Assembly (NCBI GenBank): GCA_021299375.1
Contig: JAJTGR010000012.1
Span: 1-64,000, forward strand
DNA length: 64,000 nucleotides
Direction: 5' to 3'
Source of the DNA: Gemmatimonadota bacterium
GTDB taxonomy: Bacteria; Gemmatimonadota; Gemmatimonadetes; Gemmatimonadales; Gemmatimonadaceae
Shown here: positions 1-64,000 of the stretch, piece after piece
Layout of the letters: every line of letters begins with the position of its first letter
How positions within the stretch are numbered: the first letter of the stretch is position 1
Program-made: the position numbers and the translations under genes
Notes under the pieces: generated by a model
The model's input: only the letters and a program-made list of their open reading frames with translations
What the model was told of the DNA's origin: nothing
Databases searched by the model: none

Positions 1-82
1 CGCCTTCTTGGCTGGCGCCTTCTTGGCTGGCGCCTTCTTGGCTGGCGCCTTCTTGGCTGGCGCCTTCTTGGCTGGCGCCTTG
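1..82. repeat. 15-bp in-frame tandem repeat (cgccttcttggctgg), at least 5 copies, continuing past the window edge
   Basis: Direct reading. Confidence 0.95.
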
Positions 83-177
83 CGCGCGCCCCCCTTCGAC
101 GCCGGAGCGGAGGCGGCTGCCTTCGCGGTCGACGACGTCCGGACGGGCGTCTTCTTTGCTGCCTTCTTTGTTGGCAT
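1..177 (-). CDS. N-terminus of a Lys/Ala/Pro-rich protein (MPTKKAAKKTPVRTSSTAKAAASAPASKGGARKAPAKKAPAKKAPAKKA...), truncated by the window edge; histone H1-like tail or N-terminal extension of a larger DNA-binding protein
   Basis: Reverse complement of the 15-bp repeat cgccttcttggctgg reads APAKK repeats; ATG at 177-175; open to the window edge. Confidence 0.65.
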   Translation of the reverse strand, partial: MPTKKAAKKTPVRTSSTAKAAASAPASKGGARKAPAKKAPAKKAPAKKAPAKKAPAKKA

Positions 178-181
178 CAGC

Positions 182-610
182 TCAGTGTATCAGGGGGCGT
201 TCGCTACCCATGGCGCCGTCATCGAATCCGACGTCTTCCGCGAGGGCGCGGATGTCGGTCAGACCGATGCGGCCATCGACATGGACGAGCGCACGCTCCA
301 CCAGTTGCTCGAAGTCGTTGAAGTTCACCGCCCCCGACGCGTGCAGGGTGACCAGAAAGCCCCACGCTTCGGCCGTGAACCGTCCTCGCTCGTGAGGTCC
401 CTGCACCCGCAGGGACGATTCACGAACACTATCTGCGCCATCCCACCCGAGGGACGGCTCAGTATCGCTGTACAGTAAGGAAAGGATCTCACCAATCTGA
501 CGCCGGTCGTATCCTTTCGACGAAAGGTACGCCTCCACCTCCACGACATCGGTGTCGGCGGCAAATCGTTCCCGCAACTCGGCCAGAACCGGCGTCCAAC
601 GATCGTCCAT
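182..610 (-). CDS. DUF494/Smg-like protein
   Basis: 142 aa; MDDRWTPVLAELRERFAADTDVVEVEAYLSSKGYDRRQIGEILSLLY resembles DUF494/Smg. Confidence 0.6.
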   Translation of the reverse strand: MDDRWTPVLAELRERFAADTDVVEVEAYLSSKGYDRRQIGEILSLLYSDTEPSLGWDGADSVRESSLRVQGPHERGRFTAEAWGFLVTLHASGAVNFNDFEQLVERALVHVDGRIGLTDIRALAEDVGFDDGAMGSERPLIH

Positions 611-613
611 TTC

Positions 614-1159
614 CTAACCTATCTCCGGCGTCTGTCCATGGGCAAGCGCCAGAATCGTTTCGGTAAGTCGTTGCGCAGCAACATCTTCAACATCGATCTC
701 GAGATCGGCGGCGGCGTACAGGTTGGCCCTCGAGTCCCACAGCGCCTGCATCGTCGCCGCGGGATCCTCGACCTCCAGCAACGGCCGGACCACGCGCGAG
801 CGGGAAAGTCGCCGTACCGCTGCCGACGGACTGAGCCGGAGATGAATGATACGCCCGGGCGGGCGCAGGAGTGCCACGACCCCCGGATTCGTGACCCATC
901 CGCCGCCAGGGGAAAGGACCATCGGTGGCGCCGCGGCCAGCTCCTTCGTCAGCGCAACTTCCAGCGCACGGAACGCCGACTCGCCGCATTCCGCAAACAG
1001 GCGCGCCACGGAGCGTCCCGCCCGCCGCTCGATCTCCACATCGAAATCGAGAAACGGCCGGCCCAGGAGTCTCGCGACGGTACGACCGAGCGTGGATTTC
1101 CCCGCTCCCGGGAGCCCCACGAAAATGAGGTGGCCGTCGATCTGGTGCCGCTCGGTCAT
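614..1159 (-). CDS. aroK: Shikimate kinase
   Basis: Walker A GLPGAGKSTLGR, DFDVEIERRAGRSVARLFAECGESAFRALE, next to aroC. Confidence 0.93.
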   Translation of the reverse strand: MTERHQIDGHLIFVGLPGAGKSTLGRTVARLLGRPFLDFDVEIERRAGRSVARLFAECGESAFRALEVALTKELAAAPPMVLSPGGGWVTNPGVVALLRPPGRIIHLRLSPSAAVRRLSRSRVVRPLLEVEDPAATMQALWDSRANLYAAADLEIDVEDVAAQRLTETILALAHGQTPEIG

Positions 1160-2379
1160 GCCCGGCCCTGCGACGCGAGGCGTTCGTCAGCGCGTTCGTC
1201 GAGCCGGGCGAGATATGCCGCGAGATTGCGTCGGACCTCGGACAGCGCATCACCGCCGAACTTCTCGAGCAGCGCGTCTGCCAGGACGTAGGCAGCCATC
1301 GCCTCGGCAATCACCCCCATCGCGGGGACCGCCGTGACATCGCTGCGTTCGGCCACGGCCTGCGCGGCCTGCCCGGTTGCCACGTCCACTGTGCCCAAGG
1401 GGCGCATGAGAGTGGAAATGGGCTTCATGGCGACGCGGATGACCAGATCCTCGCCCGTGGTCATGCCCCCCTCCGTCCCGCCAGCGTTGTTGGTCCGCCG
1501 ACGGACGTGGCCGGTACGCGTTCGGCCCGGCGCGGCCTCGATCTCGTCGTGCACCTCGGAGCCGGCGCGGCGCGCCGTCTCGAAACCGAGGCCGATCTCG
1601 ACGCCCTTGACCGCCGGAATCGACAGCATGGCGTGTCCCAACCGACCGTCCAATCGGCGGTCCCACGACACGTGTGAGCCCAACCCCACAGGCAGGCCGC
1701 TGACGACCACCTCGCAGATGCCGCCGAGCGTGTTGCCCTCTTTCTTGGCGGCATCGATGCGCGCGATCATCGTGGCTTCGGCGTCGGGATCGAGTGTGCG
1801 GAGCGCTGAGGCGTCCGCCGCCGCATTGAGATCCGCGGGCCACGTCGCCGGGCGGCGCGCGTCGATGCCGCCAAGGTGCACGAGATGGGATCCGATGGAC
1901 ACGCCAATCTCGCGCAACAGCACCCGGCAGAGAGCTCCCGCGGCCACCCGGGCCGTGGTCTCGCGCGCCGAGGCGCGTTCGAGGATGTCCCGGGCGTCGC
2001 TCCGGTCGTACTTGAGGAGGCCGGTGAGATCGGCGTGACCGGGACGCACCCGGGTGACATGCCGCTTGCGGAGCCCGTCGGCATCCCCGTCACGTGGGGC
2101 CGGGTCCATGATCTCCACCCAGTTCTTCCAGTCGTGGTTGCGCACCAGCATGGCGACGGGGGAGCCCAGCGTCTCACCGGCGCGGATGCCTGAGAGGAAC
2201 TCGATGCGATCGGTCTCGATCTGCATGCGCCGCCCGCGCCCGTAGCCCTGCTGGCGTCGGGCCAGCTCGACATCGACATCGGCCGCCCGCACGGGAATGC
2301 CGGCTGGCATCCCCTCGAGCACGGCGACGAGGGCGGGTCCGTGGGACTCGCCTGCGGTCGTGAAGCGAAGCGTGGACAT
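1156..2379 (-). CDS. aroC: Chorismate synthase
   Basis: MSTLRFTTAGESHGPALVAVLEGMPAGI, RQQGYGRGRRMQIE, NNAGGTEGGMTTGEDLV; start set to the MSTLRF methionine. Confidence 0.96.
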   Translation of the reverse strand: MSTLRFTTAGESHGPALVAVLEGMPAGIPVRAADVDVELARRQQGYGRGRRMQIETDRIEFLSGIRAGETLGSPVAMLVRNHDWKNWVEIMDPAPRDGDADGLRKRHVTRVRPGHADLTGLLKYDRSDARDILERASARETTARVAAGALCRVLLREIGVSIGSHLVHLGGIDARRPATWPADLNAAADASALRTLDPDAEATMIARIDAAKKEGNTLGGICEVVVSGLPVGLGSHVSWDRRLDGRLGHAMLSIPAVKGVEIGLGFETARRAGSEVHDEIEAAPGRTRTGHVRRRTNNAGGTEGGMTTGEDLVIRVAMKPISTLMRPLGTVDVATGQAAQAVAERSDVTAVPAMGVIAEAMAAYVLADALLEKFGGDALSEVRRNLAAYLARLDERADERLASQGRA

Positions 2380-2467
2380 ACCGCAACGTAGGACGCCGCG
2401 CGGCGGGCCGAAACCTCTGCCAGGGGCTTCGCCCCCCCTGGGCGCCGTGCCAGTCACCGGCAAACAG

Positions 2468-2495
2468 AACGGCTCCGGATCGCTCCGGAGCCGTT
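2468..2495 (-). terminator. Stem-loop terminator for the 2521-4929 gene
   Basis: Perfect 12-bp stem AACGGCTCCGGA / TCCGGAGCCGTT with 4-nt loop; second hairpin near 2420-2441. Confidence 0.7.
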
Positions 2496-2520
2496 CGACC
2501 TCGCAACCCAACGCCGCCCG

Positions 2521-4929
2521 TTATTGGCAGGTGGTGGTGAAGTTGTCGCCGAGGGCCACCAACGTCACCCCGCGAATGGTAGCGCCCACCAGTACCAGCT
2601 GACCGTTCGGCCGCACCGTGGCCCGGACCGGCCCGATAATCGGGTCGCGGATGGGCACCGAGGCGATCCGCCGATAGCAGTAGGTGTCGAAGACATCGAT
2701 GACTGGCTCGCTCGACGCGACGAAGGCCAGCCGCGTCCGCAGCGGCGTGGAGTTCAGGCCACGATTGAGCGGATGGAAGTCGAGGCCTCCGACGCCGGCC
2801 CGCGACTGCAGGATACCCTGCAGGCGCAGCGTGCGGTCGAAGAGGTACGTGGAGTCACCCTTCACGGCCATCAGCTCGCCGTCGAAGTTGATACCGACGC
2901 CCTGAACGCGGGCGAAGGTATTGGCGATGAAGTCCGACACGTCCAGCGGGCGCGAGATGCCGCGGTCGATCACCGGCAACGGCGTCGACATGTCGAAGCC
3001 GGCCGTCGCGTCGTAGCTCATCGTGCGGCTACCCAGCACCGGACCGCCTTCGCCGAAGACCGCCCGGCGGAAGTTGCCCGAGTTGCGCACGAAGGTCGTA
3101 TCGCGGAACGCCAGCTGATCGAGGCGGACCACGATCGAGTAGGAGAACTCGACGCCACTCGGCGAGCGCACACGCTGCTGGAAGGGTACCAAGGTCGAGT
3201 CCGACCCAACCCCGCCGGCTGCGAACCGCTCGATCTCGAGGGTGTCGGCGCGGTTGCTGGACTGCCCCATTGCCTGTTCGAAGAAGAAGTGCGACGCCTG
3301 CTTCGACAGGTTCTCCCACCGCAACGTGCCCTTGTTCGGGAACGGCGTCGACTGCCCCGGCGTCGGGGTGGTGGAGTAGGCCACGATCACGTCGTCGCAC
3401 GCGGACCCGGGTGCGGTCCCCCCGGTGCAGGTGCTCGCCAGGTACTGCGGACGGTCGGAGAAGTCGTACACCGTACGCTGCGTGATCAGCTGGTCGGTAT
3501 TCTGGGCCCGCGTCGTCGTGATGCTGTACACGATGATGTTGGGCAGCGGGTACCGGTACACCTCCCGTCCGGTCGAGCCGGCGTTGAGGTTCACGTAGCT
3601 GAGATTCGTACCGCCGGAATTCGCCACGAGGATGGTGTCACCCATCGCGCCATCCCGGTTACGCGGCCAGGCCGACAGGCCCCACGGCCGCGAACCCACG
3701 GCGACCGGCGTGAGGAACGTCGAATCCGCGAGATTGAAGACCTCAAGCCAGTTCCGCTCGATGTTCGACAAGTAGAGGCGATCGGTGCGTGGCACGTACA
3801 GGGCGTCGGCCACCTGACCGCCGGCGGGCAGCGGATTGGTGTACCCGGCCACCACCTGGACGGTGTCCTGACGCAGGTTTCCCGAGCCAAAGCGGGCCAC
3901 GTCGCGACGTCCGTTGGCATTGCGCGCAAAACCGGCGATGGTGACGGCCGTCGGGAACGCGGACACGGGAATTCGCGACCGGAAGGTGCGCACGAGGGTG
4001 GAGAATGCCCCGGTGGACGTCGCGGAGTCGGCGATCACGAGCTGGCCCGACAACGTCCGGACTTCATAGCCGATCACGGCGATGCCCACCGGATCGGTCG
4101 CTTCGACGAACACCGTGTCGCTGACTTCGACGCGTGGCGCCACGCCGGTGCGGACCACCGGGATGGTGTTGGCGTTGGCCGGGCTCTGTACCGCGTAGGA
4201 GACCGTGGTTCCCGGAACCCGCTGGTTGAGCGAGTCGGTGACGAAGGGCGTGATCTGGATGGTTGCACCGCGCACGGAATCCGGCAGGATCAGCGTGTCC
4301 AGCACAGCCAGCGAGTCACGCAGCGGCGAGGTGTACACCAGCGAGTCCGCAAAGCGGTACGCGCCGGCGATCTCGTAGCCGAGCGTGCGCACCTTGTAGC
4401 GCGCACGGCCGGACAGCGAGAGGACGAGCGCCTTGCCGCTGACCACGGGCGACCCGCTTACGGGGCTCGTGATCACCGCCCGCGGCGGCTCGAGGTTGCC
4501 CACGGTGAGTGCCACCCGGGCCGTGTCCGACAGGTTGCCGGCACCGTCGATGGCGATGGCGCGTGCCGTGACGGTGGCGCCGATCGGCGCATTCGACGGT
4601 ACGAGGACGTTGACGTTCAGCGTGAGGGAGGTCACGGCGCTCGTCATGACGGTGTCGTACTGGCCCGTGACGCCACCGGCAAGCAGCAGGCGCACCCGCT
4701 TGAGCCCGATGTTGTCGCTCGCGTTGAGGGTCACGGACAGCAGCGTGTCCGCCACCGTGTTGCCTTTCGTGACCTGGACCCGCGGCTTGATCTCGTCGCG
4801 AAAGGGTGGATCGATGACCTCGTCGCCACTACAGGCCCCGAGGGCCGCGGCCATCGAAGCGAGCAGCAGGGCCTGGCGCAGGCGAGGTGCGGGGCGCGCC
4901 GAGGCGCGACCGAGGGTGAGTATACGCAT
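2521..4929 (-). CDS. Large surface lipoprotein with Ig-like and beta-propeller-like segments
   Basis: 802 aa; signal peptide with lipobox (LLLASMAAALGACSGD); same strand and 22 bp from pilQ. Confidence 0.7.
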   Translation of the reverse strand: MRILTLGRASARPAPRLRQALLLASMAAALGACSGDEVIDPPFRDEIKPRVQVTKGNTVADTLLSVTLNASDNIGLKRVRLLLAGGVTGQYDTVMTSAVTSLTLNVNVLVPSNAPIGATVTARAIAIDGAGNLSDTARVALTVGNLEPPRAVITSPVSGSPVVSGKALVLSLSGRARYKVRTLGYEIAGAYRFADSLVYTSPLRDSLAVLDTLILPDSVRGATIQITPFVTDSLNQRVPGTTVSYAVQSPANANTIPVVRTGVAPRVEVSDTVFVEATDPVGIAVIGYEVRTLSGQLVIADSATSTGAFSTLVRTFRSRIPVSAFPTAVTIAGFARNANGRRDVARFGSGNLRQDTVQVVAGYTNPLPAGGQVADALYVPRTDRLYLSNIERNWLEVFNLADSTFLTPVAVGSRPWGLSAWPRNRDGAMGDTILVANSGGTNLSYVNLNAGSTGREVYRYPLPNIIVYSITTTRAQNTDQLITQRTVYDFSDRPQYLASTCTGGTAPGSACDDVIVAYSTTPTPGQSTPFPNKGTLRWENLSKQASHFFFEQAMGQSSNRADTLEIERFAAGGVGSDSTLVPFQQRVRSPSGVEFSYSIVVRLDQLAFRDTTFVRNSGNFRRAVFGEGGPVLGSRTMSYDATAGFDMSTPLPVIDRGISRPLDVSDFIANTFARVQGVGINFDGELMAVKGDSTYLFDRTLRLQGILQSRAGVGGLDFHPLNRGLNSTPLRTRLAFVASSEPVIDVFDTYCYRRIASVPIRDPIIGPVRATVRPNGQLVLVGATIRGVTLVALGDNFTTTCQ

Positions 4930-4951
4930 GGGTGTCAGTCTCCTCGGTGCG

Positions 4952-7297
4952 TCAGCGGCCCGGCGGCGTCGCGCCTTCGTCCAGGATGTGGGGCGTGACC
5001 AGAATCAGGAGGTCCCGCTTCGTTTCGTTCTTTCCGTTCTGGGAGAAGAGCCGCCCGACGAAGGGCAGATTCATGAGCACCGGGATGCCGCTGCGAAAGC
5101 GGGTGGTCTCCGAGACCGTGAGGCCACCGATGACGGCGGCCTCACCGTCGGCCACGAGCACCTGCGACTCTGCCCGCTGGCGGTTGAAGATCACGCCCAC
5201 ATCGGTGGCGGAGAGTTCGGCGCTGGAGTTCTCGGCCTTGATGTTGAGCAATACCATCTTGTTGTTGGTGATCTGCGGCGTGACCGACAGTTTGATGCCA
5301 GCCTCCTCCTTCGACACCGCGGCGCGGGGGAAGAAGGTCGCGGCATTCGGCTGCTGCCCACCGCCACCACCACCGCCACCACCACCACCACCACCACCAC
5401 CACCGCCACCACCACCACCCTGACCGCCGGCGTCGATCACGCGGATGGGGATCTCCTGGCCGACAAAGATCTCCGCACTGCGGTTGTTGAGGATCGTGAT
5501 GCTTGGTTCCGACTGCACATCGGCCAGCGACGAGGTCTGCAGGGCGTTGAGGAATGCCGTGAGCTGGTAGCGGCCGAGGGCCGTGCTGTAGATCAGGTTG
5601 AGTGCGTTCGGCTTGATCGCGTTGTTGGCGTTCGCGATGCCGGCGATCGCGTTGCCGCCGAGCGCGATACGGGCCGGCCCCTGAAAGGCCGAGCCGCCCC
5701 CCGTCGCATCGGGCACGCCGTCGCCATCGGTATCGACCGCGGTAAGGGTACTGGGGTCGATGCGTGGAACGAGCTGCTGGAAGAACTGCTTGTTGCCCGT
5801 GCCGAGATCATACGCGAGACCGATGTCCTGGATGCCCGTGCGGTTGACGAAGATGATCTTCGCCTTGATCGCGACCTGTGGCGTGCGGACGTCGAGCTGC
5901 TGGATGCGAGAGACGATCTCCGGCAGGCGTGACGGCACCTCGGTGATGATGAGCTTGTTGGTGGCGCTGTCGGCGGCGACCGAGCCACGCACCACACAGC
6001 CTTCACCGCCCATCTGCTGCTGTCCGCCACCCCCACCGCCCTGGCCGATGGGCATGCCCATGCTTCGGCCACTGGCCATTGTATTCAGACCTGTGCAGTC
6101 ACGCACCAGGAGTGCCTGCACCGTGTTGCGGAGGACGGTCGCCTTGGAGTAGTTGATGTCAATGATCTGCGTGACCAGCGGCTCCAGCGCCTGATTGGCG
6201 GCGAGGCGCTGATAGCTGTCGACCGTGATGATGCCGCTGGCGTCTTCGGTGGCCGCGAGTCCCTGCGACTGGAGAATCGCCTGCAGCGCCACGTCCCACG
6301 GCTTGTCGGCAATGTCCGCCGTCACCTGCCCGTCGACGTCCTTGCCGATGACAATGGTCCGTCCCGAGAACGTGGCGAAGGCCGCGATCACATCGCGGAT
6401 GCTCGTGCCGTCATAGCTGACGGTGATGCGCGGTTTCTGCGGCTGGCGGCGCACGGCAGCGACCGACGCGGCGGTCGCTGGCGTGCGCGGCGTGATGGGG
6501 TCGAAGGCCGGCTCCGCGCCCGCCGGTTCGGCCCGCGCCGGCTCCGGCTTCACCGGCTCCGGCTGTACCGGCTCCGGCTTCACCGCGTCGAGCGTGGGGG
6601 ACTCCATTTTGGCCGGGGCGATCGCCACCACGTGAACCGCGACCTCCGGCAGCGCGGTCGTGACGACGGTCGGCGGTGCGATCAACGGTGCGGACGGCGC
6701 GGCCGTCGGCGCGTCGGTCGGCGGCACCACTGCGGCCGCCTCGACCACTCGGGCAGCCGGCCCACTTGCGGCCGGCGCATCGAGCCGGCCATCCGCGACC
6801 GCCGTGACCGTGCTGCCGGCACGCGGACGGGAGCCCCAGCGGGCGAACGTGGCAGCCGGCCCCTCCAGCATGAGGCGGATGGCGTCACCATCGCGCTCCA
6901 CCGTGTACTTGTGCGCAGCGTCCAGGTCGATCACGAGGCGGACGGTATCGGCGCGGTATTGCGAGAGCCGGATGTTGCGAACGGCTCCACGCGCCTTGCC
7001 ATCGTAGTTCGATCGGATGGCGAGGTCGGCGCCACCGAGATCGACCACGATGCGCGACGGGTTTTCGAGCGTGAAGTGCTGCAGCGTCACCGCCGCATTC
7101 ACCCCGATCACGATCGCGGTGCCGCTGGGTGACGGCGCCAGTTCGAGCGCATGCACGCGCCCGCGAATGGCTCGATCATCTGCCCGGGTGATGGCCGAAA
7201 CGGCCCTGGAGACAGTGAGCGCCGGACGCGTCACCGGCACGGGCGCGCCGTGCGTCAGAAGCGCGGCCATCACCGCTGCGGTCGTCGGTCCCATCAT
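4952..7297 (-). CDS. pilQ: Type IV pilus secretin PilQ (AMIN + STN + secretin)
   Basis: AMIN-like N-terminus, secretin blocks VGQEIPIRVID and AGIKLSVTPQI, C-terminal LPFVGRLFSQNGKNETKRDLLILVTPHIL. Confidence 0.93.
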   Translation of the reverse strand: MMGPTTAAVMAALLTHGAPVPVTRPALTVSRAVSAITRADDRAIRGRVHALELAPSPSGTAIVIGVNAAVTLQHFTLENPSRIVVDLGGADLAIRSNYDGKARGAVRNIRLSQYRADTVRLVIDLDAAHKYTVERDGDAIRLMLEGPAATFARWGSRPRAGSTVTAVADGRLDAPAASGPAARVVEAAAVVPPTDAPTAAPSAPLIAPPTVVTTALPEVAVHVVAIAPAKMESPTLDAVKPEPVQPEPVKPEPARAEPAGAEPAFDPITPRTPATAASVAAVRRQPQKPRITVSYDGTSIRDVIAAFATFSGRTIVIGKDVDGQVTADIADKPWDVALQAILQSQGLAATEDASGIITVDSYQRLAANQALEPLVTQIIDINYSKATVLRNTVQALLVRDCTGLNTMASGRSMGMPIGQGGGGGGQQQMGGEGCVVRGSVAADSATNKLIITEVPSRLPEIVSRIQQLDVRTPQVAIKAKIIFVNRTGIQDIGLAYDLGTGNKQFFQQLVPRIDPSTLTAVDTDGDGVPDATGGGSAFQGPARIALGGNAIAGIANANNAIKPNALNLIYSTALGRYQLTAFLNALQTSSLADVQSEPSITILNNRSAEIFVGQEIPIRVIDAGGQGGGGGGGGGGGGGGGGGGGGGQQPNAATFFPRAAVSKEEAGIKLSVTPQITNNKMVLLNIKAENSSAELSATDVGVIFNRQRAESQVLVADGEAAVIGGLTVSETTRFRSGIPVLMNLPFVGRLFSQNGKNETKRDLLILVTPHILDEGATPPGR
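5356..5421. repeat. (CCA/CCG)n triplet tract encoding about 25 consecutive Gly in PilQ
   Basis: Direct reading of ccaccgccaccaccaccgcc... Confidence 0.95.
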
Positions 7298-7785
7298 GGG
7301 TTCCTCGCGTTCGTATTGTCGCTGGTCAAGGGCAGGATCTCCTGCCGATTGAAGCCGAATTCCTCGATCGTGAACTGCACCGCCTTCTGGCGGATCCCAC
7401 TCACGCGGAGCCGGCCCAACTGACGGCCGACGCGCACGCGGTACTGCGTCTTCGAGAAGGTGTCGCGCAGGATCGCCACGGAGTTGTTGCCGTCGGGGTC
7501 GAAGGCCACTGCCGTCAGGCGCAGGTCGCTGAGCAGCGGACGCACGTCCGTACTCGACATGAGCGACTTGTACGGATCGCGCCGCCCGCCCCCGTTGTAG
7601 GCGAACACCTCACGGTGCAGCGTGATCTCCGTGGGCATCGTCGACGTCTTCGGGGTGCGGGACGGTCCGACCTTTCCGGCCGAGACGCCGATGACGGTCG
7701 TCGCCGGAGAGGAGGGGGCTGACTGGGCGCCCAGCGTCGTGTGCAGGGCGACGGTGGCGGCCAGCAGGATCAGCGGTCTTTTCAT
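7294..7785 (-). CDS. pilP: PilP-like pilus assembly protein
   Basis: 163 aa, signal peptide, position between pilO and pilQ, 4-nt overlaps. Confidence 0.7.
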   Translation of the reverse strand: MKRPLILLAATVALHTTLGAQSAPSSPATTVIGVSAGKVGPSRTPKTSTMPTEITLHREVFAYNGGGRRDPYKSLMSSTDVRPLLSDLRLTAVAFDPDGNNSVAILRDTFSKTQYRVRVGRQLGRLRVSGIRQKAVQFTIEEFGFNRQEILPLTSDNTNARNP

Positions 7786-8402
7786 GACGCACGCTCCTTC
7801 GACGCGCGCACGGCTGGCGTCGTCCGCTCGACATAGGTCTGCAACGTGATCGTCGAGGACAACGCATCCTTGGTCGCCGTCTTGGGCAACACCCGCCCGC
7901 GAGTGGCCGCACCAGTGACGATGGAGAAGTGCACCGGTGCCACGATGCGGGGCAGTGACCCGACATTCGCGAGGAACTCGCCGAACTGGTGGTAGCCCCC
8001 GATGATCGTGACGGTGTACCGATAGGTGTCGAAGCGTTCACCGGCAATCACGGGCTCCGGCGTCACGCCACCGATTTCGAGGCCGGCGCGTCGCGCCGCG
8101 GTGCTCACCTCTTCGAGCAGCGCCGGTACTTCGTTGCCGGTGGGCACGAGGCGGCGCATGACCGTCAGCGCCGAACGATTCTCGGCCGCCTGGGCCCGCA
8201 GCGTGACCAGACTGCTGCTTGCCGACTCGCGAGCGGCCTGCTGGTTCGCCCGTTCGAGTTCCTCGACCCGGGTGGTGTCAGCCTCGAGCTGTTCGTTCTT
8301 CGAGGCGTACGGGTACATCCAGTACAGCACGGTCAGTGCCAGCGCCGCAAAGGCGATCACCAGTTTGGCCTGATCCCGCTGGGAGGTCGGAAGGGATGCC
8401 AT
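7782..8402 (-). CDS. pilO: PilO-like inner-membrane pilus assembly protein
   Basis: One N-terminal TM, coiled coil, VPTGNEVPALLEEVSTAARRAGLEIGGVTPEP, position. Confidence 0.88.
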   Translation of the reverse strand: MASLPTSQRDQAKLVIAFAALALTVLYWMYPYASKNEQLEADTTRVEELERANQQAARESASSSLVTLRAQAAENRSALTVMRRLVPTGNEVPALLEEVSTAARRAGLEIGGVTPEPVIAGERFDTYRYTVTIIGGYHQFGEFLANVGSLPRIVAPVHFSIVTGAATRGRVLPKTATKDALSSTITLQTYVERTTPAVRASKERAS

Positions 8403-8414
8403 GGAAGTCTCGAG

Positions 8415-9206
8415 TCAGCGCACAGGGACAACGAGGGGCGACGTCTTGATGACGCCGGACGGCGGTACTTCGTATTCGGCGGTCAACTCGAACTGCGTGA
8501 CATCCTTACCGTCGACGATCACGATCTCGGACTTGCTGAGGGCGACCTTTTGAATGAAGGGTGAGCTCTCCAGCTGCCGCATGAACATGGTGAGAGCCTG
8601 GATGTCGACCGTCTGCCCGACCAGCCGGAAGCCGAGGGGCGGATGCACCGTGATGGAGTCCGCCGCGGCTGCTGGCTCGGCCGTCTTCTTGCCACCGACC
8701 TCACCGCCGGCCCGCGGTTTGCCCGCGGGCGCCTTGGCGGCCGGCTTCGCGGCACCCGTGGAGTCGACCCCCGGCGGCGAGGGCGCCTTGGTGGTCTGCT
8801 CGAGCGCGGTGAGCCATGTGTATGCCGGGAGGGCGCGGCTCACCTCGTCGAGGATGTGGGCCCAGTTGTACCGGTTGTCGTCGATCGTCCGGATGATCTG
8901 CAGCTGTCGGTACACCGAGTCGCGCTCGGTGGCGATCTTCTTTCGGGCCGACAGCGCCTGCTCGTAGCGCGTCGAGTCGTCCAGCGCCCGCTCGAGGCGC
9001 TCGCCGACTTCGCCCGCGCGCGCGTACTGGGCGGTGAAGAGCACCCCCACGGTGGAGACGGCGATGACGACCGAGGCGGCCGCCGCCAGCAGCCAGGGAT
9101 CGCGCACCCCACTGCCCAGCGCGCTGAATGACAAGGGCAGACTGAGCCCGGTTGCGCTCTTCACTCCCTTCTTCGCACCAGGGAGCAGGTTGATCTGGAT
9201 CATCAT
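8415..9206 (-). CDS. pilN: PilN-like pilus assembly protein
   Basis: MMIQINLLPGAKK start, TM plus coiled coil, position. Confidence 0.88.
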   Translation of the reverse strand: MMIQINLLPGAKKGVKSATGLSLPLSFSALGSGVRDPWLLAAAASVVIAVSTVGVLFTAQYARAGEVGERLERALDDSTRYEQALSARKKIATERDSVYRQLQIIRTIDDNRYNWAHILDEVSRALPAYTWLTALEQTTKAPSPPGVDSTGAAKPAAKAPAGKPRAGGEVGGKKTAEPAAAADSITVHPPLGFRLVGQTVDIQALTMFMRQLESSPFIQKVALSKSEIVIVDGKDVTQFELTAEYEVPPSGVIKTSPLVVPVR

Positions 9207-9216
9207 GGCTATGTCC

Positions 9217-10260
9217 TCACGCCGCGGAGCGGAGGGCGAGTCCCACCGGCAGCATCAGCAGCGGACCGACTTCGTCAGTGGAGAGGAACTCGAGCGCCCC
9301 ATCGCGGACGGCCAGCTGGGCGAGGGCATTCGCCGGCTGTACCGGAATGCGCAGTCGCTCGGAAATCCAGGGCAGGAGACCCGGCACGCGGCTGCCGCCG
9401 CCGCAAGCGTAGACCGCGCGGATCTGCCCGAAACTGCGCGACGAGGAGGAGAGAAACGTGGCGGCGCGCTCGAGGCCGATAGCGAGTTCCTCACCGCGCG
9501 ACGCAATGGCACTCTCCAGCATCGGATGGCGATCGAAGCCCCGCAGGAGATCCTCGGCTTCCTCGGCCCCAATACCGTGCTCGCGCTGCATGTCCTCTCG
9601 AAACCGTCGGGTCCCGATGCCAAGATCACGGGTGAGGACCGGCACACCGTCGTCGAGGATGTTGAGGTTGGTGGCCTCATTGCCGATGTTGAGTAGCGCT
9701 ACCGTTCCGTTCATGGCGTCCGGGTAGTTCGCCTCGAACGCGTTGTGAAGGGCAAAGGCATCCACGTCGATGACCGTCGCCGCCGCGCCGGCCTCCTGCA
9801 GCAAGCCCTGACGGTTCTCCACGAGTTCGCGCTTCGCCGCGACCAGGAGCACACTCATGTCGATGCCGTCGCCGTCCGGGTCGAGCACCTGAAAGTCGAG
9901 CTCAACCGAGTCCATGTCGAATGGTACGTGCTGCTCCGCCTCCCAACGCATCAGCTCGCGCGCCTGCGCTTCCTTTACGCGCTCCATCGTGATCTTCTTG
10001 ACGATCACATCGCGCCCACCGACGGCAGCCACGAGATGCTTTGCCTTGACCCCGGTTGCCGCGATGGTCTGGCGGATCGCGTCAGCCACAACGCTGTGGT
10101 CCATCACCTCGCCCTCGACGATGACCGTGTCGTTGAGTGGCGTGATGACGACCTTCGCCAGCTCCGGCGTCGCGCCGCTGTGGTCAATGACCACGGCCTT
10201 CACGAGCCCCGAGCCGACATCGAGTCCGACGGTGAGTTTCTTCCGGCCGAAGAGCGCCAT
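9217..10260 (-). CDS. pilM: PilM, actin-like pilus assembly ATPase
   Basis: MALFGRKKLTVGLDVGSGLVKAVVID; start placed at 10260 (the listed longer ORF is an upstream extension). Confidence 0.93.
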   Translation of the reverse strand: MALFGRKKLTVGLDVGSGLVKAVVIDHSGATPELAKVVITPLNDTVIVEGEVMDHSVVADAIRQTIAATGVKAKHLVAAVGGRDVIVKKITMERVKEAQARELMRWEAEQHVPFDMDSVELDFQVLDPDGDGIDMSVLLVAAKRELVENRQGLLQEAGAAATVIDVDAFALHNAFEANYPDAMNGTVALLNIGNEATNLNILDDGVPVLTRDLGIGTRRFREDMQREHGIGAEEAEDLLRGFDRHPMLESAIASRGEELAIGLERAATFLSSSSRSFGQIRAVYACGGGSRVPGLLPWISERLRIPVQPANALAQLAVRDGALEFLSTDEVGPLLMLPVGLALRSAA

Positions 10261-10332
10261 GGGTCTGGGATTGCGCAGTGGTGTTTGTGATCGCGTCCCG
10301 GTGTCGAGGCATGGCAACGGGACAGATTGACC

Positions 10333-10347
10333 TGTCAGGGCCTGACA
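10333..10347. promoter_or_regulatory. Inverted repeat TGTCAGG-G-CCTGACA upstream of pilM; possible operator
   Basis: 7-bp arms, 1-nt spacer, in the pilM 5' region. Confidence 0.35.
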
Positions 10348-10484
10348 TGTCACTCTTGAAACGACCCGAGCCTCACGAGGTAACGCTCGGTACAGGAAGC
10401 CGGACCGGAACACGGGCCCACTTGGTGACAGTGCCGGCCCACGACGCGGTGGCCCACAGGTGGACGTCCTGACCGGTCGGCCGG

Positions 10485-11507
10485 TCAGTGCCCGGTGGCC
10501 TGCCATAGCACGAAGGGTGTGCTGCGCGGGGTCGCGACCGTGGCCAGTGCCATCTGCACGGCGCAGCGGTCGTACTGCACATCCGTGTCGCCCCCCAGCC
10601 GTACGTCGGCGCCGAGGCTGTCCGCCACCAGCACCGCGCCGCGTACCCGCAGCCGAGCGCGTTGTGCGTCGAGGGGACCGCGGACGAGCAGCACGCCGTC
10701 GATCTGTACGGGGCCCTGCAGCCGGAGCGCTCCACGCACGGTGAGCAGACCGCGCCACACGGTGGGCCCCTGGACGACGATGACGGGCCCGTCGAGCAAC
10801 AGTGCTTGCCAGCCCGGTGACGCCGGGAGCGGCGCCGGAAGGGAGTCCCGCGGTAGCGCCACACTGTGCTGCACGACCGTGGGAAGCGCACTCGACACCT
10901 GCAACGAGACCGTGGGCGGCACCACGGCCCACACCGGCATGGCGGGCCAGGCCGCCGGCGCGGCCGGCGCCACCTGCCCGGCGACGATCGCGGCCACATC
11001 GACCGCGTCGCGCTGCATACCGCAGGGCATCGCTGCGTGCGGGATGTCGATCCCGCTGACCGTGGTGGCCCCCTCGCCGATGACCGCCCCCGAGGCGGTA
11101 AGGGCTGCCGGCAGCGGAAGGCTCGGTGGCGCAAGCCAGAGCGCCCGTGTGCGTCGCCGACCGGCGCGTTCCTCGGCGATCCGGCTGATGCGGGCCGAGC
11201 GAACATCGAGCCACGCCACCAACGGGTGGCTTCGACGCCAGACGATATCATGGTGCACGCCATTTGGCAGGTCGATCGTGCGCGTCACCGCAGTCCCCGG
11301 GGGGAGCGTCCAGAGGGAGTCCGCGCGCCACGCACGCTGGGCATCGGCAAGCACCTCGTCGGCGGCGAGCGCCACACTCTCGGCCTGACGGCCCTGCCGT
11401 CCCGCCCGATGCCCGCGCCAGGCTGCCGTGATGAACGCCATCGCGAGCGTGCCACTGGTGCCGATCGCGATGATCACGAACGGCAGGACGAATCCGCGCC
11501 GCCTCAT
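10485..11507 (-). CDS. PilX/GspK-like minor pilin
   Basis: RRRG/FVLPFVIIAIG prepilin-like N-terminus without Glu5; repetitive C-terminal segment; overlaps the next minor pilin. Confidence 0.65.
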   Translation of the reverse strand: MRRRGFVLPFVIIAIGTSGTLAMAFITAAWRGHRAGRQGRQAESVALAADEVLADAQRAWRADSLWTLPPGTAVTRTIDLPNGVHHDIVWRRSHPLVAWLDVRSARISRIAEERAGRRRTRALWLAPPSLPLPAALTASGAVIGEGATTVSGIDIPHAAMPCGMQRDAVDVAAIVAGQVAPAAPAAWPAMPVWAVVPPTVSLQVSSALPTVVQHSVALPRDSLPAPLPASPGWQALLLDGPVIVVQGPTVWRGLLTVRGALRLQGPVQIDGVLLVRGPLDAQRARLRVRGAVLVADSLGADVRLGGDTDVQYDRCAVQMALATVATPRSTPFVLWQATGH

Positions 11508-12412
11508 GCTGGCGGGCCCTGGGCGGGCGCGGCCCGCAATGGGACCTCAACGGCGGCCGAATCGACGTGCCCGCTCCTGGCATCGTGCACACGCCGAGAG
11601 GCGCGCAACACGATGCGCAACAAGGCCATCGAGTCCGGCCACGTCGTGGGTACCCCACGGTGCGAGAAGCCCTGGAGCGCCATGCCGTGCTCGGTCGCGG
11701 ACAGCAGCGGACCGGCCACCGGCTGGGTGACATCCCATCCGGCGGCGTCGCGCGTGCGTCGGCCAAGCCACCACCGCGAGCCACTCTGATAGTGCCGGTA
11801 TCGTACGGGTCGTCCGATGCCCACGGGCATGCCGGGCGCCAGCGGCACGCCAGAGGTGGCTGCCACGGTCAGACGCCAGCGCGGGCGCGGTGGCACCATC
11901 GGTGCCGGACCGCAGGTTCCCACCCCGAGCCCCTTGGGCGGAGCCACGATGGGCGCCATCCACCGCTGCGGCGTATCGCTCGGAGCGTGGGGCAGTGCCC
12001 ACCCGATGAGGTCATCACCGGCGCGCACGGCGGACACCCAGTCGCCGGCCGCTCCCGTGTCGGGCACCGCGACATCGATGGCCATGCCGGAAGGCACGGT
12101 GCAGAGGACGAGAACGCCAAGATGCGCGCGGAACTCGAGCAGTGTATCGGTGAGCACTCGGATGTCCGTGCCGTGCACGGACTCGAGATCACGCGCCAGC
12201 ACGAGCCGAGCGTGCCGCAGCTCGCGCGTTGTCGCCAGACGCGCCCACTGGCCACGTCCCGCCTTGGCAACGTGCAGGAGCAGGGCCACGGCCATGACGG
12301 CCACCAGTACGGTGAGCGGCAGTGCCACCAGCAGCTCGACCAACGTGGTGCCAGCCCGTGCATTCGCGGACGACCCCACCGGTAGGTTGCCGGAGTGCGT
12401 GCGGGCATTCAC
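11504..12412 (-). CDS. PilW/GspJ-like minor pilin
   Basis: GTG start at 12412 giving VNARTHSGN...ARAG/TTLVELLVALPL with Glu5; 4-nt overlaps. Confidence 0.7.
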   Translation of the reverse strand: MNARTHSGNLPVGSSANARAGTTLVELLVALPLTVLVAVMAVALLLHVAKAGRGQWARLATTRELRHARLVLARDLESVHGTDIRVLTDTLLEFRAHLGVLVLCTVPSGMAIDVAVPDTGAAGDWVSAVRAGDDLIGWALPHAPSDTPQRWMAPIVAPPKGLGVGTCGPAPMVPPRPRWRLTVAATSGVPLAPGMPVGIGRPVRYRHYQSGSRWWLGRRTRDAAGWDVTQPVAGPLLSATEHGMALQGFSHRGVPTTWPDSMALLRIVLRASRRVHDARSGHVDSAAVEVPLRAAPAQGPPA

Positions 12413-12828
12413 TCGCAGACTCCGGCCGTCGACACGGCCACCGTCCGGCCCGCCACCCAACTCAGGGCGGACGCCTGCCAGGTAGCCTCCACGGCAACGC
12501 GATGTCGAGCATCCGACACCACGTGCGATTCGCGCACTGCAAGGCGGGCGCCCCAGTGGAGCGGGGGTAACGCCACGCCGCCGCCGCACCCATCCAGCTG
12601 GACGCGGGCCGAAATGGTGGAGACCGCCTGCTGAACCCGGTCCTCGAGCTGCGCCGCATCGACGAGGGTTGCCGTGCCCCCCGCGCCCAGCAGCATGAGT
12701 GTGCTGCACACCGCGAGCAGCAACAGCGCCACACAGCACTCCACCAGAACCCGACCGGCTCGGCGTCGTTGGTGGTCCCGCCTGGGGGCCCGTCGCCGCG
12801 GGCCAGCGTTCGTTGGTATGTCGTCCAT
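12409..12828 (-). CDS. PilV/GspI-like minor pilin
   Basis: RRAG/RVLVECCVALLLLAV prepilin-like N-terminus with Glu5; start codon uncertain. Confidence 0.6.
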   Translation of the reverse strand: MDDIPTNAGPRRRAPRRDHQRRRAGRVLVECCVALLLLAVCSTLMLLGAGGTATLVDAAQLEDRVQQAVSTISARVQLDGCGGGVALPPLHWGARLAVRESHVVSDARHRVAVEATWQASALSWVAGRTVAVSTAGVCE

Positions 12829-12885
12829 GGTGACAGGCTACATCATTAGCCGCACACCTCCGTCACCCGATCATTGCCCACGGGA

Positions 12886-14106
12886 TCATTCGAACGCGAG
12901 GCCCGGATCGGCAGAGACGGCCATCAGTCCACTGTGGTGCAACGGGAGGAGGATAATGAAGGCAGCGCCGCCTTCGCGTGCACGCTGGACCCAGATCGTT
13001 CCCCCCAGGTTCTCGATGGTACTCGCCACGATGGCGAGTCCGAGGCCTGTCCCCTTGCCGGGCTGCTTGGTGGAAAAGAAGGGTTCGAAGATGCGCTCTT
13101 CGTCTTCCGGCGCGACGCCGGTGCCCGAATCGGCCAGCACGACCTGCAGGAAGCGCGGTGGCGACTCCGGACGGGCCAGCCAGGCGAGTGCGCGTCGACT
13201 CGGCCGGTGGGCCCAACGCCTCCGGATCGGGTCGGTGCGTCGCTTCTCGATGGCATCGGTGAACGCCAGCGCATCGTTGATCCGCGACCGCACGACGATT
13301 TCGCCTTCACGATCCATCGCATCGACGGCATTGAGCAACAGGTTCACGAACACCTGCTCGAGGTCATGTCGCTCGGCGTACACCAGTCCCTCGGGTGCCT
13401 CCAGCTCGCAATCGACGCGGAATCGCCGCGTGATGCCCTGGTCACCAAGCAGGCGCAAGACATCCGCGATCACTTCGTCGACCACGATCGGCTTGGGGGT
13501 CAGGCGCCGCGGCCGAGCATAGTCGAGGAGGCCACGCATGATCCGGTCGATCCGGGCGATCTCGCGTTCGAGCGCGTCCAGCGGCTCGCTCGCGCCGGCA
13601 ATCTGCCCGGTGCGCATCCGCAGCACATGGGCATAGTTCGCGATGGCGGAGACCGGGTTGCCGATCTCGTGCGAGATGCCGGCGGCGATGCGCCCCATCG
13701 TGGCCAGCTTCTCCACCCGCAGTCGGGTCTGGGTCGCGGCATTCATCTGCTCGGTCATGCGGTTGATCGCATTGGCGAGCTGATTGAATTCTTCCGTCGT
13801 GGCCGGCGGGACGGTCTGGCTCGTGTCGCCGCGGGCGATGGCGTCGGCGGCGCCCACGCACCGGGTGAGCGGTTCCTCGATGAGTTCGGCCACCTGGCGT
13901 TGCATCACGCCGGCCGAGACCAGCGCCACGAGAAAGATGAGCAGGATCACGATCGGCCAGCGCACCACGGCTGGCAACTGCTCGGTGAACCACATCGTCG
14001 TGATGATGGCGACGATGAGGCCACTGCTGGCGATGACCAGTACGCGTTGCAGCCGGTCATGGATGCTGGATCGGGTCGGTTCACTCACGCGGGGAGGATG
14101 CAGCAT
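12886..14106 (-). CDS. Membrane sensor histidine kinase (HAMP, HisKA, HATPase)
   Basis: ISHEIGNPVSAIANYAHVLRMRTG, ADSGTGVAPEDEERIFEPFFSTKQPGKGTGLGLAI. Confidence 0.88.
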   Translation of the reverse strand: MLHPPRVSEPTRSSIHDRLQRVLVIASSGLIVAIITTMWFTEQLPAVVRWPIVILLIFLVALVSAGVMQRQVAELIEEPLTRCVGAADAIARGDTSQTVPPATTEEFNQLANAINRMTEQMNAATQTRLRVEKLATMGRIAAGISHEIGNPVSAIANYAHVLRMRTGQIAGASEPLDALEREIARIDRIMRGLLDYARPRRLTPKPIVVDEVIADVLRLLGDQGITRRFRVDCELEAPEGLVYAERHDLEQVFVNLLLNAVDAMDREGEIVVRSRINDALAFTDAIEKRRTDPIRRRWAHRPSRRALAWLARPESPPRFLQVVLADSGTGVAPEDEERIFEPFFSTKQPGKGTGLGLAIVASTIENLGGTIWVQRAREGGAAFIILLPLHHSGLMAVSADPGLAFE

Positions 14107-14157
14107 GGCCGCGATGTCGGCAACGGGCCCGGCCGGCGGGCGCCTCCGAACGGCAAA

Positions 14158-14181
14158 GGGGCCGGGCTTTCGCCCGACCCC
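14158..14181 (-). terminator. Terminator downstream of pilA
   Basis: On minus: GGGGTCGGGC-GAAA-GCCCGGCCCC-TTT. Confidence 0.75.
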
Positions 14182-14243
14182 TCCCCCCAAGCAGTCCGCT
14201 TCGTCCGGAGACGAACCGTTCCGCTCGATTCACACTGTGGCGC

Positions 14244-14621
14244 TTACTTGCAGGTAGCGCCGCCGGGCTCGCCCTCGGCCAGATCGGCTGGCTTCGCCGA
14301 GCCAACACCGATCTCGCACTCTTCGCCATTCGTCAGCGTGGAGTGGGTAGCCGTCGCCGACCAGCCGTCCACGGCGCCGGTGAACGTGATGGTGACATCC
14401 TTCGAACCCACAGGGTCCGGCATGCCGACGTAGGTGTTGTTGTCCGCGAAGTACGCCTCGGCGGACGACGTGATGTTCTTGAGGTCCGACTTCATGGCCG
14501 TGATGTACGCCTTCTTCTTGGTGTCCGAGAACTTCGGGATCGCGACGGCGGCCAGAATGCCGATGATGACGACGACGATGAGGAGTTCGATGAGGGTGAA
14601 GCCCTTGCGCGTGCGCTGCAT
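14244..14621 (-). CDS. pilA: Type IV major pilin
   Basis: MQRTRKG/FTLIELLIVVVIIGILAAVAIPKFSDTKKKAY. Confidence 0.95.
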   Translation of the reverse strand: MQRTRKGFTLIELLIVVVIIGILAAVAIPKFSDTKKKAYITAMKSDLKNITSSAEAYFADNNTYVGMPDPVGSKDVTITFTGAVDGWSATATHSTLTNGEECEIGVGSAKPADLAEGEPGGATCK

Positions 14622-14692
14622 GATGATGTCTCCGTTGGGGGTCGTTCGACGGGGCCGCCCTCAGTGGCGAGCCTCGCGACACCACTCCAAAG

Positions 14693-14708
14693 GGCAACAG
14701 CCTTGCCA
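14693..14708 (-). promoter_or_regulatory. Sigma54 -24/-12 promoter for pilA (TGGCAAGGCTGTTGCC)
   Basis: Matches TGGCAcG-N4-TTGCw at all but two positions; about 70 bp upstream of the pilA ATG. Confidence 0.75.
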
Positions 14709-14915
14709 GAGCGGCGCACACAACAGAAACGCTTTTGCCACAATCACTTGCATCGTTTCGTTGCCAGCGGGGCCATTTCATTTCGCGTGGTCTTTCGCAA
14801 CGATTCTTGCAGGGTGCAAGCCTTGGCCCGTTCGCAGGCTGGCATCGCCGTGCCGGCAACGAAACGGCGCCGCCCGGAATGTGACGGCGCCGCAGGACTC
14901 CCGGGGTGGGGCCGT

Positions 14916-16295
14916 TCACCCGTCGCCGTACCGGGCGAGTTTGCGGTACAGCGTGGAGGGATCGATGCCCAGCATGTCGGCGGCGCGGCTCTTGTTGCCC
15001 CCTTCGTTCTGGAGCACCCATTGGATGTAGGCGCGCTCGATCGCTTCCAGCGTCGGTGTGACCGGAGCCCGCTCGCTGACGAGCGGTTCGGCCCGGCGCG
15101 CCGTGACCCGCTCGGGGAGGGCGTCGGCACGAATGGTGTCGCCGTTCGAAAGAATCGCCGCCCGCTCGAGGGCGTTTTCCAGTTCGCGGACGTTGCCCGG
15201 CCAGGCGTACGCCATCATGGCATCGAGCGTTTCGTCGGCCATCTCCTTCGGTTGCTCGCCCCGCAGCTGTGCCGATCGGGCGAGAAAGCTTTCGGCCAAC
15301 AGCGGAATGTCCTCGGCGCGCTGCCGCAGGGGCGGCAGATGCACCGCGATGACGTTGAGCCGATAGAACAGATCGGCGCGGAAGCTGCCCCGCTTGATCT
15401 CGTCCTCAAGGTCGCGATTGGTGGCCGCCAGGACCCGGGTGTTCACCGCCACCGATTCGGTGGCACCCACCGGGATGACCTCACGCTGCTGCAGCACACG
15501 GAGCAGCTTGACCTGCGTGGACGGCGTCGTCTCGCCGATTTCGTCGAGAAAGAAGGTGCCGTGATCGGCCGCGGCGAACAGGCCGGTCTTGTCCTTCACG
15601 GCCCCGGTGAAGGAGCCCTTCACGTGCCCGAACAGTTCACTCTCCAGCAGCGACTCCGGCAGGGCCCCGCAGTTGATCGACAGGAAGCTGTGCTCGCCCC
15701 GCGTACTCAACTCGTGGATGTAGCGCGCGATGACTTCCTTGCCGGTGCCGGATTCGCCCGTGATCAGGACCGTGGAGTCCGTGGGCGCGACCATCTCGGC
15801 CATTCGCAGCACCTCGCTCCAACTCTTGCTTCGCCCGATCGGGCGCCCGCTCGTCGTGCGATCGCGCGGCTTGATCTCCGGCGCGAGCCCGTGGTTCTCC
15901 ACCCGGAGCCGGCGATGTTGGGCCGCCCGGCGCAGAATGGCAATCAGTTCGTCATTACGGAACGGCTTCTGGATGTAGTAGAACGCGCCTTCGTTCACGG
16001 CCTGCATGGCCGACTGCAGGGTGGCCTGCGCCGTCATCAGGATCACGGGGACGTCGGGATCGACTTGACGCGCCGTGCTCAGCACCTGCACACCGCTCAC
16101 ATCCGGCATGCGCACGTCGGTGAGCACGATATCGGGGCGCAGGTCGGGCAGCCGTTCGATCCCCTGCCGCCCCCCCTGGGCCATGATCGGCGTGAACCCC
16201 TCCGTCTTGAGCAGGATCCGCAGGGATTCGAGGATCCCCGACTCGTCGTCGACGATGAGCACGCGTGGCGAATCGGTGGGCAAGGGTGCAATCAC
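14916..16295 (-). CDS. pilR: Sigma54-dependent response regulator, NtrC/PilR type
   Basis: REC, AAA+ (GESGTGKE, GSFTGA), Fis-type HTH (NKSRAADMLGIDPSTLYRKLARYG). Confidence 0.9.
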   Translation of the reverse strand: MIAPLPTDSPRVLIVDDESGILESLRILLKTEGFTPIMAQGGRQGIERLPDLRPDIVLTDVRMPDVSGVQVLSTARQVDPDVPVILMTAQATLQSAMQAVNEGAFYYIQKPFRNDELIAILRRAAQHRRLRVENHGLAPEIKPRDRTTSGRPIGRSKSWSEVLRMAEMVAPTDSTVLITGESGTGKEVIARYIHELSTRGEHSFLSINCGALPESLLESELFGHVKGSFTGAVKDKTGLFAAADHGTFFLDEIGETTPSTQVKLLRVLQQREVIPVGATESVAVNTRVLAATNRDLEDEIKRGSFRADLFYRLNVIAVHLPPLRQRAEDIPLLAESFLARSAQLRGEQPKEMADETLDAMMAYAWPGNVRELENALERAAILSNGDTIRADALPERVTARRAEPLVSERAPVTPTLEAIERAYIQWVLQNEGGNKSRAADMLGIDPSTLYRKLARYGDG

Positions 16296-18097
16296 GCGGC
16301 GACTCCGGCAAAGCTGGAATGGGTGGATGGGAGGGACATCGGGAGCAGGACCGTAAAGCGGGTGCCCCGTGGCAAGGCATCGACCAGCACCACGCCGCGG
16401 TGCGCCTCGACAGCCCGGTGGACCACGGGCAAGCCGAGGCCGGTGCCGCCGGCCTTGCTGGAGACGAACGGCTCGAAGAGGCGCTCGCGCAGGGCGTCGG
16501 GAATCCCCGGTCCGTCGTCGGTCACCGTGATGGCCAGCAGCTCACCGGTGATGGCCGTCGAAGAGCCGCTGCGGGCGTCGGCAGGCCGGCGATCGACCTC
16601 GACGAAGACATGCCCCTCGTCGCCGACCGCCTGCACGGCATTGAGTACGAGATTGAAGACCGCGCGATGCAGCAGATCCTCGTCACCGTCGAGCCGCGGC
16701 AGTTCAGGGGCAATGTCGACCTGGACGATCGCGCCCGGCGCCCGATCGGGGTGCGACGCCGCCAGCATGGCCGCGCCGTAGGCGATGGCTCCCACATCGA
16801 GCAACGCCAACTGGCTGACACCCGTCCGGGCGAAGTCGAGGAAGTCGGCGAGCAGCCGGCTCAGCCGATCGGCTTCCCGCACGACCAGGTCGTGCAGGAT
16901 GCGATCGTCGTCATCGTCCTCCCGGCCCCCTTCCGGCACTCGCCGACGGGCCAACTGCTCGGCGGCGCTCCGGATAGACGCCAGCGGATTACGGATTTCG
17001 TGGGCCAGCGAGGCACTCAGCTCGGCGACCGCCTGCAGGCGTTCTGCCCGGACATGCAGCGACTGGATGCGCTTGGTGTCCGAGATATCCTGAAAGATCG
17101 CGGTGGCCGTCACGAGGCCGTCAGGACGCGTGCCCTCGGCCACCGTGGTCGTCACGCCGATCTCCACCTCTTCCTCGCCGCGCCTGATGAACCCTTCGGC
17201 GCGGGACGTGCGCACCCGATCCCGAGCGCTGCGCTCGAGCAGCCCCACGAGGTGTGGCGAGACCGGCAGGAGGGCGGGGAGGACGGGCTGGCCGGTATAC
17301 GCGCGCAAGTCGAGCCCCAGCAGCTCCGACGCCGCCGGGTTCGCGTAGAGCAGCCGCCCATGCACATCCACTGTCATGATGCCGGAGCGGATGGTCCGCA
17401 GGATGTCCGCCGCCTCGAGCTGGACCTTGACCAGCTGGGCTGCGAGTTCCTCTCGGCCTGCCCCCGCCTGCCGCAGACGCAGCGCGACGTAGCCCGAGCC
17501 GAGCGCCACCACCACGAACACGGCCACCTGCACCGTCGCCCCGAGATACGGGGTCCCGGCGCGCAACCATAACACCTCGGCCACATACAGCAGGCACGAC
17601 GCGGCGGCGACGGCCAGCCCACCGCGAAAGGGAAGCAGGAGCGCGGCGCTGGCAATGACGAGGATGTACAGGGCCGCGAACTGCGAACTCCATCCGCCCG
17701 TGATGTGCACCACCGCCGTGACGAGCAGCAGATCCGCCGCACACTGGGTGCCGTAGAACACCTTCCCCAAGGGACGCCGCTCGATCTCCGCGTAGATCGC
17801 CGAGAGGACGGTCACGAGCGTGGCCGCGGCGAAGGTCACGGTCGCGATCAGCGTGTCCGAGGGCGCCGCCTTTTTCCACGCGAACATGGCCGCCACGAGA
17901 ATGGCGCAGGCCAGCGTGACGCGCCCCAGCCAGACCCAGCGCAGCATCCGCCGGGGATCGAGTAGCTCCTGAACAGGCTCGGGGGGGAACGCGGGAGTGT
18001 GTCGCACGCCGTGGTGAACGTCGTTTGAGGAGGGTGGAACAGGGGGCCGGGCACATCGCAACAGGCGCGGAATGCCCGGTGGTCTTGCAGATTGCAA
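16292..18097 (-). CDS. pilS: PilS-like membrane histidine kinase
   Basis: Multiple TMs, PAS, LAHEIRNPLASIRSAAEQLA, HATPase; 4-nt overlap with pilR; start uncertain. Confidence 0.85.
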   Translation of the reverse strand: MQSARPPGIPRLLRCARPPVPPSSNDVHHGVRHTPAFPPEPVQELLDPRRMLRWVWLGRVTLACAILVAAMFAWKKAAPSDTLIATVTFAAATLVTVLSAIYAEIERRPLGKVFYGTQCAADLLLVTAVVHITGGWSSQFAALYILVIASAALLLPFRGGLAVAAASCLLYVAEVLWLRAGTPYLGATVQVAVFVVVALGSGYVALRLRQAGAGREELAAQLVKVQLEAADILRTIRSGIMTVDVHGRLLYANPAASELLGLDLRAYTGQPVLPALLPVSPHLVGLLERSARDRVRTSRAEGFIRRGEEEVEIGVTTTVAEGTRPDGLVTATAIFQDISDTKRIQSLHVRAERLQAVAELSASLAHEIRNPLASIRSAAEQLARRRVPEGGREDDDDDRILHDLVVREADRLSRLLADFLDFARTGVSQLALLDVGAIAYGAAMLAASHPDRAPGAIVQVDIAPELPRLDGDEDLLHRAVFNLVLNAVQAVGDEGHVFVEVDRRPADARSGSSTAITGELLAITVTDDGPGIPDALRERLFEPFVSSKAGGTGLGLPVVHRAVEAHRGVVLVDALPRGTRFTVLLPMSLPSTHSSFAGVAA

Positions 18098-18137
18098 GAC
18101 CCTGACGAATCACCCGTCTGTCCGTTTCCTTTCGGTC

Positions 18138-19496
18138 ATGCTTGCCGACGCTCCGTTGACTGCAGAACCAGCCCTGACCTTCGGGACCATTTCGGTCCGC
18201 TTGCTCTTCGTGCTGTTGCTGGTGCTGCTCAATGCGTTCTTCGTGGCCGCCGAGTTCGCCCTGGTCGCCGTGCGGCGCAGCCGCATCGATCAGATGGCGG
18301 CCGACGGCGACGGCAAGGCCATGGTTGTCCAGCGGGCGCTCGCCCAGCTCGACCGGTACATCTCCGGCACGCAGCTCGGCATCACCCTGGCCTCGCTCGC
18401 CCTCGGTTGGATTGGCGAACCCGCCGTCGCCGTGCTGGTGGACAAGGCCCTGCGGCTCGTGGGCATCACGCCGGCGCCGGGCGCCGTGCACACCGGTGCC
18501 GGAATCGCGGTGGCCTTCCTGGTGATCACGTTCCTGCACATCGTGCTTGGCGAGCTCGCCCCCAAGTCCATTGCCCTGGCCAAGCCGGAGTCGGTGAGTC
18601 GATGGGTCGCCCGGCCGCTGATGCTCTTCTCCAAGGCCATGTCGCCATTCATCAGCTTCCTGAACGGCACGGCCAACCGCATGCTCGCCCTCGTGGGGAT
18701 CGAGCCCGCCTCCGAAGGCGGACATGTGCACAGCCCCGAAGAGCTGCGCCTGCTGGTGATGCAGGCGCGGGCCCACGGCACCCTCGACGAGTCCGACTCG
18801 GCCATGCTCGCCGGCGTGTTCGATTTCCACAACAAGCGGGCACTGGACGTGATGCGACCGCGGACGGACATGGTGGCCATCGCCGAAGATGTCGATCGCG
18901 ATGAACTCGCGGAGATCCTGCGCCGGGAGCGGTACTCGCGCTATCCGGTCTACCGGGATACGGCCGACGACATCGTGGGGGTCTTCCTCGCCAAGGATTT
19001 CTGGCTCGCCGAACATCCGGAGACGTTCGAGCTGCGAGCGGTCCTGCGGGAACCGCTCTTCGTGCCGGCCACACGGGCAGCCGAACGGGTGCTCGACGAC
19101 CTGCGTCGGACCCGCGCACACCTCGCCGTGGTGCTCGACGAGTACGGTGGGACGGCGGGCATCGTGACGATGGAAGATCTGGTGGAGGAGGTGATCGGCG
19201 ACATCGCGGACGAGTACGATCCGCTCTCGCGTGACGCCCTGTTGTTCGACGGGGTGCTCGAACTGGCAGGGTCCATGTCGCTCGTCGACGTGCGCTCTGA
19301 TCACAAGTTGCCCATTCCCGACGGCGACTGGAGTACGCTGGGCGGCTATGCCTTTGCCGCGCTCGGCCGGCTTCCGCGCGTTGGCGATCGGGTGACGTAT
19401 CCCGGAGGTGAGTTGGAAGTCGTCGCGATGGACGGCCGGCGCGTGGCGGCACTTCGCGTACACCGCCGCGCCGACATCGAGGAGGTTCGTACATGA
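18138..19496 (+). CDS. CNNM/CorC-HlyC family transporter with CBS domains
   Basis: LNAFFVAAEFALVAVRRSRIDQ, QLGITLASLALGWIGEPA, VLDEYGGTAGIVTMEDLVEEVIGDI. Confidence 0.92.
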   Translation: MLADAPLTAEPALTFGTISVRLLFVLLLVLLNAFFVAAEFALVAVRRSRIDQMAADGDGKAMVVQRALAQLDRYISGTQLGITLASLALGWIGEPAVAVLVDKALRLVGITPAPGAVHTGAGIAVAFLVITFLHIVLGELAPKSIALAKPESVSRWVARPLMLFSKAMSPFISFLNGTANRMLALVGIEPASEGGHVHSPEELRLLVMQARAHGTLDESDSAMLAGVFDFHNKRALDVMRPRTDMVAIAEDVDRDELAEILRRERYSRYPVYRDTADDIVGVFLAKDFWLAEHPETFELRAVLREPLFVPATRAAERVLDDLRRTRAHLAVVLDEYGGTAGIVTMEDLVEEVIGDIADEYDPLSRDALLFDGVLELAGSMSLVDVRSDHKLPIPDGDWSTLGGYAFAALGRLPRVGDRVTYPGGELEVVAMDGRRVAALRVHRRADIEEVRT

Positions 19497-20302
19497 TGAC
19501 CATGAGGCGGTGGTGGCTCGGTCCCGCAGTGTTCGGCGCGGCCTTTGCCTGCGGCGCGACGGCCGACAACGCTCCCCGTACCGCCGGGCGGGTCGCCCTC
19601 GCCATCGGCCAGGATACGATCGGCCCCGCTGCGGCGCCGGGGGCGCCGGCGCAGGCGTTTCCCGCGCCCTCTCGCCCGGTCGCCGATATTGTCGCCCCAC
19701 GCTGGACCGCCGAGGCACTCCGTGATGACGCCGGCGAGTTTGCGCGGGTCGTGCGGCTCGCCAAGATCAGGGCGGGCATGCAGGTCGCAGACATCGGCGC
19801 CGGCGACGGCTACTATGTGGCGCGCCTGTCGCCGCTGGTGGGAGCCACAGGGCGGGTCTTTGGGCAGGATATCATCCCCGACTATCTCACGCTGCTGCAG
19901 CGGCGTGTGCGCCGGGAGGCCTTGGCGAACGTACAGGTAGTCGCCGGTGACCCGCACGACCCGCGCCTACCCGCGAAGAGCGTGGATGTCGCCCTCATGA
20001 TCCACATGTACCACGAGATCGAGCAACCGTACGCCTTGCTGTGGAATCTCGCCACGGCGATGCGCCCTGGTGGGACGCTGGTGATCCTCGACCTCGAGCG
20101 CCCCACCTATGGCCACGGGACGCCCCCCGACCTGCTGCGGTGCGAACTGCGGACCGTGGGCTACCGCGAACGCTCGTTCACCCGTACGGCCCTCGAGGAG
20201 TACGTGGCGGTGTTCGAGGCACCGGACAGCCTGTCTCGTCCGACCCCCGAGGCGATCACGGCGGCCCGCCGGCGCACGCCCTGCCTGGCACCTCGGGAGT
20301 GA
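19493..20302 (+). CDS. Exported/lipoprotein-like SAM-dependent methyltransferase-fold protein
   Basis: Signal-like MMTMRRWWLGPAVFGAAFAC, then VADIGAGDGYYVARLSP and DVALMIHMYHEI. Confidence 0.8.
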   Translation: MMTMRRWWLGPAVFGAAFACGATADNAPRTAGRVALAIGQDTIGPAAAPGAPAQAFPAPSRPVADIVAPRWTAEALRDDAGEFARVVRLAKIRAGMQVADIGAGDGYYVARLSPLVGATGRVFGQDIIPDYLTLLQRRVRREALANVQVVAGDPHDPRLPAKSVDVALMIHMYHEIEQPYALLWNLATAMRPGGTLVILDLERPTYGHGTPPDLLRCELRTVGYRERSFTRTALEEYVAVFEAPDSLSRPTPEAITAARRRTPCLAPRE

Positions 20303-20316
20303 GTCCGAGAGGGTCC

Positions 20317-20760
20317 ATGCCTGACCGGTCCGAGTACGAGGCGCTCGATGTGGCGCCCGGCGTGCGCATCCCGCTTGCCGAGCTGGAGATTCAGGCGATC
20401 GGCGGCGGTGGGCCAGGCGGACAGCATGTGAATCGGAGCGCCACACGGATTGCGCTGCAGTGGAACGTGCGGACGACCCGGGCGCTCCACGACGAGCAGC
20501 GGGCTCGCGTGCTCGACAAGCTGGCGGCCCGCCTCGACAGCAACGGCGCCGTGCGCATTGTGGCCGGCGAGTTCCGCAGCCAGCAGCAGAACCGTCGCGC
20601 GGCACTGGACCGCCTGCGCCAGCTGGTGTCGCGGGCACTGATCGTACCCCGCCCGCGGAAGGCCACCCGACCGTCTCGCGGCGCGGTGGAAGAGCGGCTC
20701 AACGCCAAGCGGCAACGTGCCCAGACCAAGCAGCAGCGCCGACGCGGCCACGAAGACTGA
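20317..20760 (+). CDS. arfB: RF-1 domain peptidyl-tRNA hydrolase (ArfB/YaeJ-like)
   Basis: GGGGPGGQHVNRSATRIAL GGQ motif and basic C-terminal tail. Confidence 0.9.
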   Translation: MPDRSEYEALDVAPGVRIPLAELEIQAIGGGGPGGQHVNRSATRIALQWNVRTTRALHDEQRARVLDKLAARLDSNGAVRIVAGEFRSQQQNRRAALDRLRQLVSRALIVPRPRKATRPSRGAVEERLNAKRQRAQTKQQRRRGHED

Positions 20761-20785
20761 GGGCGCATCGCGCTGCCCCGAGCAT

Positions 20786-20799
20786 GGGGCGCGCGCCCC
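20786..20799. terminator. GC palindrome between convergent genes, possible bidirectional terminator
   Basis: GGGGCGCGCGCCCC. Confidence 0.45.
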
Positions 20800-20819
20800 A
20801 AGGCTCGCAGCGAGGGTCG

Positions 20820-21542
20820 TCAGAACGCGATGATGTTCACGCCTGCGTAATAGGTGACGAAGTCGGCGCGGCCGCGCGCCGGGATGGCCGGGCGATTGCT
20901 CTGGAAGGCTTCCCGGACGCGATCGTCGGTGAGGTAGCGCACGTCATCGTGACGCAGGTAGCGGGCACCGACGTCGAGACGTACCGGACGCCGACCGTTC
21001 GTGACACGCAGGTAGGCCCCGACCGCCCCGCCGTACGCCCATACGGCGTCACTGGAATTGGTGGTACTCGCAAACGGGGTGTTCGTGTTCTGCGAGCCCT
21101 CGACGGTGCTTTCCGTCCAGAACACCGAAAACCCGCCGAGCGCCGTTGCGTACGGAGTGAAGCGCCCCGACGGCCCCAGCAGCTGCGGGCCGCCGACCAC
21201 CGACACGATGTTGCTCGATGTCCGAAGGTCGAGTTGGATCAGGCCGCCCGTGCCCGCCAGCGGAATGCGCCGTCGGGTGTTGGCGTACGTCACGAACGAG
21301 AAGTCGCCGCGCAGGTTGACGATCCCATTGCCATCGAGCGCGCCGAGCACGTACCCGCCGAGACCGAATCCATTGTCGGTGTTGCGGCCAAAGTCGCCTC
21401 TCGGCTCGGTGACCTGCAGGTGGAGGCCGGCCGATCCGCGCCCGGAGGGAGGGCTCGACGGAGTGTTCTGCGCCGCGAGCCACGTCGGCAGCGACAGGAG
21501 CGGGGCCGCCACGGCGGCGGCCAGGTAGATGAGGGCGCGCAT
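20820..21542 (-). CDS. Outer-membrane beta-barrel-like protein
   Basis: MRALIYLAAAVAAPLLSLPTWLAAQ signal peptide, alternating barrel-like strands, C-terminal aromatic. Confidence 0.7.
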   Translation of the reverse strand: MRALIYLAAAVAAPLLSLPTWLAAQNTPSSPPSGRGSAGLHLQVTEPRGDFGRNTDNGFGLGGYVLGALDGNGIVNLRGDFSFVTYANTRRRIPLAGTGGLIQLDLRTSSNIVSVVGGPQLLGPSGRFTPYATALGGFSVFWTESTVEGSQNTNTPFASTTNSSDAVWAYGGAVGAYLRVTNGRRPVRLDVGARYLRHDDVRYLTDDRVREAFQSNRPAIPARGRADFVTYYAGVNIIAF

Positions 21543-21677
21543 GGCATGTTGTACGCACGGCGCGGCGAAAAGTGTCACCGCGGGGGGGCAGCGTCTCCCG
21601 CCTGAGCCCAAACCAGCACGATGAACACGCCGACACCTTGAATCCCGAGCAGAGATGTCGTAGTTGTTCGGGTTATC

Positions 21678-22130
21678 ATGCCGCGCCCGGCCCGCCACCG
21701 CCCGTTCCTGCTCGCGCTCCTTTTGGGAGTGCTGGTTGCGGCGTGGCGACCAGCCGAGGCGGCCACGACGGTGGCGGCGACGACAGAGCCGGCCAGTCGC
21801 CCCGATTGGCCGAGCGTCGCGGGACTGCCCGTGGCCGCCGTACGCGAAGTCGACGGGCTGGCGCCCGCGGCGCCGACGCACCGCCAGCCGGCCGCTCAGG
21901 TGAGCGTCGCGTCGCGTACCCGGGCACGGTGCTGGTACCGCGGCCCGGCACGGCGTAGCGGCCGCTCTGCCGAGTGTGGCGCCGGTGCCTCGGCGTTGCC
22001 GGGAAGCATTCCGCCGTGCGCCGCGTTCTCTGGAGGGGGGCAGTGCGGCATCCGCGGCTGCCGGTGTCTCGACACCGACACGGGTTCTCTCGGGGCGGTG
22101 TCGTCTCGCGCCCCGCCGTCGCACCACTGA
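21678..22130 (+). CDS. Possible small exported Cys-containing protein upstream of the ABC exporter (doubtful ORF)
   Basis: 150 aa; MPRPARHRPFLLALLLGVLVAAWRPAEA signal-like start; no clear RBS. Confidence 0.3.
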   Translation: MPRPARHRPFLLALLLGVLVAAWRPAEAATTVAATTEPASRPDWPSVAGLPVAAVREVDGLAPAAPTHRQPAAQVSVASRTRARCWYRGPARRSGRSAECGAGASALPGSIPPCAAFSGGGQCGIRGCRCLDTDTGSLGAVSSRAPPSHH

Positions 22131-22191
22131 GCCGCAAGGACGCGGTTTCGTTGCGTCACCGCCGTCAGGCGGCGTACCCCGCGTGCGGTCG

Positions 22192-24471
22192 ATGAGCGAT
22201 GTCGTCGCCGCCCACCCAAGCCACTCCTCCGTCATTCGACCCGCGCGCATGTCCGCACAGGCTACCCGCGTCAATCAGCTCGTTGCAGCCGCCCTCGGCC
22301 TGGAAGTCGATCAGGCCCGGTGGCGCGTCCTCACCCGCCAGATCTCGGTCGACGCGCCGCTTGCCGAGCGCGTCCGATCGATTGGGGGGGCCGTGGACAT
22401 CGGTTACCTCGATCGCGTCCTTTCGCCCGCGGAGTTCCGACAGGCGATTGTCGATCGGCAATTGCCGCTGGTGCTCGTCACCGCGGATGGCGCACAGGCG
22501 CTTGTCCTGTGGTGTACTGACGACGAGCGGCTCGAAGCACGTCTGATTGCCCGCGACGGCGAGGAAGAGCGCCTCGAGGCGGCGGAGTCCGACTTTGCGG
22601 ACATGGTGTGGCGACGGACCGGTACCACCGGCAGCGCGACCGTGCTCGCCCCCATGGCCCTGCGCCCATCGGCCAGCGAACGGGGCGACACCGTGCCACA
22701 CAGCCCCGTGGGCCCCGAGACGGGCGATGGCGAGCCGGTCCACCGCACGCCGGTGGAACGCACCCTGTCGATGATGGCGCGCGAGCGGCGGGAGATCCTC
22801 ACGGTCTTCTTCTACGCCACGCTTTCCGGCGGCCTGAGCCTCATCCTGCCACTCGCCGTCGGCGGCATCGTGCAACTGGTGCAGGGCCGGCTGTTCCTGC
22901 AGCCGGTGGTGGTGCTCATCTCGTTCGTCATTCTCGGCACCATCGTGGCTGGCGTCATCCAGGTGGGCATCCTGAAGGTGGTCGAGCGCATCCAGCAGCG
23001 AGTCTTCGCGCGGATGGCGCTGGAATTCGCGTTCCGGGTGCCTCGCCTGAGGTATGCGGCCTCGCTCGAGTCGAACCTGCCGGAACAGATGAACCGGCTG
23101 TTCGAGGCGGTGGTGATTCAGAAGGGCATCCAGAAACTGCTCATCGACGTGCCCACGGCGCTGCTCACGATCGCCTTCGGCCTGATCCTGCTGACGGTCT
23201 ACAGTCCGTGGTTTTCGGTGTTCGCGGTGGCGGTGGTGTTCATTCTCTACCTGATCATTCGCTGGACCGGACCGGAGGGGCTGCGCACCTCGATCGTGGA
23301 GTCGAAGTACAAGTACAAGGCCGTGCACTGGCTCGAGGAACTGGCGCGTGCCTTCCATGCCTTCAAGTATGCCGGCGACTCCACCTTGCCGGTCGAGCGC
23401 ATGGATGACGTCATCACTGGCTACCTCAAGTACCGCAAGAAGCACTTCGCGGTACTCGTCAAGCAGACGATCGCGCTCATCGGCTTCAAGACCTTCATCA
23501 CCGCCGCCGTCCTGATTCTCGGTGCCACGCTGGTACAGACCAATCGCCTGCTGCTGGGGCAGTTCGTGGCCGCCGAAGTCGTGATCGTCACGGTGCTCGT
23601 CGGCGTCGAAAAGCTCATCACGAGCCTGGCCACGGTCTACGATGTCCTCACCTCGGTCGACAAGGTCGGTCACGTGACCGACCTGCCGCTCGAGGGGCGT
23701 GGGGGGCTCGCACCGGTCCACAGGCCGGGCATCGGCATCGCCATCGAGACGCGGGACCTGCGCTACCGGTATCCGAGCGCGCCGTCGGCATCGGTCGACG
23801 GGGTGTCCGTGCGCATCGAACCCGGCCAGCGCGTGGCACTCATGGGCTTCGACGGATCGGGGCGCAGCACCCTGCTCAAGCTGCTCGGTGGCCTGATGGA
23901 CGACTACGACGGAACGATTCGCTTCGATGGCATCACGCTGCGGGACCTCGACCGCCCCGCCATGCGGGCCCGGATCGGCCAGATGCTGTCGTGGACCGAC
24001 CTGTTCGATGGCACCATCGAGGAGAACATCTCGGTCGGGCGAGCGCACATCACCCCGACGGACGTGCGCGAGGCGCTCGACGCGCTACACCTCACCGATG
24101 AAATCCAGCATCTGCCGCAGGGCATCCAGACGGAGCTCACCAATGGTGGCCGCTCGCTGCCGTCGCACCTCTCCAACAAACTGCTCATCGCGCAGGGCAT
24201 CGTGGGCAACCCGCGGCTGGTGGTGCTGGACGATTTCTTCCAGAACCTCGACGCGGCATCGCGGACGCTGATCATCCGCATGCTGACCGAACGGGCGCGC
24301 CCGTGGACGGTGCTGGCCGTCTCACATGACCCGCAACTCCTCGCCGCGTTCGACCGCGTCCTCGTGGTTGATAATGGCCGCATTGTTCGCGACGGGTCCT
24401 TCGAGGACGTGCGCCGTGACCCGCTCTGCCGAAACTTGCTGCACGAATCCCTTGGTCTCACCGGAGCCTGA
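22192..24471 (+). CDS. ABC exporter, type I secretion-like permease/ATPase with non-canonical NBD motifs
   Basis: About 180-aa N-terminal domain, TM domain, NBD with GFDGSGRST, LPSHL, LVVLDD, VSHD; first gene of an ABC-HlyD-TolC operon. Confidence 0.85.
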   Translation: MSDVVAAHPSHSSVIRPARMSAQATRVNQLVAAALGLEVDQARWRVLTRQISVDAPLAERVRSIGGAVDIGYLDRVLSPAEFRQAIVDRQLPLVLVTADGAQALVLWCTDDERLEARLIARDGEEERLEAAESDFADMVWRRTGTTGSATVLAPMALRPSASERGDTVPHSPVGPETGDGEPVHRTPVERTLSMMARERREILTVFFYATLSGGLSLILPLAVGGIVQLVQGRLFLQPVVVLISFVILGTIVAGVIQVGILKVVERIQQRVFARMALEFAFRVPRLRYAASLESNLPEQMNRLFEAVVIQKGIQKLLIDVPTALLTIAFGLILLTVYSPWFSVFAVAVVFILYLIIRWTGPEGLRTSIVESKYKYKAVHWLEELARAFHAFKYAGDSTLPVERMDDVITGYLKYRKKHFAVLVKQTIALIGFKTFITAAVLILGATLVQTNRLLLGQFVAAEVVIVTVLVGVEKLITSLATVYDVLTSVDKVGHVTDLPLEGRGGLAPVHRPGIGIAIETRDLRYRYPSAPSASVDGVSVRIEPGQRVALMGFDGSGRSTLLKLLGGLMDDYDGTIRFDGITLRDLDRPAMRARIGQMLSWTDLFDGTIEENISVGRAHITPTDVREALDALHLTDEIQHLPQGIQTELTNGGRSLPSHLSNKLLIAQGIVGNPRLVVLDDFFQNLDAASRTLIIRMLTERARPWTVLAVSHDPQLLAAFDRVLVVDNGRIVRDGSFEDVRRDPLCRNLLHESLGLTGA

Positions 24472-24474
24472 CCC

Positions 24475-25827
24475 ATGGCCAACTCCGATCTCGATATCGA
24501 GCGCGAGCTCAAGCACCTGCCCCTCGAGACCACCGCGCTGCTCGGCACGGCCGACGCCGGTCGGATCGTGGCGCGGTGGCTGATCGGCATTCTCGTTGCC
24601 CTGGTCATCATCCTCTTCCTGCCATGGCAGCAGAACGTGCAAGGCACGGGCCTCGTCACGGCGCTCAACCCGGCTGACCGTCCACAACAGTTGCAGAGCC
24701 GGATCGACGGGCGTATCGAAGCCTGGTATGTGCAGGAAGGGCAGTTCGTGAACAAGGGCGACACCATCGTGCGCATCTCGGAAATCAAGGAGGAGTACCT
24801 CAACCCGAACGTGCTGGCGCTGACCAGCGCGCAGCAGTCGGCAAAGGAGACCGCGATCAGCGAGAAGCTCAACAAGGCCGCCGCCCTGGCACTGCAGATC
24901 GACCAGCTCGAACAGCAGCGGGAGTTCAAGCTGCAGCAGACGCGCAACAAGGTGCTGCAGTACCAGGCCGAGGTGCGCCAGGCCACGCTGGAGGATTCCG
25001 TGGCGCGCGATCAGCTGCGTCGTCGGGAACGGCTGTTCCGCGACTCGCTCGGCCTCGTGTCGGTGAACGACCTGCAGGCGTTCCAGGTGCGCGCGCAGTC
25101 GGCGGCCGCCAAGCTGATCGAAAAGCAGCAGATGCTGGCGATCACGGAGACCGACCTTGCCAGCATTCCGGTGGAGTACGGCGAGAAGATCGCCAAGACC
25201 CGCTCCGACCGTGCCGCCACGCTGTCGGAGGTGAGCGAGGGGCGATCCGACGTGGCCAAGCTGCGCGACAAGGTCGGGGCCCTGACGGTGCGCAACACCT
25301 TTTACGTGATCGAGGCGCCGCAGGACGGCTACGTGGTGCGGGCTTCGGCGACGGGACAGGGGGAGATCGTAAAGGCCGGAGCCCCGGTGGTGACGCTGCA
25401 GCCGGCGCGCCCCAGCAAGGCCGTCGAGCTGTACGTCAAGCCCATGGATGTCGCGCTGCTCAAGCCCGGCCGCCACGTGCGTGTCTTTTTCGATGGCTGG
25501 CCGGCGCTCCAGATCTCCGGCTGGCCGCAGGTGGCGGTGGGGACGTTCGGGGCGACGGTGGCAGTCATCGACCAGTTCCCGAGTGCCGATGGCCGCTTCC
25601 GCGTGCTCCTGGTACCCGACACCACGCATGACGAACCGTGGCCCGCCCAGCTGCGCCTCGGGACGGGCGCCGAAGGGTGGGCCATGCTCGACAATGTCAC
25701 GGTCGGCTGGGAAATCTGGCGCCAGCTCAACGGCTTCCCGCTTTCCATCAAGGCCGGCGATGCCCTGCCCGCAGACGCCGTCGCCGGCGACAAGGGCGGC
25801 GACAAGGATGGCGGAGGCAAGAAGTGA
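24475..25827 (+). CDS. HlyD-family membrane fusion protein
   Basis: One N-terminal TM, IEAWYVQEGQFVNKGDTIVRI, coiled coil, IEAPQDGYVVRASATGQGEIVKAGAPVVTL. Confidence 0.9.
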   Translation: MANSDLDIERELKHLPLETTALLGTADAGRIVARWLIGILVALVIILFLPWQQNVQGTGLVTALNPADRPQQLQSRIDGRIEAWYVQEGQFVNKGDTIVRISEIKEEYLNPNVLALTSAQQSAKETAISEKLNKAAALALQIDQLEQQREFKLQQTRNKVLQYQAEVRQATLEDSVARDQLRRRERLFRDSLGLVSVNDLQAFQVRAQSAAAKLIEKQQMLAITETDLASIPVEYGEKIAKTRSDRAATLSEVSEGRSDVAKLRDKVGALTVRNTFYVIEAPQDGYVVRASATGQGEIVKAGAPVVTLQPARPSKAVELYVKPMDVALLKPGRHVRVFFDGWPALQISGWPQVAVGTFGATVAVIDQFPSADGRFRVLLVPDTTHDEPWPAQLRLGTGAEGWAMLDNVTVGWEIWRQLNGFPLSIKAGDALPADAVAGDKGGDKDGGGKK

Positions 25828-27317
25828 CGCGCCGCAGCCTGGCGATCGCCGTCGCCGGCGCGCTGGGCGTGGCGAGTACCGGCCACGCCCAGGCACGCTC
25901 GCGACTCGACAGTGCCATGATCCGCACGAGTGCGCTCATCGGCACGCGCGTCGACACGAGTGGCGCACCGTTTGCGTTTCCCGCCTTCGTGGACGTCATC
26001 CTCGCCAACCATCCGGTCGCCCAACAGGCCCGGCTGGTTGCTGAACAGGCGCGGGCCGAGTTGCGCACGGCGTGGGGCGCGTTCGACCCCAAGCTCACCG
26101 CCACGTGGGATCAGAAGCGGTCCGGGGGCACGGAGTATTTCAAGTACTTCGACGCCGAGATGAAGATTCCGCTCCCCATCGGGGCCGATGTCACCCTCGC
26201 GTTCGATCGGACCATGGGGCGCTACGTCAACCCGGAGCGGGGGACGGCAAGCAACGGAACCTTCTCGGCGGGCATCTCCATTCCCCTGGGGCAGCGCCTC
26301 ATCACCGATGAGCGACGGACGGCGCTGCAATTGGCGCGCGCCGCTCGTGATGCGGGCGAAGCCGAGCGCACGGGCATCCTCAACAAGCTGCTGTTTTCGG
26401 CCGCCAAGGACTACGGGGCGTGGTACGAGACGTGGCGACGGCGCGCCATCGCGCAGGAGGGCGAAGCCCTTGCGGCCTTCCGGCTGCAGGCGGTCCGAGC
26501 CAGGGTGGCCAACGGCGAAAGCGCGCCGATCGACACGGTCGAGGCCTTGCTCGAACTGCAGCGGCGCGAGGTCACGCGCTTCGAAGCGGAGGCCTCGTTT
26601 TATGTCGCCACCCTCAATCTGACGGCGTACCTGTGGGACGTCGAAGGGCGTCCGGCCCCGCTGCCGGGGGTGGTGAAGCCGGTGCTGCTGGGCTTCGAGC
26701 GAGGCGGGCTCGATTCGACCCGACTCGCGGGACTGCTCGAGACGGCGACCACCCGGAACCCTGACTTGCTGAAGGTGCAGGCCAAGGTCCAGCAGGCGGA
26801 GGCGGACCGGCTGTTCGCGACGCAGGGGCTGCTCCCCTTTGCCGAGGCGAAGCTGTCCGGGCTTGGCGAGCGAGGGAACACCGAGGCGTTCTTCGATCGT
26901 GCCCGGCTGGACGACAACTACAAGGCCGGGCTGACGATCTCGACGCCGCTCCTGTTGCTGAAGGAGCGCGGCAAGTTCTCGTCGACCGGGGCCAAGCTCG
27001 AGTTCCAGCAGTTCGAGCGGGAGCGCCTGCGGCGGGACGTGGAGTTCGACGTCCGGGCGGCGATCTTCGACCTCGCAAACCTCGATCGGCTCCTCGACCG
27101 GCAGGCGGCCAACGTCCGTAACGCCCGCTTGCTGCGTGACGCCGAGCAGATCCGCTTCGAGAATGGCGAGAGCACCCTGCTCATCCTCAACCTGCGCGAG
27201 CGCCTGGTGCTCGAGGAGGCGACCAAGCTCGCCGCGCTGGAGGCGAAGGTGGCCTCGGCCCGGGGGGCGCTGGCGCTCGCCACCGGAGACCGGGCATTAC
27301 TGACCATCGGGCGCTAG
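25824..27317 (+). CDS. TolC-family outer-membrane efflux protein
   Basis: GTG start overlapping HlyD stop; signal peptide; TolC-like repeats. Confidence 0.88.
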   Translation: MTRRSLAIAVAGALGVASTGHAQARSRLDSAMIRTSALIGTRVDTSGAPFAFPAFVDVILANHPVAQQARLVAEQARAELRTAWGAFDPKLTATWDQKRSGGTEYFKYFDAEMKIPLPIGADVTLAFDRTMGRYVNPERGTASNGTFSAGISIPLGQRLITDERRTALQLARAARDAGEAERTGILNKLLFSAAKDYGAWYETWRRRAIAQEGEALAAFRLQAVRARVANGESAPIDTVEALLELQRREVTRFEAEASFYVATLNLTAYLWDVEGRPAPLPGVVKPVLLGFERGGLDSTRLAGLLETATTRNPDLLKVQAKVQQAEADRLFATQGLLPFAEAKLSGLGERGNTEAFFDRARLDDNYKAGLTISTPLLLLKERGKFSSTGAKLEFQQFERERLRRDVEFDVRAAIFDLANLDRLLDRQAANVRNARLLRDAEQIRFENGESTLLILNLRERLVLEEATKLAALEAKVASARGALALATGDRALLTIGR

Positions 27318-27325
27318 CTTTCGGC

Positions 27326-27619
27326 ATGGCCAACGACGACCGGTGGGACGACGCGGACGAGGGACTCGACGACGCGCTCCTCGACGACGAGTTCCCGCTG
27401 GGCGACGGCGTCGCCGATCTCTCCGGCGAGGTTCACTGTCCGTACTGTGGGGAGGCCGTGGAGATCACCCTCGATCCGGGCTCGGGGTCGAGCCAGCAGT
27501 ACATCGAGGACTGCCAGGTGTGCTGCCGTCCGTGGGTGGTGTCGGTGAGCTACGACGAGGATGGGACAGCGCACGTGTACGTCGACCCCAGCGATGACCA
27601 CGACGAGCACGATGACTGA
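27326..27619 (+). CDS. CPXCG-motif cysteine-rich protein
   Basis: VHCPYCGEAVEITLDPGSGSSQQYIEDCQVCCRPW. Confidence 0.85.
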   Translation: MANDDRWDDADEGLDDALLDDEFPLGDGVADLSGEVHCPYCGEAVEITLDPGSGSSQQYIEDCQVCCRPWVVSVSYDEDGTAHVYVDPSDDHDEHDD

Positions 27620-29099
27620 GGTCCGGGGACCGTCGGCGGCAGACGTGCGCGCTCTGCTGGGCGACGCGCTGCAGCGACCGGCGCAGGAGGGGGCGCGCCT
27701 GGTTGCCCTGCAGTGGCTGTACCAGCTGGCCGACGCGCGCGCGTCGTGGCGAGAGGGCCTGCGTGTTTCCGACGGGACCGCCGAGGCGGGCGAGGGATCG
27801 TCCGCCGAGACGTTGCACCGGGCGCGGGTGGCCCTCCGCCGGCTGCGGGCCACCCTGCGAGAGAACGACCGGGTGCTCGACGGGGTGGAAGATCGGCGGA
27901 TCGCCCGGGCCCTGCGCAAGCTTGGTCGCACCACCAACGCCATGCGCGAGGCCGATGTGCAGCGTGCGTGGCTCGAGTCGGAGCTGGAGCACTTGCCCGA
28001 AGAGGCGCGTCCGGAGGCGGCCCTCGTGCGGGCGCGACTCGAGACCGAGGCGACCGGTTCGCACCTTGAGGTCGAGCTGGCGTTTGCGCGGCATTTCGAT
28101 CCCATCAGCGACACGCTCGTGGCGCGCCTGAGCAGCTACCGCCTGTTGCAGCGCGTCGGGATGGACAGCACGCCGATGCCCTTCGCGCGGCACCTCGCGG
28201 CGCGGCTGGGGCGTGGCGGTACGCGGCTTCGCCGTGACCTCGAGCGAGTGGCCGACGTGGGCGCGCAGGATGCGCAGGACGCCCTGCACCGCATACGGAT
28301 CCGCCTCAAGCGCCACCGCGCGCTGCTTGCGCCCTTTGCCCGCTCCCGGCCGGCGTTGGGTGCGTGGTTCGACCTCGCCACGCGCGGACAGGATCTGCTC
28401 GGCACGATGCGTGATGCCGACCAGCTTGCCCACCGGGCGCGGAAGGCGAAGCTCCCGGCCCTCGAGCGCGCCCTGCGAGACATCGTGCTGTCGCACCACG
28501 CCGCCTTCATCGACAGCTGGTGTGGCCGCCTCGATGACACGTTGCGTGTGCTCGACGCGGCGACGGCCGCGCTGCGGACCGAGGGGACACCGCGCTCGTC
28601 GGCTGGCCTCCCCATGGAAATCGAGCGGAAGTTCCTGCTGCGCGGTTGCCCCCCCGAGGCGCGCGCCCTCCCGCCCCTCCACATCGAACAGGGATGGATT
28701 CCCGGGGTCGCATTGCGCGAACGACTCAGGCGGCGCGTGGCGCCCGATGGCACCGTCTCCTGCTGGCGCACGATGAAGCTGGGCCCGGCGGAGGCGCGCA
28801 TCGAAGTGGAGGAGGTCACGACACCCGAGCTGTTCGACGCCATGTGGCCGCTCACCCGGTCGGCGCGCATCCGGAAGGTGCGGCACGTGCTGGCCGACCA
28901 CGCCCACACGTGGGAGATCGATGTGTTCCTCGATCGTGACCTGGTGCTCGCCGAAGTGGAACTCGGCGACGTGACCGAGCCGGTGGCGCTCCCTGCATGG
29001 CTGGCCCCGTACGTGGAGCGCGAGGTCACGGGAGAGCCAGCGTACTTCAATGCCGTGCTGGCGCGTGCCGAGAGCGACGCAGGCACCGTGAACCCATGA
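27612..29099 (+). CDS. CHAD-CYTH fusion protein (CHAD N-terminal, CYTH C-terminal)
   Basis: LHRARVALRRLRATLR and LHRIRIRLKRHRALL (CHAD), then MEIERKFLL (ExExK) and CYTH-like segment. Confidence 0.85.
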   Translation: MTEVRGPSAADVRALLGDALQRPAQEGARLVALQWLYQLADARASWREGLRVSDGTAEAGEGSSAETLHRARVALRRLRATLRENDRVLDGVEDRRIARALRKLGRTTNAMREADVQRAWLESELEHLPEEARPEAALVRARLETEATGSHLEVELAFARHFDPISDTLVARLSSYRLLQRVGMDSTPMPFARHLAARLGRGGTRLRRDLERVADVGAQDAQDALHRIRIRLKRHRALLAPFARSRPALGAWFDLATRGQDLLGTMRDADQLAHRARKAKLPALERALRDIVLSHHAAFIDSWCGRLDDTLRVLDAATAALRTEGTPRSSAGLPMEIERKFLLRGCPPEARALPPLHIEQGWIPGVALRERLRRRVAPDGTVSCWRTMKLGPAEARIEVEEVTTPELFDAMWPLTRSARIRKVRHVLADHAHTWEIDVFLDRDLVLAEVELGDVTEPVALPAWLAPYVEREVTGEPAYFNAVLARAESDAGTVNP

Positions 29100-29112
29100 A
29101 CGTCACCGGACG

Positions 29113-30318
29113 ATGCTGATATCGTTGGCCCCGTTGCGCGACCGACGCGAACGCGTTGTCGGGTACGCGGTGAGCGGGTATCCCGAGGACCTGGACGGCG
29201 CAGGTGGACCAGACCACGAGGCCCGACGGATCCTGGAGCTGGTGCCGTCGCTGACGCGGCTCGCGGCCCGCAGCCTTGTCGTGCCGGTCACGCCGACCCT
29301 GGTGCGCGACGGGGCCATCACGCGGTTCGCATCACTCGATGCCGTGTGGCTGATCGCCACCGAGGCACTCGACGATCCGGCGAACCGGCGGGTGGTCGAT
29401 CGGCTCATTGGCGCCGGATTCCACTTCGCGCTGCAGGGCTTTCCCGAGGGCGATCCTCTCCCGTCATCGCTGGCGGGCAGCACGATCGTGCTCGACGCCG
29501 CCCGCACACCGCCCTCGGTCCTCGAGCGGCGCGTCCGTGTGCTTGCCGAGGCTGGCCTGCGCCCGCTGGTACGTGGCGTCGATGACCGGGTGACCCGTCA
29601 GCGGGTCCTGGCCGCCGGCGTCCCGCTGTATTGTGGGCGCCAGCTCACCCGCGGGGCTGGCGTCGCCCCCGATCGCACTACGGAAGACAGCATCATCCGG
29701 GCGGTGACCATGCTGGCGGCCTTTGCCGATGGCCGTCCGCCCGACGCGAGCTTCGATGCCTTCGTGCGTGACGATCCGCACGTCGCGGCCTCCCTGCTGA
29801 AGGCCATGGCCTCGGCTTCCCTCGGAGTCCGCGGCCCGCGATCCGTCACCCACGCCATGACGATGCTGGGGCGGGATGCCATCATGGACCGCCTGGTGGC
29901 CGTCACCGCTCGGCTCATCGGCGAAGCGGCCAATGACGCCGAGCTGGCCTTCAGTGCCCTGCGCCGGGCCCGCCTGTGCGAGCGGGTGGGCGTCGCTCTC
30001 GATGCGGCGCCCCATCCGCGCGCGCGCGTGGTCGCCGGACTGCTGTCGACGCTCGAATTTGCGCTGGGCGCACCCGGGGCGGTGCTGGCACAGCGCCTCA
30101 CGCTGCCACCGCTGCTCAGGGATGCGCTCGTGGAGCGCGACCAGCAGCTCGGGCAGTTGCTCGACGTCGTCGATTCCATCGAGTACGGATGGTGGGACGA
30201 CCTGGTCGCCCGCGCGAAGCGCCTCGGTATCCGCCCCCGCGTGGTTGCCGACGCCTGGCTCGACAGCTGGCGCGCGGCCCGCGACGAGCTGGGCCTCTCC
30301 CGTGCCGACTTCGCGTGA
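29113..30318 (+). CDS. Degenerate EAL plus HDOD domain protein (YuxH-like)
   Basis: 401 aa; EAL-like first half without ExL motif; HDOD-like second half. Confidence 0.65.
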   Translation: MLISLAPLRDRRERVVGYAVSGYPEDLDGAGGPDHEARRILELVPSLTRLAARSLVVPVTPTLVRDGAITRFASLDAVWLIATEALDDPANRRVVDRLIGAGFHFALQGFPEGDPLPSSLAGSTIVLDAARTPPSVLERRVRVLAEAGLRPLVRGVDDRVTRQRVLAAGVPLYCGRQLTRGAGVAPDRTTEDSIIRAVTMLAAFADGRPPDASFDAFVRDDPHVAASLLKAMASASLGVRGPRSVTHAMTMLGRDAIMDRLVAVTARLIGEAANDAELAFSALRRARLCERVGVALDAAPHPRARVVAGLLSTLEFALGAPGAVLAQRLTLPPLLRDALVERDQQLGQLLDVVDSIEYGWWDDLVARAKRLGIRPRVVADAWLDSWRAARDELGLSRADFA

Positions 30319-30369
30319 ACGGGCCGTACCACCGCTGATGGCGACGGCCCGGTGCGCTAGATTCCCCGT

Positions 30370-30849
30370 ATGATGGAGACAGCGCGCGAGTATCTGGTGA
30401 ACCGCTTCCGCACCGACGCGACCGCCCTGCGCGAACGCGCCGACGGCTTGGTTCGTGGTGCGAAGGTGGCCGGCCCCGACGCGGCCATGTCGCGCCGGAT
30501 GGCTGAGGCCTGCGATGAGGTCGCCAGCATGGTGCAGGCGTTGATCAGCAACGGGGACGCCCAGGCCGCCGTGGACGCGTTGCTCGCGCTCGTGCCGCTC
30601 CTGGAACAGCGCGCCCAGCAGTTCGCCGCTACGCCGGCGGTGCGGTCGGTGTACCAGGGGGCCGCCACGCGCATTCGCGAGGTGCACGAGGCGGAGCAAC
30701 GCAGCCTCGACGCCTTGACCGCGACGCTCGACGCCGCCCCCCACGGGGACACCGACGGCGCGCTGGACGGCGCGCTGGACGGTGTCGACGCGTTCGCCGA
30801 TGACGAGCTGGACGACGACGATCTCGACCACGACTCGCGCGACCGATGA
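30370..30849 (+). CDS. Hypothetical protein with acidic C-terminus
   Basis: 159 aa, overlaps the next gene by 4 nt. Confidence 0.6.
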   Translation: MMETAREYLVNRFRTDATALRERADGLVRGAKVAGPDAAMSRRMAEACDEVASMVQALISNGDAQAAVDALLALVPLLEQRAQQFAATPAVRSVYQGAATRIREVHEAEQRSLDALTATLDAAPHGDTDGALDGALDGVDAFADDELDDDDLDHDSRDR

Positions 30850-31277
30850 GCCGCGGCCCGTCGCGTTCCGAATCCGAAGACGAGGATTGGGCGCCCCCCG
30901 GCAAGGTTCGCCTCGACAAGTGGCTGTGGGCCGCGCGCTTCTTCAAGACCCGGGCCTTGGCAGCCGAGGCCATCGATGGCGGCAAGGTCGACGTGAATGG
31001 CGATCGCGCCAAGCGGGCAAAGATGATCCAGGCCGGCGACGTGGTCCGTCTGAGGCAGGGCCCCGTCGAGTGGGTCCTGCGAGTGCGCGACGTGGCCGGG
31101 CGTCGTGGCTCGGCCGACGTGGCGCGGCAGCTCTACGACGAGACGGACGAGGGCCGCCGCAAGCGGGAGATCGTGGTGGAGCAACTCCGGTCCATGCCGA
31201 CGGCCTTTTCCTACGGGGACAGCAAGCCCGGCAAGCGTGACCGGCGCGTCCTGCGGCGCCTCAAGGGTGACGGCTAG
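30846..31277 (+). CDS. hslR: S4-domain RNA-binding protein, Hsp15-like
   Basis: VRLDKWLWAARFFKTRALAAEAIDGGKVDVNGDRAKRAKMIQAGD. Confidence 0.88.
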   Translation: MSRGPSRSESEDEDWAPPGKVRLDKWLWAARFFKTRALAAEAIDGGKVDVNGDRAKRAKMIQAGDVVRLRQGPVEWVLRVRDVAGRRGSADVARQLYDETDEGRRKREIVVEQLRSMPTAFSYGDSKPGKRDRRVLRRLKGDG

Positions 31278-31388
31278 TTCACACCCGGGACACGGTGTCC
31301 GACGCTACATTCCGCCGCGGCCCGGCCGATGGTGCACGTCGAGGTGCGCCGGCCCGGCGTACGTTTCCCATCCCATCCTGCCTCTTGC

Positions 31389-32069
31389 ATGCGGATCCTC
31401 GTCATCGAAGATGATCGACTGCTCGCCGATCTGATGCGGCAGGTACTCATGAACGACGGGTACGAGGTCGACGTGGCCGCGTCGGCCGAAGCCGGTCGCG
31501 CGTGTACCGTTGCCCATTCGTACGATGCGATCATCCTGGATCTCGAGCTGCCCGACCGGAACGGCCTCACGCTGCTGCAGGAGCTGCGCCGGGAGGGCAC
31601 CGTGACACCCATCGTCGTCGCCACCGCGCACGACACCACGGCGGACGTGGTCCGGGCGCTCGACGCGGGCGCCGACGACTACATCCCGAAGCCGTTTGCC
31701 AACGAGGTGTTGACCGCACGGGTGCGGGCGGCACTTCGACGCGGTGGGGCGCGTTCCATGGAGAAGGTGCAGGTCGGGGACCTCACGCTCCACCGCGTGC
31801 ATCACGACGTGCAATGCCACGGGAACGACGTGCCACTCACCGCGCGGCAATACGCGCTGCTCGAATTCCTCGCCATGCGCGCTGGGGAAACCATCACCCG
31901 TCCGGTCCTGCTCGAGTACGTCTGGCACCTGCGGTTCGATCCCGGGTCGAACGTCGTCGATGTGCACATTGCGCAGTTGCGCAAGCGCCTCCGCGAGGCG
32001 GGCAGTACGGTCGACATTCGGACCGTTCGAGGCGAGGGCTATTCGCTTGATGTCGGCCCGGTGGCCTGA
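31389..32069 (+). CDS. OmpR-family response regulator
   Basis: MRILVIEDDRLLADLMRQVL, ILDLELPDRNGL, winged-helix C-terminus. Confidence 0.92.
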   Translation: MRILVIEDDRLLADLMRQVLMNDGYEVDVAASAEAGRACTVAHSYDAIILDLELPDRNGLTLLQELRREGTVTPIVVATAHDTTADVVRALDAGADDYIPKPFANEVLTARVRAALRRGGARSMEKVQVGDLTLHRVHHDVQCHGNDVPLTARQYALLEFLAMRAGETITRPVLLEYVWHLRFDPGSNVVDVHIAQLRKRLREAGSTVDIRTVRGEGYSLDVGPVA

Positions 32070-32380
32070 GCCGGGCCGGTCGAGACGAGGAGCGCGCACA
32101 CCCGGCGCACGATCTCGGTGATCGTGTCGCCGGGCGTCGTGCGCAGCACCGGACCGTCGGCGCGCGCGACCCGGACGGCCTGATGGTCGGCGGCTGTGGG
32201 GCCAGCCACGACCAGGGCGGGCGCAGCGTCGGCGAGGCTCTTGGCCAGTTCCGCGGGCCGGCTCGTCAGCCGCGTCCGCATGCCGGCCTGACGCAGCGCG
32301 GTATCCACCGCGGCGCGCCACGCGCGATCGCCCGCAAACACCACCACGATCGCGCGGTCCGTCGGCACCACAGGTGTCAT
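32039..32380 (-). CDS. Small hypothetical protein
   Basis: 113 aa; 3' overlap with the convergent regulator gene. Confidence 0.45.
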   Translation of the reverse strand: MTPVVPTDRAIVVVFAGDRAWRAAVDTALRQAGMRTRLTSRPAELAKSLADAAPALVVAGPTAADHQAVRVARADGPVLRTTPGDTITEIVRRVCALLVSTGPAQATGPTSSE

Positions 32381-32799
32381 GCCAGCGCGGCGACGGCGGA
32401 TATCTCCACGAGAATCCCGCGCAGCGACGCCCCGACGACGGCCCGTGTGGGATAGGGCGGCGAGAACACGGTACGGTACACGCCATCGAACGTGCCCCAG
32501 TCGTTCTCGTCGGCCAGATACACGGTGACGCTCACCACGTCCGCCAGCGTGCCGCCGCCAGCGCGCACGATGCGCTCCAGGTTGGCGAGGGTGACGCGGG
32601 TCTGTTCCTCCACCGTCGTGCCGACAATGTGTCCCGTGGCCGGATCACGCGGCGTCTGCCCCGACACGAAGAGCAGACGCGCTCCATTTGCGGTGCGTAC
32701 GCCGGGAGAGTAGGCTCCCGCAGGCGGTGGTTGGTCCGGCAACACGACGGGCGTCCAGTGACGGGTGACGGGCGGATCGGTCGACTCGGCAGGTGACAT
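32377..32799 (-). CDS. RidA-family protein
   Basis: LLFVSGQTPRDPATGHIVG, TLANLERIVRAGGGTLADVVSVTVYLAD. Confidence 0.88.
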   Translation of the reverse strand: MSPAESTDPPVTRHWTPVVLPDQPPPAGAYSPGVRTANGARLLFVSGQTPRDPATGHIVGTTVEEQTRVTLANLERIVRAGGGTLADVVSVTVYLADENDWGTFDGVYRTVFSPPYPTRAVVGASLRGILVEISAVAALA

Positions 32800-32824
32800 C
32801 TCTTGGCGGATTGGAGGCGAGACA

Positions 32825-33961
32825 GTGGCAACGTATCTCGAGCAGCTCGAGACACCGGCACCGGTGGTGGACATGGACCGGCTCGCCCTCAATCTGGACC
32901 GCATGGCGGCGTACGCCACCCTGCATGGCCTCCGGCTGCGCCCGCACGTGAAGACGCACAAGTCGCCGCGCATCGCCGCCGAGCAGCTGCGCCTCGGGGC
33001 AGTGGGGCTCACGTGCGCCACCTTGCGCGAGGCGGAGGTCATGGCCGGCGTCTGTGATGACCTCCTCGTCGCCTATCCCCCGGTGGGTGCCGCGCGCCTC
33101 GAGCGCCTCGCGCGCCTGCCTGGTGACGTGCGCGTGACCGTGGCGGCAGACGACGCCGCGGCCCTCGATGCGCTGTCCGTGGCGGCGCGGCTGGGGCAGC
33201 GGACCATCGATGTCCTGGTGGAACTCGACCTCGGCATGCACCGCGTGGGTGTCACCTCGCCAGAGAAGGCCATTGCCGTGGCCCGCCAGATCGAACGGGC
33301 GCCGGCGCTGCGCTACGCCGGCGTGCAGTTCTATCCGGGGCACGTTCGCGCGCCCGTCGGCGAGCAGGACGCCGCATTGCGGCAGGTGGGACGCGACCTT
33401 GGCGCGTATCTCGACGCCCTCCGCAGCGAGGGGCTCGCCCCGGCCGTCGTGAGCGGAGGCTCCACCCCGGCCGCGTGGCGCATGCACGAGGTCCCCGGCG
33501 TCACGGAAGTCCGCCCCGGCACCTACGTGTACAATGATCGCACCACCGCGCAGATCGGCGCCTGTGACTGGGAGGACTGTGCGCTCACGGTGCTCGCGAC
33601 GGTGGTCAGTGTCGCGGTGAAGGGCCAGGCGGTGGTCGACGCAGGGACCAAGGCGCTCGGCCGCGAACCACTGCGCGCGGAGGGCGAGGGATACGGTGCC
33701 CTGCTCGATCACCCTGAGGTTGTGGTGGCCCGCATGTCGGAAGAGCACGGTATCCTGGACCTGTCGAAGACGTCGTGGCGCCCACGCCTGGGCGACCAGG
33801 TGCGCATCGTGCCCAACCATGTCTGCATCGTGGTGCACCTGTTCGACGAGATCATCGGGGTGCGCGGCCATGCCGTGGAGACCGCGTGGTCTGTGGCAGC
33901 ACGAGGCCGCGGTGCCAATCTGGAACTCGACACGGCACCGAGCCGGCCGCGCGCGGTCTGA
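32825..33961 (+). CDS. D-threonine aldolase / D-serine dehydratase-like PLP enzyme
   Basis: TPAPVVDMDRLALNLDRMAAYA, LRPHVKTHKSPRIAAEQL, C-terminal metal-site-like segment. Confidence 0.88.
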   Translation: MATYLEQLETPAPVVDMDRLALNLDRMAAYATLHGLRLRPHVKTHKSPRIAAEQLRLGAVGLTCATLREAEVMAGVCDDLLVAYPPVGAARLERLARLPGDVRVTVAADDAAALDALSVAARLGQRTIDVLVELDLGMHRVGVTSPEKAIAVARQIERAPALRYAGVQFYPGHVRAPVGEQDAALRQVGRDLGAYLDALRSEGLAPAVVSGGSTPAAWRMHEVPGVTEVRPGTYVYNDRTTAQIGACDWEDCALTVLATVVSVAVKGQAVVDAGTKALGREPLRAEGEGYGALLDHPEVVVARMSEEHGILDLSKTSWRPRLGDQVRIVPNHVCIVVHLFDEIIGVRGHAVETAWSVAARGRGANLELDTAPSRPRAV

Positions 33962-33991
33962 GACCGCAGTGCCCGACCGGGCGTTCCCCCC

Positions 33992-35275
33992 ATGACATCG
34001 CCCCGTCGTATCCTGCTCGTGGATGCCGACGCGTTCTTCGTGGCCGTCGCGCGCCAGGAGGACCCGGAGGGCGCGGGCCGGGCGCGCCTGCTCATTGTGG
34101 GTGGCCGGCCCGGCTCCCGCGGCGTCGTGTGTAGCGCCTCCTACGAATGCCGGGCGTTCGGTGTGCGGTCGGCAATGCCGATTGCCCGAGCCCTCAGGCT
34201 CTGCCCCGAGGCGATGTGTGTGCCGGTTCCTCGGCACGCCTGCAGTCTGCGCAGCCGGGAGATCCACGCGGTCCTGAGCCGCTTTGCGCCCGTGGTGCAG
34301 GCGTCGAGCATCGACGAGTGGTACTGCGACCTTGGCGGCACCGAGGCGCTCTACGGGTACGAGCCGCTGCGGGAGACGGCCCACCGCATCCGCGACGCCG
34401 TCCGCGAGGCCACGGGGCTGCCTGTTTCGTTGGGCGGCGGTACCTCCCGGCTGATCGCGAAGATGGCGGTGGAGGTGGCCAAGCCGAAGCCCGGGACCGG
34501 TGCCAACGGCGTGCACTGCGTGGCGCCCGGCGAGGAGGTGGCCTTTCTGTCGCAGTTCCGGTTGGCCGACCTCCCGATGGTGGGCCCGCGGCTGACTGAG
34601 CAGCTCGCGCGCCTGGGGCTGGTGTCCGTTCGCGAGGCGCAGGCGTGGTCCGAGGCGGACCTGGTGCGCCGGTTGGGTGACCGGGCTGGCCCGTGGCTGG
34701 CGCGCCGGGTCCGCGGGATCGACGACAGCGTGGTCAGCCCCCGCGATCGCCAGAAACAGGTCAGCCGGGAGGATACCTTCGCCCGCGACCTCGACGACGA
34801 CGATTCGCTCGAACGGGAACTCCTGCGCCTGGCGGTGCGCGTCAGCGCTGATCTGCGCCGACAAGCACTGCGGGCCCGGACGGTCACCGTGAAGATCAAG
34901 GATACCGATTTCCGGACCCGATCGGCGCAGCGAACCCTCGAGAGCTTCATCGAGTCCGAGCGCTCGGTGGCTGCGGCGGCCCGTCCCCTTCTTCGCCAGC
35001 TGCGCGGCAAGCGACGGGTGCCCGTTCGCCTGTTGGGCATCGCGCTGTCGCACTTCGATGACGAGGCGTCGGCCTCCGGGCTCTCGACCCAACTGGGGCT
35101 GTTCGGCGGGCTCAGCCCGGATCAGACGTCCGGAGACCAACCCCGAGAGTCACCGCGGGATCGGGCCCTCACCCGGGCACTGGATCGGATCCGCGATCGT
35201 TATGGACGTGAGGCGATTGTTCCGGCCCGGCTGATCGATCCCGCAGAGGATACGGGCCCCAGGGTGGAAGAATGA
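33992..35275 (+). CDS. dinB: Y-family DNA polymerase (Pol IV/DinB)
   Basis: RILLVDADAFFVAVARQEDP, SSYECRAFGVRSAMP-like motif, SSIDEWYCDL. Confidence 0.9.
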   Translation: MTSPRRILLVDADAFFVAVARQEDPEGAGRARLLIVGGRPGSRGVVCSASYECRAFGVRSAMPIARALRLCPEAMCVPVPRHACSLRSREIHAVLSRFAPVVQASSIDEWYCDLGGTEALYGYEPLRETAHRIRDAVREATGLPVSLGGGTSRLIAKMAVEVAKPKPGTGANGVHCVAPGEEVAFLSQFRLADLPMVGPRLTEQLARLGLVSVREAQAWSEADLVRRLGDRAGPWLARRVRGIDDSVVSPRDRQKQVSREDTFARDLDDDDSLERELLRLAVRVSADLRRQALRARTVTVKIKDTDFRTRSAQRTLESFIESERSVAAAARPLLRQLRGKRRVPVRLLGIALSHFDDEASASGLSTQLGLFGGLSPDQTSGDQPRESPRDRALTRALDRIRDRYGREAIVPARLIDPAEDTGPRVEE

Positions 35276-35362
35276 GCCATGCCCCCTTAGCTTCACCGTG
35301 TTGCGGCCGGCACCCGTGCCGGCTGCCCTCCTTACCTGTCAGAGTGTTCTTCGGAGTTTTTC

Positions 35363-35641
35363 ATGAGCGCTTCTCAGTACGATCCGAACAAGCTGGGCTG
35401 GGGTGCCGCCATCGTCACGTGCGTGTTCACGGCGGCGCTTGGCTTTGGCGCGTACACGATCCACAAGAACACGTATCGGCACCCGCGCGACCCCATGAAC
35501 CAGCAGGTGTATTACGAGCGCGACCAGGGCGGCCACAGCGCCGGTGCCGAGGACCACGGGGCGGCCGCGGGGGGTGGGCACGCGGAATCGGCTGGCGGTG
35601 AGCACAAGGACGCGGCGCCCACCGGCGGCGCGAAGCACTGA
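35363..35641 (+). CDS. Small single-TM protein
   Basis: 92 aa followed directly by a strong terminator. Confidence 0.6.
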   Translation: MSASQYDPNKLGWGAAIVTCVFTAALGFGAYTIHKNTYRHPRDPMNQQVYYERDQGGHSAGAEDHGAAAGGGHAESAGGEHKDAAPTGGAKH

Positions 35642-35673
35642 GCGGCGCCTGTCCCTGACACCCTCGCAGCCCG

Positions 35674-35705
35674 AAAAGGCGCCGACCGAGTCGGCGCCTT
35701 TTTTT
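35674..35705 (+). terminator. Rho-independent terminator
   Basis: AAAAGGCGCCGA-ccgag-TCGGCGCCTTTTTTT. Confidence 0.95.
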
Positions 35706-35720
35706 GCGCCCGGATCGTCC

Positions 35721-35737
35721 CATTGGTTTTATCAATG
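35721..35737. promoter_or_regulatory. LysR-type box CATTG-N7-CAATG (T-N11-A) upstream of the sbtA-like gene
   Basis: Palindromic T-N11-A in an AT-rich island about 100 bp before the ATG. Confidence 0.55.
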
Positions 35738-35838
35738 TTTTTGCTTCTTACATTCAATTTGCATATCACCATGGATTCGGTGAGACTCGTGCATCGCCCG
35801 CACGGTGCGGGCGCATCCGTTCCCCTCCACGACCGGAC

Positions 35839-36822
35839 ATGATCGAAACGCTCAAGGCGAACCTGCTCTCGCCGATTCCCCTCGCGTTCGCGCTGGGGAT
35901 CGTGGCGCGGCTCATCCGCAGCGAACTCACGCTGCCGAAGGACCTCTACACGTCCATCTCGATCTACCTGCTCTTCGCGCTCGGCCTGAAAGGCGGTGTG
36001 GAGCTGGCACACTCCTCGTTCGATGCCATTGCCCTGCCGGCCGGGGCGACGATCCTGCTCGGCTGCATCACCCCGCTGACCACGTACGCCGTCATGAAGT
36101 ACGTGGGGCGCTTCGACAGCTCGGATGCGGCCGCCATGGCCGCGCACTATGGGTCGGTCAGCGCGGTCACATTCATTGCGGCGCAGCAGTTCGTGCAGCA
36201 GGTCGGTGCGCCGGCCGAGGGCTTCATGCCCACGCTGCTGACGCTGCTGGAGAGCCCGGGCATTCACATCGCGCTCGCCATTGGCGCCGTGCAGCGCCAG
36301 AAGACGCTGGGGGCGCAGTCGGGGCAGCAGGCGAGCCTGAAGGAGACACTGCACGAGGTGCTCACGGCGCGCACCATGGTGCTGCTGGTGGGCGGTCTGC
36401 TGGTGGGCTTCCTCATGGGAGAGAACGGCTGGAAGTCGGTGGGTCCCTTCTACGACGGCATGTTCCGCGGTGTGCTCATGCTGTTCCTGCTCGAGATGGG
36501 CATCGTGGCGGGATCGCGACTTGGTGACCTCAAGAAGGTCGGTCCGTTCCTGCTTGCCTTCGGGGTGCTCATGCCCATCGTGCACGGCGCGCTGGGTGCC
36601 GCGTTGGGTGTGTGGGCCGGGCTCTCGGTGGGTGGCGCGACGGTCCTGGCCACGATGGCGGCGAGCGCGAGCTACATCGCGGCCCCACCGGCAGTGCGCG
36701 TCACGCTGCCAGAGGCCAACCCGACCTATTTCCTGACGTCGTCGCTCGCCATCACGTTCCCCTTCAACATCCTGGCCGGCATCCCGCTGTACTTCCGGAT
36801 CGCCCAGGCCCTCCACGGCTGA
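35839..36822 (+). CDS. sbtA: SbtA-family sodium-dependent bicarbonate transporter
   Basis: LLSPIPLAFALGIVARLIRSELTLPKDLYTSISIYLLFALGLKGG; AHYGSVSAVTF. Confidence 0.92.
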   Translation: MIETLKANLLSPIPLAFALGIVARLIRSELTLPKDLYTSISIYLLFALGLKGGVELAHSSFDAIALPAGATILLGCITPLTTYAVMKYVGRFDSSDAAAMAAHYGSVSAVTFIAAQQFVQQVGAPAEGFMPTLLTLLESPGIHIALAIGAVQRQKTLGAQSGQQASLKETLHEVLTARTMVLLVGGLLVGFLMGENGWKSVGPFYDGMFRGVLMLFLLEMGIVAGSRLGDLKKVGPFLLAFGVLMPIVHGALGAALGVWAGLSVGGATVLATMAASASYIAAPPAVRVTLPEANPTYFLTSSLAITFPFNILAGIPLYFRIAQALHG

Positions 36823-36834
36823 GGAGACAGGTCC

Positions 36835-37161
36835 ATGCTCACCTACCCGTTCAAGCTCGTCACCATCATTGCCGAGCCCGTGCTCGAGCAGAAGATCACC
36901 CACGACCTCCGGCAGCTTGGCGCCACGGGCTTCACGATCGTCGAGGGGCGTGGCCAAGGCTCGCGCGGGCTCCAGGCGACCGAGATCCCGGGGTCGGACA
37001 TCCGCATCGAGAGCATCGTGGAGCCTGACGTTGCCGACCGCATCGTGGCCCATCTGGCCACGACCTACTTCGGCAATTACGAAGTGATCGCGTACCTGTC
37101 CGATGTCGCCGTCGTGCGTGGCGACAAGTACCGCAAGACCACCACCTCCGGAGGGCAGTAA
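36835..37161 (+). CDS. sbtB: PII-like protein, SbtB-type
   Basis: VTIIAEPVLEQKITHDLRQLGATGFTIVEGRGQGSRG; directly after sbtA. Confidence 0.85.
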   Translation: MLTYPFKLVTIIAEPVLEQKITHDLRQLGATGFTIVEGRGQGSRGLQATEIPGSDIRIESIVEPDVADRIVAHLATTYFGNYEVIAYLSDVAVVRGDKYRKTTTSGGQ

Positions 37162-37162
37162 G

Positions 37163-37894
37163 GTGTGCGTGACCTGTGGGACGCCTGACGCGGGGCGTTC
37201 GCGGCGTGACTTTCTGCGGTCGGCGACGGTCGCCGGGGCGGGCCTCGTGGCCGGTGGGGTCGCGGCGAGCGCGTTCGCCAGGCCCGCGTGGGCGCACGGT
37301 GGGCCAATGCGCGCCCCCGAGCCCTACGCCAATCCCAAGGCGGCGCTCGACGCGCTCTACAAGGGCAACGAGCGGTTCGTGAAGGGCGAGGTGATGGCGC
37401 CCAATCGCAACATGGCGCGTCTGAAGGAAGTCGCGGCCGGGCAGAAGCCGTTCGCTGCGTTCCTCGGATGCGCCGACTCGCGTGTGCCCATCGAGATCGT
37501 GTTCGACCAGGGGTTCGGTGACGTGTTCGTCACCCGCATCGCCGGCAACGTCGCCGATCCCGCCATCATCGGCTCCCTCGAATTCGGCACGGAGGTGCTC
37601 GGGGCGCAGGTCCTGTACGTGCTCGGGCACACCAAGTGCGGGGCCGTGTCGGCGACGATGGCCGGCAGCGACGTGCCGGGGCAGATCTCCACGCTGTACC
37701 AGCACATCCGGCGCGCCGCCAAGGAGAGCGGCGGCGACGTGAACAAGGCGATTGCCCGCAACGTGGAGATCCAGGCCGAAATCCTGAAGGAGGCCTCGCC
37801 GGTCATCGCCAAGCGCATCAAGGCCGGCACATTGCTCATCGCCGGTGGCGTGTACGACCTGGACACCGGCAAGGTCATCCCGGTGACCGTCTGA
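37163..37894 (+). CDS. Beta-carbonic anhydrase with Tat signal
   Basis: RSRRDFLRSATVAGAGLVAGG Tat motif; Zn ligands CADSR and HTKCG. Confidence 0.92.
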   Translation: MCVTCGTPDAGRSRRDFLRSATVAGAGLVAGGVAASAFARPAWAHGGPMRAPEPYANPKAALDALYKGNERFVKGEVMAPNRNMARLKEVAAGQKPFAAFLGCADSRVPIEIVFDQGFGDVFVTRIAGNVADPAIIGSLEFGTEVLGAQVLYVLGHTKCGAVSATMAGSDVPGQISTLYQHIRRAAKESGGDVNKAIARNVEIQAEILKEASPVIAKRIKAGTLLIAGGVYDLDTGKVIPVTV

Positions 37895-37953
37895 GTGCGA
37901 CACGGGGCGCCTGGGGGGCCACCGCCAGCGCCCCGCTCCTCGTACAATTCAGC

Positions 37954-38868
37954 ATGACCGCCCTGTCGCTGAACACGCTCAACTATCAGCATCTGCTCTA
38001 CTTCTGGGTCGTGGCGCGCGAGGGCAGCATTGCGCGTGCCACGCAGGTGCTGCACCTCACGCAACCCACGATCAGCACCCAGCTCAAGCACCTTGAGCGG
38101 TCGTTGGGAGCGGCGTTGTTCACGAAGCGCGGCCGCCACCTCGTGCTCACGGAAACCGGGCAGCTGGTGTTCCACTACGCGGACGACATGTTCCGTACGG
38201 GCCGTGAGCTCACCGAGGCGCTCGCGCGCGGCGATGCGCGGCTGCCCACGCGGTTGGTGGTCGGCATCTCCGATTCCCTGCCCAAGCTGACGACCTGGCG
38301 CCTGTTGCGGCCGGCCATCGATGCCGTGCCGGGATTGCGCCTCACCTGCCGGATCGACAAGACCGAGCGGCTGCTCGCCGACCTGGCAGTGCATGCCCTC
38401 GACGTGGTGCTCACCGACACGCCGGCCTCGCCCAATGCCTCGATCGCCCTGTTCACGCACCTCCTCGGAGAGTGCGGCGTCACCGTGTTCGGGACACAGG
38501 CGCTGCAGGCGCGCTTCCGCCGGAGCTTTCCGCACTCGCTCACCGGCGCCCCGTTCATCATGCCCACCTCGAACACGGCCATGCGCCGTTCGCTCGACGC
38601 CTGGTGCATTGCCCATGACGTCCGCCCCGACGTGGTGTGTGAGGTCGAGGACGTGGCACTGCTTCAGGTGTTCGGGCAGGAGGGCATGGGGCTCTTCGCT
38701 GCCCCCACCGTCGTGGAGGCGCAGATCCGTCGTGCATACAACGTGCGCGTGGTGGGGCGCCTGCCGACGGTGCGCGAGCGGTTCTACGCCATCTCGGCGG
38801 AACGTCGGCTCGCCCATCCCGCCGTCGTCGCGCTCTCCGAGGTCGCGCGAACGCGTTTGTTCAGCTGA
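37954..38868 (+). CDS. LysR-family regulator, NhaR-like
   Basis: LNYQHLLYFWVVAREGSIARATQVLHLTQPTISTQLKHLERSLG and overall resemblance to NhaR. Confidence 0.85.
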   Translation: MTALSLNTLNYQHLLYFWVVAREGSIARATQVLHLTQPTISTQLKHLERSLGAALFTKRGRHLVLTETGQLVFHYADDMFRTGRELTEALARGDARLPTRLVVGISDSLPKLTTWRLLRPAIDAVPGLRLTCRIDKTERLLADLAVHALDVVLTDTPASPNASIALFTHLLGECGVTVFGTQALQARFRRSFPHSLTGAPFIMPTSNTAMRRSLDAWCIAHDVRPDVVCEVEDVALLQVFGQEGMGLFAAPTVVEAQIRRAYNVRVVGRLPTVRERFYAISAERRLAHPAVVALSEVARTRLFS

Positions 38869-38878
38869 CGGGCCGGCC

Positions 38879-40498
38879 TCACAGCGGGAGGGTGAACCAG
38901 AACTCGCTCCCGGCACCCATCGCGGACGCCACGCCGATCTCGCCCCCGTGAGCCTCGACGATGCCTTTCGCGATGTAGAGCCCCAACCCTGATCCGGCCC
39001 GCAACAGCCGCGGAGCCTGCCAGTAGCGCTCGAACAGCCGCGGCACATCCTCAGGGGTGACCCCCGGGCCGGTATCCCGCACGGCGATCCGGAGCATGTC
39101 ATCGACCACGTGCGCCGACAGTGTGACCGCGCCGCCGTGCGGCGTGAAGCGGACCGCATTGCCGAGCAGGTTCGACAATACCTGCTGCAGCCGATGCATG
39201 TCGGCCAGCACCGTCGGCAGGGCGGGGTCGAAATCCCGCACGAAGCGCAGGGCGGCATCGACCATCACCGGTTCGAACAGGTTGGCCGCTTCCTCGACCA
39301 GGTCGAGGGCAGCCACCCGCCGGCGTTCGACGCGCAGCCGGCCCGCCGAGATGCGTGAGACGTCCTGCAGGTCCTGAATCAGGCCATCCGCCTGACGGGC
39401 CGCCGCGCGAACGGATTCGACCTCGTCGCGCGCCATGAGCGTCCCCTCCTCGCCGTCCGTCATGGACGCGCGGTCGAGCACCGCGCCGGTGAGCATGACA
39501 ATGGCGTTCACCGGATTGCGAAGGTCGTGTGACACGATCGCCAGCATGTCATCGCGCTCACGCACGGCGCGACGGGCTTCCTCGTAGAGCCGCGCATTCT
39601 CGAGCGCGAGGGCGGCGAGGCCGGCGAACTGGTCCGCCACGTGCACCTCCTCGACCGCGTGATGCGTGCCCGGGCGCGTCCGGACCAGATGCAGCGCCCC
39701 GATGGCGCGACCGCCCGCGCGCAGGGGGACGATGAGCACGGCGCTGGCCCCAAGGGCCTCGGCACGCGCGCGCGACGACGCATCGGGGAAGTTGGCGTGC
39801 AGCCACGCCGCGATGTCCCGGACGCGCTGGGCCTCCATCTCGCGAGCCACACGCGCCGCGCTCTCCGGCAGTGGCTCCACCGTGACCGGGTCGGGGACGC
39901 GGGCCACAAGCGCGGCGGCATCGCCATGCCGATGCGGATCGATGTGCGTGGCCGCGGCCCGCCGGATGCTGCCATCCGGCGAGAGTAGTTCGAGCAGGCT
40001 CCACTCGCCCAGCAGCGGCACCGGCAACTCGGCAATGGTCGCCATGGTCGACTCGACATCGAGCGTCGCCGCCAGCACCCAGCCGGCCGTTGCGAGGAAC
40101 TTCTGGCGCTCTTCGGCGCGCCGCCGCTCACTGACGTCACGCAGCGTCACCATGAAGGTGCGCGCACCGTGCATGCTCACCCGCGCAATCGACGCCTCGG
40201 CCGGGAAGGCCTCCCCATTCTTGCGCAGACCGGAGATCTGCCGGCGATCGGCCATGGTGCGCGCATCGATCGGCCCCTCGCCGAACGTCCGCATGTGCCC
40301 CCGATGTACCGCCCGCGCGTTCATCGGCAGCAAGCGGTCGAGCGGCTGCCCGAGCATTTCCTCCTCCATCCAGCCGAAGATGTGTTCGGCGCCGCGGTTG
40401 AAGCGAATGATCCGATAGTTGTCGTCGAGGGCAATGATCGCATCGGCGGCGATGTCGACGATCGCGGAGAGCGCGGCGTTGGAGTCGGAGTCGGCCAT
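38879..40498 (-). CDS. PAS-GAF sensor histidine kinase
   Basis: PAS, GAF-like region, VSHDLRNPVNAIVMLTGAV, HATPase motifs; start at 40498. Confidence 0.9.
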   Translation of the reverse strand: MADSDSNAALSAIVDIAADAIIALDDNYRIIRFNRGAEHIFGWMEEEMLGQPLDRLLPMNARAVHRGHMRTFGEGPIDARTMADRRQISGLRKNGEAFPAEASIARVSMHGARTFMVTLRDVSERRRAEERQKFLATAGWVLAATLDVESTMATIAELPVPLLGEWSLLELLSPDGSIRRAAATHIDPHRHGDAAALVARVPDPVTVEPLPESAARVAREMEAQRVRDIAAWLHANFPDASSRARAEALGASAVLIVPLRAGGRAIGALHLVRTRPGTHHAVEEVHVADQFAGLAALALENARLYEEARRAVRERDDMLAIVSHDLRNPVNAIVMLTGAVLDRASMTDGEEGTLMARDEVESVRAAARQADGLIQDLQDVSRISAGRLRVERRRVAALDLVEEAANLFEPVMVDAALRFVRDFDPALPTVLADMHRLQQVLSNLLGNAVRFTPHGGAVTLSAHVVDDMLRIAVRDTGPGVTPEDVPRLFERYWQAPRLLRAGSGLGLYIAKGIVEAHGGEIGVASAMGAGSEFWFTLPL

Positions 40499-40616
40499 GG
40501 CCGACAATATTGCTCGGGTCGGGAATCCTGCCAGTGATGTGGTGCTTGCGGAGTGGGCCGTTGGGTGCGAAGGATCGTGCGTACGCGTCCCCCGCCCACA
40601 CAGTCCCGCAATTCGC

Positions 40617-42473
40617 ATGCGCTGGTCCTCAATCGTTCGTTCCAATCCGCTGCCGTTGCTGGCCCTCGGCTTCCTGCTGGCAGGGGCCTTACCCCCCGTG
40701 CTGCCGGTGCCGTCGCCGTGGCGTGACCGGGTGTGGCTGATTGGGCTGGTCCTCACCGGGCTGCCCGTAGCGTGGCGCACCTTTCGTGGCCTGCTGCGCG
40801 GTGAATTCGCTGCCGACGTCGTGGCGATGCTGGCCATACTCGGTGCGGTGCTGTTGCAGCAACCGCTGGCCGGGCTGGTCGTGGTGCTGATGCAGACCGG
40901 CGGCGAGGCGCTGGATGCCTACGCCGTGGCCCGGGCCTCCAGCGCGGTGGAGGCGCTGGAGGCCGATGCCCCCCGTACGGCACACCGGGTGGTGGACGGC
41001 CGCGTGACCGACATCGATGCCGGCGTCATCGACCCCGGCGATGAATTGCTGGTGCGCCCGGGTGAACTGGTGCCTTGCGACGGCGTGGTGCTCAGCGGCA
41101 CGTCGCATGTGGATACCTCCCGGCTGACGGGGGAACCCGTGCCGATCCGGGCGAGCCCCGGCGCGTCGCTGATGTCCGGCAGTGTGAACCAGGAGGGCGC
41201 CCTCACCGTGCGCGCGGTGCGCCGCTCCCAGGAAAGCCAGTACGCGCGCATCGTCGACCTGGTGCGCAGCGCGCAGGCCTCCAAGAGCCCGCTGCAGCGC
41301 ACGGCGGACCGGTGGGCCATCTGGTTCACGCCGCTGACGCTGGCGGCGTGCGGCATGGCCTGGCTGGTCTCGCAGGACTGGACCCGGGTGCTCGCCGTGC
41401 TGGTGGTCGCCACGCCCTGCCCGCTCATCCTGGCGGCCCCGGTGGCGATCATCGGGGGGATCAACCGGGCGGCCAAGCGTGCGATCATCGTGCGGAGCGG
41501 GAGTGCCCTCGAAGCGCTTTCCCGGGTGGATACGGCCGTGTTCGACAAGACGGGGACGCTCACCGTGGGACGACCGCGGGTGCATCGCGTGGTCGTGGCC
41601 GATGGCGCCACGGAGTTGGAGGTACTGGCCCGGGCCGCGGCCGTGGAGCAGGGCTCGGGGCATCTGCTGGCGCGTGTGATCGTGGCCGAGGCCGATGCTC
41701 GCGGGGCGCCCTTGGAGATTGCCACGAGGTTGGTGGAAGCACCCGGGCGAGGGATTACGGGGCTGGTGGGGGAGGAGTTCGTTGCGGTGGGCGCCCCCGA
41801 CTTCGTCCACGAGCAGTTCATGACACGGCAGCCGACGCTGGCGGCGGCGCTCGTGGCGATGGAGCGCGACAGCACGGGGCTGCGGGCGTACATCGCCACC
41901 GACGGTGGCATGCTGGCGCGGGTGGAGTTCGCCGACGAGCTCCGCACCGAGCTGGCGCCGATGTTCCGGGCCCTGGAGGCATTGGGGTTCCGTGATGCCG
42001 AACTGCTCTCGGGAGACAAACAGGCCAACGTGCAGGCCATCGCCGACGCGGTGGGCATCCGCCACTTCGCCGGCGACCTCTCGGCCGAGCAGAAGGTGCA
42101 GCGGGTGGCCGCGCTCGAACGGTCCGGGCGGCGTGTGCTGATGGTGGGTGATGGGACGAACGATGCGCCCGCGCTGTCGACCGCCACGGTGGGGGTGGCG
42201 CTGGCCGGCCACGGTGGCGGCGTGGTGGCGGAGGCGGCGGACATCGTGCTCCTGGTCGACGACCCGTCGCGGATCCCGGAAGCGGTGGAGATCGGGCGCC
42301 GGTCGCTGGCGATCGCCCGGCAGTCGATCGCGGTGGGGCTGGGGCTATCGCTGGTGGGAATGGGCTTTGCCGCGGTCGGACTGCTCACCCCGGTGGCGGG
42401 GGCGTTGATCCAGGAGGCGATCGATGTGGCGGTGATCCTGAATGCGTTGCGGGCAGCGGGGGGCAGCCGATAA
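40617..42473 (+). CDS. Heavy-metal-type P1B ATPase with TPC motif and no N-terminal metal-binding domain
   Basis: VATPCPLILAAPVAIIGG, DKTGTLT, GDGTNDAPAL. Confidence 0.9.
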   Translation: MRWSSIVRSNPLPLLALGFLLAGALPPVLPVPSPWRDRVWLIGLVLTGLPVAWRTFRGLLRGEFAADVVAMLAILGAVLLQQPLAGLVVVLMQTGGEALDAYAVARASSAVEALEADAPRTAHRVVDGRVTDIDAGVIDPGDELLVRPGELVPCDGVVLSGTSHVDTSRLTGEPVPIRASPGASLMSGSVNQEGALTVRAVRRSQESQYARIVDLVRSAQASKSPLQRTADRWAIWFTPLTLAACGMAWLVSQDWTRVLAVLVVATPCPLILAAPVAIIGGINRAAKRAIIVRSGSALEALSRVDTAVFDKTGTLTVGRPRVHRVVVADGATELEVLARAAAVEQGSGHLLARVIVAEADARGAPLEIATRLVEAPGRGITGLVGEEFVAVGAPDFVHEQFMTRQPTLAAALVAMERDSTGLRAYIATDGGMLARVEFADELRTELAPMFRALEALGFRDAELLSGDKQANVQAIADAVGIRHFAGDLSAEQKVQRVAALERSGRRVLMVGDGTNDAPALSTATVGVALAGHGGGVVAEAADIVLLVDDPSRIPEAVEIGRRSLAIARQSIAVGLGLSLVGMGFAAVGLLTPVAGALIQEAIDVAVILNALRAAGGSR

Positions 42474-42499
42474 TGCACCGCTGGCACGGTGGCATCGGC

Positions 42500-42561
42500 C
42501 ACGCGCTGCCTCGGGCGGCCCGCTTCACGCCACGCGCTGCCTCAGGCGGCCCGCTTCACGC
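42500..42561. repeat. 31-bp tandem duplication, 2 copies, one mismatch
   Basis: ccacgcgctgcctc(g/a)ggcggcccgcttcacg repeated. Confidence 0.9.
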
Positions 42562-43749
42562 CATGCGCGAGGTGGGGCTCTCCGCCACACACACGCGCTC
42601 GCGGCCCTTCTGCTTGGCCGTGTAGAGCGCCCGGTCAGCCCGCGCCACCCACTCCGCCACGTTCTCGTGCGCCTCGAGCTGGGCCATACCAATGCTCGCG
42701 CCGATCGAGAACTCCATGGCGGGATGTGGCGCCGGCATATGCGAGATCTGCTCCTGCAGCCGGCGCGCCAACGTCTGCGCCACCTTCCAGTCGGTGTTGT
42801 GCAGCACGGCGGCGAACTCGTCGCCACCAACGCGGCACAGCACGTCGCTCTGCCGCAGGAACGTGCGGGACAGGGCCTTGGCCATGTTCTGGATGGCGAC
42901 GTCGCCCGACTGATGGCCATACATGTCATTCACGAGCTTGAGCCTGTCCATGTCGATCATCAGCAGCACCACGGGCTGCCGGCCGAGCGAGAACAGCTGC
43001 ACGGCCCGCGGCAGCATGAGGTCGAACAGCTTGCGGTTGCCCAGTCCGGTCAGTGGGTCGGTGCTGCTCTCGCGGCGGGCTTCCTCGAGCTGCTTGCCGA
43101 GGCGATCGAGTTTGGTGGCGAGCGTGACATACTGGTCCTGCTGCTGCTGGCGGCGCGTCTGCAGCGCACTCTCGATGGCAAGCACGGCCCCCAGCACTTC
43201 CTGCTTGATGGAGCCGGCCTGCATGCGCTTGAGCGCCCCTTTTGCCCGCTCCATCTGCTGCTCGGTGGTCGCATCGGACGCGTGATCGACCTTGACGGCG
43301 TTGTGCACCGTCTCCACGCACGCCCACAGTGCGTCGCGCAGTTCCGTGATGGAGGACGCGACATGCTCATGTTCGGCGCGGCGCTGCTCCGTCACCGCGC
43401 GGACCACGCCATCCCAGTCCCGCTGGTGCACACCGACCGATTTCTGCTCACCCTCCTCGAGGGCGTAGCCGAGGACGGCGTGCCGTTGCCACCTCGCCAG
43501 CTCGCGCGCGCTTTCCTCGCCCGGGCGGTTCGGCAGGTCGAGCGGATAGCGCGACAGCGCCATGAGCACCCCGCCAAGGGCGTCGAGCACAAGGCCAAGA
43601 CTGTCCTCGGCCGATGCGGACGCGGTCGCAGGAGATGCAACGGGGGACATGGCGTGGTGGGCCAGCAGCACCGGAGAGCCAGCCGCGCCGTTCGAACTGC
43701 TTCGCTCGGACGAGTAGCGGGGCTCGGACGTGAGCTTACCGAAGAACAT
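42556..43749 (-). CDS. GGDEF diguanylate cyclase
   Basis: SSTDPLTGLGNRKLFDLML, RVGGDEFAAVLHN. Confidence 0.92.
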   Translation of the reverse strand: MFFGKLTSEPRYSSERSSSNGAAGSPVLLAHHAMSPVASPATASASAEDSLGLVLDALGGVLMALSRYPLDLPNRPGEESARELARWQRHAVLGYALEEGEQKSVGVHQRDWDGVVRAVTEQRRAEHEHVASSITELRDALWACVETVHNAVKVDHASDATTEQQMERAKGALKRMQAGSIKQEVLGAVLAIESALQTRRQQQQDQYVTLATKLDRLGKQLEEARRESSTDPLTGLGNRKLFDLMLPRAVQLFSLGRQPVVLLMIDMDRLKLVNDMYGHQSGDVAIQNMAKALSRTFLRQSDVLCRVGGDEFAAVLHNTDWKVAQTLARRLQEQISHMPAPHPAMEFSIGASIGMAQLEAHENVAEWVARADRALYTAKQKGRERVCVAESPTSRMA

Positions 43750-43871
43750 GGTTGGGGGGCAGAGTTTTTCCTTTCATCGGCACCCGATCCCCGCTTCTTG
43801 AGCTCAGGACGGCGAAACAGCCAGGATCGTCACGGTCCTGGCCGCTTCACCGCCGGCGACGCACCGCGCGG

Positions 43872-45662
43872 TCAGAATTCGTCGACGGCAAGCGCCATGA
43901 TGGGCGCGGCCCCTGATTGAATCGCCGCCAGCAGCGTTGCCGTCTCCGGCAGGAGGCGCGCGAAGAAGAAGCGCGCCGTCTTCAGTTTCGCGTCGTGAAA
44001 GCGCCGCTCCCCCTGCCCCGCGGCCAACCGCTGCTGCGACACCGTGGCCATGCGGAGCCACTGCCACCCCACCGCGACATATCCCATGAGGTGCAGGTAC
44101 TCGCTGGCCGCCGCGCCCGCCTCATCGGGGTTGGCGAATCCGCGCGCGGCCAGCAGCATCGTGGCCTTCTGCAACTGGTACAACGAGCCACCGAGCGCCT
44201 TGGCGAAGTCCTCCAGGCCCCCCACGGCGGCCGCCGTATCCACATCGCCCTTCACGATTTCGAAGAACCGGCGGACGAGACGGCCGCCGTCCATGGGTAG
44301 CTTGCGTCCCACGAGATCGAGCGCCTGGACGGCATTGGTGCCTTCGTAGATCTGGGCGATGCGGGCGTCCCGCACATACTGCTCGATGCCGTATTCCCTG
44401 ATGTAGCCGTGCCCGCCGAGCGTCTGCAGTGCAATGTTGGTGTTCTCGAACCCCTTGTCGGTGAGAAACGCCTTGAGGACGGGGGTCATGAGCGCCACCA
44501 TGTCGGCGGCGTCCTGCCGCACGGCCGCATCAGGGTGTCGGTGCTCGAGATCGATGCGGATGCCCACCCAGTACGCCAGCGACCGCATGCCCTCGTTGAG
44601 GGCCTTGATGCGGAGCAATCCCTTGCGCACGTCGGGATGCACGAGAATCGCGTCCGCCGGCCCGTCGGGATTCTTCGGGCCGGTGAGGGCACGCCCCTGC
44701 AGCCGCTCCTTGGCGTACGCCAGGGCGTTCTGGTAGGCCACCTCCGAGAGCCCCAGCCCCTGCAGCCCCACCGCCAGCCGTGCCCCGTTCATCATGACGA
44801 ACATGGCGCGCATACCCTTGTGCGGCTCGCCCACCAACCAGCCGATGGCATTGTCGAAGTTGAGGACGCACGTGGCCGAGGCCTTGATGCCCATCTTGTG
44901 TTCCACGCTGCCGCAGGTGACGCCGTTGCGTGTGCCAAGGCCGCCCTCCTCCGTGGGAAGGAACTTGGGCACGAGGAACAAGGAGATGCCCTTGGTGCCC
45001 CCTGGCGCGTCGGGCAGCTTGGCGAGCACGAGGTGCACGATGTTCTCGGTGAGGTCGTGTTCCCCCGCCGAGATGAAGATCTTCTGCCCCGTGATCCGGT
45101 ACGCGCCATCACCGGCCGGCTCGGCCTTGGTCGTGAGGATGCCCAGATCGGTGCCGGCGTGCGCCTCGGTGAGACACATGGTGCCACCCCAGGTGCCGTC
45201 GATGAGCTTGGGGAGGAAGCGCTGCTTGAGCTCCTCCGAGCCGTGGCTCATGAGTGCACTGTAGGCGCCGTGCGACAGTCCGGGATACATGCTGAACGAC
45301 AGGTTCGCCGAGCAGAGCATCTCCTCGATCACGAAGCGCACCATCTCGGGAAGCCCGGTGCCGCCGTACGTCGGTTCGGCGGAGATGGCGGTCCACCCGT
45401 CGGCGGTGTACCGGGTGTAGGCCGCCTTGAACCCGCTGGGGGTGCGCACCTCGCCGTGGTCGAGGTGGACCCCCTCGGCATCGCCGCTCTGGTTGAGGGG
45501 GAAGAGCACGTCCTCGCAGAACGTCGCCCCGCCGGCGAGCACTTCATCGATCATCGCAGGGGTCGCGTCCTCGAACCCGGGCAGCGCCGCCAGCTGGCCG
45601 ATATCGTGCACCTCGTGAAGCAGATAGCGGATGTCGTCGAGTGGTGCGGTGTACGTGGGCAT
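43872..45662 (-). CDS. Acyl-CoA dehydrogenase, long form
   Basis: MCLTEAHAGTDLG, LQTLGGHGYIREYGIEQYVRDARIAQIYEGTNAVQALDLVGRK. Confidence 0.93.
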   Translation of the reverse strand: MPTYTAPLDDIRYLLHEVHDIGQLAALPGFEDATPAMIDEVLAGGATFCEDVLFPLNQSGDAEGVHLDHGEVRTPSGFKAAYTRYTADGWTAISAEPTYGGTGLPEMVRFVIEEMLCSANLSFSMYPGLSHGAYSALMSHGSEELKQRFLPKLIDGTWGGTMCLTEAHAGTDLGILTTKAEPAGDGAYRITGQKIFISAGEHDLTENIVHLVLAKLPDAPGGTKGISLFLVPKFLPTEEGGLGTRNGVTCGSVEHKMGIKASATCVLNFDNAIGWLVGEPHKGMRAMFVMMNGARLAVGLQGLGLSEVAYQNALAYAKERLQGRALTGPKNPDGPADAILVHPDVRKGLLRIKALNEGMRSLAYWVGIRIDLEHRHPDAAVRQDAADMVALMTPVLKAFLTDKGFENTNIALQTLGGHGYIREYGIEQYVRDARIAQIYEGTNAVQALDLVGRKLPMDGGRLVRRFFEIVKGDVDTAAAVGGLEDFAKALGGSLYQLQKATMLLAARGFANPDEAGAAASEYLHLMGYVAVGWQWLRMATVSQQRLAAGQGERRFHDAKLKTARFFFARLLPETATLLAAIQSGAAPIMALAVDEF

Positions 45663-45865
45663 CGACAGGCCCTCCAGGGGCGAGGTCTGCGGGGCGAGCA
45701 CAGGGGGATGGTCTTCAACCTGCGACCGGGACCGCGGGGCGGCAAGTGGAAATCACGACGCCACCGTCATGTTTTTCCGGACACGGCGGCCGGATGCGGC
45801 GGCCCATGCCCGATTGGCGCCCCGCGGGGTAGACTCCGGGGTCCCTTTCGGAGTGCACCGACCCA

Positions 45866-47797
45866 ATGAAACAGTTCTTCACGGCCCTCGCCGCGAATCT
45901 CGTCACCATCGCCGTCTGCGCCGTCGGCCTGCTCCTGCTGGTCGTCGGCGTGGCCGCCTCTGCCGGCACACGTCCTGCCACCGAGGTGCGCCCGGGCGCG
46001 GTCCTCATCGTCGACCTCGACCGGCCGCTGTCGGATCAGCCGGCGCGGGCCGAGCGGACGTCCATTTTCGATGACGCGCTGGCGACGGGCACGGCCGCGT
46101 TGCCGCTGCGGTCGGCGCTCGTTGCCATCCGGGCCGCCGCCGACGACGACCGCATCAGCGGCATCCTGCTCCGCGGTACCGTGCTCGCGGACGGTACCCG
46201 ATCGGGCTACGCCGCCCTCCGCGAACTGCGCAGCGCCCTGACGACCTTCCGGGCCTCGAAGAAGCCGGTTCACGCGTACCTCGTGAATCCCGACACGCGC
46301 ACGTACTACGTGGCGTCCGCCGCGAGCACCGTGACGCTCGATCCGTTCGGGTCGCTCCTGCTGCCGGGGCTGGCCGCGGAGCCGGTGTTCTTCACGGGGT
46401 TGTTCGAGAAGCTCGGCATTGGGGTGCAGGTGAGCCGGGTGGGGCGCTACAAGGCCGCTGTGGAGCCCTTCACGCGGCGCGAGATGAGCCCGGAGAACCG
46501 GCAGCAGGTGCAGTCGTACCTGGGCGACCTGTGGAGCGAAGTGAAGCGGGGCATCGCCACCAGTCGGGCCCTCGACACGCTGGCGCTGCAGGCGCTGGTG
46601 GACGAGCAGGGCATCATCCTGCCGGCCGATGCCCAGCGTGCGAACCTGGTGGACCGCGTCGCCTATTTCGATGCCGTGCTGCAGGACCTGGAACAGATGG
46701 CCGGTCGGTCGCGCGACGCGGGCAAGTCGGAGGTGTCCGCCAAGGACAGCGCGCGCGCCGCCGACCTCGCCATGTTGCTCGACCGCCCCACGCTGCCCCA
46801 GATCACGCTCGAGGCCTATGCGCCGCTCGCGGCCGCCAAGGAGCGCATCTACAGCGCCAGCCAGATCGTGGCGGTGGTGTACGCGGAAGGCGACATCGTG
46901 GATGGCGAGGGCGGCGCCGGCATGATCGGTGGTGATGCCCTTGCGCGGGACCTGCGCAAGCTGCGCCGCAACAGCAAGGTCAAGGCGATCGTCCTGCGGG
47001 TGAACAGCCCGGGCGGCAGCGCCATTGCCTCCGAGCAGATCCAGCGCGAACTGTCGCTCTTCGCGGCGAAGAAGCCGGTCGTGGTATCCATGGGCTCCGT
47101 GGCGGCGAGTGGCGGCTACTGGATCAGCACGGCCGCCGCCCGGGTGTTCGCGGAGCCGAATACCATCACGGGATCGATCGGCGTCTTCTCGCTGGTCCCG
47201 AACATCCAAGCGCTCGCCAATCGCAACGGGGTGACCTTCGACAGCGTCAAGACCGGCCGCTACGCCGATCTGTTCTCGCTGGCCCGTCCGCGCACCGAGG
47301 CGGAGTTGGCCGTGCTGCAGCGCGGGACCGACGCCGTGTACGCCGCGTTCATCGAGCGCGTGGCTACGGCGCGCAAGCTCTCCCCCGACTCCGTCCGGGG
47401 CATCGCCGAAGGGCGCGTGTGGTCGGGTGAGCAGGCCCGCCGCCTCGGGCTCGTGGACTCGCTGGGGAGCCTCGACGCAGCCCTCAAGAGTGCGGCGTCG
47501 CTGGCGAAGATCACCGGCGACTACGACGTGCAGGAGTTCCCGCACCCGAAGACGGCCACCGAACGGCTGACCGACCTCCTCGAGGACAAGCCCACCCCCG
47601 CCGCGGCCCTCGCGTATGGGGCCCGCGCCGATGCGGCCGTTGCCGATGCGGCGGTTGCCGGCGCCGCTGCGCTGGCTGGCCGCGGCGCCGCCGGCGGCCT
47701 CATCCGTCAGCTGACGCAGGAGCTGCAGGTCCTGCTCACGTACAGCGACCGCCGGGGCGTGTACGCCCGGCTGCCGTACATCCTGCGCATTCAGTGA
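45866..47797 (+). CDS. sppA: Signal peptide peptidase SppA, 67K type
   Basis: VLRVNSPGGSAIASEQIQREL, VSMGSVAASGGYWISTAA. Confidence 0.92.
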   Translation: MKQFFTALAANLVTIAVCAVGLLLLVVGVAASAGTRPATEVRPGAVLIVDLDRPLSDQPARAERTSIFDDALATGTAALPLRSALVAIRAAADDDRISGILLRGTVLADGTRSGYAALRELRSALTTFRASKKPVHAYLVNPDTRTYYVASAASTVTLDPFGSLLLPGLAAEPVFFTGLFEKLGIGVQVSRVGRYKAAVEPFTRREMSPENRQQVQSYLGDLWSEVKRGIATSRALDTLALQALVDEQGIILPADAQRANLVDRVAYFDAVLQDLEQMAGRSRDAGKSEVSAKDSARAADLAMLLDRPTLPQITLEAYAPLAAAKERIYSASQIVAVVYAEGDIVDGEGGAGMIGGDALARDLRKLRRNSKVKAIVLRVNSPGGSAIASEQIQRELSLFAAKKPVVVSMGSVAASGGYWISTAAARVFAEPNTITGSIGVFSLVPNIQALANRNGVTFDSVKTGRYADLFSLARPRTEAELAVLQRGTDAVYAAFIERVATARKLSPDSVRGIAEGRVWSGEQARRLGLVDSLGSLDAALKSAASLAKITGDYDVQEFPHPKTATERLTDLLEDKPTPAAALAYGARADAAVADAAVAGAAALAGRGAAGGLIRQLTQELQVLLTYSDRRGVYARLPYILRIQ

Positions 47798-47805
47798 CCG
47801 TCGGG

Positions 47806-47843
47806 ACGTCGGCCCTCCGGGAGGATCCGGGGCCGACGTCCAA
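47806..47843. terminator. Bidirectional terminator region between convergent genes (second hairpin near 47868-47910)
   Basis: GGACGTCGGCC ... GGCCGACGTCC 11-bp stem. Confidence 0.6.
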
Positions 47844-47914
47844 ACCTGGACCCGCGCCGGAGCGCGCGGGAGGCGCCGCGTTCGTCCTGCCCGCGGCGTG
47901 CCTCCCGGTCGCCG

Positions 47915-48319
47915 TTACCCGTCGATCAGCGGCGTCGGCCACGCCCCATACGTGACCTTGCGCGCCGCCTCGAGCCGCCGGGCCTGCGCTTCCCAGTCGG
48001 CGAGATCGGCGCGAGCACGAGCGAGATGCGCGCCGGCCTTGGCGATGCACGAGGCGACACCACGAGCCTGCACGTCCGACAACGTCCACTCCGCGACCTT
48101 CACACGCGCGCGGGCAATGGGCAGCTGCTCCAGGCAGCGTGTCGCGTGAAAGCTGCTCCACGCCGCCAGCGGGCGATCGTCATCGAAGCCATACCACGCC
48201 CAGATCCCGTCGTTGACCGGAATGGAGTCGACGAGGATCGCATCGATGTCGTCGGGAAGGCTGATGGTTTCCGAGCTGTTCATGCGATGGCACCGAAAAG
48301 GTGAGGGTGGGGTGTGCAC
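47915..48319 (-). CDS. Hypothetical protein
   Basis: 134 aa; start may be the internal Met at 48283. Confidence 0.5.
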   Translation of the reverse strand: MHTPPSPFRCHRMNSSETISLPDDIDAILVDSIPVNDGIWAWYGFDDDRPLAAWSSFHATRCLEQLPIARARVKVAEWTLSDVQARGVASCIAKAGAHLARARADLADWEAQARRLEAARKVTYGAWPTPLIDG

Positions 48320-48411
48320 CGGCGGGGAGAGTGCCCAGCCATGTGCCGACTGGACACTAACTCAAGGAACGCCGACGGCACCATGGTTCCCTGTGTCCCT
48401 ACATTCCCGGC

Positions 48412-49470
48412 ATGCCTTTCCGGACTCACCCCACGACACGCCACACCGCGCGGCCCTCGGTTGGCCCCGCGCTGCTCCTGCTCGCGCTGCTTGCCCCCAC
48501 GGCGGCGGCGGTACAACCACCCACACCGCCGAAGGCGCCGAGGCCGCCCTCGGGCAAGGCGGCGACGCCGCAACAGAACTCCGCCGCGAGCTCGGCCTAT
48601 CCCACCGGTGGCACCTCTGCCGCCGCCCGGGCCCTCGCCGGCAAGCCGGCGCCCGTGTGGCCCGTGCCCGGTCCAGCCCCGCTGGCTGGCAGCATCCTGC
48701 CTGGTAGGCGCATCGTGGCGTACTACGGCAATCCCTTCTCCAAGCGCATGGGGGTGCTGGGGGAATACCCGAAAGACGAGATGCTCCAGCGCCTCGACCG
48801 CGAAGTCACGGCCTGGACACAGGCCGACCCGTCGACCCCGGTACAGCCGGCGCTTCACCTCATCACCACGGTGGCGCAGGGCGACAGCGGCAAAGACGGC
48901 AAGTACCGCATGCGCCACAGCGACGCCCTCACCGAGAAGGTCCACCGCTGGGCGAAGGAACGGCGCGCCCTGCTCTTCCTCGATGTGCAGGTCGGGCTCA
49001 GCACCATCCAGGAGGAACTGCCGCGGCTCGAGCACTGGCTGGCGAAGCCGGACGTGCACCTCGGGATCGACCCGGAGTTTTCGATGAAGGATGGCACGCG
49101 CCCGGGCAAGAAGATCGGGAGCTATGACGCCGCCGACGTGAACTGGGTCATCGATCAGCTCGCGCGGCTCGTCACCCAGCACAAACTGCCGCCGAAGGTG
49201 CTGGTGGTGCACCGCTTCACGCGACCGATGCTCACCAACGCCGACCAGATCAAGCGCGACCCACGCGTGCAGGTGGTCATCCACATGGACGGCTGGGGCC
49301 CACCGAGCCTCAAGAAGGACTCGTACGCCGCCTACGTGTACGCCGAGCCCGTACAGTTCACCGGCTTCAAGCTGTTCTACACGAACGACCGCAAGTACGG
49401 CGGGCCGATCATGACGCCAACGCAGGTGCTCGCCCTGACCCCCAAGCCCCTGTACATCCAGTACCAGTGA
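48412..49470 (+). CDS. Secreted protein of unknown function with TIM-barrel-hydrolase-like features
   Basis: Signal peptide, Pro-rich linker, RIVAYYGNPFSKRMGVLG, FLDVQVGLS, HLGIDPEFSM, VVIHMDGWG. Confidence 0.65.
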   Translation: MPFRTHPTTRHTARPSVGPALLLLALLAPTAAAVQPPTPPKAPRPPSGKAATPQQNSAASSAYPTGGTSAAARALAGKPAPVWPVPGPAPLAGSILPGRRIVAYYGNPFSKRMGVLGEYPKDEMLQRLDREVTAWTQADPSTPVQPALHLITTVAQGDSGKDGKYRMRHSDALTEKVHRWAKERRALLFLDVQVGLSTIQEELPRLEHWLAKPDVHLGIDPEFSMKDGTRPGKKIGSYDAADVNWVIDQLARLVTQHKLPPKVLVVHRFTRPMLTNADQIKRDPRVQVVIHMDGWGPPSLKKDSYAAYVYAEPVQFTGFKLFYTNDRKYGGPIMTPTQVLALTPKPLYIQYQ

Positions 49471-49489
49471 GCCGCGCCAGCGGCGCGTG

Positions 49490-51625
49490 TCACTGCCAGC
49501 TGAGACGGGTCACGAACGACACGCGCCGCGGCAGGCCGGGCTCGAAGAACCGGTTGCGCGTGGCGTTGATCACGAGCGACGAGGCATAGCGCCGGTCGAA
49601 GAGGTTCTCGATGGCCAGCGTCGGCTCGATGCGCACGCGCGCACCTGACGGCGCCACGACGCCGGCGCGAACGGTCCAGGAGGCGAAGCCGCTGCCGAAC
49701 ACGGTGGCGGCATCGTTGGCGCTGGCTCGCGAGGCGGCGGTGACCTCGGCTGTGGCGAAGCCGCTCCCCCGCCGCGCCGTGACAAACGCCTGCAGGTAGT
49801 GCTCGGGTACCCCGGGAATGGGCTGCCCGGCGAACGACGTGCTGCCGACGACGTAGCGAGCAAAGCGGAACCGCGACCACGTGTACGCGGTCCCCGTTTC
49901 CAGCCAGGCCCACGCGGCGCGCACGCTGGTTTCGGCGCCGCGGCGCGTCGTGCGCCCGGCGTTGCGGAAGGCCCGGCGTCCCGGCTGGTTGGGCACGTCG
50001 AAGGGCACGAGTTCATCGCGCACTGTGGCGTCGAACAGCGCCGCATCGACGCGCAGGGGCCCCCAAAGCAGCGCCTGCGTGCCGACTTCCACCGTGCGGG
50101 TACGCTGGGGCTCGAGGGTGGCGTTCAGCCCGGCGGCGCCGGTCTCCTGGTTGGTCAGCTCGGTGACCGTTGGAGTCTCGAACGCCGTGGACACGTTGGC
50201 GTACAGGGACCAAAGCGGTTTCGCCCGCCACGTGAGGCCGAGCATGGGGCTGTAGGCCCCCAGTGTCCGTGCGCCGGAATCATTCGGGTTGGTGGCCGTG
50301 ACCAAGCGGTCGCGCACCCGGAACTGGACCTGATCGTACCGGAGGGCCACGCTCGCGAACACGCCGTGCGGCGCCTCGACCTCCAGACGACCGTAGCCTC
50401 CGACGTTGGCCGCGCGCTCCTGCTGCTCGAGGCGCGTGGCGCCGGCTTCGGCGCCACGCACCGGACAGCGCGCGGTCACCGGAGTGGTGGGGAGTACCTC
50501 GGCGCAGTTTTCGAAGTTGTAGCGTTCATCCACCTGCCGCTGCGCGTCGACCCCGACGCCGAGGCGCAGCGGCCACGCGCCTGGCGTCAGGCGCCAGCTG
50601 CCGTGCAGCCCGCCTCCGACCACCCGCCGGTCGACTTCCACGATGGCAAAGGGGAGCGGATTGTCGAGTGCGCGTGTGCCGGTAAAGAGCGAGCCACGCA
50701 CCGTGCCTTGTCCCACCGTGCGTTCGGCGAGCAGCGCGACCTGGGACTGCTGCACGGCCTTCCGTGAGCGACGCGTGATGTTGAGCGAATCCGGCAACCG
50801 TGGATCGCGCGCAAGCTCCGCGGCGGTGAGGGCGCCGGGATTTTCGGCCCGCGGGGCGTCGTAGACGGTGCCCTGCACTTCGAGTCGTGTGCCGCCCACC
50901 GTGGCCAGCGCGCGGCCGAACACGCTGGTGGCGTCGAGGCGCGACCAGGTGCGCGGCCCGTCTCCGCGCGTCCGGGTGAGGGCGCCGAGCCATTGGGCCT
51001 GCCGGAACGTGCCCGTGCTGTCGCGGCGGCTACCCGATGCCGTGAGGTTGGCGCGCTGCACACCGCCGCCATCCCAGACCCGGGCGTCGGCCGCGAACGG
51101 CCTCGCGGCGGGGGCACGGGAGCGCACGTCGAGAACGCCACCGGCCGCATTGCCGTACAACGCGGCGGCCGTGCCTCGCACGACATCGATGCGATCGATG
51201 GTCTCGAGGTCGAGCCAGTCGATGGGGGTCTGACCGTCGGGCAACGAGAGGGGGACACCATCACGCAGCACACGTACACCGCGCACACCAAAGGCTGAGC
51301 GGGCCCCGAAGCCTCGCACGGCGATGCGTGGATCCTGCGACGGATTCGCGCGGTCCTGCACCTGGACGCCCGGCACACCAAGCAGCAGGTCGCTCACACT
51401 GAGGCGGCGCTGGGCCGGCCGCGCCGAGAGGGGGGCCGTGGACAACGCGAACGGCAGCTCAAACGGGGATCGGGCCGCGTCGCGCGTGACCGTCACCCGG
51501 ACGGACTGCAGCGCCTGGGCGGTGGAATCGCGGACGGTCGTGTCCGCCTGCGCGCGGACCAGCACGGGCAGCGCGAGGCAGGCCAGCCCGACAGCGGCCT
51601 GACAGGAGGCAGGGATTCGGGGCAC
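49490..51625 (-). CDS. TonB-dependent receptor
   Basis: Plug domain (LLLGVPGVQVQDRANPSQDPRIAVRGFGARSAFGVRG...), DVVRGTAAALYGNAAGGVLD, barrel. Confidence 0.92.
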   Translation of the reverse strand: MPRIPASCQAAVGLACLALPVLVRAQADTTVRDSTAQALQSVRVTVTRDAARSPFELPFALSTAPLSARPAQRRLSVSDLLLGVPGVQVQDRANPSQDPRIAVRGFGARSAFGVRGVRVLRDGVPLSLPDGQTPIDWLDLETIDRIDVVRGTAAALYGNAAGGVLDVRSRAPAARPFAADARVWDGGGVQRANLTASGSRRDSTGTFRQAQWLGALTRTRGDGPRTWSRLDATSVFGRALATVGGTRLEVQGTVYDAPRAENPGALTAAELARDPRLPDSLNITRRSRKAVQQSQVALLAERTVGQGTVRGSLFTGTRALDNPLPFAIVEVDRRVVGGGLHGSWRLTPGAWPLRLGVGVDAQRQVDERYNFENCAEVLPTTPVTARCPVRGAEAGATRLEQQERAANVGGYGRLEVEAPHGVFASVALRYDQVQFRVRDRLVTATNPNDSGARTLGAYSPMLGLTWRAKPLWSLYANVSTAFETPTVTELTNQETGAAGLNATLEPQRTRTVEVGTQALLWGPLRVDAALFDATVRDELVPFDVPNQPGRRAFRNAGRTTRRGAETSVRAAWAWLETGTAYTWSRFRFARYVVGSTSFAGQPIPGVPEHYLQAFVTARRGSGFATAEVTAASRASANDAATVFGSGFASWTVRAGVVAPSGARVRIEPTLAIENLFDRRYASSLVINATRNRFFEPGLPRRVSFVTRLSWQ

Positions 51626-51680
51626 CCTGCGATCTACCGTCGCGCGCGCGGCCGCGGAACCCTCCGGCGAGCGGGAGCAG

Positions 51681-51758
51681 CGAATGGGTTCGCCGAATGG
51701 GGGCGGCGAATGGGTTCGCCGAATGGGGGCGGCGAATGGGTTCGCCGAGCGGGCTCGT
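51681..51758. repeat. 26-bp tandem repeat, about 3 copies, each with hairpin GGCGAA-TGGG-TTCGCC
   Basis: Starts at 51681, 51707, 51733; third copy diverges at its 3' end. Confidence 0.9.
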
Positions 51759-51771
51759 CTGGCGGGTACGG

Positions 51772-52440
51772 CTAGCGGAGCGCCGGTGCGCAGGTCGGAG
51801 TGCGCTCGAGCGGGCCCTCGTCGAACAGCTCACCGGTGCGGGAGCAGAGCATGCCCGTGTCGCCATCGCGCACGGAGATGAACCAGTGCGACGCGGTAGC
51901 GTTTGACCGGACGACACGCTGCCAGGGCGGGAGGGATACGCCTCGGGCCTTGAGCTCGGGCCAGGTCGCGAACCGCTGGTTGATGATGCGGAACTCCGTC
52001 TGCCTCTGGTGCACCGTGTCCAGCGTACCGCCGAGGGCGTTCCGGCTCCGGGTGATGCGCTTGTTCTCGGAGACCTGCAACGACCCAAAGGCGGACGCGA
52101 CGAAGAGGAAGGCCACCACGGCGCTGGTCACGAGCAGGCTGTCGCGCTGCTCGCGGGACTCGGTGGGCCGGACCGAGGCTCTCGGCGCTGGCACAGCAGC
52201 CGGTGCCGATGCCGGCGCACGGGTCACCACCCCAGGCGAGCGGGCTGGGGCCCGGTCGGGGAGCGGGACCTTGCGGACTTGGCCACGTGCATCGGGACTG
52301 TAGCCACGGGCCCTTGCCACTCCGGACACCACATCCGGTTTCGCGGCCGCTTCTGCCAAGGCATCGCCAAGCGGACGGCTCGCCGCGCGGGACCGGTCCA
52401 CGGCGAGGGTCGACTTGGGGCGGAAGGGCACGCTGGGCAT
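51772..52440 (-). CDS. Hypothetical single-TM protein
   Basis: TM LLVTSAVVAFLFVASAFGSLQ plus C-terminal domain. Confidence 0.65.
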   Translation of the reverse strand: MPSVPFRPKSTLAVDRSRAASRPLGDALAEAAAKPDVVSGVARARGYSPDARGQVRKVPLPDRAPARSPGVVTRAPASAPAAVPAPRASVRPTESREQRDSLLVTSAVVAFLFVASAFGSLQVSENKRITRSRNALGGTLDTVHQRQTEFRIINQRFATWPELKARGVSLPPWQRVVRSNATASHWFISVRDGDTGMLCSRTGELFDEGPLERTPTCAPALR

Positions 52441-52593
52441 GGCCGCACGGTACGCCGTGGACCAACGCGGCGGCATAGCGGCGCCGGCACCGTCGTTACG
52501 GCCGTGGCAGACTTTCGAAGCTGTTGGGACGAACCGCTTGTCCCGCCCGCCGCCGCGTGCAGGGAGGAGGCTGGCCCGGTGCGGGTGAGGCGC

Positions 52594-52632
52594 GCGGAGC
52601 GGTGGCGCGGAGCGGTGGCGCGGAGCGGTGGC
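52594..52632. repeat. 13-bp tandem repeat gcggagcggtggc, 3 copies
   Basis: Direct reading. Confidence 0.9.
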
Positions 52633-52645
52633 GCGGCGCCACCGC
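52625..52645 (-). terminator. Hairpin at the 3' end of the 52651-53343 gene
   Basis: GCGGTGGCGC-G-GCGCCACCGC. Confidence 0.5.
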
Positions 52646-52650
52646 CGCGA

Positions 52651-53343
52651 CTACTGGGCCGGGCTGCTCAGCTGGGCGAACAGCAGGTCGGCCACCCGCT
52701 GGCGCTGCGACTGGCTCCCGGTTCGCAGCACGTCCACACACGCGAGCAGGCGGTGCAGCTGCGGGTCACCGCTCGCGACCTTGGTGACGCCAGCGAACAG
52801 TGGAACAAGCGCATCACCTCGCGCCCCGCCCCCAGCCATCGGCCAGACCAGCGGGCGGAGAGGTTCCGCACCGCCCAGCACCGCCTGGAGCGCCGGATGC
52901 GCGCCCGCCGTAGCCAGCCCCTCCCGCGGCGGTCCGTGCAGTGCCGGAAACGCGTAGCGGACCCCGTGCACCAGGAACTCGTGAAGCGCCTCGACCTGCA
53001 CCGTGCGACGCTTCGGCACACAAAGGCCGGCGTGATGCAATCGCGCGACCGACCGGTGCACCGCACTGGTGCTGGTCGCCAGCGCAGCGGCCATCGGCTC
53101 GTAGCGGTCCTCTGGGACGAGATGCAAGCGCAGAGCGACGGCGACATCAAACGGGCGCAGCGAAAGCTGAGAGGGCACGACGGATGTCCTGGTGAGAAAT
53201 GGCGCGAACACGACGCCCCTAGTGTAGGGGGACGGACCGGAACGCGACTTGTCCCAAGAGATCATGCCGTCCCTACTTGCATACAGTTCACGCTGCTCAT
53301 GTACCTTTGGGCGCCTGTCTCGCACAACCCACATGCCACTCAT
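52651..53343 (-). CDS. HTH (MarR-like) DNA-binding protein; start uncertain
   Basis: LSLRPFDVAVALRLHLVPEDRYEPMAAALATSTSAVHRSVARLHHAGLC. Confidence 0.7.
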   Translation of the reverse strand: MSGMWVVRDRRPKVHEQRELYASRDGMISWDKSRSGPSPYTRGVVFAPFLTRTSVVPSQLSLRPFDVAVALRLHLVPEDRYEPMAAALATSTSAVHRSVARLHHAGLCVPKRRTVQVEALHEFLVHGVRYAFPALHGPPREGLATAGAHPALQAVLGGAEPLRPLVWPMAGGGARGDALVPLFAGVTKVASGDPQLHRLLACVDVLRTGSQSQRQRVADLLFAQLSSPAQ

Positions 53344-53455
53344 TAAGAGTGCTTTATGTCCGGTTTTGCCGCGTCGTTGGCCCGCCCGGTCACCGCCTCA
53401 GGCGCGTCGGCACGGTCGACTGGCGGCGTCACCGCGAGCTGTCCACCTTAGGGGG

Positions 53456-54634
53456 ATGCCTGCCCCCTCGTTCTTTCACGACACCCCGGTCTTTCCGCGC
53501 GGGTTCCGCTGCGCCAGCCGCCACGTCGGCCTCAAGCCGGCCGCACGGGACCTGACCCTCTTCGCCAGCGATATCGATGCGGTCGCCGCGGCCGTGTTCA
53601 CCCGCAATCACTTCCCCGGCGCGCCCGTTATCGTGGGCCGCGAAACGATCCGCGGGGGTGTGCTGCGCGCCGTGATCGCCAACAGCAAGGTGAGCAACGT
53701 GGCCACAGGCGCCCCGGGTGTCACCAACGCCCGGCGTATGGCGGCGGCGGCGGCCGCCGAACTCGGCACGACCGCCGATCGCATTCTCGTGAGTTCGACC
53801 GGTGTCATTGGTGTCCCGCTCCCGATCGAGAAGATCGAGACCGGGGTGGTGGGCATGGCGGGCGAACTCCAGGACGATCCGCTCGTCGGAGCCGAGGGGA
53901 TCATGACCACCGACTCCCACCCCAAGGCGCTGTCCGCCGCCGTCGGGCCGGCGACGATCACCTGGGTGGCCAAGGGCTCGGGCATGATCGAGCCCAACAT
54001 GGCCACCATGCTGTCGTACATCTTCACCGATGCGGCGTTCGATGCGCCCACGCTGGACCGCCTACTGCGGGCCGCGGTGTCGACGTCGTTCAACATGCTG
54101 TCGGTGGACTCCGACACGAGCACGTCGGACACCTGCGCGATCCTGGCCAACGGGCTCGCCGGGCCGGTGGATGAATCCGAGTTTCTCGCCGTACTGCGCG
54201 CCGGCTGTACCCGCATGACGGAAATCCTCGCTCGCGATGGGGAGGGCGCGGAACATCTGCTGCGGGTGTCGGTTCGGGGCGCCCTGACCGACGCCGAAGC
54301 CCGCACGGTGGCCAAGTCGATCGTCAACTCCCCGCTCGTCAAGACCATGGTGCACGGCGCCGACCCGAACGTCGGCCGCCTGCTGATGGCAGTCGGCAAG
54401 TGCTTCCACTGCACGATCCAGCCCGCAACGACCGACGCCTGGATCAACGGGTTCCAGGTCGTGGGCCATGGCGAACGGCTGGCCTTCGACGATGCCATCG
54501 TGCGCGAGACCCTCTCGCGTGAGGTCGTGGATATCACGGTGTCGCTGGGCGTCGCCGACGGGGCGGCCACGGCCTACGGCTGCGACCTCACCACGGGGTA
54601 CGTCGAAGAGAACGCGGCCTACTATTCGTCGTGA
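53456..54634 (+). CDS. argJ: Bifunctional ornithine acetyltransferase / N-acetylglutamate synthase
   Basis: SSTGVIGVPLP, KGSGMIEPNMATMLSYIFTDA (autocleavage A-T), NSPLVKTMVHGADPNVGRL. Confidence 0.95.
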   Translation: MPAPSFFHDTPVFPRGFRCASRHVGLKPAARDLTLFASDIDAVAAAVFTRNHFPGAPVIVGRETIRGGVLRAVIANSKVSNVATGAPGVTNARRMAAAAAAELGTTADRILVSSTGVIGVPLPIEKIETGVVGMAGELQDDPLVGAEGIMTTDSHPKALSAAVGPATITWVAKGSGMIEPNMATMLSYIFTDAAFDAPTLDRLLRAAVSTSFNMLSVDSDTSTSDTCAILANGLAGPVDESEFLAVLRAGCTRMTEILARDGEGAEHLLRVSVRGALTDAEARTVAKSIVNSPLVKTMVHGADPNVGRLLMAVGKCFHCTIQPATTDAWINGFQVVGHGERLAFDDAIVRETLSREVVDITVSLGVADGAATAYGCDLTTGYVEENAAYYSS

Positions 54635-54659
54635 TCGCGGCCGGTGCGCCTCGCCGCCC

Positions 54660-57476
54660 TCACGGCGGGGCGGCGGGCAGACCGGGCACGTGCAGGGCCG
54701 TCGCCTGTGCGGCCCACTCAGTCAGGCGTTCCGGCCGCAACGCCTGCGAGGTGATGTCGAAGTGCTGCACCAGGGCCCCGCGGAATCCATGCCCGGCCAG
54801 CGACGTCGCCTGCAGCTGGAAGAATCGCCGCTGATCGGGTGAGTGACAGGGATACTCGAGGTCGAAGCGCTCCCGGCGTTCTGCCAACACATCACGGAGC
54901 CCACGGGCAACGGCCTGCGCCATCGGGTCGTTCGGGGTACTGAGGCAGGCCGCGAGATAGTTGAGCCCCACGCCGGTCACGAGTGCGGCCGGTGCGGCGT
55001 TCGCCTCCGCGAAGCGCGACCAGGCCGCGTTGGTCTGCATGATTGTCCCATCCGGACCCAGCACCGCCAGCGACGCCGGAATGGAGTCGAGAATGTGCTG
55101 CAGGCGCTCCTCCCCGCGCTCCTCCCCGCGCTCCTCCCCGCGCTTCACGTCCGTCACGTCGATCACGCTGACGATGGCGCCCTCCATGCCGGCGTCTCCG
55201 GCCAGGTATGGGAGCACTTTCACGTGGAGGTGCATCCCGTCGGGCGCGACCACGTCGTACGACTCCGAGGCGCCCCCCGCCATGACCCGGCGGCACATCC
55301 CCACGAGATCAACGCCCGGGACCTTGGCCGCCAGGTGTTCGAGCGGCCGGCCGATGTCCTGCGGCATCACGTTGAGCAGCCGCAGCGCCGCGTGCGTGAA
55401 CTTGCGGATGCGCAGGTCCCGGTCGACGAAGAGCGTGCCCACCCCCGTGGTGCGCAGCAGGTTCTCGATGTCGTTGTTGAGGCTGATGAGCTCCGCGATC
55501 TTTTCCTGATACTCCGCGTTCACGGTCTGCAGCTCTTCGTTGACCGACTGCAGCTCTTCGTTGGTGCTTTGCAGCTCTTCATTCGACGCGAGCAATTCCT
55601 CGTTGGTGGCCTGCAGCTCCTCGTTGGAGGTCTCGAGCTCCTCGATCGTTGCCTGCAGGTTCTCCTTCGTGTACTGCAGTTCGTGCTCCAGCTGACCCAC
55701 CCGCAGCATCGTGGCCTCGTCCTGCGCGAGATCGTCCGGCAGGCCCCGAGCGAGCGGAATGGCCCCGCTCCGGAAGAACAGCACATAGGCGCGCTCCCCT
55801 ACCCCACCGATGGCGAGCGGGCGCACGTGCAACCTGATCGTGGGCTCGCCCGGCGCGACCTCGATGCCGTCGTAGATGATCTCCCGCTGTTCCTCGGCCA
55901 CCCGGGCGAGCGCCGAACGCAGCGCCGCACTGAGGGCACGCGGCAGCAGCTTGAAGATCTCGAGGGTGCTGCGCCCCGCCGGCACCTTGAGCAGCGACGA
56001 CACATCACCGAAGGTGTGCAGCAGGTGGAAGTCGGCAGCCAACACGACGCACCGCAGAGCGAGGACGTCGGTCAGCTCCTGGAACACGTGCTCCAACAGC
56101 CCTTCCTCGCCCGCGGAGCGCGGGGCACCGGATCGCGCCGCCATTGCTGTTTGCTCCGCCGCCGACGGCAGGGCATACGTGTGCATCAGCGGACGCCGCG
56201 CGCGGCCCGGCAGCGCTTCGGCGAGCGTGTACCGGCCCGGCTGGAGCGCCTGATACAGCTTCCACTTGGCATCGATGACCGCGAAGAGCGACGACAGGGC
56301 ACCGACCGTCTCGCTGGCGCCAAGCAGCAGGAAGCCGCGTGCGCGCAGGGCGTAGGCCAACAGCGCGATCACCCGGCGCTGCAGCTCCACGCCGAGGTAG
56401 ATGAGCATGTTGCGGCAGGACACGAGGTCCATGCGCGTGAGCGGGGGGTCCTTGAGGAGATTGTGCCGCGCGAAGATCACCCGGTCGCGCAGGGCCCGAG
56501 AGACCCGGAAGCCGTCCCCATCGGCGAGGAACCACCTGGCCAGTCGCTCGGGCGTCATGTCGGCGGCAATCGAGTCGCCGTAGCGGCCGGCGGCCGCGAA
56601 CTCGACCGCTTCCTGGTCGACGTCCGTCGCGAAGACCCGCACCTGGCGGGTGAGCTTGCGGGCGTCCAGCGCTTCCAGGATCAGAATCACGATGGAGTAG
56701 GCTTCCTCGCCTGTCGAACAGGCCGGCACCCACACGCGCAGCTCGCCATCGGACGCGGTTTCCTCCACCAGCTGCGGAATGACGTGGGTCTCGAGCCGGC
56801 GGAACGCCTCGTCGTCGCGGACAAACCGCGTGACGTTGATGAGCAGGTCGCGATGCAACTGGACCAGTTCGGCGCGCGAGTCCGCGAGCAGGCGTCCATA
56901 GTCATCCCAGCCGAGCCCGGGGTGCATGAGCACGCGGCGCTCGATGCGCCGCACGATCGTGTTGGGCTTGTACCCGCTGAAGTCGGTGCCCAAGCGATCG
57001 CGCAGCAGGCCGATGATGTGCTGCACCTGCACCGAGGTCCCCGTGGCCTGCTCGGCCAACCGCGCGTGCTGAATGCCGCCGCGCTGCTGGAAGAAGCGGG
57101 CGACGGTGGCCGGGATGTCCGCCACCGGCAACACCTGATCGGCCAGCCCCGTCGCCACCACGCTGCGCGGCATCCCGTCGAACTGCGCCTCCGTGGGTTC
57201 CTGGACGAGCACGAGCCCCCCCTCGGCCTTGAGCTCACGCGCCCCGCGTGTGCCGTCGCTTCCCGTGCCGCTGAGGACGACGCCCACGCCGAATTCCCCT
57301 TGTGCCGCCGCCAGTGACGTGAAGAACCCATCGATCGGCAGGTGCAGCCCCGAGCCCGGTGGCGGATCGACGAGGCGCAGGCGCCCCTCGTCGACGGTCA
57401 GGTTGGTCTTGGGCGGATTGAGGTACACCGTGTTGGGCTCGAGCCGCATGCCGTCGTCGGCCCGCACGACGCGCAT
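54660..57476 (-). CDS. CheB C-terminal part - CheR - coiled coil - PAS protein (3' part of a frameshifted CheB-CheR-PAS gene)
   Basis: [23 protein letters not shown] (CheB Asp), CheR SAM-binding region [20 protein letters not shown] repeats, PAS. Confidence 0.88.
55105..55140. repeat. 12-bp in-frame tandem repeat encoding RGEE x3 upstream of a PAS domain
   Basis: cgctcctccccg x3. Confidence 0.9.
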
Positions 57477-57688
57477 GCGGTGTGCCGGCGCAGCAGTTCC
57501 ACCATCAGCGACTTGTGGTCGGGTGAGAGGTGCTGCACGACCACGTACGCCACACCGGAATCCGGCTCGGTGTTGTCGAAGAACTGCTGGAGTGCCTCGA
57601 GCCCACCGGCGCTTGCCCCGATCGCGCAGACGGCGAGGGGGGCGAGCGGATCGGTGCCGGATGCGTCAGTGGCTGCGGGGGCGCTCAT
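57398..57688 (-). pseudogene. CheB N-terminal half, out of frame with the downstream CheB-CheR-PAS ORF
   Basis: VCAIGASAGGLEALQQFF...AYVVVQHLSPDHKSLMVELLRRHT; homologous continuation is in another frame from 57476. Confidence 0.75.
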
Positions 57689-59942
57689 GGTCCGTCGTCT
57701 CGGGGGGAATGTTGGGCGGCGCGTCCAGCACCTGGCGCACTCCACCCAGCAACTCACGCGTCGTCCACGGCTTCTGGATGATCGGCGCCACGCAGGGCGC
57801 GTGCACTTCGGTGTGGTCGTAGCTGCTGCCGGCATAGCCGGTCACCCAGATCAGGCGCGAGTCGGCCGCCCAGGTGCGCGCGGCAGCGAGCACACGGTCG
57901 CCTCCGCCACGTGGCATCACGACATCCGAGATAATGAGGGCAAACGGCTCGGCTCCGTGCTCACCACGTCGGGCGAGGCACTCGGCGGCGTCATCGCCGT
58001 CGTTGGCTTCGGTGACGTGGTAGCCGGCGCGCCGGAGCACACGGGCCGACAGGCGGCGGATGGATTCATCATCCTCGACGAGGAGGATGTGCTCGTGGCC
58101 GTGCTTCGCCTGCTCCGGCGGCGGCTCGGGGCTTGCGGTGGCCACCGCCTCCTCGATGATCGGCAACTGCAACGAAACCCTGGTCCCTGCCCCGGGCCGG
58201 CTTTCCACGCTCACCCGACCGCGCATCTGCTGCATCAGGCCGTACACCATCGACATGCCGAGCCCCGTGCCCTCGCCCAGCTTCTTGGTCGTGAAGAACG
58301 GCTCGAAGAGATGCGCCTGCACGTCATCGGACATGCCACACCCGGTGTCGGCCACGGTGATGCACACATGTTGCGCAGCCGGTGGCTCAGCACCCGATGG
58401 CGCCGAACCGTTCGCCGATCCCGCCGCCGTCGTGACGACCAGCGCGAGCTCACCGCCGCGCTCGCGCATGGCATCGCGCGCGTTGGTGGCCAGGTTGAGC
58501 AGCACCTGATGCATGGCACTGGCGTCGGCCATGGCGGTGGGGAGTGCCTCCGGCACGTCGGTGCGCACCGCAATGGACTCCGGGAGCACACGGCGCAGCA
58601 GGTTGGCCACCTCGAGCACCACGGCGTCGACCGCCGTCGGCTGCAGTCGCAGCTGCTCCTGGCGTCCGAAGGCCATGAGCTTCCGCACCAACTCCGCACC
58701 ACGTTGCGCCGCCCGCAACACTTCGGACGCACCATCGCGCTCTTCGGCCCCGATCGCCGCGTCGGTGGCGAGCAGAATGTCCGCCTGGGCCACGATCACC
58801 GTGAGGATGTTGTTGAAGTCATGCGCGATCCCCCCGGTGAGCTGGCCAAGGGCCTCCATTTTCTGCGACTGGCGCAGCTGGCGCTCCAGCTGCCGGGCCA
58901 TCGTCATGTCACGCAGGACCATGACGTGGCGTCCGGGGACCACGTTGGCCCGGCCAACGTACTCGACGTCGCAGACCACGCCGTCGCGGTGCCGCACCCG
59001 GGTGATGCCGCGACCGGCGCCCTCGGCCAGCAGCAGACGTTGCTCACGTTCCATGACCGCGACTTCCTCCGGCAACACCAGTGCGGTGAGGCGGCCATTC
59101 TCCACCTCGTCGATGGTGCGGCCGAGGATGCTGGCTGCCGCCGCGTTGGCGCTGATGATCTGCCCCTCATCGTCGAGGATCACGATGCCGTCGAGGGCGC
59201 CGTCGAAGATGGCCTTGAAGTGGGCGAGGGCGGCGAGGTGCGCCAGCTGCTCGCGACGCGCTTCGGTGACATCGACGTGCTGGATGACGGCGCCCGGCTG
59301 CCCGTTGAGCGCCGTGATGATGAGCCGGTACCAGAAGTCACTGCCCTCCATCGTAATGCGGTACTCGGACTCGAAGGCCAGCATGCGATGCGCGAGGACG
59401 TTCCGAAGCCCTTCGGCCACGGCTGCCGCCTCGGCGCTGCCGAGCAACGCCGCGCGGTCACAGACGTCGAGGTAGCTGGTCCCGATGCCTGCGTTCGGTA
59501 GGTCGAGGCCGTTGGCCCGCGCGGTCACATGCCAGCGTGCGTTCCCCGAGATGATCCGGCCATCGCCGTCGACGAGCAGCAGGCTGGCAGGCAGCGCATC
59601 CAGGACATCCTCGAGGACGCGGAGCCCGGTTTCCGCGAGTTCGATGAGCTGGCGCTCTTTGGTGACGTCGAGGAGGCGGACGAGTCGTGCCGGCGCTCCC
59701 TGCCAGCGGCACGCCATCCAGGAGATCGAGAAGACGCGCTGGCGGCCGTCGAACTCCGCCGAGACGTCGCCCGCGGTGTCCGGCGTGGACGCCAGCCACG
59801 CCAGCACCTCCGGGAGCCGGAGCAAGCGGCGATCAAAATGCACATTGGCTGCCAGCACCGCCCCGTCCGATCCCAGCACGAGATACGGATCGGGCAACAG
59901 ATCGATCGGCACCCTATCCATCGCGACCGCGAACTCCTCCAT
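57666..59942 (-). CDS. Multi-PAS hybrid histidine kinase with C-terminal receiver
   Basis: AHDFNNILTVIVAQADILL, GEGTGLGMSMVYGLMQQMRG, ILLVEDDESIRRLSARVLRRAGY. Confidence 0.92.
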   Translation of the reverse strand: MEEFAVAMDRVPIDLLPDPYLVLGSDGAVLAANVHFDRRLLRLPEVLAWLASTPDTAGDVSAEFDGRQRVFSISWMACRWQGAPARLVRLLDVTKERQLIELAETGLRVLEDVLDALPASLLLVDGDGRIISGNARWHVTARANGLDLPNAGIGTSYLDVCDRAALLGSAEAAAVAEGLRNVLAHRMLAFESEYRITMEGSDFWYRLIITALNGQPGAVIQHVDVTEARREQLAHLAALAHFKAIFDGALDGIVILDDEGQIISANAAAASILGRTIDEVENGRLTALVLPEEVAVMEREQRLLLAEGAGRGITRVRHRDGVVCDVEYVGRANVVPGRHVMVLRDMTMARQLERQLRQSQKMEALGQLTGGIAHDFNNILTVIVAQADILLATDAAIGAEERDGASEVLRAAQRGAELVRKLMAFGRQEQLRLQPTAVDAVVLEVANLLRRVLPESIAVRTDVPEALPTAMADASAMHQVLLNLATNARDAMRERGGELALVVTTAAGSANGSAPSGAEPPAAQHVCITVADTGCGMSDDVQAHLFEPFFTTKKLGEGTGLGMSMVYGLMQQMRGRVSVESRPGAGTRVSLQLPIIEEAVATASPEPPPEQAKHGHEHILLVEDDESIRRLSARVLRRAGYHVTEANDGDDAAECLARRGEHGAEPFALIISDVVMPRGGGDRVLAAARTWAADSRLIWVTGYAGSSYDHTEVHAPCVAPIIQKPWTTRELLGGVRQVLDAPPNIPPETTDHERPRSH

Positions 59943-60069
59943 CCACCCTCACCCGATCACCGGAGATGACCCTGCCCTCCATCGCCGTGTGCGTTCGATG
60001 GATTTCAGAAAACACGACGCCTTCTATCCCACGCGCAAGGGCGGTTTCCCGTAACAGCGCCGTGGGGGC

Positions 60070-61638
60070 TCAGCGCGGCATCATGAGCGGTGGCGGCCGC
60101 CAATGGCGTGTGACACGTTCGTAGTCGAAGACGTAGCCAATGAGGCGAAATTCATCATAGGCACGCCCGAGGAAGGAGAGCCCGGCCGGCAGGCGGCCCT
60201 CCCGCGTGTAGCCCATGGGGACCGTGATGGCTGGGAACCCGGTACTGGGCGCGAAGAGCTGACTGTTGTCGCCATGCGGGGTGTTGAGGTCGCCGATGAG
60301 CCGCGGCGGGTTACTCCAGGTGGGATACACGAGCGCGTCGAGGCGCAATGTGTCCATGCGCTGCCTGACCGCGGCGCGAAGGTCGGCGCGCACCCGTTCG
60401 CGGCTCTGGCACCCGGCGCTGTTCTCTGGGAGTTCCGTGGTCTGGGCGGCGTCTCGCAGGCGCAGCTCGACGGTGGGGTGGAAGCGGCGGCTGCGGATGA
60501 TGTCGTCGAGCGTCTTCACCGGCGCGTTGGGGGCGCGCGCGGCGAAGTAGCGCTCGAGATCGGCCCTGAAGCGGTTGCACCCGCCCTGTTGCCGGCGCTG
60601 AATGGCCTCGAGGGAGTCGAGGTGCACGGAGTCGACGACGGTGGCCCCCGCGCGCCGGAGCTCCTCGAGGGCGTGCTCGAAGACCTGCCGCACCTCGGGG
60701 TCGAGGGTGGGGCGATCGTAGGCCTGGCGCAGCACTCCGATACGAGCCCCGCGCAGCGCGCCGGGCTGAAGGGCGTCCGCATAGCGTGGCGCCCGCCGGG
60801 CATCGGCCGGTGCGGTGACACTGTCGGCGGGGTCGCTGCGGGCAATGACGTCAAGGACCGCCACGGCATCAGCCACGCTGCGGGCCATCGGGCCGGCGAT
60901 GTCGGCGGTGGCGTTGAGCGGAATGACGCCGGCCCGGGAGGTGAGCCCCATGGTGGAGCGGATACCCACAAGCGCCTGATGCGCCGACGGGCCGCGAATG
61001 GAGTTGCCGGTGTCGGTACCCAACCCCAGCGTACCGAAGCCCGCCGCGACGGCAGCCGCCGTGCCCCCACTGGAGCCGGCGGTCACGCGGTCGAGCGCGT
61101 ACGGATTCTTCGTGTAGCCGGGCAGAATGGAGCTCACGGTTTCATAGGGCGTGAACGCCCACTCGGCGAGATTGCTCTTGGCCAGCACGATCGCCCCGGC
61201 GTCCTTGACGAGCCGTACCATGGTCGCATCCTGCGACGGCTTCCACCCTTCGAGGGCCAGGGAGCCGCCGGTGGTCTGCAAGCCGACCGTTTCGAAGTTG
61301 TCCTTGACGATGAGCGGGATACAGTGGAGTGCACCCACCGGCCCAGCGACCGCGAAGCGCCGATCGAGCGAGTCGGCAGTCGCCAGCGCCTCCGGGTTGA
61401 TGCGCACGATGCTGTTGATCGCCGGCCCCCGCTTGTCGAGGGCGTCGATGCGCGCGAGGGACTGCTGGACCAGGCTGCGGCAGGTGAGGCGTTTCGCCTT
61501 GAACGCGGCGTGAATCGTGGTGATCGACGCCGTGTCCACCGGGAAACGGCGCGGGGGGGCCTGGGCCGCGATACCTGCGGGCGCCGCGGCGACGGCGAGT
61601 GTGACGGCGAGTGCGAGGACGGCGACGGCCCGAGTCAT
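60070..61638 (-). CDS. Secreted amidase-signature-family protein
   Basis: Signal peptide; PLIVKDNFETVG, RVTAGSSGGTAAAVAAGFGTLGLGTDTGNSIRGPSA. Confidence 0.93.
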   Translation of the reverse strand: MTRAVAVLALAVTLAVAAAPAGIAAQAPPRRFPVDTASITTIHAAFKAKRLTCRSLVQQSLARIDALDKRGPAINSIVRINPEALATADSLDRRFAVAGPVGALHCIPLIVKDNFETVGLQTTGGSLALEGWKPSQDATMVRLVKDAGAIVLAKSNLAEWAFTPYETVSSILPGYTKNPYALDRVTAGSSGGTAAAVAAGFGTLGLGTDTGNSIRGPSAHQALVGIRSTMGLTSRAGVIPLNATADIAGPMARSVADAVAVLDVIARSDPADSVTAPADARRAPRYADALQPGALRGARIGVLRQAYDRPTLDPEVRQVFEHALEELRRAGATVVDSVHLDSLEAIQRRQQGGCNRFRADLERYFAARAPNAPVKTLDDIIRSRRFHPTVELRLRDAAQTTELPENSAGCQSRERVRADLRAAVRQRMDTLRLDALVYPTWSNPPRLIGDLNTPHGDNSQLFAPSTGFPAITVPMGYTREGRLPAGLSFLGRAYDEFRLIGYVFDYERVTRHWRPPPLMMPR

Positions 61639-61714
61639 GGCGGCAATATGTTGACCGCGAGGACGCCCCGCTCAACAGCGGCGTCTGATTCGTGGTCTGC
61701 CGCGAGACCCCGGT

Positions 61715-63811
61715 TCAGGGTACCCCCACGCGCTTGACGTCGCCGGATTGGGGCCAGCGGTTATCCGTGGGGTTGCGGTCGGGGAAGCGCCGGTCGGGGT
61801 CGAGGGTGATGCGCTCGATGGCGCGGCCGCCGAACACCAGGTTCACCGTGTGTTGCCGTCGCCCGTCGAACCACACGTCCACCGGCACCGTGACGCGCGC
61901 GGTGACGCTGTCGGTCAGGACGGCGTTGCGCATGGGGCGGATGGGGGCGCCCGCGGGCGCGAACTTCACCTCGAGCACGATGGGCGCCGGCATCTGGCCG
62001 TCCTGCGCCACGGTGACGGCCGTGTTGAGTCCCTGCCGCTTCACGCTCGCCACACGGTGGTCCACACTCTCGGTGGTGAACAGCCAGCTGTTCCAGAACC
62101 AGCCGAGGTCGCGGCCGAGCGCCGTGTTCATGAAGAACATGTAGTCCCACGGCGAGGGGTGCTTGAACAGCCACGCCGTGGCCCACTCACGATGCGCGCG
62201 CTGCACGGCGCTGTCGCCGACAATGCCGCCGAGCATGGAGAGCATGAGGGGCGTCTTGCTGTACGTGGTGAACCCGTAGGACGCCGGCCCGGCGTAGTTG
62301 GCGTTCCACATCATCGGCGGCTCGCTCTCGGTGCCACTCAGGCGGCCGTAGCTCTGGCCAAGGCCATCGAGCACGGGCGGCTTCCGCTCGGCATCGGCGT
62401 CGGAGAGGATGTTCATGTACTGATTGAACCCCTCGTCCATCCAGCCGTACCACGTCTCGTTGTTCCCCACCACCATGGGCCACCACTGGTGACCCGCCTC
62501 GTGGTCGGCGGCACCGACATTGGAATTGATGACCATGGGGTACTCCATGCCGGCGCTGGGCCCGTCCTGCAGCGTGAGCTGCGGGAACTGGTAGGGGAAC
62601 CAGAGCCTCGAGTAGAACTCGAGGGCGTGGCGGGTGACCTCACCGGCCTTCGCGAACAGGTTGGCGCGCCCGGGCAGGTACACCATGTGCACCGGTACCG
62701 CGCCCTTGCCCGGGATGGTGGCCCGGGTGGCGGTCCACACGTACTTCTTCGCGGTGGCCCAGGCGAAGTCGTTGACGGTGTCCGCGTGGAACCGCCAGAC
62801 GAGGCGGCCACTGGGGCTGCTGGCCGTGGCCTGCCCTGGGCCGACCTCGTCGGGCCCGACGATGGTGGTGACCGCATCGCTCTGCGTGACGCGCGCGAGC
62901 CGCTCCCGCGCCGTGGGGGTGAGGACCTGGTCCGGGTTCTGCAGGGTACCGGTGCCGCTCACAATCCAGCCGTGCGGCACGTCGATACGCACATCGAAGG
63001 TGCCGAAGTTGTTGTAGAACTCCGACGGCCCGAGGTACAACTCGGTGTCCCAGCCGCGGAGGTCATCGTACTTGGCCACCCGCGGGAACCACTGCGTGGG
63101 CTGGTACAGCGTGTCGGCCCAGCGCTGGGTCATGCGGTGCCCGGTACCGGGCCCACCGGGGAGCTTGTGCGACCAGTCCACCTCCAGCACCGCCCTCGCG
63201 CCAGCGGCGATGGGCGTGCCCAACCGAATGCGCGCGTTGGTGGACCGGCCGCTGAGCAGCGTGTTCTCGCCGGCGCTGGCGGCCGCCGCCTGCTGCGCAT
63301 TCTGGATGGCGCGTGCGCCCTCGGCCGCGATGCCGCCCAGGGCCGCGTTGGAGGCGATGTTGACGGGCTTGCCGTCGATGGCCATGCGCGTGAGCACCAT
63401 GCCGTCGGTGACTTCGGCCGGTACCCACGGCGCCGCGTGCGGCGCGTTGCCGAGGAAGTGATTCGGATCGAAGCGGAGGCCGATGAACGGCATGGGCTCC
63501 GGACTCGTGTTGTGAATGGTGATGCGCGCCTTGCCGGTGAGCCGCGACGTGGCCGGATCGAGCGAGACGTCGATGTCGTAGTCGGTGCGCAGCTGCCAGT
63601 ACTTCGCGCCCGGGCGCCCGGTGGAATCGCGGGTCCCTGCCGCCATGGCTCGCCGAATGGCGTTGGTCATGGGGATGTCACGGCGGACAGCGCGGGGGGG
63701 CACCGCGCCGGCGGCGGCCGGGAGCGTCGGCTGAGCGACCAGCGGAGCGGCAGACGACAGGGCGCAGAGGGCAGCAGCGAGGCCGCCGAGGGAGAGACGG
63801 AGCATGGCCAT
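61715..63811 (-). CDS. M1-family metallopeptidase, exported
   Basis: Signal peptide; HEAGHQWWPMVVGNNETWYGWMDEGFNQY. Confidence 0.93.
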   Translation of the reverse strand: MAMLRLSLGGLAAALCALSSAAPLVAQPTLPAAAGAVPPRAVRRDIPMTNAIRRAMAAGTRDSTGRPGAKYWQLRTDYDIDVSLDPATSRLTGKARITIHNTSPEPMPFIGLRFDPNHFLGNAPHAAPWVPAEVTDGMVLTRMAIDGKPVNIASNAALGGIAAEGARAIQNAQQAAAASAGENTLLSGRSTNARIRLGTPIAAGARAVLEVDWSHKLPGGPGTGHRMTQRWADTLYQPTQWFPRVAKYDDLRGWDTELYLGPSEFYNNFGTFDVRIDVPHGWIVSGTGTLQNPDQVLTPTARERLARVTQSDAVTTIVGPDEVGPGQATASSPSGRLVWRFHADTVNDFAWATAKKYVWTATRATIPGKGAVPVHMVYLPGRANLFAKAGEVTRHALEFYSRLWFPYQFPQLTLQDGPSAGMEYPMVINSNVGAADHEAGHQWWPMVVGNNETWYGWMDEGFNQYMNILSDADAERKPPVLDGLGQSYGRLSGTESEPPMMWNANYAGPASYGFTTYSKTPLMLSMLGGIVGDSAVQRAHREWATAWLFKHPSPWDYMFFMNTALGRDLGWFWNSWLFTTESVDHRVASVKRQGLNTAVTVAQDGQMPAPIVLEVKFAPAGAPIRPMRNAVLTDSVTARVTVPVDVWFDGRRQHTVNLVFGGRAIERITLDPDRRFPDRNPTDNRWPQSGDVKRVGVP

Positions 63812-64000
63812 GGGGGCGAGCGGGGCGGACGTCGGAACTCCGTGGTCAGACTTCCGACGCGTGACAGCAGAAGACTAACGACGGCACCCGAACGGCGTCA
63901 TGGAAACGACGTGATCAGGGCCCCGCCGGGTCAGTCCCCCGCTCCTGTGATGACTCATGACGCCGTTGCGGTGCCGCCGTTTGCGGTCCCGCCGTTTACA

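Follow-up and report, generated by a model that had tools for sequence, protein, structure and literature searches.

The window analysed here, a 64,000-nucleotide stretch of DNA from a Gemmatimonadota bacterium, carries four adjacent genes that probably constitute an operon for Na+/HCO3- uptake, under its own regulator, which would serve anaplerosis in a photoheterotroph. Research on bicarbonate pumps has dealt almost exclusively with their role in feeding RuBisCO. A regulated pump accompanied by an exported carbonic anhydrase (CA) in phototrophic Gemmatimonadota lacking a carboxylating RuBisCO would, if this reading is true, explain how a photoheterotroph obtains the HCO3- that anaplerosis requires when pH is high or CO2 is low. 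It would also provide a candidate function, and a candidate DNA site, for regulators annotated as 'NhaR', which form a widespread group. The parts of the system are known; none of the gene combination, the operator and the locus comparison was found in the literature searched. The same searches yielded no paper combining SbtA and NhaR, and none linking Gemmatimonas to bicarbonate transport.

Organization of the gene unit

As listed in Table 1, sbtA, sbtB, the CA gene and the regulator gene are arranged head-to-tail on the plus strand. All four open reading frames are intact, and the successive intergenic gaps measure 12, 1 and 59 nt. The initial annotation had described four adjacent, co-directional genes forming a bicarbonate-handling unit; the arrangement is borne out, the names SbtA, SbtB, CA and LysR are backed by family, sequence and fold matches, and the assignment to bicarbonate handling is supported.

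Table 1. Features of the sbt unit, with positions in the window
Feature	Position	Strand	Sequence or supporting match
Upstream hairpin plus T-run, intrinsic terminator-like	35678..35706	+	GGCGCCGACCGAGTCGGCGCC TTTTTTT; fold -28.2 kcal/mol, z -4.3
Predicted LysR/NhaR-type operator	35721..35761	+	CATTG-N7-CAATG palindrome (T-N11-A core) plus ACATTC half-site
sbtA, Na+-dependent bicarbonate transporter family, 327 aa	35839..36822	+	PF05982, 7cye, fold match
sbtB, PII-like partner, 108 aa	36835..37161	+	PF00543; 2cz4 and SbtB by sequence and fold
Tat-signal beta-carbonic anhydrase (CA), 243 aa, GTG start	37163..37894	+	PF00484; 1ym3; CADSR and HTKC
NhaR-type LysR regulator, 304 aa	37954..38868	+	PF00126/PF03466; NCBIfam NhaR; E. 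coli NhaR identity

The upstream hairpin has a 9-bp GC stem and is predicted to end the preceding small gene (35363-35641), which sets the sbt unit apart from that gene and gives it a promoter region of its own. Comparable hairpins are found in relatives at the same spot upstream of sbtA. Downstream of the regulator gene lies a convergent histidine kinase gene. The terminator-like hairpin, the short gaps between head-to-tail genes and the convergent kinase suggest that all four genes may form one transcription unit. A scan for promoter and terminator consensus sequences found nothing, whereas folding gives a clear hairpin at this position; an Rfam search of 33-43 kb returned zero RNA families at the gathering threshold. 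The small upstream gene encodes a 92-aa protein with one likely membrane helix followed by an Ala/Gly/His-rich tail, for which Pfam and NCBIfam gave no match. It is located directly upstream of the locus in most of the genus members read, whether the cassette is present or not.

The transporter and its PII-like partner

SbtA contains a full-length Sbt_1 domain (PF05982, TC 2.A.83; E=3.4e-113, profile 1-308/308) and matches 7cye in a sequence search against solved chains (E=8.9e-34). Its AlphaFold model (pLDDT 84) reaches TM scores of 0.80-0.88 to solved SbtA structures at 28-30% identity. An NCBIfam scan gave no model matching SbtA or SbtB. In Slr1512 of Synechocystis, residues S114, Y140, S324 and S327 have been proposed as contacts of docked HCO3- (PMC8352866). 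These align to S108, L134, S278 and A281, respectively, so that 2 of the 4 contacts are changed, and because of the changes from Y140 to L134 and from S327 to A281 bicarbonate is a likely rather than a certain substrate. S108 and S278 are invariant across the Gemmatimonadota aligned. The Na+ site of Slr1512 (F110, G111, A112, A320, S322) corresponds to Y104, G105, S106, A274 and S276.

SbtB matches PF00543 (E=8e-20). Its nearest solved chain is TTHA0516 of Thermus (2cz4, 7.7e-26), followed by cyanobacterial SbtB (1e-10), and the fold search likewise matches 2cz4 (48% identity) and SbtB. The PII fold, the neighbouring sbtA and the GxGSR motif of the T-loop are all present, and sbtB adjoins sbtA in most of the loci surveyed, both in Gemmatimonadota relatives and among named SbtA loci. 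Compared with the aligned SbtBs of cyanobacteria, the T-loop is shorter by about 5 residues. The C-terminal CGPxGC redox R-loop is absent from the protein, which ends in DKYRKTTTSGGQ; according to the literature, only some SbtB homologs conserve this motif, and it therefore does not define all SbtBs.

A putatively exported carbonic anhydrase

The CA belongs to PF00484 (E=9.2e-34) and is nearest among solved chains to M. tuberculosis Rv3588c (1ym3, E=8.4e-39). The zinc and catalytic motifs C-x-D-x-R and H-x-x-C are present as CADSR and HTKC, with the Cys, Asp, Arg and His invariant in the alignment of relatives. Translation most likely begins at the GTG codon at 37163 and not at the start of the longer reading frame at 37103, because the CAs of relatives align from the former; the ribosome site GGAGG sits inside the 3' end of sbtB. 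The N-terminus comprises SRRDFLRS, a hydrophobic stretch (mean hydropathy up to 1.56) and an A-x-A site (AWA-H), and the twin arginine is invariant among aligned relatives. The Tat signal assigned in the initial annotation thus holds at the level of sequence, and the enzyme is predicted to be exported. Judged by eye, 18 of the 19 CAs located beside SbtA or its regulator carry an export signal (Tat, Sec or lipoprotein), the exception being that of locus L137. In one genus member (G006, L008 2803-3402) the CA is short of 40 residues in frame (about 111-150 of the window CA), which points to gene decay or to a collapse in the assembly.

The regulator and its predicted operator

The initial annotation had noted a LysR protein resembling NhaR, and the resemblance is supported. 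The NCBIfam model NhaR (NF008284) is by far the best, scoring 213.4 bits and exceeding the runner-up (87 bits) by 126 bits; the protein is also 33% identical to E. coli NhaR from end to end. Since the score falls about 6 bits under the equivalog cut-off of 219, the regulator is classed as NhaR-type rather than NhaR. Its SbtA-linked relatives in Planctomycetes score 254-260 bits on the same model. An acidic residue at the equivalent of E134, a residue tied to Na+-dependent activation of NhaR, is kept in Gemmatimonadota but is lacking in some of the SbtA-linked relatives.

The regions preceding sbtA were aligned for 11 members of the genus, and all 11 share one conserved island with the consensus CATAGGTTTTCTCAATGTATTTGTTCCGAACATTCAATTTG at fixed spacing, the surrounding DNA having diverged. 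In the window this 41-bp block begins with a perfect palindrome, CATTG-N7-CAATG, and T-N11-A is a signature of LysR regulators (PMC6307784). Allowing up to 3 mismatches, the block has one match in the 4.48-Mb genome, with 0 for the reversed control and 0 in shuffles of the window. The palindrome by itself is not rare (0.85 expected with 1 mismatch), and specificity is found only in the full 41-bp block. A weight matrix was built from the genus sequences; its scores for genus members are therefore not independent evidence. It gave 26 bits ahead of TerC-sbtA-sbtB in G113, 1.0 between the divergent CA and nhaR genes of G300, -1.6 upstream of the nhaR gene of G010 and, more weakly, -9.3 upstream of sbtA in G225. 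At loci lacking both SbtA and NhaR, or with no nhaR gene close by, the best scores ranged from -13.6 to -35. The NhaR-type regulator may bind the predicted operator.

Distribution of the gene association

In a phylum survey of 399 genomes, 35 were found to have SbtA. Within the genus, the order sbtA-sbtB-CA-nhaR is present in G000, G005, G006, G009, G015, G017 and G021, and sbtA-sbtB-nhaR without CA in G003, G011, G014 and G068. The order CA-sbtA-sbtB-nhaR was observed in another family (G192, G273), and the CA and nhaR genes of G300 are divergent. Relatives whose proteins are only about 47-67% identical still show the gene order, as do other phyla, a recurrence beyond chance. Conservation of the four-gene order had been proposed as a check in the initial annotation. 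The association proved to be conserved in the genus, in another family and in other phyla; its order varies between groups, and the CA is the optional member. Because several SbtA-bearing relatives have the cassette without CA, the CA is a dispensable member of the unit.

Of 80 named SbtA loci, 10 have an NhaR-type LysR gene no more than 2.5 kb from SbtA; they belong to Gemmatimonadota, Planctomycetota, Verrucomicrobiota, Bdellovibrionota and Burkholderiales. The call was based on NhaR being the best NCBIfam model where scanned, or on about 49% identity to the window regulator; for a further candidate, that of L121, no match was obtained at the threshold applied. The chance of 10/80 is about 1e-11 at an assumed 0.5% per locus, a rough figure for loci that are not independent. 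In many of the named SbtA loci, NhaR and CA are both missing.

A TerC family gene (PF03741) is found near NhaR-type genes or SbtA in G113, G158, G160, G204, G257, G292 and G300, and near SbtA in 6 of the 80 named loci (L089, L095, L097, L111, L117, L128). G113 has the arrangement TerC-sbtA-sbtB, preceded by an operator-like site. Examples of TerC beside NhaR-type regulators and SbtA are L167 6154-7212, L153 6861-7733, L111 1903-2775, L117 2427-3287 and L169 5456-6181; the recurrence spans Gemmatimonadota, Planctomycetota and other phyla. Where NhaR-type genes lack SbtA, the neighbouring genes that were read or scanned included TerC and DUF2490 but no other bicarbonate transporter. DUF2490 also adjoins an NhaR-type gene in L154. 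In G012, a puf-bearing genus member, the order is nhaR-sbtA-DUF2490-sbtA-DUF2490 (contig C69; L184 5232-10230), with SbtB and CA absent from this stretch. In G010, nhaR is the only gene of the unit left at the usual locus, where an operator-like site precedes it (L186 5714-6781 and L185), and the end of sbtA together with sbtB sits on another contig.

The same locus in genomes without SbtA

In genus members without SbtA, the locus was found through its flanking genes. No sbt, CA or nhaR gene is present at the locus in G020, G001, G347 and G024. In G100 and G004 the CA is the sole cassette gene, 78% and 77.5% identical to the window CA and 194 and 190 aa long, respectively. Neither protein has a recognisable signal, and there is no room for one because the reading frame starts a few tens of nucleotides past the upstream terminator. 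When the signal columns are left out of the CA tree, CAs without a signal fall among the Tat-bearing ones, and at least 2 state changes are needed. Since every close outgroup carries a Tat signal, this suggests that the signal was lost in G100 and G004. Within the genus, the CA carries an export signal in 7/7 genomes with SbtA and 0/2 without (Fisher 0.028, from very few events), suggesting that the CA is exported in genomes that have the pump and remains intracellular in those that have lost it.

A broader proposal, which we advance only tentatively, is that the presence of SbtA selects the compartment of the CA, because a cytosolic CA would short-circuit the pump, with pump loss followed by signal loss and a move of the CA from periplasm to cytoplasm, and that NhaR-type regulators are general controls of SbtA, exported-CA and TerC units in non-autotrophs of several phyla. 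The same-locus contrast makes the old idea of a conflict between cytosolic CA and HCO3- pump testable outside cyanobacteria.

Metabolic context of the host

The genome encodes the reaction-centre genes pufL and pufM and a full PEP carboxylase (PEPC). The absence of RuBisCO from the window had been noted in the initial annotation. Genome-wide, the sole RuBisCO-family match lies on another contig (L146 1033-2355, G000:C109) and is a form IV RuBisCO-like protein, nearest to 2qyg (E=1.5e-225) and 1ykw. No form I-III RuBisCO was found in the assembly, although at 95.9% completeness a gene may have been missed. Autotrophy through this match was rejected, the form IV protein being non-carboxylating, and the carboxylating RuBisCO that a CO2-concentrating mechanism of autotrophs would feed was not found. 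The non-autotrophic role suggested at the outset is supported by the presence of PEPC and of a form IV protein only. This gene content agrees with that of freshwater phototrophic Gemmatimonadota, which have been called photoheterotrophic and possess type IV RuBisCO-like genes (PMC8547001). In the Gemmatimonadota papers searched, bicarbonate and carbonic anhydrase are unmentioned.

Within the genus, SbtA is present in 13/23 genomes with pufLM vs 0/7 without (Fisher 0.0096, kinship ignored), the 13 including G010, in which sbtB and just the end of sbtA are seen, at the edge of a contig. Among the best assemblies of the genus the counts are 8/11 vs 0/5 (Fisher 0.013, kinship ignored). G031, a member of the phylum without reaction-centre genes, also has SbtA.

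Proposed function and alternative explanations

In the proposed mechanism, the Tat-exported CA would keep periplasmic CO2 and HCO3- in equilibrium, the CO2 coming from outside or leaking from respiration. SbtA would import HCO3- together with Na+, and SbtB may open and close SbtA from the cytoplasm in response to adenine nucleotides, by analogy with cyanobacteria. The imported HCO3- would feed PEPC and other HCO3--using carboxylases, and not RuBisCO. The NhaR-type regulator, encoded last, would bind the single 41-bp operator and turn the unit on, the inducing signal probably being alkaline pH/Na+ or low CO2. Alkaline water contains little CO2 and much HCO3-, so that an NhaR-type sensor of alkali or Na+ would be a sensible switch for an HCO3- pump. 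Alx, the TerC family member of E. coli, is induced by alkali; together with the recurrence of TerC, this favours alkaline pH as the signal. A second beta-CA of the genome, at C91, is signal-less and counts against the uptake operon, as it would partly equilibrate the imported HCO3- to CO2. Further points against it are the two changed HCO3- contacts of SbtA, the cassettes without CA, the many SbtA loci devoid of both NhaR and CA, and the signal-less CA of L137.

The recurrence of TerC with NhaR-type genes and SbtA, including the G113 genes with their upstream operator-like site, can also be interpreted as a sign of pH/Na+ homeostasis instead of carbon supply. HCO3-/Na+ import and a periplasmic CA would then buffer the cell under stress, with the Alx-like TerC gene as a sister gene in the regulon. 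We consider this rather unlikely: such import brings both Na+ and base into the cell, the wrong direction for alkaline or Na+ stress, while SbtB and the CA indicate carbon and SbtA tracks phototrophy within the genus. The altered pocket residues raise a different question, namely whether this SbtA branch carries another small anion, for example formate or another carboxylate, with only a loose association to the CA. The Shewanella SbtA-family mutant A269T alters formate tolerance (PMC12093963), and both SbtA copies of G012 are paired with DUF2490 and not with CA or SbtB. The repeated linkage of the branch to exported CA and SbtB in several phyla, as well as the invariance of the serines equivalent to S114 and S324 of Slr1512 in Gemmatimonadota, argue against another anion, and we regard this explanation as improbable.

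An accident of inheritance, by which the four genes became neighbours in one lineage without joint function, would fit the relatives that lack CA and the separation of nhaR from sbtAB in G010. It is very hard to reconcile with the recurrence of the association in distant taxa under different arrangements (with CA placed upstream, with CA and nhaR divergent, or with nhaR and sbtA divergent), or with gaps of 1-12 nt and a common operator-like site, and is given almost no weight. The anaplerotic uptake operon stands as the probable reading.

Comparison with known systems

Like the slr1512-slr1513 pair of Synechocystis, the unit consists of an SbtA family transporter adjoining a PII-like partner, with both folds matching. 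It differs in the short T-loop and missing CGPxGC R-loop of SbtB, in the two changed pocket residues, in the addition of an exported CA and an NhaR-type regulator, and in that no carboxylating RuBisCO was found as a user. The closest solved PII-like protein to SbtB is of the Thermus TTHA0516 type. The same type of sbtA-sbtB pair exists in Meiothermus (L076, L078), where, in contrast, the neighbourhoods fetched gave no CA or NhaR match. The regulator shares its LysR subfamily with NhaR of E. coli nhaAR, and in both cases its gene is downstream of a Na+-coupled transporter; here it is tied to an SbtA operon instead of NhaA, and its score is just below the cut-off. Finally, an extracellular CA has been proposed to aid a DIC transporter if co-expressed, in a genome-wide description of autotrophs (PMC10880623). 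The present system resembles this in having a putatively exported CA that would help such a transporter, but here both are encoded in a single operon of a photoheterotroph.
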